A DNA stretch of 37,336 nt, taken from IMG/VR virus record IMGVR_UViG_3300010970_000067, positions 1 through 37,336 of that record; one strand, 5' to 3'. The DNA comes from a virus. Position numbers and translations under genes: made by a program. Under the pieces are notes generated by a model. The model was not told the origin of the DNA, ran no database searches, and worked only from the letters and a program-made list of their open reading frames with translations. Positions 1 through 37,336 of the stretch are shown here, piece by piece. Numbering within the stretch: position 1 is the stretch's first letter; each line of letters begins with the position of its first letter.

Positions 1-154
1 TTGGATTGCAGTGTAGGTTTGGATAGAGTTGGATTGCAGTGTAGGTTTGGATAGAGTTGGATTGCAGTGTAGGTTTGGATAGAGTTGGATTGCAGTGTAG
101 GTTTGGATAGAATTGGATTGCAGTGTAGGTTTGGATAGTGTTGCATTGCAGCGT
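1..154. repeat. 28-bp tandem repeat, probable assembly artefact
   Basis: Five near-perfect 28-bp units begin at 1, 29, 57, 85 and 113, followed by a degenerate partial unit at 141. Each contains aggtttggat, which also occurs in the real gene at 37282. The unit length is not a multiple of three and the array interrupts the reading frame of the gp7-like gene. Once the 55-bp terminal overlap is joined, the array is not needed to make a continuous gene. I infer an assembler loop or chimeric read end. A true tandem array cannot be excluded. Confidence 0.75.
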
Positions 155-599
155 AGGTTTGGATTCGAGCGCGGCTGCTCGTGGGGGTGCTCTCAGCGGT
201 GCTGCTATCAAAGCCTCCGAACGGTACAACCAGGACTACGCTTCTGGTGAATATCAGAACGCCTACAACCGATTCAACGCCGACCGTACTGCTCGGTTCA
301 ACCGACTCTCGTCTCTCGCTGGTGTGGGCCAAACGGCTACGAATCAAGTAGGTGCACAAGGTGCGCAAGTGGCGTCCAGCATCGCAGATAACCAGATCGG
401 TGCGGGCAATGCTCGTGCCAGCGGGTACGTCGGGCAAGGCAACGCGATGAGTGGCGCAGCGAGTACTCTTGGCAACTTCGCCATGAGCAAGTACTACATG
501 AACAACGCGCCTCAGTATGGCGGTGGCGCGTCCAGCTACGGTGCTGGTGTTCAAGGTGGGTGGGGTAGCACTGGAGCAGAGATGCCTGTCTACGGTTGA
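155..599 (+). CDS. DNA ejection protein, P22 gp7-like (C-terminal part)
   Basis: This is the C-terminal part of the gene that starts at 36983. Bases 155-209 repeat 37282-37336 in the same frame, so joining the ends gives one protein of about 247 residues (P22 gp7 is about 229). The visible part has a charged, Asn/Tyr-rich stretch followed by a Gly/Ser/Ala-rich low-complexity tail, as in internal virion proteins injected with the DNA. The genes downstream have the sizes of gp20 and gp16, so the P22 ejection-protein order is kept. The function is inferred from order, size and composition. The frame upstream of 155 runs into the artefactual repeat and is not real coding. Confidence 0.7.
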
Positions 600-612
600 A
601 AGGAAACATAAC

Positions 613-1998
613 ATGCCAATCGATTCTTCTATCGCAATGTCGGGTCGCCAGTTTCATATGGCTGACCCTCTCGAGATTCAGAGCAAGGTCGCTACGCTCG
701 GCCAGCTCGCAGGCCAGCAGCAGCTCCAGCAGATGCAAATCCAAGCTGCTCAGCGCACGCAAGACCAGGAGAACACGCTCGCTGATCTGTACAAGGGTAA
801 CGTGAACCCAGACGGCACAGTCAACCGTCAGGGCGTGATGTCTGGTGCTGCTCAGCGTGGCTTGGGTTCCAAGATTCCAGGCATGCAGAAGCAGTTCGCT
901 GACGCTGATAAAGCTACGGCAGACGTCAAGCACGTTGGTGCTCAGACAGGCGAGCTTGAGTGGAAGACTGCCAAGGGCAAGATCGAAGCTTCTGGTGCTG
1001 CACTCAGCTCCCTGCTCGCAAACCCCAACACTACACACGATGAAGTCATCCAGACGATGGTGGGTCTGGTGAACCGAGGGGTCGTGACTCCAGAACAAGG
1101 CCAGCAAGCTATACGTGAGTTGCCCGGTGACCCCGTACGGCTGCGTCAGTACCTCGTGCAGAAAGGCATGGAGGTCATGGAAGCTGGCAAGCGCATGGAG
1201 ATGCTGGCACCGAAGCGACAAGAGGTCAACGACGGCAAGACCACATCTTTCGTGGACGTCAACCCGTACACGAATCCTCAGGGGCCTGCACCTATCAAGA
1301 TGCAGACCACTCCAGGCCAGGACCAGAGCAACGCGACGCAGGTTCGTGGCCAGAACCTTGTCAACGCACGGGCAGTGGATGCAAACGGCATTGCACAATC
1401 AGCAGCGCGCACGCAAGTGGTGGAGGGTCCTGATGGCTTCGTGCTCATCGACAAAGGTACGGGTCTGGCTCGCCCTGCTGCTACGATGAACGGTGCTCAG
1501 GTGCAGGGCAAGAACAACGGGCTGAACGATGTGCAGTCCAAAGCGCTTCTGTTCGGCTCCCGCATGCAAGCGGCTGAGAAGGTGCTGGGTGATATGGCCC
1601 TCCAAGGCACGGTGCGTCCTTCGGTAATGAAGAACGTCGTCGAGCGTATCCCGCTGGTGGGTGGTGCTGCTGGTGCTGCTGCCAACAACCTATCTTCGCC
1701 TCAGCAACAGAAGGTGGAGCAGGCACAACGGGACTTCATCAACGCTGTGTTGCGGCGTGAGTCCGGCGCTGCCATTGCCGAGTCGGAGTTCGAAAACGCT
1801 CGGAAGCAGTACTTCCCAGCCGTGGGTGATTCAGACGCAGTCATAGCGCAGAAGAGTCAGAACCGGCAGCTCGCCACGAAGGGCATCCTGGCTGAAGTGC
1901 CTCCCAAGCAACGTAACTCTCTCGACCCCGGTGCTGCTGACGCCTCTGGCTTACCAGATGACATCGCGGCTATTCTCAAGAAGCATGGAGGTAAGTGA
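613..1998 (+). CDS. DNA ejection/internal virion protein, P22 gp20-like
   Basis: A 461-residue protein (P22 gp20 is about 471). I use ATG 613 because GAAAGGAAA lies just upstream; the open frame extends further left but only over the preceding gene. The N-terminus is Gln-rich (QQQLQQMQIQAAQ) and likely helical, the middle is Ala/Gly-rich, and the C-terminus ends in a short Lys-rich helix. This fits proteins released from the virion to form a DNA conduit across the envelope. It lies between the gp7-like and gp16-like genes and its TGA overlaps the next ATG (TGATG), so the three are translationally coupled. There is no decisive motif; the assignment rests on order, length and composition. Confidence 0.65.
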   Translation: MPIDSSIAMSGRQFHMADPLEIQSKVATLGQLAGQQQLQQMQIQAAQRTQDQENTLADLYKGNVNPDGTVNRQGVMSGAAQRGLGSKIPGMQKQFADADKATADVKHVGAQTGELEWKTAKGKIEASGAALSSLLANPNTTHDEVIQTMVGLVNRGVVTPEQGQQAIRELPGDPVRLRQYLVQKGMEVMEAGKRMEMLAPKRQEVNDGKTTSFVDVNPYTNPQGPAPIKMQTTPGQDQSNATQVRGQNLVNARAVDANGIAQSAARTQVVEGPDGFVLIDKGTGLARPAATMNGAQVQGKNNGLNDVQSKALLFGSRMQAAEKVLGDMALQGTVRPSVMKNVVERIPLVGGAAGAAANNLSSPQQQKVEQAQRDFINAVLRRESGAAIAESEFENARKQYFPAVGDSDAVIAQKSQNRQLATKGILAEVPPKQRNSLDPGAADASGLPDDIAAILKKHGGK

Positions 1999-3836
1999 TG
2001 GCTACCCAAGACGAAATCATCCAGGCTATCCGCGCTGCTGATAAGGCAGGCGACTCGGCTTCTGTGCGCAAGCTCGGGGCCTATCTGAAGACCATGCCTC
2101 GGGCTGCTCCTGCTGAGACCTATGACCCAACGGAAGGCATGAGTACCTCAGACAAGTTCTTCGCAGGTGCTGGCAAGGCGTTCTACGATGTGGGTCGTGG
2201 CGTAGGCCAGCTCGCACGTGGAGTGATGCCTACCCGTGCTGCTGATGCACTCGGCCTGCCCACGCAAGATGATATCGACGAAGCCAAGCGACTGGACGCT
2301 CCGTTGATGCGTACCACTGCTGGCACCGTGGGTAACGTCACGGGCAACGTGGCGACCGCGCTGCCTGCTATGTTCGTACCGGGTGCTCAGGGCCTCGCAG
2401 GTGCCACCATCACTGGTGGCGTCATGGGGCTGACTCAACCAGTGGCCAGCGACGAGTCACGGCTGAAGAACGTGGCTATGGGTGCTGGTGCTGGTGCTGG
2501 TGGCGTGCTGGCAGGTCGGGTGCTGGCTGCTGGTGCCAAGGGTGCCAAGGCGCTGGTGGAGCCCTTTACAGACAAGGGTAGACAGGCCATTGCCGGACGC
2601 ACCTTGGACCGATTTGGTGTTCAAGCGGGTGACCTTGCCAACGTCACAGGCAACAAGACGGTCACGGGTGCTGTGCCCACGATGGCCGAACAGATCGCAC
2701 GTCCTGAGGGGGCTGCTGGTGCTGCCCGGTTGCAGGACTCGGTACGCAGCTTGGACCCAGAGATCGCCAACAAGTTCGTTGCTCGTGAAGTTGAGAACAA
2801 CGCTGCCCGAGTAGGCACCTTGCGCGAACTGTCTGGTGAAGGTGGTGCGCGTGACTTCGCTGCTGCTATGCGTAGCGGTACTGCGAAAGAACAATACGGC
2901 AAGGCATTCGCTACCAAGATGGACATGAGCGCCATGTCAGCGGCTGAGAAGGGTGAGGTCACCAAACTCATGCAGACCCCTGCCATCAAGGACGCCCTGA
3001 AAGAAGCGCAGACCATCGCCAAGAACCAAGGACTGAACCTCAACAAGCCTGATGGCAGCGTAGAAGGCTTGCACCTGATGAAGCTGGCCATGGACGACGC
3101 TATCGAAGCGGCTAGCAAGGGTGGTTCAGCCGTTGCGGTCAACAAGGCCATGTCCATCAAGACGGCACGTGATCGCCTCGTTACCTTCATCGAGCGCATG
3201 GCTCCCGACTACGCTGAAGCGCGTGGTACATACGCTGCAATGAGCAAGCCCCTGAACCAGATGGACGTGGCTGATGCGCTGTTCCGCAAAGGCACCAGCG
3301 CTACGAGTGATCTGGGTGGTACGCCACGCCTGATGCCTGACAAGTTCGTCAACCTGCTGAAGAACGAAGAAGCAACGGTGAAGGGTGCTACAGGGCGTGA
3401 TCTTGGCAAGCTCTCGCAGGTGCTCGACCCTGACCAATACGCTAAGGTGATGGCAGTCGGCCAGGAGCTGGACAAGGGTGCTGCTGTGGCTCGTGCTGCC
3501 AACGGTCCAGGCAGTGCAACGGCACAACGTCTGGCTTCGCAGAACGTGCTGCGTCAAATCCTTGGGCCTACTGGCTTGCCTCAGAGCTGGGCTGAATCTA
3601 CGCTGCTGAATACCGCTATGCGTCCTGTGCAGTTCGCCTACAACGGTGTGGCCGAACCCAAGATTCAGGCGGTGCTGGCTGACTTGCTGCTCGACCCCAC
3701 CAAGGCTCGTGCAGCTCTGCAAGCTGCCCGTACTGCCCCACAGACCTTGCCTCAATCCGTACGTGATGCTATCCCGTATTTGGAGCAGGCTATGAAGACG
3801 TCAATCCCGGCTGCTGCCCTTGCGGGACAACGGTAA
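1998..3836 (+). CDS. Large DNA ejection protein, P22 gp16-like
   Basis: 612 residues, close to P22 gp16 (609). ATG 1998 is preceded by GGAGGTAAG, a strong Shine-Dalgarno; a GTG one codon earlier is less likely. A soluble N-terminal region (about residues 1-100) is followed by a glycine/alanine-rich hydrophobic stretch around 110-170 that could insert in a membrane, then a long helical, charged C-terminal region. P22 gp16 helps deliver DNA through the cytoplasmic membrane, and a similar role is inferred here. It ends the ejection trio. Its last 36 bases overlap a possible antisense small membrane gene. Confidence 0.65.
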   Translation: MATQDEIIQAIRAADKAGDSASVRKLGAYLKTMPRAAPAETYDPTEGMSTSDKFFAGAGKAFYDVGRGVGQLARGVMPTRAADALGLPTQDDIDEAKRLDAPLMRTTAGTVGNVTGNVATALPAMFVPGAQGLAGATITGGVMGLTQPVASDESRLKNVAMGAGAGAGGVLAGRVLAAGAKGAKALVEPFTDKGRQAIAGRTLDRFGVQAGDLANVTGNKTVTGAVPTMAEQIARPEGAAGAARLQDSVRSLDPEIANKFVAREVENNAARVGTLRELSGEGGARDFAAAMRSGTAKEQYGKAFATKMDMSAMSAAEKGEVTKLMQTPAIKDALKEAQTIAKNQGLNLNKPDGSVEGLHLMKLAMDDAIEAASKGGSAVAVNKAMSIKTARDRLVTFIERMAPDYAEARGTYAAMSKPLNQMDVADALFRKGTSATSDLGGTPRLMPDKFVNLLKNEEATVKGATGRDLGKLSQVLDPDQYAKVMAVGQELDKGAAVARAANGPGSATAQRLASQNVLRQILGPTGLPQSWAESTLLNTAMRPVQFAYNGVAEPKIQAVLADLLLDPTKARAALQAARTAPQTLPQSVRDAIPYLEQAMKTSIPAAALAGQR

Positions 3837-3962
3837 GAACAGCAGTCGTTTGAGTTTGCCATCCCTCATCCGACTGCGCAATATCTCGACTGCCACACGT
3901 ATTGGGACGAGAATTGCAACGGCAATAAATGGTTTCAGGAAGATGGCTAGTAATATGCTCAT
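3801..3962 (-). CDS. Putative small membrane protein, antisense in the late operon
   Basis: A 53-residue frame starting MSILLAIFLKPFIAVAIL. It has one N-terminal hydrophobic helix (about residues 3-24) followed by a basic region containing DGKLKRLLFLPL. A single transmembrane segment followed by an (E/D)GxLKRLL-type tail is a layout I recall from short phage hypothetical proteins. It fills the otherwise empty gap between the gp16-like gene and the tailspike, overlaps the 3' end of the former, and runs against the late operon. No good Shine-Dalgarno is seen upstream of the ATG, which is the main weakness. The plus-strand frame over the same bases looks less protein-like. Confidence 0.4.
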   Translation of the reverse strand: MSILLAIFLKPFIAVAILVPIRVAVEILRSRMRDGKLKRLLFLPLSRKGSSRD

Positions 3963-3989
3963 CGGAATATTTTTAACAGGAGGTCGTCA

Positions 3990-5930
3990 ATGGCTACACT
4001 AATGCCCGAGGGCAAGCAGAGTTTCAACAACAGCGCCGGAGTGCCCCTAGTAGGGGGCAAGCTCTACACCTACGACGCTGGCACCAGCACCCCGCGACCG
4101 ACGTACCAGGACGCAGCAGGTACAGTACCTAACACGAACCCCGTGATACTCGATGCTCGCGGTGAGGCTACCGTGTTCTGGAGTGGCGCATACAAGGCTA
4201 TTCTGAAAGACGCGTCTGACGTTACCATCTGGACGGTGGACGGTATATCTGGCGTCAGCGGTACTGATCTGTCAAGTTCTGCAGGCGCTGGCCTGATCGG
4301 GTTCTTGTATGCTACCGTGTATGCTGCTGGCACAATCGGCAAGTGGTTGAAGGATTTAGCCCTAGGCGCTGGGTCGGGATTCATCGGTTTCGTGCAGCTA
4401 GGCCTCGGCGCTATCGTTCGTACTGTTCTAGACAAACTCCGTGAACAAATCACGTTCGAAGACTATGGTGCTGACCCAACGGGTGCAACTGATTCCACTG
4501 CTGCCTTCAACGCAGCAATACTCGCAGCGTATCAACGGGCACAGAACGTACTGTCTCCGAATGGCGAGATATACACTACTACCATCAAGGGCAAAGCAGG
4601 TGCTGATTACAAGCTGCTCGGGAAAGTAGTAATCCCTTCACAGATCATGCTGGACCTGAATGGCTCCCGGTGTATCGGACCTGACGCTGCTGCTGGCAGC
4701 ACTGCGTACAGCGCTATCGGTAGCGTCATGTTCGCTACTGGCTACTACGACGGTGCGGCTATCCAGCCGAACGCGACTGCTGCAACTGAAACGACTTGGC
4801 GTGTAGTAGGCTCGGGTATCAAGAACGTGACGTTCGCTAATTCCAACTGCCCCATGGACTTTACGAACATGCAGGAACAGTCCTTCCTGGATGGGTTGCG
4901 TTGGTCGAACTGTTCTTGCCTCATGCGGTTGAAGAATTCATTCTATCTCCGTGTTGGTACTGGTCTTGCCCGAGGCAGCGCTCTCGCAGCAGGTCAATAC
5001 GCAGTGCTACTCCACGGTGTAGCAGCTCATGACCTACGGTTTGATTTGCGCATCGTAGGCGCGTCAATCGGATATGAGGTCACTGCAACCAACTCGTTCT
5101 CGGTTGAGATTGGTGGTTCGTTGGAAGAAGGGTACGCTACCAACAGCATCGGCATTCGCAACAACGGTGCGTACTGCCAGTCCTGGAGCGTTCACGCATA
5201 CTGCGAGGGCGTCCGCAAGGGTATCACCACGGTGAACAACGGGTTTTTCTTTGCTTGTGACTTCAGCCCTAGCTACTTCTCCAGCACCGAGTATGCAGTG
5301 CAAGCTGGAGTCAGCGGCTTCCGTAACTGCACATTCGACGCACTATCCGCACCGGACGAAGGCGCTGGCATCCGCAACATCATGGACTTCTCAGCGTTCA
5401 ATAACGATGCTTGGGTACGCATGGCCTCCAAGGGTCGAAACAGTTCTCTCGGTCCGCAAGGCTACCCAACGAACGTGCTCATGGGCAGCAACGGGGGTCA
5501 GGTCTTGTCGGTATCTGCGTGGAGTGATACCGTAGACACCAGTCGAAATCTGGCCTTGTGTGATGGTCGTCAAGCCAACAACAGCACCCTCGGTACGTTC
5601 CCATTTGAAGGTCGTCACACCGTAACGGTTATCAACCAAGTGCCGTTCTGGTCACATAGCTCCCCGACTGGTGCGACCATCCAGATGGATAGCCTGCTCA
5701 CCTATGACGAGAGTACGCCCATCATCGGACACATAGTTGTCGCTGACAACAACGGTACGTACACCTTCGACTTCATCATGATGGGCACTACCGTGTATCC
5801 TCTCACCGCGTTCACAGCAGGCAAAACATTGACGGCAGTCAGCAACGCCGGAATATATCGGTTCACCATTGGTGGTCTGACGATTATCGCCGGTGTGTAC
5901 ACCATCAAGGGCTTCGCCCGAATCATGTAA
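3990..5930 (+). CDS. Tailspike with pectate-lyase-like beta-helix
   Basis: 646 residues, similar in length to the P22 tailspike (667). ATG 3990 follows a strong AGGAGG. The N-terminal ~90 residues (FNNSAGVPLVGGKLYTYDAG, later IWTVDGISG) match the head-binding region common in podovirus tailspikes. Around residue 151 the motif FEDYGADPTGATDSTAAFNA marks the start of a pectate-lyase-superfamily parallel beta-helix, and the remainder is Ser/Thr/Asn/Gly-rich as in beta-helices. The protein is expected to form a trimer that binds, and perhaps cleaves or deacetylates, surface polysaccharide. Catalytic residues cannot be assigned by eye. It sits between the ejection genes and the lysis genes. Confidence 0.85.
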   Translation: MATLMPEGKQSFNNSAGVPLVGGKLYTYDAGTSTPRPTYQDAAGTVPNTNPVILDARGEATVFWSGAYKAILKDASDVTIWTVDGISGVSGTDLSSSAGAGLIGFLYATVYAAGTIGKWLKDLALGAGSGFIGFVQLGLGAIVRTVLDKLREQITFEDYGADPTGATDSTAAFNAAILAAYQRAQNVLSPNGEIYTTTIKGKAGADYKLLGKVVIPSQIMLDLNGSRCIGPDAAAGSTAYSAIGSVMFATGYYDGAAIQPNATAATETTWRVVGSGIKNVTFANSNCPMDFTNMQEQSFLDGLRWSNCSCLMRLKNSFYLRVGTGLARGSALAAGQYAVLLHGVAAHDLRFDLRIVGASIGYEVTATNSFSVEIGGSLEEGYATNSIGIRNNGAYCQSWSVHAYCEGVRKGITTVNNGFFFACDFSPSYFSSTEYAVQAGVSGFRNCTFDALSAPDEGAGIRNIMDFSAFNNDAWVRMASKGRNSSLGPQGYPTNVLMGSNGGQVLSVSAWSDTVDTSRNLALCDGRQANNSTLGTFPFEGRHTVTVINQVPFWSHSSPTGATIQMDSLLTYDESTPIIGHIVVADNNGTYTFDFIMMGTTVYPLTAFTAGKTLTAVSNAGIYRFTIGGLTIIAGVYTIKGFARIM

Positions 5931-5947
5931 CTACGAGGGACACGTAC

Positions 5948-6199
5948 ATGGATCAAACAATCGTTAACTGGTTGCTCGCAGGCTTCGGAGGCTTGATCGG
6001 GTTCCTGCTCAATGCGGTGTGGCAAGCGGTGAAGGACTTGCAGAAGGCCGATACTGATCTTACGAAGAAGGTATCCGAGATCGAAGTGTTGGTGGCAGGC
6101 GCATACGTCAAGAAGGACGATATCGACAAGCTCTCCAACGCTATATTCGCCAAGCTAGACAGAATCGAAGATAAGCTCGATGGAAAGGTTGACAAATGA
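5948..6199 (+). CDS. Small lysis-cassette protein: TM helix plus coiled coil
   Basis: 83 residues. Residues 4-27 (TIVNWLLAGFGGLIGFLLNAV) form a hydrophobic helix, followed by a charged heptad-like region (VSEIEVLVAGAYVKKDDIDK, later KLDRIEDKLDGKVDK). This matches the small XhlA-like or holin-accessory proteins found beside phage endolysins. The start at 5948 has GAGGGA upstream. Its 3' end overlaps the endolysin start by four bases (ATGA), so the two are coupled. It may be a holin, an antiholin or a lysis regulator; the sequence alone does not decide. Confidence 0.6.
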   Translation: MDQTIVNWLLAGFGGLIGFLLNAVWQAVKDLQKADTDLTKKVSEIEVLVAGAYVKKDDIDKLSNAIFAKLDRIEDKLDGKVDK

Positions 6200-6741
6200 A
6201 TATCACTGACATGATCACCGCTCTTATCAAGCGGGAAGGGGGTTATTCCAACGACCCCAACGACAAGGGAGGCGAAACCAACTTCGGCATCACCGTAGCG
6301 GTGGCTCGGGCCTTCGGGTACACGGGGCCTATGGATTCCATGACCCAGCAAGTAGCTCGAGACATCTACGCTCAACGCTTCTGGCACCAACCACGGTTCG
6401 ACGACGTCGACATGGTCAGTGCTCTGGTGGCAGAAGAGATGCTGGATACCGGGGTCAACATGGGTACAGCTACGGCAGGCAAGTTCCTCCAACGTGCGCT
6501 GAACGTGCTGAACCAAGGCGACAAGGTGTACCCCAACATCACCGTGGATGGGGCAGTGGGCAACATGACTATCGCAGCGCTCAAGGCGTTCTTGGCAGCA
6601 CGGGGCAAGGCAGGCGAGACGGTGCTGGTGCGCATGCTCAACGCTCAGCAGTCCGTACGGTATATAGAGATAGCCGAAGCCAACGCTAGCCAGGAGTCGT
6701 TCGAGTATGGGTGGCAATTCAACCGAGTAGGGGGTCTGTGA
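6196..6741 (+). CDS. Endolysin, GH108 muramidase with C-terminal peptidoglycan-binding region
   Basis: 181 residues. EGGYSNDPNDKGGETNFGIT at residues 14-33 is the GH108 (DUF847) signature, and Glu14 is the expected catalytic residue for cleaving the glycan strand. The later segment VDGAVGNMTIAALKAF and following residues match the family's C-terminal peptidoglycan-binding region. No signal peptide or SAR helix is visible, so release should depend on a holin. It is embedded between two membrane-protein genes with four-base and one-base overlaps, a typical compact lysis cassette. Confidence 0.92.
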   Translation: MNITDMITALIKREGGYSNDPNDKGGETNFGITVAVARAFGYTGPMDSMTQQVARDIYAQRFWHQPRFDDVDMVSALVAEEMLDTGVNMGTATAGKFLQRALNVLNQGDKVYPNITVDGAVGNMTIAALKAFLAARGKAGETVLVRMLNAQQSVRYIEIAEANASQESFEYGWQFNRVGGL

Positions 6742-7265
6742 TGGACTGGATGAAACTCGTAAGCACGGTCGCACCGTGGATTGGTACTGCCCTCGGGGGG
6801 CCTCTGGGTGGCATGGCGGTGGAAGCTGCTGCCAACGCTCTGGGCCTGAACGAGAAGACGGTTGACTCGGTGAAGCAGGCTCTGGCAGGCGTTACTCCTG
6901 AACAGATGCTGGCACTGAAGCAGGCAGATCAAGCGTTCGCCCTGCAGATGCAGGCACTAGGCTTCAAGAACGTGGCTGACATGGAAGCCATCGCAGCAGG
7001 CGACCGGGACAGTGCAAGGCGCATGCAAACAGCCAAGCCTAGCCCCGTGCCTGCCCTGCTGACGTGCTTCGTCGTGGGGGCCTTCACCGCCACGCTGGTG
7101 CTACTGCTGAAGTTCGACGTGCCTGCTACCAACAGGGACATCGTGGTGTACATGATCGGCCAGCTCAGCGGGGGGTTCACCAGTGCGCTGGCCTTCTGGC
7201 TTGGCACCACACGGGACTCCGGCCGGAAGACAGAGCTGCTGGCACAGAGCACCCCCAACCCCTGA
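6741..7265 (+). CDS. Putative holin (3TM, gene-transfer-agent type)
   Basis: 174 residues from ATG 6741, which overlaps the endolysin stop (TGATG). The N-terminus has a hydrophobic Gly/Ala-rich segment (VAPWIGTALGGPLGGMAVEA). A soluble helical middle follows, then two clear transmembrane helices near the C-terminus (about 107-125, LLTCFVVGAFTATLVLLL, and 137-160). This layout is that of the GTA_holin_3TM family. It would form the membrane lesion that frees the endolysin. No Rz/Rz1 spanin pair is apparent inside or after it. It is the last gene of the rightward late operon; a terminator follows. Confidence 0.7.
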   Translation: MDWMKLVSTVAPWIGTALGGPLGGMAVEAAANALGLNEKTVDSVKQALAGVTPEQMLALKQADQAFALQMQALGFKNVADMEAIAAGDRDSARRMQTAKPSPVPALLTCFVVGAFTATLVLLLKFDVPATNRDIVVYMIGQLSGGFTSALAFWLGTTRDSGRKTELLAQSTPNP

Positions 7266-7376
7266 GATACCAATGGTACCCAAGTCAAAGGCCCCTCTTG
7301 GGGCCTTGATTTTGCTAGGGGGTAGCCTAGGGCAAGGGCTAAAAACGTACCTTACGATGTTTTTGGCCTTCGCTGG
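7266..7376. terminator. Convergent terminator region, composite module copy A
   Basis: The gap between the converging late (plus) and early (minus) operons holds three stacked elements: an imperfect palindrome gagataccaatggtaccc; an 8-bp stem aaggcccc (7288-7295) / ggggcctt (7300-7307) followed by GATTTT, a classical rho-independent terminator on the plus strand; and a second hairpin aaaaac...gttttt whose loop contains accttacgat. The same three elements occur in the same order at 31809-31925. The middle stem is the best-supported terminator; the third element's role is unknown. Confidence 0.8.
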
Positions 7377-7631
7377 TTAGTAGGCTGTAACCACAACGGT
7401 CTTGCCCAATGTACGGATGCGGCTTGCACGCTCGTTGGCACGCTCCATGGCGTACTCAGCAGTACCCACGCCTTCTTCCAGCACCTTACCGTTCATCTGG
7501 ATGGTGTATGCCTTACCGTAGGTCTCCACGATGATTTCCACTTGCGCTGCACGCTTGGCACGCTTCGGCATGCCTGCACCACTGAGGATGGCGATAGCGG
7601 TATCGAGGTGCTTGGTCTTGGAAGTGGTCAT
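7377..7631 (-). CDS. Small hypothetical early protein
   Basis: 84 residues starting MTTSKTKHLDTAIAIL. ATG 7631 is preceded by GGAG at good spacing; the frame is open further upstream, but without a better start. The protein is Lys/Arg-rich with a central segment EIIVETYGKAYTIQMNGKVL that looks like a small beta sheet, then a helix and a beta end. I recognise no family. It is the last gene of the leftward early block and may have its own promoter upstream. Confidence 0.65.
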   Translation of the reverse strand: MTTSKTKHLDTAIAILSGAGMPKRAKRAAQVEIIVETYGKAYTIQMNGKVLEEGVGTAEYAMERANERASRIRTLGKTVVVTAY

Positions 7632-7649
7632 GGAGTGCTCCGGGTTGTT

Positions 7650-7685
7650 GATAGAAGTATTATCACGAACCCCCGAAGAGGTTCG
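7650..7685 (-). promoter_or_regulatory. Possible sigma70 promoter for the gene at 7377
   Basis: On the minus strand TTGCGA is followed after 18 bases by GATAAT, a fair -35/-10 pair. The spacer contains a short inverted repeat (cgaacc/ggttcg), so the same bases could form a weak terminator for the upstream gene. It is a prediction from consensus only. Confidence 0.35.
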
Positions 7686-7697
7686 CAAGAGGTTTCG

Positions 7698-8057
7698 TTA
7701 CTTGCCCAAGATGTCGTCAAGAGCTGCGTCAACAACCTTCTTGGCTTCCTTGACCTTGGCGGTCTTGGCAGCATCACCAGTACGACGTTCAGCCTTGGGT
7801 GCAGGCACAACGGGTGCTTCAGCCTTCACGGTCTTGGCACGTTCGTAGAGCACTTCCTGGATGTCCCAGCCGTTCTTCTTGGCGGTACGACGGCAGCATA
7901 CGACCAGCTTGCCTTCTTCGTTGATAGCCACGATAGGACGCTTGCGACCGTCTGCTGCTGCGACGGACTTGGCTTTTGCCTTGCTGGTGATGGTGGGTGC
8001 CAGCTTGTGTGAAGCGACTGGTGTTGCTGCTACAACGGGAGTGGTGGTCTTAGACAT
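7698..8057 (-). CDS. Small basic Ala/Lys-rich protein with VVC-RTA-KNGW motif
   Basis: 119 residues. Ala/Thr/Lys-rich flanks surround a compact core, EGKLVVCCRRTAKKNGW, at about residues 48-64. The same core (DGQAVVCSARTARKNGW) is in the 62-residue protein at 21180, so the two are paralogues or share a domain. The C-terminus ends ALDDILGK, an acidic/hydrophobic peptide also seen in other early proteins here. A promoter-like element shared with the paralogue lies upstream. The basic flanks suggest nucleic-acid binding, but no known family is recognised. The start follows AAAGGAA on the minus strand. Confidence 0.65.
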   Translation of the reverse strand: MSKTTTPVVAATPVASHKLAPTITSKAKAKSVAAADGRKRPIVAINEEGKLVVCCRRTAKKNGWDIQEVLYERAKTVKAEAPVVPAPKAERRTGDAAKTAKVKEAKKVVDAALDDILGK

Positions 8058-8102
8058 GGTGGAGTTCCTTTCAGGGTTGCTGAGTTGCCGGATGCCCCTC
8101 AG

Positions 8103-8124
8103 TGAACGTATTTTCGTACGTTCA
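8103..8124 (-). promoter_or_regulatory. Inverted repeat in the leader of the gene at 7698
   Basis: Perfect 8-bp arms tgaacgta/tacgttca with a six-base loop, lying between the conserved leader element (8126-8178) and the start codon at 8057. It could be an operator or an mRNA leader hairpin. The paralogous leader at 21369-21420 lacks this hairpin. Confidence 0.5.
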
Positions 8125-8125
8125 A

Positions 8126-8178
8126 GAACTCCACCAAGACCTTTCGTTAAAACCCTATCAAGACGTAGGGGTATTCAA
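8126..8178 (-). promoter_or_regulatory. Conserved upstream element, copy 1
   Basis: About 52 bases are nearly identical to 21421-21472, including aagacctttcg and acgtaggggtattcaa, with one indel. Both copies precede, on the minus strand, a gene of the VVC-RTA-KNGW family. Read leftward each begins TTGAATACCCCTACGT, which may act as a -35-type or activator site; I cannot place a convincing -10. The element overlaps the last codons of the DUF3310 gene. A shared transcription or RNA leader signal is inferred. Confidence 0.6.
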
Positions 8179-8663
8179 ATGTCCTTGCCTTGGTCAACGT
8201 AGCCAGCACCCGGTTCACCTGTATCGTACAGGCCCCCGAGCTTGTTCCACACACGGTCTTGGTCGTCAGACACAGGTAACGGGTATGCCTCAGTGATCAG
8301 GCGTTCGATGCGTGCCTGCAACATGGTCAGGTCTTCGACGAACTGCCAGTTACACACAGAGTTGATGCAGGCGTACTCGATAGGCAACAGCTTGTTCGCT
8401 TCAGCGTACTGAGTCATACGGGCGAAGCTGACCATCTTGTGCCGAGGCATGCGTCCGCTGTCACGTGCCAGCTCGATGAGCTTGGTACAGAAGTGCAGCG
8501 CCTTCTCAGCATCCTCCAGACCCTTCTTGAAGCGGTGCCGTGTGATGTACTTGCTGATCTGGCCTTCGAAGTACCCAAGGTCCAGCTCGTGGGCGAGGTC
8601 CCAGTGCTGGAACGGGTTCTTGTAGTGGGTGCCCCCCACTTGAGTTGCGTTTGCGGTGCTCAT
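8175..8663 (-). CDS. DUF3310 protein (T7 gp1.7-like nucleotide kinase family)
   Basis: 162 residues. VGGTHYKNPFQHWDLAHEL at 9-27 followed by LGYFEGQISKYITRHRFKKG and a helix EDAEKAL is the DUF3310 signature, the family that includes T7 gp1.7, a phage nucleotide kinase. The domain occupies about residues 8-70; the rest is helical and unassigned. ATG 8663 has GGAG upstream and overlaps the preceding HD-nucleotidase stop by four bases. Its position beside nucleotide-metabolism genes supports a role in dNMP supply. Activity is inferred from the family only. Confidence 0.8.
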   Translation of the reverse strand: MSTANATQVGGTHYKNPFQHWDLAHELDLGYFEGQISKYITRHRFKKGLEDAEKALHFCTKLIELARDSGRMPRHKMVSFARMTQYAEANKLLPIEYACINSVCNWQFVEDLTMLQARIERLITEAYPLPVSDDQDRVWNKLGGLYDTGEPGAGYVDQGKDI

Positions 8664-9199
8664 GCGTTCATCTCCAGTTCTGCGCCTGTTGCTGGCGCGA
8701 TTCCAAGGGTCCAGGCGTCGGCAACGACTTCGTTGGTCAACTCCTGTGCGTTATCGGGCATCTTTGCCGTGAGTATCCAACCAAGGCCACGCGCTACCGT
8801 AGGTCTGCAGTAGTCGTTCCCAAGTCGAACTTCTTCCAGGCACCAGAGCACCAGCTCCATGCGGTCAGCCCACTTCAGCATGATGGCCTCAGGCACGGTG
8901 ATCAGGAAGTCCTGGAACAACGGGGCAAGGTCTTCCTCGATGCTGTCCATCAGTGGCCCGAGCTCTGGGTGTACCCGCTTGATGGGGGCAGGTATGTCAC
9001 CAGTGAACAGCTCTGGGAGGTCGTGGTGCAGTACCGCGTTCATCAGGTTCTTGGTACACAACGGGTTGATCTGCTTGATGAGCATCAGCATACCGAACGT
9101 GTGTTCCGCGATGGACTGACTACGGTGCGTGCGCTTCACGTGGTAACGCTTCACAGCACCAGCATCACGGTACAGAGTAGCTTCGACGAGGGCCTTCAT
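8660..9199 (-). CDS. HD-domain 5'-deoxynucleotidase (YfbR-like)
   Basis: 179 residues. The HD metal-binding set is visible: His33 in SIAEHTFGM, His59-Asp60 in VLHHDLPELFTGDIPAP, and Asp112 in LKWADRMEL. This pattern matches YfbR-type 5'-deoxynucleotidases, which hydrolyse dNMPs to nucleosides. Such enzymes in phages shape the dNTP pool, for example by removing a canonical dNMP so that a modified one is used. The gene overlaps both neighbours by ATGA and is translated directly after the TS-fold enzyme, which supports a shared pathway. Confidence 0.88.
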   Translation of the reverse strand: MKALVEATLYRDAGAVKRYHVKRTHRSQSIAEHTFGMLMLIKQINPLCTKNLMNAVLHHDLPELFTGDIPAPIKRVHPELGPLMDSIEEDLAPLFQDFLITVPEAIMLKWADRMELVLWCLEEVRLGNDYCRPTVARGLGWILTAKMPDNAQELTNEVVADAWTLGIAPATGAELEMNA

Positions 9200-10245
9200 G
9201 CCAGCACCACTTTCTTGTCAGACGCACGTTGAGCACGACGTTGCACCCACTCGAACATCGCGAGTCGCCAGTCGGAGGCAGGCAGTTCTTGGATGATCGC
9301 CATGGAGCTGGCGTAGAGCTTCGCCTTGTACATATCGTATGCACGCACAACAGGAGCAACCACGTTACGGCCGAACTCGGATACGTACTCAACGTGGGCA
9401 AGGACTTCACCCTGCTCGACCTGCGTAGCCATACGGATACAGTCGTAGTACAGCATGAGTGCGTCTTCCGCGTCAACAGCCAGTGGGTAGGGATGCACAG
9501 AGTCCATGGAATACGGGTTGTGAACGTGGCCATGCTCGTACTCACCCTCACGGAACTTCAGCCAGAACGGGTTGTCCGTGTATACGTGGTAGTTGTTGGA
9601 CTGCTGAACGTAGTAGCCTACCTTCACGCCGACCATGATCGCGATGAATTCCTGCAGGACGCTGAACTGCACTGCGTTGGCTCCGTAGGCACCCCACACG
9701 GCATCGTTGCTACGGTTACACACCGTCATGTTGAGCTGGCCTTCCACGATGTCCAGCATGATCATGTCGTTGCAGGGCATGTCCTTGGTCGACTTGTCCA
9801 GGTCCGTGATTGGGTTCCAGATGCTCATCACGACTTGCCGTGTGTCTGGCTTGCGCTTGAGCATTTCACAGGCACGCTCAATCTGGTCAAACTCGAAGGC
9901 GTTGCGCAGACGATGCCCATACGCACCATGGAACACCACGCCATCATCGCTGAACTGGCTGATGTTGTCGAGGAAGTACTTGGGCAGCTCAACCCGGTTA
10001 CTGCCCGACAGAATCCACAAGGACTCGATCAGGTGGAAGAACGGGTTAGCATCACGGATGGTATCGAACAGCACGCGCTGACGGGGCTGCGAGTACACGG
10101 TGCTGACGGGGCCTGGAACCCGCATGGTATGCAAGCCACGGGACTCAGAGAATACACCACGCTCTTGCAGCAGGATCAAGCCCAGAGGCAGGGCTTCGTT
10201 GACGTTGTTGACGCGCAGGATAGCGCCATAACGGTTGTCGTTCAT
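9196..10245 (-). CDS. Thymidylate synthase-fold enzyme (TS or dUMP hydroxymethylase)
   Basis: 349 residues from ATG 10245, chosen for the upstream CTGAAAGG; the frame opens nine codons earlier. TS-fold landmarks are present: the catalytic Cys158 in MPCNDMIMLDI, the phosphate-binding NRSNDAVWGAYGANAV (Arg178, Ser179, Asp181) and His220-Tyr222 in NNYHVYTDN. Asn190 fits the position that selects uracil rather than cytosine, so dUMP is the likely substrate. The sequence does not look like ordinary ThyA, and the neighbours (P-loop kinase, aGPT-Pplase-like protein, HD nucleotidase) favour 5-hydroxymethyl-dUMP synthesis over plain dTMP synthesis. That distinction is inference. Confidence 0.8.
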   Translation of the reverse strand: MNDNRYGAILRVNNVNEALPLGLILLQERGVFSESRGLHTMRVPGPVSTVYSQPRQRVLFDTIRDANPFFHLIESLWILSGSNRVELPKYFLDNISQFSDDGVVFHGAYGHRLRNAFEFDQIERACEMLKRKPDTRQVVMSIWNPITDLDKSTKDMPCNDMIMLDIVEGQLNMTVCNRSNDAVWGAYGANAVQFSVLQEFIAIMVGVKVGYYVQQSNNYHVYTDNPFWLKFREGEYEHGHVHNPYSMDSVHPYPLAVDAEDALMLYYDCIRMATQVEQGEVLAHVEYVSEFGRNVVAPVVRAYDMYKAKLYASSMAIIQELPASDWRLAMFEWVQRRAQRASDKKVVLA

Positions 10246-10258
10246 GTTGTGTTGCCTT

Positions 10259-10837
10259 TCAGAGAAGATCATCTACGCTGGGTTCGGGGAGACCCAGCAG
10301 CTCCAGCGCCATGTTGTACGCCTGACGGTATTGTACCCGGTGTACTTCAAGACCTGCTCGTTCAAGACGGTCTGCCCAGCTACGTGCAGACGCCAGCTTG
10401 CGGTACAGGTTCTTGGGGTCGTAGGGCTTCGTGGTGCCCTTGGCTGTACGACGCTTCAGCACGTTCTTGATACAGATGGTTTCGGGTGTATCTAGCAGGA
10501 TGAACACGGCACGGTCAAAGTAACTGGCGAAGGTCTGGCAGGTGCCCACGCCTGGAGTGACCAGTCCTTCAGCGAACACGTTGCGCACGAACCCCACGTT
10601 CTCCTTGAGCACGTCGTGCAGGGCTGCATAGGGCTGCATGCCGTCCACGCCTCCACAAGCGGTGCCGTACTTGCCAGCCAGGACCACGCCAGCTCGCCCG
10701 GTGTGCGTCCATGTAGCCTTGGGGGTACTGGCCAGCTTGGACACGCCTTGCGCACCACCAGCAGCAGCCAGCACAGCACGGGCGAGGGTGCTCTTGCCAC
10801 TCCCGTTGGTGCCATGCACGTAGACAAGTGTGGTCAT
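10259..10837 (-). CDS. P-loop deoxynucleotide/5-hmdU DNA kinase-like protein
   Basis: 192 residues. The Walker A is GTNGSGKST at 9-17. The segment GKYGTACGGVDGM at 55-67 and FAEGLVTPG further on resemble the family I associate with phage 5-hydroxymethyluracil DNA kinases. A lid-like Arg/Lys region (LKRRTAKGTTKPYD) follows. In known hypermodification pathways such kinases phosphorylate 5-hmdU in DNA so that the group can be displaced by an amine. The gene ends in VDDLL, a peptide recurring in this early region. It overlaps the preceding tiny ORF by ATGA with AGGAG in front. A free-dNMP kinase is the alternative. Confidence 0.7.
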   Translation of the reverse strand: MTTLVYVHGTNGSGKSTLARAVLAAAGGAQGVSKLASTPKATWTHTGRAGVVLAGKYGTACGGVDGMQPYAALHDVLKENVGFVRNVFAEGLVTPGVGTCQTFASYFDRAVFILLDTPETICIKNVLKRRTAKGTTKPYDPKNLYRKLASARSWADRLERAGLEVHRVQYRQAYNMALELLGLPEPSVDDLL

Positions 10838-10935
10838 CGCTTGCTCCTACAGTTACACGGACGACGCCCTTGTCCGCAGTCACCACCACAACCGCCGACG
10901 AACATCTTGCGTATGAAGTTGAGTATGCGATTCAT
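10834..10935 (-). CDS. Tiny Cys-rich peptide (C-x3-C-QGR-C-x-C type)
   Basis: 33 residues, MNRILNFIRKMFVGG followed by CGGDCGQGRRPCNCRSKR. The four-cysteine pattern with an internal GQGR resembles the CxGxCxQGRxCxC peptides I recall from many phages, always of unknown function; metal binding is plausible. The amphipathic N-terminus may contact a membrane. It has ATGA overlaps on both sides: its start overlaps the 26-residue ORF stop and its stop overlaps the kinase start. Such tight coupling in a chain of four genes argues that it is translated. Confidence 0.65.
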   Translation of the reverse strand: MNRILNFIRKMFVGGCGGDCGQGRRPCNCRSKR

Positions 10936-11012
10936 ACGAACCACCACACGATCAGCGTGATCTTGGCGAGTATGTACACCAGCAGGGATAACCATACCGC
11001 ACGTTTGCTCAT
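10932..11012 (-). CDS. Tiny single-TM peptide
   Basis: 26 residues, MSKRAVWLSLLVYILAKITL then IVWWFV: a basic N-terminus followed by one hydrophobic helix. The start overlaps the aGPT-like gene stop (ATGA) and the stop overlaps the next tiny gene (ATGA). There is no close Shine-Dalgarno, so it would be read by reinitiation. The function is unknown. The perfect overlap chain is the main support for it. Confidence 0.5.
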   Translation of the reverse strand: MSKRAVWLSLLVYILAKITLIVWWFV

Positions 11013-11842
11013 AGGTGACTCGCTACTTCTGCCAGTGTTGGCTCATCCCAGATACCACCAGCGTACAGACCATTCAGCAGGACTTGTGCCGTAGGTGTTT
11101 CAGCGTGCATGCTCATCAGACGCTTGTACGCCTTGGCACTGCGGAAGCCGAACTTGTAATCACCGACTACGTGCTGCTTGAACACACACGCAACGGTCTC
11201 GGACTCCTGTAGCTTGAGCTTCCGTGCGGGGGCAAACGGATGGTCCAGCTTACCGATGTGTTTGGTGATGAGTGCCATCGTTTCTTCGAGCACGAAGGTG
11301 TTCTCCATATCCCCGATCATGTCGGCACCCTGCTTCGGCACTTTCGGCATGTACTTCTCACACCCGGTGAAGTCCACTGGCTTGTGGAACACCGTGTCTT
11401 GGATATCTGCCAGCTTCCAGTAGAAGTAGTCGCCCATCTGCGCCATGTGGGTCATGTTCTTGCGCACGCCCAGATACGACGAAGCGAAGCAGGCTTCCAC
11501 CATAGCTTCAGGCTTGGGGTACAGCGACTGCCACTGAGCCAACGCCTTCAGCCCTGCCTGCCCACGGAAGTGCCGACGCTCTGAAGCACGCTTGGCATGC
11601 GGGTAGACGTAGCGCAGAAACTCGTAGAACTTGGCACCCTGGAAGTCGCTGGCACGCGCTGCCAGACCGGGGTTGTAGAAGGTACACCATGCGAGGATGT
11701 AACGGAGCTTCTTGGCTTCGTCCAGCTCAGCGCGTGCCAGCAGCATGTATCCGGGGTCCGCGTCTTCGAGCTTGAACATCTGCGTAGCGAACTTGCGCCA
11801 GTCACCCGTGTGGTCTGTGGATACCAAAGATTTTACATTCAC
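11009..11842 (-). CDS. aGPT-Pplase / amino acid:DNA transferase-like protein
   Basis: 277 residues from GTG 11842, which has AGGAG six bases upstream; no in-frame ATG is near. The conserved-looking segments are WCTFYNPGLAAR at 52-63 and ASERRHFRGQAGLKAL at 86-101. I recognise these as the style of the alpha-glutamyl/putrescinyl-thymine pyrophosphorylase clade, now called amino acid:DNA transferases. These attach an amino group to phosphorylated 5-hmdU in DNA. Two genes downstream lies a 5-hmdU-kinase-like protein and then a TS-fold enzyme, the expected partners. Family membership is from memory of motifs and needs a profile search. Confidence 0.6.
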   Translation of the reverse strand: MNVKSLVSTDHTGDWRKFATQMFKLEDADPGYMLLARAELDEAKKLRYILAWCTFYNPGLAARASDFQGAKFYEFLRYVYPHAKRASERRHFRGQAGLKALAQWQSLYPKPEAMVEACFASSYLGVRKNMTHMAQMGDYFYWKLADIQDTVFHKPVDFTGCEKYMPKVPKQGADMIGDMENTFVLEETMALITKHIGKLDHPFAPARKLKLQESETVACVFKQHVVGDYKFGFRSAKAYKRLMSMHAETPTAQVLLNGLYAGGIWDEPTLAEVASHL

Positions 11843-11886
11843 GTCTATCTCCTGTTGTGATACCTACGGTATCGGTTGATGAAAGC
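11843..11886 (-). promoter_or_regulatory. Palindrome GATACC-N3-GGTATC upstream of the aGPT-like gene
   Basis: The short gap holds tgatacctacggtatcg, a perfect 6-3-6 palindrome, then AGGAG and GTG. Similar palindromes occur in other intergenic gaps (7266, 21670, 24931, 31812). It may be an operator. Confidence 0.4.
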
Positions 11887-13320
11887 CTATGCCAACAATT
11901 CTTGAACTTCGCGGTATTCCTTGAGCATCTTGAAGACTGCCCGTTCGTCCGCGTGGCGCACCCGTTGCGTCTGCAGCATAACCTCATCCACGGTATCTCG
12001 TGCGATTATGTGCTTCACCATCACGTGGTCGCGCCCTGTACTGATCTGCCGTGCTGCCCCGATGCGCTCGATCACCTGAGCGTAGAACTCACGACCCCAG
12101 AGCATGCTGTAGAACACGATCGTGTTGCCGCCACCTTGGAGGTTCAGACCGTGGCCTGCTCCTTGCGGATGGACGAACATCACGGGGTGCTTACCAGCGT
12201 TCCACTCGTCTTGCAGCTTGGCCAACATGCGTTCGTTCTTGCAATCGGCGATAGCTGGTGCCTTGGGGAACATGCTCTTCAGGCGTGCCAGATCAGGCTT
12301 GAACCAGTACGCCACCAGCACGTTGCCACCAACACCGTCGATGACCTCGTGCAGCGCTTCCATCTTGGCGTCATGCACTGCCTGCCACGTCTTGGCACCA
12401 TCGTCGTCTTCCAGGTAGATGAACCCGTTGGCTAACTGCCAGCACTTGGACGACAAGCTCGCCGCGCTGAGGGCCTCGGTGCTGCCCATCTCCATCTCAA
12501 GGAACATCTCCTTCTCGAGCTGCTTATACGTCTTCCGTGCTGCTGGTGGAAGGTCCACGTAGACCTCTTGCTTGATGGTGGGGGGCAGCTCCAGCCAGTC
12601 CTCGGCACGCATGGTGAGCACCAGTGGGCTGATAAGCTCGGTGATCTGCTGCTCGGCGGTCTGGTCTGGGGTGTATCCGAACTGCGTGCGTGAACCGTTC
12701 TCACGCTCCTTACCCGGTGTGAAGAACCTGCTACGGTAGCGCTCCACCTGAGCACCCAGACGCTGGCCTTCATCCAGGATGAATATCTGCGACCACAAGT
12801 CCAGCAGGCCCTTGGGTGCAGGTGTGCCAGTGAGAATCACACGACGGTCGAACCGCTTGACTTGGTAACGCAACGACGAGAAGCGCTTGCTCTTGGGTGT
12901 CTTGAACATGCTGGACTCGTCGATGACGAGCATGTCGTAGGGCCATCCGTACTTGCGAGCACGCCCACGCAACACGTTCAGCAGCCAACGGAAGTTGTCC
13001 ACGTTGATCACGTGTATCTGTGCGCTGCTGTTGAGGGCCAGCAGGCGCTGACGCTCGTTGCCAGTGAGCATCTTGAACGTCAGGTGTTTCGTGTGCTGCC
13101 ACTTCTTCGCTTCTTGACGCCACACCCCCTGAGCTGGCCTCAGCGGTGCCACCAGCAAGATGCGGTTCACCACACCAGCGGAAAGCAGGTCAACGGCAGC
13201 AGTGAGCGTGATGATGGTCTTGCCCAAGCCCATGTCCAGGAACAGGCCAGCACGACGATGCTTCTTGACGAAGTCAACGCCCTTGCCTTGGTACTTGCGG
13301 AGGTCTTTGCGGCTCAGCAT
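11887..13320 (-). CDS. SNF2-family DEAD/H-box helicase
   Basis: 477 residues from ATG 13320, which overlaps the TAA of the small membrane gene (TAATG); a longer open frame upstream has no support. Motif I is DMGLGKT (29-35), motif Ia LLVAPLRPAQGVW, motif II VIDESS (132-137), motif III LTGTPAPKG (163-171). The C-terminal RecA lobe has QGAGHGLNLQGG and QVIERIGAARQ (motifs V and VI). This is the phage SNF2/DEXH helicase type often placed beside family A polymerase, probably for replication or recombination. It is ATP-dependent and cytoplasmic. Confidence 0.9.
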   Translation of the reverse strand: MLSRKDLRKYQGKGVDFVKKHRRAGLFLDMGLGKTIITLTAAVDLLSAGVVNRILLVAPLRPAQGVWRQEAKKWQHTKHLTFKMLTGNERQRLLALNSSAQIHVINVDNFRWLLNVLRGRARKYGWPYDMLVIDESSMFKTPKSKRFSSLRYQVKRFDRRVILTGTPAPKGLLDLWSQIFILDEGQRLGAQVERYRSRFFTPGKERENGSRTQFGYTPDQTAEQQITELISPLVLTMRAEDWLELPPTIKQEVYVDLPPAARKTYKQLEKEMFLEMEMGSTEALSAASLSSKCWQLANGFIYLEDDDGAKTWQAVHDAKMEALHEVIDGVGGNVLVAYWFKPDLARLKSMFPKAPAIADCKNERMLAKLQDEWNAGKHPVMFVHPQGAGHGLNLQGGGNTIVFYSMLWGREFYAQVIERIGAARQISTGRDHVMVKHIIARDTVDEVMLQTQRVRHADERAVFKMLKEYREVQELLA

Positions 13321-13454
13321 TACAGCCAGATACAGATGGTAGCGCACACCAGTGCGAAAGCAGTGCCGTAGCCGAGCCAGCTCCGCCACGTGTCTGCGGG
13401 GTACACCCGCACCCATACGCCATTTATCAGCACATAAGACTTAGTCTTCAACAT
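13320..13454 (-). CDS. Small membrane-anchored protein
   Basis: 44 residues from ATG 13454, chosen for an excellent GGAGGAAT upstream. The soluble start, MLKTKSYVLINGVWVRVYPA, is followed by a C-terminal hydrophobic helix, WLGYGTAFALVCATICIWL. It overlaps the VRR-NUC gene by 14 bases and its TAA overlaps the helicase ATG, so it may couple their translation. The family is unknown. Confidence 0.6.
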   Translation of the reverse strand: MLKTKSYVLINGVWVRVYPADTWRSWLGYGTAFALVCATICIWL

Positions 13455-13752
13455 GGTATTCCTCCAGTAGTTCATCAACTTGTGTCTTGGTATAGCACAC
13501 CACGACGGTAAACCCCATTTTACGCAGCTTGTCTTGAATACGTTCCTGAAGCGGTTCAAACTTACCACCTACAGGACGCTTCAATTCCACGAACACCACA
13601 ATCCCTCCAGGCAACAGCACCATCCTGTCGGGGATGCCGCGAGCACTGAACGGATTGAGCTTGATGCAGAGACCACGCAACGATTTGACGCCCTTGCGCA
13701 GATGGTTCTCCACCGAGTCTTCTGTGGCTAGTCTTTCTTGTACCGTTCGCAT
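13441..13752 (-). CDS. VRR-NUC domain nuclease
   Basis: 103 residues from ATG 13752, preceded by AAAGGA. ARGIPDRMVLLPGGIVVFVE, then LKRPVGGKFEPLQ, is the VRR-NUC (PD-(D/E)xK) core: the Asp of IPD, Glu of VFVELK and the following Lys are the catalytic set, and the Gln of PLQ is the conserved helix residue. Stand-alone VRR-NUC proteins in phages are structure-specific nucleases in replication or recombination. The start overlaps the 3' end of the polymerase gene by 25 bases, so expression follows the polymerase. Confidence 0.88.
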   Translation of the reverse strand: MRTVQERLATEDSVENHLRKGVKSLRGLCIKLNPFSARGIPDRMVLLPGGIVVFVELKRPVGGKFEPLQERIQDKLRKMGFTVVVCYTKTQVDELLEEYHVED

Positions 13753-15695
13753 ACGAATCCTTTCGCTGCCAGAGGCATGCCCTTGCTCCATGCTGGCACG
13801 TTGCAGACCAACGCCTCCAGCTCCTTGATGTTGCTGGTGCCACGCTTGCGGAGCGTCAGCGCTTCATCGTGTACGGTGCCGATGACCGGGTATCCGTTGG
13901 TCTCAGCAGACAACATGCCTTCCTGCATCACGTCGAACGCAATACCCTGCACGATGTTCTCAATTAGCTTGCCACCGTAGGTCTTCTCGCGTACGAACTG
14001 ACCCTTGATCTCGGTGCGGAAACTGATCTCATACGCTGGCTTGCCCCAACGTTCTACAGGCACAGCACGCGCATACGGGTAACGGATACTCCGGCCGGAG
14101 GGCAGCTCAACGCAGAGCCAGTGCTCACTCATGTAGAACTTGCACTTCAGCCCTTCGTACACGGTGCCAGGATGCCTGATAGCACCAGCCACAAGGTTCT
14201 CCACGGTCTTCCAGCTTGCAACGATGGCCGGGACGCCCTTACGGTACGTGGTCACAGCGCTCTTGGCGAACTCCTCCGTGATGGTCACGCCAGCGTTGGC
14301 ACAGTAGTCAACGAACTTCACACCACCTAGCTGATACCCGCAACCCAGCACCAAGTTCTTGGCGATACGACGCTGCTCATCCGATACCTCCTCTATGCCC
14401 TTCAGCCGGAACAGCGTCACCGCCATCACCTTGTACACGTCCAGACCCTTGCGGTACGCTGCCAGGATGGTTTCTTCGCCTGCTACCCATGCCAGGATAC
14501 GTGCTTCGATAGCCGTATAGTCGACCACTGCCAGCTCGTATCCAGCAGGAGCACGGATGAACCCTCGCATGCACTGGCTGATGATGTCGATAGGCTTGTC
14601 GTACAACAGCGTGAATAGATCAGCGTCTTCGTACTCCAGCAGGGCGAACACCAACTCACGCTGATGGTCCTTGAGCATGCCTCGGATGAAGTTGTGTGGC
14701 TGCACCAGTCGACCAGCGTAGCGACCCGTGTGGGCACCGTGGTAGAGGAAGCCCCCTTGCACGACCCAGTCATCGGGGTCAGCGCACGCCATCATGCTGA
14801 TCAGCTTCTTGGTGCTGGCCTTGCCTGCCTCAACACGGAGCTCCAGCAGAGCACGGGTGCCAGCGTCCAGCTTGGTATCCTTGAGTGCTTCCTCGATGGT
14901 ATTCTTCTGCATGTTCGCAATGTCAAGCCCACGCTCTGCGAACATCTCGATCATCTTGGCTACTTGCGTGGCCTTCAGCCCTCCGGTCAGTTCACTGACG
15001 CGCCTGCCGATGTCTTCTTCCAGGAGCTTCACCACCTTCAGCGCCTTGCGCACCAACGGGATGTCAATCGGCAACCCTCGGTCGTTCATCGCCATGTCCA
15101 GCAGGAACATGCGACGCTGACGCGGTATCAGGTCTGGCAGGGCTTCGTCTAGCGCTACCTCACCACGAACGTCTTGCTGGCAGTACTCGATGAAGCGCTG
15201 GAACCGTGCATCCTGCTCTGGGAGTATCCGTGTACGTGCATCGGCCTTGGTGGGCTTACGTGGTCCGCAGAACACCTTGATCAGCTTGCTGCCTTCCAGG
15301 TCCTTCTCAACCTCCAGGCCAGCAGCCTTCAGCGCCTTGTCCAAGCTACGGGGCAGGCCGGATGCTGCTGCCTTGGCAGCGGTGCAGACCCACTGGTTGT
15401 CCTTGATCTCTGGTGTGCTTGGGTGCATGCGGCGAAGGCACCAGCGCCATACAGCACGCTCAAAGGCTGCGTTATGTGCGCCTACCTTACCCCCTTGCCT
15501 AACCCAAGACACAAGACGCGCTGGTGGGGCTTCCTGGCGTGGTAGCCAGACCTCGGGTTCATCCATGCCGGGCAGCAGGTAGCATGCTATCAGCACTTCC
15601 GTGGAGGGGTGCCGTGCGTATCGGTGCGCTCCGACCTTGCGGATGTCTATCTCTGAGAACGTCTCAAAGTCTAAATGGCCTATCTCTGTTGTCAT
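13728..15695 (-). CDS. DNA polymerase, family A, with 3'-5' exonuclease
   Basis: 655 residues from ATG 15695. The exonuclease domain has HLDFETFSE (Asp9, Glu11), GAHNAAFER and YCQQDVRGEVAL. The polymerase domain has motif A, VVDYTAIEARILAWVAGE, motif B, RRIAKNLVLGCGYQLGG, and motif C, TVHDEAL. It lacks a 5' nuclease domain, as in replicative phage PolA enzymes. The frame opens 18 codons upstream at a GTG, but a 9-bp hairpin (15717-15749) covers that start, so ATG 15695 is preferred although its Shine-Dalgarno is weak. It replicates the phage genome with the neighbouring SSB, helicase and primase-helicase. Confidence 0.95.
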   Translation of the reverse strand: MTTEIGHLDFETFSEIDIRKVGAHRYARHPSTEVLIACYLLPGMDEPEVWLPRQEAPPARLVSWVRQGGKVGAHNAAFERAVWRWCLRRMHPSTPEIKDNQWVCTAAKAAASGLPRSLDKALKAAGLEVEKDLEGSKLIKVFCGPRKPTKADARTRILPEQDARFQRFIEYCQQDVRGEVALDEALPDLIPRQRRMFLLDMAMNDRGLPIDIPLVRKALKVVKLLEEDIGRRVSELTGGLKATQVAKMIEMFAERGLDIANMQKNTIEEALKDTKLDAGTRALLELRVEAGKASTKKLISMMACADPDDWVVQGGFLYHGAHTGRYAGRLVQPHNFIRGMLKDHQRELVFALLEYEDADLFTLLYDKPIDIISQCMRGFIRAPAGYELAVVDYTAIEARILAWVAGEETILAAYRKGLDVYKVMAVTLFRLKGIEEVSDEQRRIAKNLVLGCGYQLGGVKFVDYCANAGVTITEEFAKSAVTTYRKGVPAIVASWKTVENLVAGAIRHPGTVYEGLKCKFYMSEHWLCVELPSGRSIRYPYARAVPVERWGKPAYEISFRTEIKGQFVREKTYGGKLIENIVQGIAFDVMQEGMLSAETNGYPVIGTVHDEALTLRKRGTSNIKELEALVCNVPAWSKGMPLAAKGFVCERYKKD

Positions 15696-15716
15696 CTTGT
15701 AATCCCGAAAGTAACT

Positions 15717-15749
15717 GTGGCCCCGAGGTACGAATACCAACGGGGCCAC
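15717..15749 (-). terminator. GC-rich hairpin upstream of the polymerase
   Basis: Perfect 9-bp arms gtggccccg/cggggccac around a 15-base loop, between the histone-like gene and the polymerase. On the minus strand it is followed by AGTTACTTT, a poor U-tract. It may attenuate transcription into the polymerase or protect an mRNA end. Confidence 0.5.
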
Positions 15750-15768
15750 ACGAGGGTGACGACCAGTA

Positions 15769-16224
15769 TTAGGCCGGGGACACGGTCATGCCAGCGACCT
15801 TGCTTGCGCCGGGTTCGAGGGACACAACACCCTTGGCAACCAGTGCGTACAACACGACACGGAGCTTGCGGGTTTCGGTTTCCAGCTTGGCTGCGAGGTC
15901 CTTGCTGTTGATGCCCTTCTTGCTACGCTTGAAGTGGGCAGTCACGGCATCGGCGATGGTCTGGCGCTCACCTTCAGCGAAGCTGATGGGGGCCTTCTTG
16001 CTGGGAGCTGCCTTGGCAGGTGCTTCACCCAGGATGTCGTCTTCGACCCTCGCGGCTTTCTTGGCAGGGGCCTTGACCTTGGCTTCAGGTTCTGCCTTGG
16101 CAGCAACCTTCTTCGCAGCAGGCTTGGCTTCAGCCACGGGTGCAGCTTTCTTGGCAGCGGGGGCCTTCTTGCCCTTGGCAGGTGCGTCGCCCAACAGGTC
16201 GTCGATATCGTTTGCTTTGCTCAT
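15769..16224 (-). CDS. Histone H1-like DNA-binding protein with winged-helix end
   Basis: 151 residues. The N-terminal half is an Ala/Lys/Pro-rich disordered tail (KGKKAPAAKKAAPVAEAKPA and further repeats). About residues 82-151 look like a small winged helix (IADAVTAHFKRSKKGINSKD, then LRVVLYALVAKGVVSLEPG). This resembles bacterial H1/Hc1-like or silencing-type chromosome proteins and should bind DNA nonspecifically. It contains DIDDLLGDAP at the N-terminus and EDDILGEAP inside, a duplicated acidic peptide also found in other early proteins. GGAG precedes ATG 16224. It is probably involved in genome or host-chromosome organisation; that is inference. Confidence 0.7.
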   Translation of the reverse strand: MSKANDIDDLLGDAPAKGKKAPAAKKAAPVAEAKPAAKKVAAKAEPEAKVKAPAKKAARVEDDILGEAPAKAAPSKKAPISFAEGERQTIADAVTAHFKRSKKGINSKDLAAKLETETRKLRVVLYALVAKGVVSLEPGASKVAGMTVSPA

Positions 16225-16255
16225 GAGAAATACTCCAGTTCAGTTAAGTTGAGGT

Positions 16256-16273
16256 GCCTCAGAACCCTGAGGC
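16256..16273 (-). terminator. Hairpin between SSB and histone-like gene
   Basis: Perfect 7-bp arms gcctcag/ctgaggc with loop aacc, located in the 65-base gap after the SSB stop. There is no strong U-tract, so it is more likely an attenuator or processing site than a full terminator. Confidence 0.45.
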
Positions 16274-16289
16274 GCGGTGTGCTCACATT

Positions 16290-16910
16290 CTAGAGCAAAT
16301 CGTCGTAGTCTTCATCGTTGCGGGAAGCCTTCTTGCCTGCTGCCTTGGGTGCTGGCTTCTTGCCCTTGGAAGGGGCCTTGAAGTCGTCTTCGGCTGCTGG
16401 GTCACCAGACAGACGGTCACCGTCGTCCAGCTTCTGCACGTTGATCAGATAAAAGGCCACGCCCTTGGACTCGTTGTCGTAGGCGAACGGACGGCAGGAA
16501 ACACGGGCACGCATGCCGTCGTAGATTTCCGACTTGTCCATGATGGGCTCAGCATCAGCGTCCACGATGCCGGGTTTGTCTTTGGACTTGAAGCCCACAG
16601 AGCAGCCTGGATTCTCGAAGCCGGGGATGGGGTTGTCGTCGTCGTCAACCTTGTCTGCGTTGTCAACGAAAGGCCAGTTCATCTTGCCCTTCTTCACCAG
16701 CTCGGGGAACTTGGGGCCGAACTTCTCAACGCCTGCTTCTTGTGCTGCACGCTTCATGGCCTTGACATCAGTGTCTTCGTCGAAGATCAGGGTGATCTGG
16801 TACTTGGGGTCACCAGACACAACGCCCTTGGAATCCTTGCGTGCGCGAGGAATGAGAACGTTGACATAGCGGGCAGTGCCCTCAGGGGAATGGAGTCGAT
16901 TGGAAGCCAT
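16290..16910 (-). CDS. Single-stranded DNA-binding protein (DUF2815)
   Basis: 206 residues. The body (ARYVNVLIPRARKD, PKYQITLIFDEDTDVKAMK, YDGMRARVSCRPFAYDN, KGVAFYLINVQKL) matches DUF2815, an OB-fold ssDNA-binding family like T7 gp2.5. The C-terminus is Lys/Pro/Ala-rich and then ends NDEDYDDLL, the acidic tail expected of an SSB that recruits replication partners. Start ATG 16910 has GAAAG upstream. It lies between the DUF2800 nuclease genes and the histone-like and polymerase genes, a common recombination/replication order in phages. Confidence 0.85.
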   Translation of the reverse strand: MASNRLHSPEGTARYVNVLIPRARKDSKGVVSGDPKYQITLIFDEDTDVKAMKRAAQEAGVEKFGPKFPELVKKGKMNWPFVDNADKVDDDDNPIPGFENPGCSVGFKSKDKPGIVDADAEPIMDKSEIYDGMRARVSCRPFAYDNESKGVAFYLINVQKLDDGDRLSGDPAAEDDFKAPSKGKKPAPKAAGKKASRNDEDYDDLL

Positions 16911-16974
16911 AGTGGTCTTTCAGGTTAGTGGAGGATTGTGTGCGCTGCGACACACGGATGAAGTGTCTTGGGTT

Positions 16975-17376
16975 TCAGGATTCGCTGCTGGCTTTACGGA
17001 TGCTAGGCTTGGTCTCCGTGTAGCCGACAACGGGTTTCAGAGGGTCCGTGAAGTCGTCGCCAGCGCTGCCACGCACCTTCTTGGGCCAGAGCTTCTTGCT
17101 ACGCAACAGCTTCTCGGCTTGGGCAGGGCTTAGGAGCTCCACCGTGTACCGTTCGCGCTTGGCAAGGCCCAGCTCCTCCAGCGTGGTGTTGGCTGCTTCT
17201 TCGTCCTTCCACATGCGTCGTGCTGCTGTGAAGCTGGCCTCGTAGCCGGGGATGACGGTGCCAGCATGCACCAGCTCGATGGCATGGGCACGCACTGCCT
17301 CACCGATCTTGTCCATCATCTCCAGCGTGTCCAGGAGCTGTGCTATCTGCTTGGGGGTCAGGGAACCGGGCTTCAT
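16975..17376 (-). CDS. DUF2800 C-terminal region, separate gene
   Basis: 133 residues. TPKQIAQLLDTLEMMDKIGE, then ELVHAGTVIPGYEA and ARRMWKDEE, match what I know as the C-terminal third of DUF2800 nucleases, which in most phages are one protein of roughly 370-400 residues. Here it begins at its own ATG with a perfect AAGGAGG seven bases upstream, overlapping the stop of the first half by ATGA. The two halves probably assemble after translation. There is no slippery sequence at the junction. The end is Lys/Ser-rich. Confidence 0.7.
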   Translation of the reverse strand: MKPGSLTPKQIAQLLDTLEMMDKIGEAVRAHAIELVHAGTVIPGYEASFTAARRMWKDEEAANTTLEELGLAKRERYTVELLSPAQAEKLLRSKKLWPKKVRGSAGDDFTDPLKPVVGYTETKPSIRKASSES

Positions 17377-18119
17377 GTGAAGTCCTCCTTCGCCTTCTTC
17401 AGCACCAGCTCGTACTGAGCAATGCAGTTACCGTTCGCTGCGCAGTAGTGGCAGTGCGCACCAGCCACACGGGGAGCACCCTTACCCAGCGCCAGAGGCA
17501 CCACCGGACGCACCACCTTGTCTACCCACTGCATCACCTTGACGTCGGTCATGGCAGGGGCTTCCTGTACTGGCTTGCGCTTGGCCAGACGAGGCTGAAC
17601 CACCACCTTGCGATACCGTTGGTATCTACCACGCTGTGAGCGCATACCCACGGCATAGAGCAGGAGCTGGCTGTTGTCCTTGACCGACACACTGATGCCG
17701 ACGCCATGTTTGTAGTCGAGCACCACACACTCAGCCGGGTAGTTGTCCAGGATGATGTCGCTCGTGCCGAAGCCTTGGTCATCAGTGGCTCCGATGGCAG
17801 CACCGAAGGCTACCTCGTGCTCCACCAGCACCTTGGTCTTAGGGTTGTTCGCTACGTATGCCTGCACATAGTCGAGCGCGTAGCCAACACCATCGGTCAT
17901 GCCTTCATCTACAGGCATGTGACCCGGTTCCAGGGTGTCCCCAAAGAACTCTTCTGGTTGTGTGCCCAGACGGAGGCAGACCTCCAGGAGCGCGTGCGCA
18001 CTGGTGCCCTCCAGCGCGTGGATGCTCTGTGTCCAGGGCTTGCCGATGTTGGCTTCCACGCTACCGGGGCACACCAACCAGCGATGAGACGCGCTCGGGC
18101 TGAGTATGGCGTGCTTCAT
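17373..18119 (-). CDS. DUF2800 (RecB/Cas4-like) nuclease, N-terminal part
   Basis: 248 residues. LSPSASHRWLVCPGSVEAN at 6-24, EGTSAHALLEV, FGTSDIILDN and CVVLDYKHGVG give the PD-(D/E)xK nuclease core (Glu and Asp plus Lys of DYKHG), and a terminal Cys cluster, HCHYCAANGNC, with the N-terminal Cys may hold an Fe-S cluster as in Cas4/AddB-type nucleases. Its usual C-terminal part is encoded by the next gene. It probably acts in recombination or DNA processing with the ssDNA-binding protein downstream. Its start lies one base after the Gp49-like gene. Confidence 0.8.
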   Translation of the reverse strand: MKHAILSPSASHRWLVCPGSVEANIGKPWTQSIHALEGTSAHALLEVCLRLGTQPEEFFGDTLEPGHMPVDEGMTDGVGYALDYVQAYVANNPKTKVLVEHEVAFGAAIGATDDQGFGTSDIILDNYPAECVVLDYKHGVGISVSVKDNSQLLLYAVGMRSQRGRYQRYRKVVVQPRLAKRKPVQEAPAMTDVKVMQWVDKVVRPVVPLALGKGAPRVAGAHCHYCAANGNCIAQYELVLKKAKEDFT

Positions 18120-18120
18120 A

Positions 18121-18528
18121 TCAGTCTGTCAGGCCGGACTCTTCACCGACGATGCGAACGTGGGTGAGGTCGGATGCAGACGTACCGTTCAGTCCTTGTT
18201 CGAAGGCGAACTCCTTGACCGCTGCCTGCTCGTTGGCATGAATCCAGTCGCGCAGAAGGTATCCTTCCAGCAGCCAGATTTTCTCGCGAGCGTTGGTGAA
18301 CGCGATCTTGTTGCCAATCTCGGCGTTGTAGTTCTCAGGGCTTGCGCACGCCGACTCGCCAGTCACGGTGAACCCGTTACGCAGGGTCAGCAGACAGACC
18401 GTGGTCGTGGTGCCGGGGAACTGGTGGAACGCAACGGTACGAATCTGCTCGTCGATGTGGTCCGGGGTCAGACGCGGTGCGGTGAGGCCCTTGTCCTTGA
18501 TTTCTTGCTCGATGGCTTTCTCAGTCAT
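18121..18528 (-). CDS. Gp49-like family protein
   Basis: 135 residues. EKAIEQEIKDKGLTAPRLTP at the N-terminus and LRNGFTVTGESACASPENYN in the middle, followed by IGNKIAFTNAREKIW and LLEGYLLRD, match the Gp49-like family (PF13876) of small phage proteins. Their molecular function is unknown; they are often found with replication or regulatory genes. The typical family size is 80-140 residues, so this one is complete. ATG 18528 follows GGAGAT. Confidence 0.75.
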   Translation of the reverse strand: MTEKAIEQEIKDKGLTAPRLTPDHIDEQIRTVAFHQFPGTTTTVCLLTLRNGFTVTGESACASPENYNAEIGNKIAFTNAREKIWLLEGYLLRDWIHANEQAAVKEFAFEQGLNGTSASDLTHVRIVGEESGLTD

Positions 18529-18549
18529 GGGATATCTCCAGAAAAGTAT

Positions 18550-18565
18550 GGGGGCCGAAGCCCCC
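18550..18565 (-). terminator. Rho-independent terminator with UUCG loop
   Basis: On the minus strand GGGGGC-TTCG-GCCCCC is followed by ATACTTTTC. The cUUCGg tetraloop is exceptionally stable. It sits between the genes at 18586 and 18528 and would reduce, or terminate, transcription from the ParB segment into the nuclease/SSB segment. Confidence 0.7.
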
Positions 18566-18585
18566 GAGTTTGCCTAGCTGCAGGA

Positions 18586-19473
18586 TTACAGCAGGTCGTC
18601 GTCACCGTCTTCAGGCATGGCCTGCTCGTATGCGGCGATGGCAGCAGCGTAGTCGTCTTCTTCCATCTCGCTGGGTTTGCCCAACTTCTTGGCCAGCTTC
18701 AGGTAGGCAGGCTTGTCAGCGGCGATCAGCGCCTTAGCTGCTTCGTTCACGTCGTCCAGTGTGGGGCCTACTTTCTTCTTGCCCTTGGGTGCTGCCTTCT
18801 TGGAGACAGGCTCATCTTCTTCGTCGATGAATTCCTGCGCCTTGTCCAACAACTCTTGGTACTGGCTTTCGTCCACGTCGCCGAGCTTGCCTGCACCCAC
18901 GGACTCGAGGGCTTCGACCATCTTTTCCTTGCCCTTGGCTTCCACCAGTTCCTTGAGCTTGGTGCGCACGTCGTCGATGCTCAGTTCCGATTCCTCGACC
19001 GCTTTCGCTTTCGTGGCTGCTGGCTTGCTGGTGGGCTTGGGGGCTGACTTAGCTCCCCGTACAGGCTTCGCAGCCGGTTCATCTCCGTCTGTATCCGCTC
19101 CACCTTCCACACCAGATCGAAAGGTGCCAGCCAATGCCATGAACGCCTCGCTGATGGCGTCCAGTTGTTCAGCGATCTTCTTGCTATTGAGACTCATGTT
19201 CAAACACTCCTGTATTGCAGCCCGAATGCCGGGGCTGCTAGCGGCTTGGTAAATTGTCGTGGCACCGTCTGGGTTGATACTCCACCAGCACGGATGCCCC
19301 GATAGCTTGAGTGCAGCCTTGTCACGCCACACACTCTTCGTGACATCCCCTATCTGCTGCCACGTTGGTTTCACAGAGGGGCAGGCATCGTACAGCGCTT
19401 GCCCTTGCTTGTCCAATTGCGATGCGGTGTACCGTTGGGCTACCCGCATGGCTGCACGATGCAGGGGGTCCAT
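18586..19473 (-). CDS. Hypothetical acidic/low-complexity early protein
   Basis: 295 residues if started at ATG 19473, which directly follows the ParB-like stop. Residues 1-92 look globular (YDACPSVKPTWQQIGDVTKS, PCWWSINPDGATTIYQ). The second part starts at a Met preceded by AGGAG (19197) and contains a Pro/Ala/Lys linker, two small helical acidic modules (IDDVRTKLKELVEAKGKEKM; LDDVNEAAKALIAADKPAYL) and an acidic end EDGDDDLL. The two helical modules are alike and may be a repeat. An alternative 203-residue product from 19197 is possible. No family is recognised; the tail suggests interaction with replication proteins. Confidence 0.6.
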   Translation of the reverse strand: MDPLHRAAMRVAQRYTASQLDKQGQALYDACPSVKPTWQQIGDVTKSVWRDKAALKLSGHPCWWSINPDGATTIYQAASSPGIRAAIQECLNMSLNSKKIAEQLDAISEAFMALAGTFRSGVEGGADTDGDEPAAKPVRGAKSAPKPTSKPAATKAKAVEESELSIDDVRTKLKELVEAKGKEKMVEALESVGAGKLGDVDESQYQELLDKAQEFIDEEDEPVSKKAAPKGKKKVGPTLDDVNEAAKALIAADKPAYLKLAKKLGKPSEMEEDDYAAAIAAYEQAMPEDGDDDLL

Positions 19474-20424
19474 TTAGGCTGCTACCGCCTTCTTGCTGGC
19501 ACGGGTGAGGGCCTTCAGCGGTGTGTCTCCCACCACCTTGAGTGCTGGCTTACGTTTAGTCATCACAGCGTCCTTGAAGTCTTCCGTTGCGCTGGTGATG
19601 TCCTGACCCCATTCAGCATCCTGCACGATGCTTTTGGCGATAGGCCAGATCATCTGCATGAACGATTCACGTTCGTCAGCCATGAGCGCACGGAACTGCT
19701 CTGAGAGCACCATCGCTGCGGTCTCCTTGGGCTTGCGTGCTGCACGTTGATCGGCCTTCAGACCCTTGCCTGTATCTGGCAACCACTTGATCGGGTCCTC
19801 GCCATCATCTTCGTCGTCTGTATCGCTACCATCGGTATCACGTGCCACACCACCAGTACGACCCATGTCGAACACACTGTTGGTGAGGGTGCTCACGTCC
19901 ACGTCCGTCTTGGGCTTGGTACGCAACAGACCAGCGTCTTCCAGTTCTTCCTTGAGCAACCCACGGGTGAAGTCAGCCTCGGCCTCGATGCGCTTGATGA
20001 GCTTGGTGTTCTTGCTGTCCAGGGCCTTGAGCACCAGCGTGATGACCTCGTTGCTGATGCCAAGCTTCTTGCAGGCCTCACGCTGGGTGATACCGTGGTC
20101 GCGGTGCAGGCGTGCCCCAACGAGCGCACGTTGCAGGCTGCTGAGCTTCCGGCGCAACACGTTGCAAGACGCGATGTAGCCAGCAGGGTCCTTGCCCTTG
20201 TACTCAATGAACTTGAGCTCACTGCCTGTACGCTTGGCAGCACGGTAACGGTGCCATCCATCCAGCACCATACCTTCGTAGATGGATGCAGGGAACAGAA
20301 TGCCACGCTCTTCAACGTCGGCACAGAAGGCGTCGAACTCTGTATCGTCCATACCACCGGGCATGAGAGCCAGCGCTACGGGGTGTTGCTTGTACTCGGA
20401 GAGCTTGTAAATACCAGAAGACAT
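19474..20424 (-). CDS. ParB-like nuclease-domain protein with HTH
   Basis: 316 residues. MVLDGWHRYRAAKRTG at about 51-66 is the ParB/Sulfiredoxin-type core (GxxRxxA variant), and GITQREACKKLGISNEVITL is a helix-turn-helix at about 111-130, so the N-terminal half is a ParB-like DNA-binding protein. An acidic linker (DTDGSDTDDEDDGEDP) is followed by a helical C-terminal region ending KKAVAA. Phage ParB-like proteins act as DNA-binding regulators or nucleases, and no ParA is present, so plasmid-type partitioning is not supported. ATG 20424 has AAGGAA upstream and a promoter at 20504-20534. Confidence 0.8.
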   Translation of the reverse strand: MSSGIYKLSEYKQHPVALALMPGGMDDTEFDAFCADVEERGILFPASIYEGMVLDGWHRYRAAKRTGSELKFIEYKGKDPAGYIASCNVLRRKLSSLQRALVGARLHRDHGITQREACKKLGISNEVITLVLKALDSKNTKLIKRIEAEADFTRGLLKEELEDAGLLRTKPKTDVDVSTLTNSVFDMGRTGGVARDTDGSDTDDEDDGEDPIKWLPDTGKGLKADQRAARKPKETAAMVLSEQFRALMADERESFMQMIWPIAKSIVQDAEWGQDITSATEDFKDAVMTKRKPALKVVGDTPLKALTRASKKAVAA

Positions 20425-20458
20425 GTTGATTTTCCTTTTTCACGTTGTTGTTGAGTCC

Positions 20459-20534
20459 GTGAAAGGGCTACCGAGGCTGTACCACGGTTCCTTTCACTTG
20501 CGTATTTTAGCCTGATGCGCAGGGTGTTTTTCAA
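20459..20534 (-). promoter_or_regulatory. Leftward promoter and leader hairpin for the ParB operon
   Basis: On the minus strand TTGAAA (20534-20529) is followed after 19 bases by TAAAAT (20509-20504). The predicted transcript starts near 20497 at an inverted repeat GTGAAAGG (20497-20490) / CCTTTCAC (20466-20459). The hairpin would sit at the very 5' end of the mRNA. The 19-base spacing is long, so confidence is moderate. Confidence 0.45.
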
Positions 20535-20535
20535 A

Positions 20536-20904
20536 CTACCGGGGTATGCGGTCTTGGATGCGTTGCCTGTTGGTTGCAAAGGCTTCTTCAGTGGGGTGCC
20601 AGCACTGCCACCAGCTAGCAGGCATGCGGGGCAACGTGGGTACAGTGCTGTACTTAGGATTCCAGCCCCTGCTTCGCATTTCCAGGTAGATAGCGTCGAA
20701 CCGTTGTGTCAGCCACTCCAGCCGGGTGTAGAAGAACTTCACATGACCCTTGCCCAGCAAGTACTCCTGAGGATACTTACCGGGGTCTTCGCCCCGTTGG
20801 TAAGCAGCGTAGGCCAGCTTGAAGACACGGGGGAGCTCACGGTATTCGGCCCCCAGATGCTTGTCGTGCAGTTCTTGCACGGGTACACAGTTGATGCGAG
20901 TCAT
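20536..20904 (-). CDS. denV: Pyrimidine-dimer DNA glycosylase (endonuclease V, T4 DenV-like)
   Basis: 122 residues. MTRINCVPVQELHDKHLGAE then YRELPRVF is very close to the start of T4 endonuclease V. Thr2 (the nucleophile after Met removal) and Glu23 (catalytic) are both present. LGKGHVKFFYTRLEWLTQR and further segments also align with T4 DenV. The enzyme cuts the glycosyl bond of UV-induced pyrimidine dimers and nicks the strand. It is slightly shorter than T4's 138 residues at the C-terminus, lacking the WYKYYGKA end. TGA of the preceding gene touches its ATG. Confidence 0.95.
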   Translation of the reverse strand: MTRINCVPVQELHDKHLGAEYRELPRVFKLAYAAYQRGEDPGKYPQEYLLGKGHVKFFYTRLEWLTQRFDAIYLEMRSRGWNPKYSTVPTLPRMPASWWQCWHPTEEAFATNRQRIQDRIPR

Positions 20905-21144
20905 TCAGGCCACCACGTGAAAGTAGAAGTGCGCTTGTGCTCGCAGGGCACGCTCACCGATGAACACGGGGAAGAAGCGACCCTCTGCGGTGCGCTGCAG
21001 GAAGTAGGTCAGGTTGGAGTACTGCACCGAGTCAGCCGGGAACACCTTGAGCACTGCCTTCACAGCGTTCTCTTCACAGGCATACGTGCGGTTCGGTGTG
21101 AGGGTGATGAGGCGTGGGCCAGTGCCTTGAGTGATGGTAGTCAT
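20905..21144 (-). CDS. Small hypothetical early protein
   Basis: 79 residues from ATG 21144, preceded by GAAAGGAACC; the open frame further upstream has no good start. The sequence is mixed alpha/beta (PRLITLTPNRTYACEENAVK, then LTYFLQRTAEGRFFPVFIGE and ALRAQAHFYFHVVA). It resembles short phage proteins of unknown role encoded near early promoters. It is directly adjacent to denV, so they are co-translated. Confidence 0.65.
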   Translation of the reverse strand: MTTITQGTGPRLITLTPNRTYACEENAVKAVLKVFPADSVQYSNLTYFLQRTAEGRFFPVFIGERALRAQAHFYFHVVA

Positions 21145-21179
21145 GATGCAGGTTCCTTTCAGGTGGGTTGAGTTGACAA

Positions 21180-21368
21180 TTACTTCCAGGTGCGAGCCAC
21201 GATGGTCCAGCCGTTCTTGCGAGCAGTGCGTGCGGAGCAGACAACAGCCTGACCGTCTTGTGTGTAGCAGGCGCAAGGACGAGCACGGTTAGCGTTGAAC
21301 ATAGCTTCTGCGGCTGCTTCGATGTTGGAGGACACGAAGGTGGGGACGAGCTTGGTAGAGTTGGACAT
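21180..21368 (-). CDS. Small VVC-RTA-KNGW protein, first gene of the leftward block
   Basis: 62 residues. The C-terminal half, DGQAVVCSARTARKNGW, matches the core of the 119-residue protein at 7698 almost position for position; the N-terminal half is unrelated. Both genes are preceded by the same leader element. Being first after the control region suggests an immediate-early role such as host takeover. AAGGAA precedes ATG 21368. No known family is recognised. Confidence 0.65.
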   Translation of the reverse strand: MSNSTKLVPTFVSSNIEAAAEAMFNANRARPCACYTQDGQAVVCSARTARKNGWTIVARTWK

Positions 21369-21420
21369 GATGTGGTTCCTTGAAAAACGTTGTTGATGGA
21401 GTTAATGTCGAGGGTTTCAT

Positions 21421-21472
21421 GAACTCTTCCAAGACCTTTCGCAAAGACTTATCGCAACGTAGGGGTATTCAA
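21421..21472 (-). promoter_or_regulatory. Conserved upstream element, copy 2
   Basis: This is the counterpart of 8126-8178, with aagacctttcg and acgtaggggtattcaa conserved. It lies between the leftward-facing terminator (21490-21521) and the first early gene, the expected place for the main leftward early promoter or a transcription-factor site. Confidence 0.6.
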
Positions 21473-21489
21473 GACCAGCAGGCGAAAAA

Positions 21490-21521
21490 GAAGCCCCCAG
21501 AGGCTTGCACCAGTGGGGGCT
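21490..21521 (-). terminator. Leftward terminator insulating the early block
   Basis: Perfect 9-bp arms aagccccca/tgggggctt with a 14-base loop, followed on the minus strand by CTTTTTCG. It would stop antisense transcripts from the right arm before they enter the early operon. The conserved upstream element lies immediately beyond it. Confidence 0.75.
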
Positions 21522-21697
21522 TGAAGGGTCGAGAGATCTCAGACCAAGGGAGACAACTGACAACATGAAAAAGGTGTTGCGCTACAGCAGGCCATTCGCC
21601 GAAGGAGTGTGAAAGGAACCGAAAGCCACTAGCCTACAGCAGCGCAACGGGACTCAGTTTGCCACACATGGGGCTACCGACGGTATCAAGGTGGTTC
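21522..21697. other. Control region between divergent operons
   Basis: No convincing large gene. It contains a possible 15-codon leader ORF (21565-21612, MKKVLRYSRPFAEGV) and a long-range stem gttgcgct (21576-21583) / agcgcaac (21641-21648). A direct repeat ctacagcag occurs at 21582 and 21634. The palindrome-like gctaccgacggtatc occurs near 21672. The mix suggests leader-RNA regulation. Confidence 0.45.
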
Positions 21698-21730
21698 AGT
21701 GAGTACTCCCTGGAGCACACGGGTACAATA
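21698..21730 (+). promoter_or_regulatory. Rightward promoter of the primase-helicase operon
   Basis: TACAAT at 21724-21729 is a good -10 box. No consensus -35 is visible; the -35 region is covered by gtgagtactcc, a GAGTACTC palindrome also present at 24143 and 24173 and, as gagtactc, at 31567. An activator- or repressor-controlled promoter is inferred. A Shine-Dalgarno-like TAGGAA precedes ATG 21758. Confidence 0.5.
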
Positions 21731-21757
21731 GCCCTTCCCTCAACTTAGGAACCCCTT

Positions 21758-23920
21758 ATGCATATCACGCCCTACAGCGTCGTGCGTGAAGGTGGCGTGG
21801 CGAACAAGCACGTTACATCTTCTCCAGACGATGCTACCTTGCACCAACTCTACCTATACCACAAGAAGCCTGTCGAGCTGCCCTACACGGTAGATGACTA
21901 CCACGCTATGCCCAAGGCCAAGCGTAGCAAGCTGAAGATGGGGCTGCCGTACTTCGTCGGCGCTGTGATGGACCCTCCCCAGCGCCGAGATGACAACGTC
22001 ATCCAGCGCACGCTGATCACCATGGACATCGAGCAGAAGGCAGGCACAACGGAAGCGCCTCCGCCTGACGAAGTAGCCGAGCGTCTGCGTGACCTAGGTG
22101 GTGAAGGGTGGATATACACCAGCATCAGCCACACACCAGAGGCACCCCGTTACCGTGTGGTGTTGCCTCTAGGCAGGTTCATAGAAGGTTCAGCCGCTAC
22201 GGATACCCTGAAAGCCACGACGCACCATGCAGCCAAGAAACTGGGTATCGACGAGTGGGTGGACAGTATCTCGTGGAACCTCAGTCAGCCTATGTATATG
22301 CCTGCCAAGCTGGAAGACAGTGAGTTCAAGCAGTGGTACGTGAAGGGCAAGGCGTGGGCACCACAGAAGGCCAGCAGCGCAACCAAAGATCGCAAGGCAG
22401 GCGCACCAGCAGACATCCCTGACGAGCGCCCAGACTTCATACTACAGGCCATCAAGCAAGCTGGCATCTACCTACGTGAGAACCCTGATCACAAGGGTAT
22501 GCACTTCATCACCTGCCCCTTCGTAGAGCTGCACACCACCACCAACGAAACCAAGACCGCCTACTACGAAGCCCACTTCGATGGCAACCCAAGGCCAGCA
22601 GTCAAGTGCATGGGCACAGGCCCTGACGAACACGGGCACGCTCACCTGACCTACGCTACCCTCGTGCGCTGGCTGAAGGACAACGGGCATCTCACCCAGG
22701 ACCAGCAGTCGCAGGCAGGTGTGATGGACGACTTTGAGACCTTCGACAACAAGGCCGACATCAGCACCCTGTTGGACGCACCACACGTCGAGCGTGAGTG
22801 GGCCATAGAGCGCTTCGCCCCCGTGGGTAAGGTCACCGTCCTAGGTGGACCCGGTGGTGTGAGCAAGTCCATGCTGATGCTGCACATCCTGGTCCATGCT
22901 GCTATGGGCCAATCCTGGTGTGGGTTCAAGCCACGCATCCCGCTACGCAGCCTGTTCGTATCCTACGAGGATGACAGCAACGACCTACGTGGACGCCTCC
23001 TAGCCATAACAGGTGCGCTGGCCGAAGCAGACAACGGCACCTTCGACATGCTGCACGATGTCAATGGCACGGTGCGCAAGAACCTGTTCATGTACTCAGC
23101 GGATGACGAGACAACAGCGTGGCTCCTGCTCACCAAGCCAGAACGCTTCGGCCCCCCAGAGCGCTCCCCAAGAGTGCAGTGGCTTGTAGACTGGATGAAG
23201 TCCCGCAACATGCGTGCCCTCGTGCTTGACCCAGCGGTGTACACGCACCAGCTCGAGGAGAACGACATCGCTGACATGGCCACGTACATGCAGACGCTGG
23301 GCTACATCGCCAAGCATGCGCACTGCGCTGTGATCGTGCTACACCACATGAACAAGGCAGGCTCGTGGGCACAGCTAGACGACATCAACCAAGGCTCCCT
23401 GCGTGGTGCCAGCAGCTTCGCGGACAACGCACGTTCTGTGGTGGCTATGGTCTCCATGCCTGTGAAGGATGCCCCTGCCTATGGGCTGCCTGCTGACCAC
23501 GAGACCTCATCCAAGTACGTGGTGTGCAAACACGTGAAGAACAACTACAGCGCTCCCATGCCCCTGCAGATATTCGAGCGTCAGGGCAGGCTGCTCATCC
23601 CTCGCCCCGAGATTACCAAGCTGGACAGTACCCAGATCGTGGAGGCACGTGAGAACATCAAGCAGGAGGAGACGCTCAAGCGCATCCGTGCATGGTCGTC
23701 CCGTGTGCTCCAGGTGCTCGCCGACCACGACGGGCCAGTCAGCCAGAACCAAGTGAGTGCGCAGCTCAATGCCAAGCCAGCGCTGATGAAGCAGGTGCTG
23801 GAGTGGTGCGCTGACCAGGACTACGTGGAGATCACCGATGGGCCAAACCGTAGCAGGCTCCACGAGCTCACCCGTGTGGGTAAGCAGTATCTGAAGCAAC
23901 AGAACAAGGGAGCCAAGTGA
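21758..23920 (+). CDS. Bifunctional primase-helicase (AEP-like plus RepA-type ATPase)
   Basis: 720 residues. The N-terminal half has LITMDIEQ (Asp90, Glu92) followed by GWIYTSISHTPEAPRYRVVL, as in archaeo-eukaryotic-type phage primases. Residues about 225-315 may be a DNA-binding region (MHFITCPFVELH). The ATPase domain starts near 345, with Walker A GGPGGVSKS at 363-371 and Walker B RALVLDPAV, then VIVLHHMNK, as in RepA/AAA_25 hexameric helicases. The C-terminus is a winged helix (VSQNQVSAQLNAKPALMKQV). It should prime and unwind DNA for the family A polymerase. It is the first gene of the rightward operon. Confidence 0.85.
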   Translation: MHITPYSVVREGGVANKHVTSSPDDATLHQLYLYHKKPVELPYTVDDYHAMPKAKRSKLKMGLPYFVGAVMDPPQRRDDNVIQRTLITMDIEQKAGTTEAPPPDEVAERLRDLGGEGWIYTSISHTPEAPRYRVVLPLGRFIEGSAATDTLKATTHHAAKKLGIDEWVDSISWNLSQPMYMPAKLEDSEFKQWYVKGKAWAPQKASSATKDRKAGAPADIPDERPDFILQAIKQAGIYLRENPDHKGMHFITCPFVELHTTTNETKTAYYEAHFDGNPRPAVKCMGTGPDEHGHAHLTYATLVRWLKDNGHLTQDQQSQAGVMDDFETFDNKADISTLLDAPHVEREWAIERFAPVGKVTVLGGPGGVSKSMLMLHILVHAAMGQSWCGFKPRIPLRSLFVSYEDDSNDLRGRLLAITGALAEADNGTFDMLHDVNGTVRKNLFMYSADDETTAWLLLTKPERFGPPERSPRVQWLVDWMKSRNMRALVLDPAVYTHQLEENDIADMATYMQTLGYIAKHAHCAVIVLHHMNKAGSWAQLDDINQGSLRGASSFADNARSVVAMVSMPVKDAPAYGLPADHETSSKYVVCKHVKNNYSAPMPLQIFERQGRLLIPRPEITKLDSTQIVEARENIKQEETLKRIRAWSSRVLQVLADHDGPVSQNQVSAQLNAKPALMKQVLEWCADQDYVEITDGPNRSRLHELTRVGKQYLKQQNKGAK

Positions 23921-24156
23921 TGCACGAACTACTTGAGCGTCTTGCTGGCCTGCCCCTGGACCAACACGGGCAGCGCTGCGTAATCCTGGAGCCAGATATG
24001 CACGTTGCCGTTGGTTTTGCTCTCGCAAACGGATATGTTTTGCTGAAAGGAATCAGCCACAAACGGGTATTGGTTTGTCTGTCCGAGGAGGGTCTTTTGG
24101 CTATTCGCATGCATCAGCGCGGGTACTCTCAGGTGCTCCACGGGAGTACTCCCTAG
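23920..24156 (+). CDS. Small hypothetical protein after the primase-helicase
   Basis: 78 residues from ATG 23920, which overlaps the previous stop (TGATG); AAGGGAG lies upstream. The sequence is mixed alpha/beta: a helix (HELLERLAGLPLDQ), then strands VILEPDMHVAVGFALANGYV and HKRVLVCLSEEGLLAI. No family is recognised. Its last bases contain the first GAGTACTC palindrome, so the 3' end doubles as a structured region. Confidence 0.6.
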   Translation: MHELLERLAGLPLDQHGQRCVILEPDMHVAVGFALANGYVLLKGISHKRVLVCLSEEGLLAIRMHQRGYSQVLHGSTP

Positions 24157-24169
24157 ATTACCCAAAAGC

Positions 24170-24213
24170 GGTGAGTACTCCCACGTTGCTTTTAAAGCAC
24201 GTGGAGTACCACC
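24170..24213 (+). repeat. GAGTACTC hairpin, copy 1
   Basis: Imperfect arms 24170-24189 and 24197-24213 around the loop ttttaaa. The right arm ends ggagtaccaccactgcca. The hairpin at 31511-31556 has the same loop, tttaa, and the same flank, ggagtaccaccac(c/t)gcca, with a different stem middle. It could be a regulatory or terminator-like element that is repeated in the genome. Confidence 0.65.
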
Positions 24214-24445
24214 ACTGCCATGTTTGTGTACTCCTGTGCTCCAATGGTGTTTATTCAAACAACACGGTTGTCTTACTGTCTGAGATGCAGACCAATACCA
24301 CCTATTCACCCTGTTCAATATATTCACAGGATATTTGCAGTATCTGGCTATTCAACCCATTCAGCTCTTCTCTCTGTTCTCTGCGAGCACACACACGGCA
24401 CGCGACACTAGGCACCTTGAAATCATCTCTACTGAATAACCGACT
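24214..24445. other. AT-rich intergenic region with 9-bp-spaced TTCA repeats
   Basis: I see no good gene here; short frames on the plus strand lack starts and codon signal. Repeats attca(24304), gttca(24313), attca(24322) and attca(24350), attca(24359) are spaced 9 bp apart, with another at 24253. cctgt...acagg forms a small palindrome around 24310-24330. The region is more AT-rich than its surroundings. It is a candidate for an origin, a pac site or a late promoter upstream of the terminase. Confidence 0.4.
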
Positions 24446-24847
24446 ATGAAGAACCCCAGACCACTCGGAAAAGCCTCGGAGGTCGTTCCACGAAAACCTG
24501 CTGCTCCTGGCCATGGAGGAGCGCGTGCTGGAGCAGGTGCCCCGAAAGGTGCGAACAGCGCTCCAGCCACACGACGCTCGAAGAAGATAGCCAACGAGAT
24601 AGCCGAAGGCAAGCGTTTCGTCGAGGAAGGGCACGATGGCTCAGCCCTGCCCAAGGACGCCACACCACTCGACGTGATGATGATGGCCATGCGCAAGGCG
24701 TACGTCCAGGGAGGCTCAATCGCTGCCTTCCCCTACGCTGAGAAGTGCGCACCGTACATCCACGCACGCATCGCCCAGATTGAGCTCAAGAACCCTGACG
24801 ATGGCAAGCCCTTCACCATAGCGTTCAAGTGGCAGGGTGAAGAGTGA
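24446..24847 (+). CDS. Terminase small subunit (putative)
   Basis: 133 residues. The N-terminus is basic and disordered (GHGGARAGAGAPKGANSAPA), and the C-terminal half, TPLDVMMMAMRKAYVQG then AEKCAPYIHARIAQIELK, matches the helical region of small terminases. TerS recognises the packaging site and stimulates TerL, which follows after a 145-base gap. No clear Shine-Dalgarno precedes ATG 24446, unlike most genes here, so the start is less certain. Confidence 0.75.
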   Translation: MKNPRPLGKASEVVPRKPAAPGHGGARAGAGAPKGANSAPATRRSKKIANEIAEGKRFVEEGHDGSALPKDATPLDVMMMAMRKAYVQGGSIAAFPYAEKCAPYIHARIAQIELKNPDDGKPFTIAFKWQGEE

Positions 24848-24992
24848 ACCACCACGCGATACCGTGGTTCCCAGGAACAGCCTCAACACGCTGGTGCTGG
24901 ACTGTCCGTGCCTTGATGGGTCGCAACTTGCTACCATCGGTATCGGCTAGCAGCCTCGGTATCCATCAACCCTATACCTTACCCTCACCCAC
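24848..24992. promoter_or_regulatory. Gap between TerS and TerL with palindrome-like motifs
   Basis: Contains gataccgtggttccc, gctaccatcggtatcggc and cggtatcc, three relatives of the GATACC-N3-GGTATC palindrome seen in other gaps. It may be a regulatory or packaging site. No gene is visible. Confidence 0.4.
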
Positions 24993-26351
24993 ATGACAAC
25001 GAAGCAGCCTGCGCCTGATTTGAAGGTCGTAACCATCCCCTACAGCCCACGCGCTGCCTTCCTTCCATACCACAAGGCACCAGAGCGCTTCGCCATGAGT
25101 GTGGCTCACCGTCGTGCTGGCAAGACCGTAGCGCGTATCAACAAGCTGGTGCGAGCTGCTGCCACGTGCGAGAAGCCTGATCCACGCTTCGGCTACCTAG
25201 CCCCCTACTTCGTACAGGCCAAGGACATCGCCTGGAACTACCTGAAGCACTACTCGCAGGCTATCCTGGATGTGAAGGGGCCATACAAGGCCAAGCGCAA
25301 CGAGTCTGAGCTGTCCATCACCATGCCGCACAACAACGCGGTCATTCGCCTGTACGGTGCTGAGAACGCTGACCGCATGCGTGGCCTGTACTTCGATGGC
25401 GTGGTGGCAGATGAAGGCCAGGACATCGCACCCAGCGTGCTGACCAGCGTGATCATCCCGAGCCTCGCTGACCGTGAAGGATGGCTGGACATCAGTGGCA
25501 CGCCGAAGGGATGGGGGAACCTGCTGGGTGCCACGTACAAGCGTGCTCTGGCTGACAACGATGCCAACACCCTGCTCAGCATAGCACCTGAGTGGTTCAT
25601 CCAAGTGCTGAAGGCCAGCCAGACGGGTATCCTCCCCGAGGCAGAGCTGGCTCGCCTGCGCAAGCTCATGCCGAACAACGAGTACCTGCAGGAGTTCGAG
25701 TGCGACTTCGACGCAGCCATCACTGGTGCCTACTACGCCAAGGAGATCGCTGACGCTGAGTTCGATGGTCGTATCACCAGCGTGCCGTACGACAAGAGCG
25801 TGAAGGTGGACACGTGGTGGGACTTAGGTATCAGCGACAACATGGTCATCTGGTTCATCCAGCTCGTGGGCAAGGAGATACGAGTCATTGACTACTACGA
25901 GGCAGCAGGCTTCGGGCTGGACCACTACGCTGGTGTGCTCACTGACCGGGGCTACCTATACGGGAAGCACATCGGGCCACACGACATCATGCATCGTGAG
26001 ATAGGCACGGGCAAGTCCCGCATCGAGACTGCCTCCAAGCTGGGTATCGAGTTCGAGGTAGCACCCAACATCCCTGTGAAGGATGGCATCGACGCAGTGC
26101 GTATGACCATGAATCGTATGTGGTTCGACAAGCGCAAGACCGCCACCGGCCTCGACGCACTGAAGCAGTACCAGGAGAAGGTTGATGAGAAGCGGGGCAT
26201 AAGCCTAGGCCCTCTGCACAATTGGGCGTCTCACGCTGCTGACGCCTTCCGCATAGGCGTGGTGGCTACCGAAGAACCCCGTATCCGTGAGCGCATGGAA
26301 GAGCGAGAGAACTCAGGCATCGAGCGTACCTCTGGTGGCTGGATGACATAA
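24993..26351 (+). CDS. Terminase large subunit
   Basis: 452 residues. Walker A is AHRRAGKT (38-45), Walker B GVVADE (136-141), and the coupling motif is DISGTPKGWGN. The nuclease domain begins at DTWWDLGISDN with later acidic residues (GPHDIMHRE, NWASHAADAFR). This is a typical Terminase_6-type packaging motor and headful nuclease. The open frame before ATG 24993 has no Shine-Dalgarno; it starts ATGACAACG after a pyrimidine-rich leader. The gene precedes GNAT, portal and scaffold, the expected packaging-to-head order. Confidence 0.93.
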   Translation: MTTKQPAPDLKVVTIPYSPRAAFLPYHKAPERFAMSVAHRRAGKTVARINKLVRAAATCEKPDPRFGYLAPYFVQAKDIAWNYLKHYSQAILDVKGPYKAKRNESELSITMPHNNAVIRLYGAENADRMRGLYFDGVVADEGQDIAPSVLTSVIIPSLADREGWLDISGTPKGWGNLLGATYKRALADNDANTLLSIAPEWFIQVLKASQTGILPEAELARLRKLMPNNEYLQEFECDFDAAITGAYYAKEIADAEFDGRITSVPYDKSVKVDTWWDLGISDNMVIWFIQLVGKEIRVIDYYEAAGFGLDHYAGVLTDRGYLYGKHIGPHDIMHREIGTGKSRIETASKLGIEFEVAPNIPVKDGIDAVRMTMNRMWFDKRKTATGLDALKQYQEKVDEKRGISLGPLHNWASHAADAFRIGVVATEEPRIRERMEERENSGIERTSGGWMT

Positions 26352-26366
26352 CCGAAAGGACATAGT

Positions 26367-26759
26367 ATGAAGACCGGACCCCGTTCCGTTGGTGCTGCCA
26401 CACTGCGTATCCGCCAGTGCCCAGCGCTGCCCCTTGCACTGCAGAAGACCACACGGGAAATCGTGAACGTCGAGACCACCTTCGCCGAACAGGGCAAGGG
26501 CTACGCTACCACACTGATGCACAAGGTCTGCCGCGAGGCAGACGCTGCTGGTCTCGTGCTGGTGTTGAGCCCTCAGCCTTGGGGCGACAACATCAACCTG
26601 AGCAAGCAACAGCTTGAAGACTGGTACGCACGTAGCTTCGGCTTCTGCGTTATCCAGACGGAGCCCATGACCCTCATGGCACGCATGGTCAACGGCACAC
26701 CCAAGCTCATGGAGCTTACTCCTATCACCGAAGCCCTCTACAAGGAACGAACCAAATGA
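26367..26759 (+). CDS. GNAT-family N-acetyltransferase
   Basis: 130 residues. EQGKGYATTLMHKVCREAD at about 41-59 is the acetyl-CoA pyrophosphate-binding loop (Q-x-G-x-G/A type), followed by the strand LVLVLSPQP and a terminal WYARSFGFCVIQ, so the GNAT core is complete but small. It sits between TerL and portal with GAAAGG upstream, and its stop overlaps the portal start (ATGA). The substrate is unknown: a virion protein, a host protein or modified DNA are possible. Confidence 0.85.
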   Translation: MKTGPRSVGAATLRIRQCPALPLALQKTTREIVNVETTFAEQGKGYATTLMHKVCREADAAGLVLVLSPQPWGDNINLSKQQLEDWYARSFGFCVIQTEPMTLMARMVNGTPKLMELTPITEALYKERTK

Positions 26760-28942
26760 GCAGCACCCCAGACCAGACCCAAGTCGACCACGACAAGCAG
26801 GCCGACACAACTGATGACGCAGCCATCATCGCCGAGTGCATGGACCGCATGCGCATCAGCATGGCAGCAGACGGTGAGAACCGCACCAACGGTCTTGACG
26901 ACCTTGCCTTCCTGAAGGGTGACCAGTGGGATGAACGCATCAAGCAGCAACGTGCTCTGGATGGCCGACCCTGCCTGACCATCAACAAGCTGCCTACCTC
27001 GCTGCATCAGGTGACCAACAGCCAGCGCCAGAACGTACCCAGCATCAAGGTTCACCCCACATCTGACGAAGACAAGAAGGTGGCTGAAGTGGTACAGGGT
27101 GGCATCCGCCACATCGAGTACGCCAGCAACGCCGACGTAGCCAAGGACACAGCGGTCAACAGTGCAGCAGCCATCGGCTTCGGGTACTTCCGCTTGGTCA
27201 CCGACTACTGCTCACCAGATAGCTTCGATCAAGAGATTCAGTTCAAGCGCATACGGAACCCCTTCACCGTGTACATGGACCCCGGCTGTATCGAGATTGA
27301 TGGGTCCGACCAGCAGTGGTGTATCCTGTCTTCGAAGCAGCCTCGTACCGAGTTCGTGCTGGAGCACCCCAAGGCAGACCCCTGTGACTTCGGCGTGGTG
27401 CGTGGCCTAGGCGACCGCTCCAACGACTGGATCACTGCTACCGAAGTTCGTGTGGCTGAGTACTACCGCATCCACAACGAGTCAGTGGACGTGGTGCTGC
27501 TCAGCAACGGTGAAAGCGGGTACAAGGACAAGCTCCTCGAGATGCCTGAAGGCGTTACCGTAGTCAAGACGCGTAAGAGCCTGCGTCCGACTGTGCAGTG
27601 GTTCAAGCTCAGCGCTACCGAAGTGCTGGAGCGTGCTGACATCCCGTGCAAGTGGATTCCGGTGTTCCCAGTGGTGGGTGACGAGATCGACCTGGATGGC
27701 CGGGTGTACCGTAGTGGTATGATCCGCAACGCGAAGGACCCTGCTCGCATGTACAACTACTGGATGACCAGCGCAACGGAACAGGTCGGGTTGATCCCCA
27801 AGGCCCCGTTCATTGGTGCTGAAGGCCAGTTCGAGGGACACGAGTCCAAGTGGCGTGAAGCCAACGTGCGTTCGTTCCCGTACCTGGAGTACAAGCCTAA
27901 GACCCTCGCTGGCCAGCTTGCACCCCCTCCCCAGCGTCAGCACATGGCCGACGTACCCACTGGTGTACTGGCAATGGCTGCGCACGCCAGCGACGATATC
28001 AAGAGTACCACTGGCCTGTTCGATGCCTCGCTGGGTGCCCGGTCCAACGAAACCAGTGGTGTGGCTATCGGTCGCCGTGACCGTCAGGGTGAAACAGCCA
28101 ACTACCACTACATCGACAACCTGAATACCACTCTGCGCCATGTGGGTCGCTGCATCCTGAACATGTGGCCCAAGGTGTATGACGGTACTCGCACCATGCA
28201 GATCATGGGCATGGATGGCAAGGTCAAGTCGGTGGAGGTGAACAAGCCCACAGTCGAGCAGGACGAGACAGGGCAGGCAGTTGAGAAGCTGATGAACGAC
28301 ATGTCCAGCGTAGCCAACTACGGTGTGACCATCAGCGTGGGTCCGAGCTATGACACACTGCGTCAGGAAGCGGTGGACGGCATGATCCAGACGGCCAAGA
28401 GCTGGCCGAAGCTGATGGATATTGCAGGCGACAAGGTCGTACGGTCTATGGATTGGCCTATGTCTGAGGAAATCGCAGACCGCATCGAGAAGACCATGCC
28501 CCCTGAACTCCGTGACGACGAGGGTGGTGAGGGCACTGATGCCAACATGGTAGACACGCCGAAGGGTCCGATGCCCAAGGACCAAGTCGGCCCTATGCTG
28601 GCACAGATGGACCAGCAGATGCAGCAGATGGGCAAGGAGCTGTCTGATGCCAACACGGGCATGGACAAGGCTCGACTACAGTCCGAAACACAAATCACCA
28701 TCGCCAAGATCAACGCTGAGAACCGCGAAGACGTGGAAGAGCTCAAGGGCATGATCCAGATGCTGCTCGCCAAGATGCAGCCCCCTCCAGCACTGGTTTC
28801 CGATGTCTCAGCAGACCTCGCCGAAGACGGTGAGAATGCACCCCAACAGATTACTCGTCCTGCAGGATACCCCCCTGTAGATCAGACGCAACAGGGTGCC
28901 CCTACCGGAGTGGCTGAATCCGGGCCGGAGATCGCGCAATGA
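26756..28942 (+). CDS. Portal protein, P22 gp1-like
   Basis: 728 residues, the size of P22 gp1 (725). It begins with an acidic segment and RMRISMAADGENRTNGLDDL, FLKGDQWDERIKQQR and LTINKLPTSLHQVTNSQRQN, the typical opening of P22-type portals. A long helical C-terminal region with Gln/Met-rich stretches (DQQMQQMGKELSDANTGMDK) forms the barrel. The dodecameric portal is the packaging channel and tail attachment ring. It overlaps its neighbours by four bases on each side. Confidence 0.9.
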   Translation: MSSTPDQTQVDHDKQADTTDDAAIIAECMDRMRISMAADGENRTNGLDDLAFLKGDQWDERIKQQRALDGRPCLTINKLPTSLHQVTNSQRQNVPSIKVHPTSDEDKKVAEVVQGGIRHIEYASNADVAKDTAVNSAAAIGFGYFRLVTDYCSPDSFDQEIQFKRIRNPFTVYMDPGCIEIDGSDQQWCILSSKQPRTEFVLEHPKADPCDFGVVRGLGDRSNDWITATEVRVAEYYRIHNESVDVVLLSNGESGYKDKLLEMPEGVTVVKTRKSLRPTVQWFKLSATEVLERADIPCKWIPVFPVVGDEIDLDGRVYRSGMIRNAKDPARMYNYWMTSATEQVGLIPKAPFIGAEGQFEGHESKWREANVRSFPYLEYKPKTLAGQLAPPPQRQHMADVPTGVLAMAAHASDDIKSTTGLFDASLGARSNETSGVAIGRRDRQGETANYHYIDNLNTTLRHVGRCILNMWPKVYDGTRTMQIMGMDGKVKSVEVNKPTVEQDETGQAVEKLMNDMSSVANYGVTISVGPSYDTLRQEAVDGMIQTAKSWPKLMDIAGDKVVRSMDWPMSEEIADRIEKTMPPELRDDEGGEGTDANMVDTPKGPMPKDQVGPMLAQMDQQMQQMGKELSDANTGMDKARLQSETQITIAKINAENREDVEELKGMIQMLLAKMQPPPALVSDVSADLAEDGENAPQQITRPAGYPPVDQTQQGAPTGVAESGPEIAQ

Positions 28943-29796
28943 GCGTGCAGGAAACCACAAGTACAGAGCAGTCAGGCACCACGCAAGTGGTGGAGACCCC
29001 GAAGATTGAGTCGACGACCATTTCGTTCGATCAGCCTGAGAAGGTAGCCAGCGCCGAAGCTGCAAAAACCGAAGACCAACAGGTCGATGCACAGGTCGAA
29101 GAGGGCCAGCAGGCAGACCGGGACGATAAGGGACGCTTCAAGGGCGTTCAACCTCGTATAGACGAACTCACCCGTGCTCGGCGTGAAGCTGAGCGCGAAG
29201 CCGCCTACTGGCGAGGCGTTGCACAACAGGGACAGGCGCAAACATCGGCTCCGGCTGCGCCCATCAAGCCTACCCCTGACAAGTACGACGACTACGGTGA
29301 CTACGTCGAAGCCCTGACGGATTGGAAGACAGAACAGGCGTTAGCCAAGCGTATGGAACAGGACAGTACCCGCAAGGTGACTGAAACCCGTAACCAGACG
29401 TTCAGCGAACGCCAAGTCGCCGCTCGCGCTGTGATGCCCGACTACGATGCCGTGGTGGGTGCTTCTGAAGCACCTATCTCGAACCACGTGGGCGAGGCTA
29501 TCATGGAAAGCGACCGGGGGCCAGAGCTGGCCTACCACTTCGCCAAGAACCCGGATGTCTTGATGAACCTCAATGGCATGAGCCCCACGCAAGCCGCTCG
29601 CGAGATTGGCAAGCTGGAAGCTACGCTACCGACTGTGAAAGCTCCGGTCGTGCCGAGCAAGAAGCTCAGCACAACACCCGCTCCCGCGAACGCCAACGTG
29701 ACGCAGGGTCGTGCCACTCAACCAGCACTGGCTTCGGCTAGCATGGACGAGTACATGGCCCAACGCAAGTCCCAAGGCGCTCGCTGGGCACGGTAA
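28939..29796 (+). CDS. Scaffolding protein, P22 gp8-like
   Basis: 285 residues (P22 gp8 is 303). It is highly charged and helical, Gln/Glu/Lys/Ala-rich, with RIDELTRARREAEREAAYWR in the middle and a Pro/Ala linker before a basic C-terminus, MDEYMAQRKSQGARWAR, likely the coat-binding end. It lies between portal and coat, which is the scaffold position in P22-like phages. The protein should direct procapsid assembly and then leave. Assignment is by position and composition. Confidence 0.8.
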   Translation: MSVQETTSTEQSGTTQVVETPKIESTTISFDQPEKVASAEAAKTEDQQVDAQVEEGQQADRDDKGRFKGVQPRIDELTRARREAEREAAYWRGVAQQGQAQTSAPAAPIKPTPDKYDDYGDYVEALTDWKTEQALAKRMEQDSTRKVTETRNQTFSERQVAARAVMPDYDAVVGASEAPISNHVGEAIMESDRGPELAYHFAKNPDVLMNLNGMSPTQAAREIGKLEATLPTVKAPVVPSKKLSTTPAPANANVTQGRATQPALASASMDEYMAQRKSQGARWAR

Positions 29797-29825
29797 CACC
29801 ACAACATCTCTGAAAGGTCATTCAC

Positions 29826-31037
29826 ATGACGAATACTCTTGTCACCTGCTCCATCGTCGCGAAAGAATCGTTGGCGATCCTGGAGAACATGGTTGCTTTC
29901 GCAGGCATGGTCAACCGCGACTGGGAAGATGAGTCCACGGGCAACCAGTCCCGTGGCTACTCTCCTGGTCAAACCATCAACATCAAGAAGCCTCCCCGCT
30001 ACACGTATCGTGCTGGTCGTGTTGCGTTGCCTCAAGCAACGGTGGAAACCACCATTCCGCTGACCTTGTCCCAAGGCGGTTGCGACCTGAACTTCACTTC
30101 GCTGGAACGCACTCTGTCCCTGCAGAAGCTCGAAGACAAGTTGCAAGCTGCTCTGGCTACCGTGGCCAACGAAATTGACCGTCAGGGTCTGCAGCTCGCT
30201 CGTCAAACGACCTACAACACTCTCGGCACTCCTGGCACGCTGCCCAACACCCAAGCTCTGGCACTCGCTGCCATCACTGGTGTGAACCAGCGTTTGGATG
30301 AAATGGCTGCTCCTCGCGACAAGCAACGCGGCCTGATCATGGGGCCAGCGCTCAACGCTGCAACCATCCAGGGCTTCGCTGGCCTGTTCAATGGTCAAGA
30401 CAAGATCAGCAAGCAGTTCGGTTCCGGTATGATGGTTGACTCGCTGGGTCTGGCTTACGCCATGGACCAGAACGTTGACACTCACATCAACGGTACGCAA
30501 GTGGTTGCAGGTACCAACATCAACGGTGCGAATCAGACGGGTTCGAACATCACTGTTGTGGGCTTGGGCGGCACGATCACTCGTGGCTCTGTGATCACCC
30601 TGCCCGGTGTGTTCGCGGTCAACCCTCAGTCCCGTGTGTCCACTGGCGTGCTGGCTCAGTTCGTGGTGACCGCTGATGTGGCTGCTGCTGCTGTGACCAT
30701 CCCGATCAGCCCTGCTATCGTGACCTCTGGTGCCTTCCAGAACGTGACTGCCTCGCCGACCAACGGTGCTCCCTTCACCATCTTCGGTACTGTCTCTGGC
30801 GCGTATCAGGCGAACGTTGGCTTCCACAAGGATGCCTTCACTCTGGCGATGGTGCCAATGTGGGCTCCTCCTGGTGGCAAGGGTGTGATCGACGTGGCTC
30901 AGGAGACTTACAAGGGCTTCACCGTGAAGGTCACCGAGTTCTACGACGGTGTCAACGACAACAGCATCATGCGTCTCGACGTGCTGTTCGGATGGGCCGC
31001 GACGTACCCCGAGTTGTCGGTCAAGTACGCGACCTAA
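29826..31037 (+). CDS. Major coat protein, P22 gp5-like
   Basis: 403 residues (P22 gp5 is 430). It starts MTNTLVTCSIVAKESLAILE and has WEDESTGNQSRGYSPGQTI and KKPPRYTYRAGR, a pattern typical of the P22 coat family, an HK97-type fold with an inserted I-domain. GAAAGG precedes ATG 29826. This is expected to be the most abundant late protein. A 60-base gap with another GGAAT-type site precedes the next gene. Confidence 0.9.
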   Translation: MTNTLVTCSIVAKESLAILENMVAFAGMVNRDWEDESTGNQSRGYSPGQTINIKKPPRYTYRAGRVALPQATVETTIPLTLSQGGCDLNFTSLERTLSLQKLEDKLQAALATVANEIDRQGLQLARQTTYNTLGTPGTLPNTQALALAAITGVNQRLDEMAAPRDKQRGLIMGPALNAATIQGFAGLFNGQDKISKQFGSGMMVDSLGLAYAMDQNVDTHINGTQVVAGTNINGANQTGSNITVVGLGGTITRGSVITLPGVFAVNPQSRVSTGVLAQFVVTADVAAAAVTIPISPAIVTSGAFQNVTASPTNGAPFTIFGTVSGAYQANVGFHKDAFTLAMVPMWAPPGGKGVIDVAQETYKGFTVKVTEFYDGVNDNSIMRLDVLFGWAATYPELSVKYAT

Positions 31038-31098
31038 AGTCGATGTGGGGGCTTCGGCTCCCACTGACACGTTTCATCAATCTTCTAAGGAATACACC

Positions 31099-31494
31099 AT
31101 GACAGTTCTTCTTGGTCGCGCCTATATGGGCTATCCCGCTGGTGTTGTCGCCGAGTTCGCTAGCAGTGTCGAAGCTGCTCTCGTCGCTCAAGGCTACGCC
31201 ACTGTTTCATCCGCTGTTCCGACTGCTGGCAACACCACAACGCTCGCCCTCCAGGGTTCGGCTGCTGTGGCTGCTGCTGCCAGTTCGGTCACAATCAGCC
31301 ACTCGCAAGTTGATGCCAGCACCAAAATCTGGGCCTGCATCGGTCAAGCTGCTGCTGACGGTACCGCGCTGTATGTTGCTCGTGTGGTGCCTGCTGCTGG
31401 CTCCTTCACGATCCACATGAACGCTGCTGCTACGGCTGCCACCGTGGTTGATTGGGCAGTTCTTGACCCGCTGGGTATGACCCCTTCCAACTAA
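31099..31494 (+). CDS. Putative head decoration protein
   Basis: 131 residues from ATG 31099, with TAAGGAA upstream; the frame extends further left but overlaps the coat gene. The first 50 residues are hydrophobic-mixed, and from about 52 there is an Ala/Ser/Thr-rich beta domain (SSVTISHSQVDASTK, VVPAAGSFTIHMNAAATAA). The same kind of segment (VVAAAGSFTVTVNVAAGATW) is at the C-terminus of the protein at 31955. A surface decoration or accessory head protein is inferred from its position after coat. Confidence 0.6.
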   Translation: MTVLLGRAYMGYPAGVVAEFASSVEAALVAQGYATVSSAVPTAGNTTTLALQGSAAVAAAASSVTISHSQVDASTKIWACIGQAAADGTALYVARVVPAAGSFTIHMNAAATAATVVDWAVLDPLGMTPSN

Positions 31495-31510
31495 CTCTGG
31501 AAAGGCTCAA

Positions 31511-31556
31511 GTGGTGGTACTCCAGGGCAGCTTTTAAGCCCTTGGAGTACCACCAC
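31511..31556 (+). repeat. GAGTACTC/TACTCC hairpin, copy 2
   Basis: An 18-bp stem with one bulged base: gtggtggtactccagggc (31511-31528) pairs with gcccttggagtaccaccac (31538-31556). The loop is agcttttaa. A gagtactc follows at 31567. It is the counterpart of 24170-24213 with compensating stem changes, and may function as a terminator or RNA processing site behind the coat operon. Confidence 0.7.
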
Positions 31557-31607
31557 CGCCAGACCTGAGTACTCACCAACATTTCATCAACATACGGAGA
31601 TACGAAT

Positions 31608-31808
31608 ATGTACCCCAAATGGATCACACGCGCACCCGGTATCGGCCCTGTCCTCGTCTTGAGCGAGAAGGAAGAGAAGCAGCTTCTGGAAGACTGGGAA
31701 GTCGAGCAGCTCGAGCTGGCTGAAAAGGCTGCTGCCGAAGCGAAAGCTGTCGCGCAGACTGCTGAAGAAGATGCCAAGGTCGTGCTCAAGGCCAAGAACG
31801 GCAAGTAA
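31608..31808 (+). CDS. Small charged hypothetical protein
   Basis: 66 residues. A short N-terminal part (MYPKWITRAPGIGPVLVLSE) is followed by a long charged helix (EKEEKQLLEDWEVEQLELAE, then AKAVAQTAEEDAKVVLKAK), likely a coiled coil. GGAGAT precedes ATG. It lies between two structured elements. The family is unknown; a minor head component or assembly factor is possible. Confidence 0.6.
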   Translation: MYPKWITRAPGIGPVLVLSEKEEKQLLEDWEVEQLELAEKAAAEAKAVAQTAEEDAKVVLKAKNGK

Positions 31809-31954
31809 CCCCGATACCATCGGTATCCAAATGGCTGGTTTTGGGGCTGCAATGGCCCCAAACCTATGCCAGCCCCTAGGCAGGGGGCTTAAAACCGACC
31901 TTACGATGGTTTTTGCCCTTCGCCCCGACGTTTTAACCACACAGGAGGCACCCC
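31809..31954. terminator. Composite module, copy B
   Basis: The same order of elements as at 7266: the palindrome gataccatcggtatc (31813-31827), a strong hairpin ggttttggggc...gccccaaacc, cctaggcaggggg, and then aaaacc-gaccttacgat-ggtttt. The last stem differs from copy A by a compensatory change (aaaaac/gttttt versus aaaacc/ggtttt). It probably ends the coat transcript, or is a signal needed twice on the rightward strand. An AGGAGG-type site for the next gene lies at the end. Confidence 0.7.
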
Positions 31955-32569
31955 ATGCCCTTTCTCCAACAGTCCCAGACCGCAGATGTGGTCATCCCAG
32001 CAGGCCAGAGCATCCGTGTAGGTGCCCTACGTGGTGCCAAGGCACAAATCCTCATCCCTTCCGGACTACCCGGCGGACCAACCGGTTTGATCGCTGATGG
32101 TCAGTCGGTGTTCGGCCCCTACCCAGCAGGCGCAACGGTGCAGGTGTTGTCGCAGGTCGGTGAAACCGAGTACGTTGTGGGTGCTTCCCCCGTGCTTACC
32201 GACCAACAGTACAACCCGGCTTCAGTAGCGGTCACTGGTGGCTCAATCAACAACGCGACCGTCGGTGCTACGACACGAAACACTGGTGCGTTCACCACAC
32301 TGGCTGTCACAGGCACTGACTCATCGGGTACTCCGGGCAACGTAACGAACAACTCTGGCTCTGGTCGTGCTGCTATCGCTGCTGCTGCAACCACGATCGT
32401 TGTGACGAGCTCTGCTGTTGCTGCTGCCGACCACGTATTCATCCAGCCCCGTGTTATTGGTACCCCTACCTTGTGGTCTGTTGTCGCTGCTGCTGGCTCG
32501 TTCACCGTGACGGTGAACGTGGCTGCTGGTGCTACATGGCCTTTCGACTTCGTGGTCATCAAGAACTAA
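31955..32569 (+). CDS. Head fibre/decoration-like protein
   Basis: 204 residues. The first 80 residues are beta-rich and Gly-rich (VVIPAGQSIRVGALRGAKAQ). VTGGSINNATVGATTRNTGA at about 91-110 is the short repeat often found in phage fibres and tail proteins (xGGTIxNTxIGxxTPxxGxF). The C-terminal part (about 130-204) shares a beta domain with the protein at 31099. AGGAGG precedes the start. It probably sits on the outside of the head or at the tail vertex. Confidence 0.6.
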   Translation: MPFLQQSQTADVVIPAGQSIRVGALRGAKAQILIPSGLPGGPTGLIADGQSVFGPYPAGATVQVLSQVGETEYVVGASPVLTDQQYNPASVAVTGGSINNATVGATTRNTGAFTTLAVTGTDSSGTPGNVTNNSGSGRAAIAAAATTIVVTSSAVAAADHVFIQPRVIGTPTLWSVVAAAGSFTVTVNVAAGATWPFDFVVIKN

Positions 32570-32578
32570 GGAGCGCTC

Positions 32579-33283
32579 ATGCCCAGCGGTATCATCGTCT
32601 CTGACCTCATACGGTCCTCTATGCGTCTTATCGGCGCTATCGCCACTGGCGAGACTCCAACGGCTGAGGAAACTGCCGATGGTCTGCTGGTGCTCAACGA
32701 CATGCTGGAGAACTGGTCTACGGAAACCCTGTCGGTCTGGGGTTCCAGCAACCAGACGTTCAACACCGTTGCCAATCAGTCGGTGTACACCATCGGTCCG
32801 ACAGGCAATTGGGTAACTACCCGACCTCAGGACATCGATGACGCCTACTGCAACTTCTCTGGCGTGGATTTCCCTATCAAGTGCATCAGCCAGGAGCAGT
32901 ACAACGAAATCAACCTGAAAACGATGAAGCAGCCAATCGTAGAACGCCTGCTCTATGTGAACGAGTTCCCTCTGGGTATCATCACGTTGTGGCCTGTCCC
33001 AACTGCTGCCATGCCCCTGACCCTCACGATGAACCGTATCTTGAGCTTCCCCGTGGCTGCTACCGACGTGTTGACAGGCCCTCCGGGTTTCCTGAAGGCT
33101 ATACGGTACTGCCTCGCGGTAGAGTTCGCCCCTGAGTTCGGCGTGGAAGCCAGCGCAACGGTTATCCAGGTGGCTGCTGATGCCAAGGGTGATTACAAGC
33201 GTGCGAACTTGCCTCTGATGGTGGCAGGCTACGACGACGCGCTGACCGTGCCTCAAGTGGCGCTCTACCAACGGGGGTACTGA
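32579..33283 (+). CDS. Tail accessory factor, P22 gp4-like
   Basis: 234 residues. ADGLLVLNDMLENWSTETLS, GPTGNWVTTRPQDIDDAYCN and ATDVLTGPPGFLKAIRYCLA match the P22_Tail-4 family (P22 gp4, 166 residues, with longer homologues). gp4 binds the portal ring and builds the adapter to gp10. It lies directly before the gp10-like gene, as in P22. AAGGAG precedes ATG 32579. Confidence 0.85.
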   Translation: MPSGIIVSDLIRSSMRLIGAIATGETPTAEETADGLLVLNDMLENWSTETLSVWGSSNQTFNTVANQSVYTIGPTGNWVTTRPQDIDDAYCNFSGVDFPIKCISQEQYNEINLKTMKQPIVERLLYVNEFPLGIITLWPVPTAAMPLTLTMNRILSFPVAATDVLTGPPGFLKAIRYCLAVEFAPEFGVEASATVIQVAADAKGDYKRANLPLMVAGYDDALTVPQVALYQRGY

Positions 33284-33284
33284 T

Positions 33285-34712
33285 ATGGCACAGTTCCCCT
33301 TCGTGGGTGGAAGCTACATGGCTCGCAGCACTGCGTTCGACGCAGAGCGTTGCGTGAACCTGTACCCCGAGACAGGTTCTCCAACGAGCAAATCTGTCGT
33401 GATGCTGCTGGGTACTCCAGGCAAGCGCTTGTGGAGTACTCTGGCAGGTGGAAACGTGCGTGGCCTGCTGCGCTTCACTGCTGCTATCGGCATTGCCGTC
33501 GTAGGACCCAACGTGTACAAGGTGAATACCTCCGGCGTTGGCACGCTGTTGGGGGTTATCGAAGACGGTACTACTCCAGTCAGCATGGCGAGCAACGGCA
33601 CGCAGATCATGCTCGTGACAGGCCCTAGCGGGTACGTGCTGAACCCTGTTGCGAACACACTGGTGAAAATCACAGACCCAGCTTTCGCTGGAGCGGATAC
33701 GGTACAGTTCGAAGACGGGTACTTCGTTTTCAACAAGACAGGTACGGGGCAGTTCCAGATAACCCAGCTCTATGGTACGAGCATCGACGCGTTGGATTTT
33801 GCTACTGCTGAAGGAGCACCGGATTTGCTGTTGTCTCTGCTCGTGGATCACCGTGAGATATGGCTGTTCGGCGAAACCAGTACTGAGGTATTCTTCAACA
33901 GTGGCAACGTGGACTTCCCGTTCGAGCGCATCAATGGCGCGTTCATCGAGCAAGGCTGCGCTGCGAAATTCAGCCCTGCCAAGATGGATAACACCGTGTA
34001 CTGGCTCACCTCTGATGAGCGCGGTTACGGCACCGTGCAGCGTGCGCAAGGGTACAGCCCTCAACGTATCAGCACCCACGCGCTTGAGTATGCTATCAGC
34101 CAGATGCCCCGTATCGATGATGCAGTGGCGTACACGTATCAGCAAGAAGGCCATTCGTTTTATGTGCTGACCTTTCCGACTGCTCAGAAGACTTGGGCAT
34201 ACGATGCGGCTGTGAACTTGTGGCACGAACGTGCGTGGCGTGATCCAGCTACGGGCGACCTGAAGCAAGACCGTGCTATCTGCCAGATGGCCTTCGCAGG
34301 CGAAACGATTGTTGGTGATTGGGAGACAGGCAAGCTCTACGTATTGGACCTGGACTACTTCACTGATAACGGTGACCTGATATCTCGTATTCGGTCTTGC
34401 CCCCATATATCCAGCTCCGATTACAAGCAACAGTTCTTCGCTTCGTTGCAAGTGGATATGCAGGCAGGTGTTGGACTGACTACGGGGCAAGGCAGCGACC
34501 CCAAGGCGATGTTGCAGTGGTCTACGGACGGTGGGTATTCCTGGAGCAACGAGCTCTGGGCTTCCATCGGCAAGATAGGAGAACGTCGAGCTCGTGTGAA
34601 ATGGCGCAGACTTGGTCGTAGCCGTGACCGGGTATTCCGAGTCACAATTACAGACCCTGTTCGTGTGGCTATCATTGGGGCCAGCGTGCAACTTTCCGAG
34701 GGAATGTCATGA
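33285..34712 (+). CDS. Packaged DNA stabilisation/tail nozzle protein, P22 gp10-like
   Basis: 475 residues, nearly the length of P22 gp10 (472). The N-terminus, FPFVGGSYMARSTAFDAERC then VNLYPETG, and repeated beta blades (ERGYGTVQRAQGYSPQRIST, HALEYAISQMPRI, QEGHSFYVLTFPTAQKTWAYD) are the hallmark of gp10-type tail tube (nozzle) proteins. A hexamer extends the portal and holds tailspikes. It overlaps the next gene by ATGA. Confidence 0.88.
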   Translation: MAQFPFVGGSYMARSTAFDAERCVNLYPETGSPTSKSVVMLLGTPGKRLWSTLAGGNVRGLLRFTAAIGIAVVGPNVYKVNTSGVGTLLGVIEDGTTPVSMASNGTQIMLVTGPSGYVLNPVANTLVKITDPAFAGADTVQFEDGYFVFNKTGTGQFQITQLYGTSIDALDFATAEGAPDLLLSLLVDHREIWLFGETSTEVFFNSGNVDFPFERINGAFIEQGCAAKFSPAKMDNTVYWLTSDERGYGTVQRAQGYSPQRISTHALEYAISQMPRIDDAVAYTYQQEGHSFYVLTFPTAQKTWAYDAAVNLWHERAWRDPATGDLKQDRAICQMAFAGETIVGDWETGKLYVLDLDYFTDNGDLISRIRSCPHISSSDYKQQFFASLQVDMQAGVGLTTGQGSDPKAMLQWSTDGGYSWSNELWASIGKIGERRARVKWRRLGRSRDRVFRVTITDPVRVAIIGASVQLSEGMS

Positions 34713-35092
34713 CCGAGACACTACGGTTTATCCCCCCACGAGTCGCGTTCGTGGATTTGCGCACTGGCATGGTTACTCGGGAATGGTATCTGTTCTTCCA
34801 AGGCATGTTCGATCGCGTTGGTGGGGCAACAGGGGCTAGCACAACGGATATCGTAGCGAGCCTGTTCGAGGATGCAGGCAGTAGCGAGACAAACGCCATG
34901 CTGTTTGATCTTGAACAGACTGTCGGCCAATACCCCCTTCCTTTTCCACCTGACCAGTTTCAAGATATTGCACCAGCTACCCAGCAACTGACTCAGATAG
35001 ACAATATCACCGCTGAGCTCTCTGCCCTGCAAGACCGGGTAGCCGAACTGGTCAAGGAGCTCGATTCCATCAAACAAGGCACTCTCATTTAG
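34709..35092 (+). CDS. Small tail-associated protein with coiled-coil end
   Basis: 127 residues. FIPPRVAFVDLRTGMVTREW, then YLFFQGMF, is a common opening in podovirus tail proteins of unknown role; the C-terminal part, AELSALQDRVAELVKELDSI, is a short coiled coil. It follows the gp10-like gene, where P22 has the gp26 tail needle, but it is much shorter than a needle, so I do not call it gp26. Confidence 0.6.
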   Translation: MTETLRFIPPRVAFVDLRTGMVTREWYLFFQGMFDRVGGATGASTTDIVASLFEDAGSSETNAMLFDLEQTVGQYPLPFPPDQFQDIAPATQQLTQIDNITAELSALQDRVAELVKELDSIKQGTLI

Positions 35093-35101
35093 GAGCACAT
35101 C

Positions 35102-35440
35102 ATGACCGTTACCGCAAAAGCACTTTTCGAACCTCTGCAAGCCCAGAACGCTGAGACCACTCAGTACACCACACCAGCAGGCACCCGCACCATCATCGAC
35201 AAGTTGACAGGCACCAACACAACGGGTGCAGCAGCCACACTGACTATCAAGCTCGTTGCTTCTGCTGGTGCAGCCAGTGCATCCAACACCATCGTTTCGG
35301 CTAAGACGCTGCAACCCGGTGAGGCGTACACCTTCCCCGAAGTCGTCGGCCATGTGCTGAACCCAGGAGACTTTATCAGTACTCTCGCTGGTACTGCTGC
35401 TGCGATCACAATCCGTGCCAGTGGTCGTGAGGTAAGCTGA
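35102..35440 (+). CDS. Small beta-rich virion protein
   Basis: 112 residues. Thr/Ala-rich with TPAGTRTIIDKLTGTNTTGA, TLTIKLVASAGAASASNTIV and LNPGDFISTLAGTAAAITIR, typical of a beta-sandwich decoration or fibre-tip protein. AGGAG precedes ATG 35102, and its stop overlaps the next start by one base. I cannot assign it to a family by eye. Confidence 0.55.
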   Translation: MTVTAKALFEPLQAQNAETTQYTTPAGTRTIIDKLTGTNTTGAAATLTIKLVASAGAASASNTIVSAKTLQPGEAYTFPEVVGHVLNPGDFISTLAGTAAAITIRASGREVS

Positions 35441-36111
35441 TGCCTCATTACGATGAAGCTCGGGGGTTGTTGAACAACACCATTGCGCAAGATGCGACCT
35501 TGGTCGCTACTGCTACGCATGCGGCTGCATCCAAAGCGACCCCCGTTGACACTGACGAACTACCCCTCGTAGATAGCGCTTCTTCGTTTAGCTTGAAGAA
35601 GCTGACGTGGGCTAACCTGAAAGCCACGCTCGCCGCTTGGCTGAATAGCGCACTGATCCCAATCAGCGTCACAGTCGCTAAATCTGCGAATGGTATCACG
35701 GTATCCCTAACGGTAGCTTCTGCAGCCAAGATGCACCTAGGTAGCGGGACAGACAACAGCCCCGCGATCAAGACTACGGAACTTCTGTTCTCCGCCGATG
35801 ACGCTGCCTGGACAGGTTCGGGGGCTTCTATAGGTGAAGAGAGAACGTGGCTCAGCGTCTCTGACCTAGTTGTACGCACGTCCAATGGTGGTGCTAGAGC
35901 TGAACGTGCAAGGTTCACTGGTGGGGGTATGACCGTACAGGGTCAAGTAACCAGCTCCGGCGGTGCCACGCTGCAAGCAACATCTGCAGCGCTTACTAAT
36001 GGAGCTGGTGCCTCTGTTGGCACCTTGGCAAACGCACCAGCAGCAGGCAATCCGACCAAGTGGGTCGGCATCAACGACAACGGCACAATCAGGTATATCC
36101 CAACATGGTAA
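35440..36111 (+). CDS. Tail fibre/needle-like protein
   Basis: 223 residues. KATPVDTDELPLVDSASSFS then LKKLTWANLKATLAAWL at about 32-68 is a segment I know from phage tail-fibre and receptor proteins, followed by a beta-rich Ser/Thr/Gly region and an end, WVGINDNGTIRYIPTW, also common in fibre proteins. It is likely a minor fibre or needle knob. ATG 35440 overlaps the preceding stop. Confidence 0.65.
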   Translation: MPHYDEARGLLNNTIAQDATLVATATHAAASKATPVDTDELPLVDSASSFSLKKLTWANLKATLAAWLNSALIPISVTVAKSANGITVSLTVASAAKMHLGSGTDNSPAIKTTELLFSADDAAWTGSGASIGEERTWLSVSDLVVRTSNGGARAERARFTGGGMTVQGQVTSSGGATLQATSAALTNGAGASVGTLANAPAAGNPTKWVGINDNGTIRYIPTW

Positions 36112-36986
36112 ACGAACTTACGCTGAACCCAGCAGAGGTCATGCACAACTTGACGGTCAACGGAGTAGGTGCTGCTGAAACAACCATGCTGTCACATGAG
36201 CAGGCGTATTGCCCTGTGAACCACTACTTCGGTCCCGGCATTTATATCCGTGAGGTATCCATGGCTGCTGGCATATTCGCCATCGGGCACAGACAAACCC
36301 AGGAGCACGTGAACATACTGCTCAAAGGCAGTGTGCTCATGATGAACGAAGACGGCACTACACAACGGATGGAAGCCCCACTGATGTTCACAGGTAAACC
36401 CGGTCGCAAGATGGGGTACATCTTGGAAGACGTGGTGTGGCAGAATATCTACGCGACAACTGAACGTGACGTGCAGGTGCTCGAAAGTATGTTCCTGGAC
36501 AAATCCCCAGCATGGGTTGATGCGAACGAACTACGCATGAAGTCGGAACACATACTGCGTGAGGCAGATCGTGTGGACTTCGCAGAGGTACTGTTCCGGT
36601 CAGGGTTCTCTGCAGAAACAGTCCAGCGTCAGTCTGAGAATACCAGCGACCAGCGTCCTATGCCTGCTGGTGCCCAGAAGTTCAAACTAGGCCAGTCCCC
36701 AATACACGGTACAGGGGTGTTCGCTACTGCCAACGTAACTGCCCACGAGGTTATCGGGCCAGCGCGACTCGAAGGGTTGCGCACCCCATTGGGTCGGTAC
36801 ACCAATCACTCAAAAACCCCGAACGCGTACATGCGTCTCCATGGTAGCGGTGACATCAGCCTAGTAGCTCTCCGTGATATATCGGGCTGCAACGGTGGCC
36901 GAGACGGAGATGAGGTGACAATAGACTACAGGCAGGCTCTGCGACTATCCGGAATAACCTGCTCAACTACAGGAGAACTAACATGA
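36105..36986 (+). CDS. Cupin-like plus SET-domain fusion protein
   Basis: 293 residues from ATG 36105, which overlaps the preceding stop by seven bases. Residues 31-140 look like a cupin-type beta barrel (GPGIYIREVSMAAG, QEHVNILLKGSVLMMNEDG, VVWQNIYATT). From about 186 a SET domain is recognisable: SPIHGTGVFATANVTAHEV with Gly202 and Gly204, YTNHSKTPNAYM with Asn234-His235-Ser236, and GDEVTIDY (268-275). These are the cofactor and substrate motifs of lysine methyltransferases. The protein is encoded among virion genes, just before the gp7-like gene (ATGA overlap). Its methylation target, if any, is unknown. Confidence 0.8.
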   Translation: MVNELTLNPAEVMHNLTVNGVGAAETTMLSHEQAYCPVNHYFGPGIYIREVSMAAGIFAIGHRQTQEHVNILLKGSVLMMNEDGTTQRMEAPLMFTGKPGRKMGYILEDVVWQNIYATTERDVQVLESMFLDKSPAWVDANELRMKSEHILREADRVDFAEVLFRSGFSAETVQRQSENTSDQRPMPAGAQKFKLGQSPIHGTGVFATANVTAHEVIGPARLEGLRTPLGRYTNHSKTPNAYMRLHGSGDISLVALRDISGCNGGRDGDEVTIDYRQALRLSGITCSTTGELT

Positions 36987-37336
36987 GTGGAATTGCAACA
37001 GCGATCGTGGGCTCCGCTGTAATAGGTGGGGTAATGAGTAGCAATGCTGCTGGTGACGCAGCCGATGCACAGGTCCAGTCTTCACGAGAAGCCAACGCTA
37101 CTCAACTGGCAATGTTCAACCAGAACCGGGAAGACCAACAGCCGTGGCGTGAAGCTGGTATCACCGCTCTGGGACAACTTGGTGCGGGCACAACCGCCGG
37201 AGGGGACTTCAACCGTGATTTTACTCTGGCCGACTTTACCAAAGACCCAGGATATGACTTCCGCATGAAGGAAGGGCAGCGAGGTTTGGATTCGAGCGCG
37301 GCTGCTCGTGGGGGTGCTCTCAGCGGTGCTGCTATC
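36983..37336 (+). CDS. DNA ejection protein, P22 gp7-like (N-terminal part)
   Basis: 118 residues to the window end, in frame with 155-599 across the 55-bp overlap, giving about 247 residues in total. It starts MSGIATAIVGSAVIGGVMSS, a hydrophobic Gly-rich N-terminus as in gp7-like injection proteins (in P22 a short N-terminal leader is cleaved), followed by a Gln/Asn-rich helix and GLDSSAAARGGALSGAAI. AGGAG precedes ATG 36983, and the gene is coupled to the SET gene by ATGA. Confidence 0.75.
   Translation, partial: MSGIATAIVGSAVIGGVMSSNAAGDAADAQVQSSREANATQLAMFNQNREDQQPWREAGITALGQLGAGTTAGGDFNRDFTLADFTKDPGYDFRMKEGQRGLDSSAAARGGALSGAAI
37282..37336. repeat. 55-bp terminal overlap with 155-209
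   Basis: Identical over 55 bases to 155-209. It closes the genome into a circle of about 37,127 bp. The exact length of 55 is a common assembler k-mer size, so it is likely an assembly overlap rather than a true terminal repeat. P22-like headful phages are circularly permuted, which gives such circular assemblies. Confidence 0.85.

Follow-up and report, generated by a model that had tools for sequence, protein, structure and literature searches.

Four genes on the minus strand, encoding in order an amino acid/amine:DNA transferase (ADDT), a P-loop kinase, a thymidylate synthase (TS) homologue and an HD phosphohydrolase, probably form a minimal thymidine hypermodification cassette; we put the probability of this reading at roughly 0.7. 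The predicted pathway involves a single amine displacement, proceeds without HMUDK_hel and leaves the adduct untailored; its chemical steps and the identity of the amine are what we infer from sequence comparisons and predicted structures. The TS homologue would convert dUMP to 5-hmdUMP, the HD enzyme would deplete competing thymidine nucleotides, and 5-hmdU would enter the DNA. The P-loop kinase would then phosphorylate the hydroxymethyl group of some of the 5-hmdU in DNA, and the ADDT would put the amino group of a small compound in place of this phosphate, so that the methyl carbon of thymidine would carry an amine or amino acid. The adduct would not be processed further, and part of the phage thymine would be replaced. 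The source phage is a small freshwater phage, and the window (the whole stretch of DNA analysed) comprises the 37,336 nt of IMG/VR record IMGVR_UViG_3300010970_000067. All genes were confirmed at their originally predicted positions; coordinates of the cassette and its downstream neighbour refer to the minus strand.

The ADDT (277 residues, 11009..11842) is matched by profile, sequence and fold. Its original placement in the ADDT clade is borne out by the ADDT profile PF18724 (E 8.8e-43, 147.1 bits; curated cut-off, 26.2), by a sequence match to the solved 5-PmdU glycinyltransferase 8z2m (E 3.8e-20) and by its predicted fold. The AlphaFold2 model has a pLDDT of 96.4 and superimposes on the PaMx11 5-PmdU glycinyltransferase structure 8z2n with TM scores of 0.82/0.79 (E 3e-13). 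An alignment of 40 relatives contains 21 invariant columns, among them Glu88, Arg89, Arg90, His91 and Arg93 of the conserved motif ERRHFRG (residues 88-94, 11561..11581). The window protein retains every residue that is invariant across the family. It is predicted from these comparisons to be an amino acid/amine:DNA transferase that displaces the phosphate of 5-phosphomethyl-dU with an amine.

We surveyed the best 80 of 246 relatives of the window ADDT, a sample weighted towards its own kin, and built a tree without the ViI ADDT. The window ADDT falls into a clade of 28 entries (support 100/99) and outside the separate glycine-type clade of PaMx11 and M6 (also 100/99). Among these 80 relatives, tailoring partners accompany 27 of the 34 members of the glycine clade, but none of the 28 in the window's clade and none of the 23 group III ADDTs; the contrast between the clades has a Fisher p of 5e-16 when related loci are counted as independent. 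The cassette draws attention to this clade and to the amine that its members would transfer. It is possible, and we propose it only tentatively, that one kinase and one transferase, with neither HMUDK_hel nor tailoring, install an amine new to phage DNA, which would amount to a new base in a 36-kb podophage.

Two known products can be considered within the minimal pathway. With glycine, the final base would be N-alpha-glycinylthymidine, which the PaMx11 glycinyltransferase makes. That enzyme is the closest solved relative of the window ADDT, and the retained family-wide residues also speak for glycine, but the position outside the glycine clade is fully supported and many group-conserved positions differ, which leaves this amine a doubtful candidate. 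The case for putrescine, or for a related polyamine, is only slightly weaker; the product would then be alpha-putrescinylthymidine, as known from phiW-14. PhiW-14 makes putrescinylthymine (PMC5977210) and its gp109 is homologous to the window ADDT; Tyr139, Phe140 and Trp142 (YFxWK) occur in the window ADDT, in group III and in phiW-14, at positions that read WIxFK in the glycine clade; and the hosts of phiW-14 (Delftia) and of Rhodoferax phage P26218 both belong to the Comamonadaceae. Against putrescine, the phiW-14 ADDT sits on a long branch outside the window clade (weak support, 77/92), phiW-14 possesses HMUDK_hel, and position 234 is Arg in the window clade but Asp in both the glycine clade and group III. 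The originally proposed shortening of the pathway holds; an unmodified amino-acid adduct, also proposed, is less certain, given an ADDT that lies outside the glycine clade and has a motif in common with the putrescine phage phiW-14.

The 192-residue P-loop protein (10259..10837) matches its profile weakly. It scores 23.7 bits against HMUDK_HMUD1 (PF18748; curated cut-off, 27), and a six-frame scan reading upstream of the kinase start raises this to 27.7 bits; PaMx11 gp49 itself reaches only 17.0 bits. Direct comparison with phmmer detects PaMx11 gp49 (2e-15) and M6 gp54 (6e-7), and the protein is also homologous to phiW-14 gp37. The Walker A motif GTNGSGKS (residues 9-16, 10790..10813) is invariant among relatives, as are GGxD, Glu90 and Arg129 in the 34 relatives compared. 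We consider it a predicted kinase of the 5-hmdU DNA kinase group, close to the Pfam cut-off. RefSeq and PHROGs label kinases of this group as terminase small subunits, a widespread annotation that the present analysis corrects.

A different substrate for this kinase seems unlikely to us, although it has some points in its favour. The kinase might act on free 5-hmdUMP, in which case the DNA would contain mainly plain 5-hmdU and the ADDT would act little or on another substrate. The window lacks HMUDK_hel, which Pfam counts as a component of the 5-hmdU DNA kinase, and the predicted structure, a P-loop kinase fold, resembles adenylate kinase and polynucleotide kinase equally well. Both this resemblance to nucleotide kinases and the borderline profile score count against the minimal pathway. 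However, M6, PaMx11 and phiW-14 all carry kinase genes homologous to this one, the ADDT is conserved and under selection, and the solved ADDT relative acts on phosphorylated 5-hmdU.

The TS homologue (9196..10272) matches PF00303 with 72 bits and is 38-42% identical to the M6/YuA-type enzymes. Its catalytic Cys167 (codon 9772..9774) is followed by Asn168, where true TS enzymes such as T4 td have His, and Asn199 (codon 9676..9678) occupies the uracil-selecting position, in the region of which T4 dCMP hydroxymethylase has Asp. The motifs PCN and NRSND...GAN match those of SPO1 gp29. An alternative start at Met10 (position 10245) is the one annotated in P26218; counted from there, the two residues become Cys158 and Asn190, the numbers originally given. 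These features suggest a deoxyuridylate hydroxymethyltransferase and predicted maker of 5-hmdUMP. No flavin-dependent TS was found. The HD gene (8660..9199) shares 4 bases with the TS gene, in agreement with the coupling noted in the original prediction, and occupies the same position as M6 gp59 and PaMx11 gp52. Its product matches PF12917 (2.2e-14) as well as YfbR (2paq) and DatZ (6zpa), and contains the motifs AEHTFG, HHDLPE and WADRME, including the HD metal motif. As a 5'-nucleotidase/dNTPase, it may remove dTMP or dTTP. Just downstream lies a gene for a DUF3310-like protein (8175..8663) that travels with the module; its matches M6 gp61 and PaMx11 gp53 are likewise located just downstream of the HD gene.

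A further feature of the cassette is the loss of HMUDK_hel, which the original prediction of a shortened thymidine hypermodification cassette had overlooked; the ADDT match and the hydroxymethylase-type TS uphold the core of that prediction. HMUDK_hel (PF18723) usually accompanies 5-hmdU DNA kinases in the known hypermodifying phages, although it does not strictly define them. Searched as whole records, the window, G001, G002, P26218, the Manatee Spring phage and a 46.7-kb contig all lack it. A hidden or diverged copy in the window was sought with a 51-sequence profile and filters off, and nothing scored below E 0.9. None turned up when further core-clade records (7-47 kb) were searched over their full length, except in L015, which belongs to another phage type, has its genes in a changed order and encodes an HMUDK_hel closest to those of group I. 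In the survey of the best 80 of 246 ADDT relatives, all 48 other cassettes seen whole contain HMUDK_hel, as do all four phages of known hypermodified base that were tested (M6, PaMx11, phiW-14 and ViI). If HMUDK_hel is essential, the route in the window differs or fails. In vitro, purified 5-HMUDK supplied with ATP can phosphorylate hmU-DNA without further phage protein (PMC6457204), and HMUDK_hel may thus be dispensable for this step.

As originally noted, no PLP, radical-SAM or FAD partner enzyme was detected: wide profiles with filters off gave no match below E 1 in the whole window. Nor were tailoring enzymes found in close relatives, and the same profiles detect them elsewhere. We also considered a GNAT protein (26367-26759), which might acetylate or otherwise alter the adduct; a GNAT is part of the PaMx11 cassette, and both P26218 and the Manatee Spring phage have kept the GNAT of the window. 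Yet this protein has no detectable similarity to the PaMx11 GNAT, and its gene sits between those for terminase and portal, as does the gene of a homologue in EBPR podovirus 1, where no ADDT was found. We judged it to be part of the terminase-portal block, and a role in tailoring is highly improbable.

Gene order and content are common to the window, P26218, the Manatee Spring phage and about 20 IMG/VR loci, and the cassette genes are under purifying selection (dN/dS, 0.10-0.32); these two observations exclude chance. The gap between the ADDT and kinase genes contains only one ORF, of 53 residues and without a family match, and in P26218 the two genes abut. A search of bacterial genome contigs for host carriage found no close relative. 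If our reading is correct, this is the smallest thymidine hypermodification gene set among the cassettes compared. It sets amine transfer apart from tailoring, and could help to establish which proteins the pathway really requires and to produce DNA that bears amines.

The order ADDT-kinase-TS-HD-DUF3310 is kept across relatives, and the cassette resembles the M6/PaMx11 module stripped down. The module of M6/YuA, which makes 5-NedU, shares the ADDT (gp51), kinase (gp54), TS (gp58, 39% identical), HD enzyme (gp59) and DUF3310-like protein (gp61), but its PLP and radical-SAM enzymes, HMUDK_hel (gp55) and Nmad5 were not found in the window. PaMx11 encodes a glycinyltransferase (gp46), FAD enzyme (gp47), GNAT (gp48), kinase (gp49), HMUDK_hel (gp50), TS (gp51) and HD enzyme (gp52); its ADDT, kinase, TS and HD enzyme are homologous and in the same order, whereas its FAD enzyme, cassette GNAT and HMUDK_hel are all missing from the window, and its ADDT is of another clade and only about 27% identical. 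PhiW-14 is similar in having homologues of the ADDT (gp109) and kinase (gp37), a hydroxymethylase-type TS and, like the window, an ADDT outside the tailored glycine clade. It differs in that its genes are scattered over 157 kb, that it has HMUDK_hel and that its base is known by chemistry. In M6-like systems TS has been stated always to occur with aG/PT-PPlase1 (PMC9599517), which the window cassette contradicts.

P26218, a cultured 36-kb phage of Rhodoferax sp. IMCC26218, has the same cassette in the same order, with proteins 85-94% identical and no essential difference; its ADDT is gp14 and its kinase gp15. The base is therefore directly measurable in a cultured phage, and the prediction testable. 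GenBank has listed the cassette genes of P26218 since 2015 under the names hypothetical, terminase small subunit and thymidylate synthase, and the genome paper of this phage makes no mention of base modification (PMC4657236); the cassette had gone unrecognised there. Since hypermodification genes have also been proposed in podoviral pelagiphages (PMC9599517), the novelty originally claimed for a P22-like phage of this size was overstated.

The window spans 37,336 bases and is a complete virus record in IMG/VR. Alignment of its first 20 kb to Rhodoferax phage P26218 covers 86% at 88% identity; this lytic podophage comes from Soyang Lake and has a genome of 36,315 bp (PMC4657236). On the minus strand, genes for a family A DNA polymerase, a VRR nuclease and an SNF2-type helicase are followed by those for an ADDT transferase (11009-11842), a kinase (10259-10837), a TS homologue (9196-10272), an HD protein (8660-9199) and a DUF3310-like protein (8175-8663). 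All four cassette genes are under purifying selection. We consider it very likely (probability about 0.9) that the genes form a thymidine hypermodification cassette, and the cassette is also present, unrecognised, in a cultured phage.

As originally predicted, the 277-residue transferase matches the ADDT clade, scoring 147.1 bits against the Pfam ADDT profile. Among solved chains, its sequence matches two: the PaMx11 glycinyltransferase 8z2m (3.8e-20) and the ADDT-domain protein 25qc. An AlphaFold2 model built on 40 relatives (pLDDT 96.4) has PDB matches with E <0.001 solely to three structures of PaMx11 gp46 (TM 0.82), named 5-phosphomethyl-2'-deoxyuridine glycinyltransferase. Residues invariant in glycine-type, phiW-14 and window enzymes are kept, including ERR, K143, D146, E213, E215 and C219.

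The kinase scores at the cut-off of the Pfam 5-hmdU DNA kinase profile, and PaMx11's own kinase scores below it. Homologues found by phmmer are PaMx11 gp49 (2e-15), M6 gp54 (6e-7) and phiW-14 gp37 (5e-7). PHROGs and RefSeq label these kinases terminase small subunit (phrog_800 and RefSeq records, for 10259-10837, P26218 gp15, PaMx11 gp49, M6 gp54 and phiW-14 gp37), apparently a propagated mislabel.

The TS homologue retains the uracil-selecting Asn and has another Asn directly after the catalytic Cys, like SPO1 gp29, ViI, phiW-14 and M6; T4 td has His. The product of SPO1 gp29 is 5-hmdUMP. Outside its own phage type, the closest relatives are M6/YuA-type enzymes and their kin (38-42% identity), and the top solved relative is the hydroxymethylase MilA, ranking above every true TS. 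The HD protein matches YfbR and DatZ, and its gene comes immediately after the TS gene, as in M6 and PaMx11. Because phiW-14-infected cells lack dTTP owing to dTTPase activity (PMC5977210), a natural inference is that it removes dTMP or dTTP. At L027 (MW202897, Manatee Spring; 7189-9487), a TET-associated glycosyltransferase (TAGT, 63.7 bits) takes the place of the ADDT of other phages, adjoining a hydroxymethylase-type TS and an HD protein. This arrangement suggests glycosylated 5-hmdU, which according to PMC6449724 had not been reported in phage genomes.

Elsewhere in the window, a GNAT-like protein (26367-26759, plus strand) lies between terminase and portal and is kept in P26218, the Manatee Spring phage and EBPR podovirus 1. 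A plus-strand ORF (36060-36986) has a C-terminal SET domain match (PF00856, 27.4 bits), unusual for a phage. A pyrimidine dimer DNA glycosylase (PF03013; 20536-20904, minus strand), possibly relevant to a modified-thymine genome, also occurs in the Manatee Spring phage and in L015, a mosaic phage. A DUF2800/PD-(D/E)XK nuclease is split over two overlapping minus-strand ORFs (16975-17376 and 17373-18119); P26218 has the identical split, so this is not a sequencing error.

Among the best 80 of 246 ADDT relatives, the tree shows three groups. Tailoring enzymes (FAD, PLP, radical-SAM) occur at 27 loci in group I (34 rows, including PaMx11 and M6), and at none in group II (28 rows, including the window) or group III; phiW-14 is placed, weakly, next to group III. 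Residues 139-143 read YFxWK in groups II and III and phiW-14, and WIxFK in group I. From this split, the tailoring counts and the motif, the window ADDT probably lies outside the tailored-glycine system.

HMUDK_hel (PF18723; named aGPT-Pplase1 in Pam3) is found in M6, PaMx11, phiW-14, ViI, Rhizobium TM26 and Pam3, and is absent from the window, its relatives G001 and G002, P26218 and the Manatee Spring phage. Among loci showing both ADDT and TS, it is present in 22/22 of the glycine clade (group I), 21/21 of group III, 5/5 of the remaining group II phages and 1/22 in the window's core clade, whose 22 loci include near-duplicates. The exception, L015, is a different phage type: its cassette (1209-6603; kinase-TS-HD-DUF3310-HMUDK_hel-ADDT) combines a window-type ADDT with an HMUDK_hel nearest those of group I. 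In most cassettes at L055-L068, two kinase genes in tandem separate ADDT from HMUDK_hel, and there is no tailoring enzyme.

In the proposed pathway, dUMP would be converted to 5-hmdUMP, 5-hmdU incorporated into DNA and phosphorylated, and the phosphate displaced by an amine. Since purified 5-HMUDK and ATP suffice to phosphorylate hmU-DNA in vitro (PMC6457204), this would be feasible without HMUDK_hel; in phiW-14, a plain amine adduct can serve as the final base (PMC5977210). We regard such a minimal, untailored pathway without HMUDK_hel as probable. Its likely benefit would be resistance to restriction, which has been measured for M6, ViI and phiW-14 DNA (PMC6449724). The lack of a PLP, radical-SAM or FAD lyase partner in the window, noted at the outset, held up with wide profiles, which found none in P26218 or the Manatee Spring phage either. 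In M6 and PaMx11, by contrast, FAD, PLP, radical-SAM and GNAT enzymes lie within the equivalent block.
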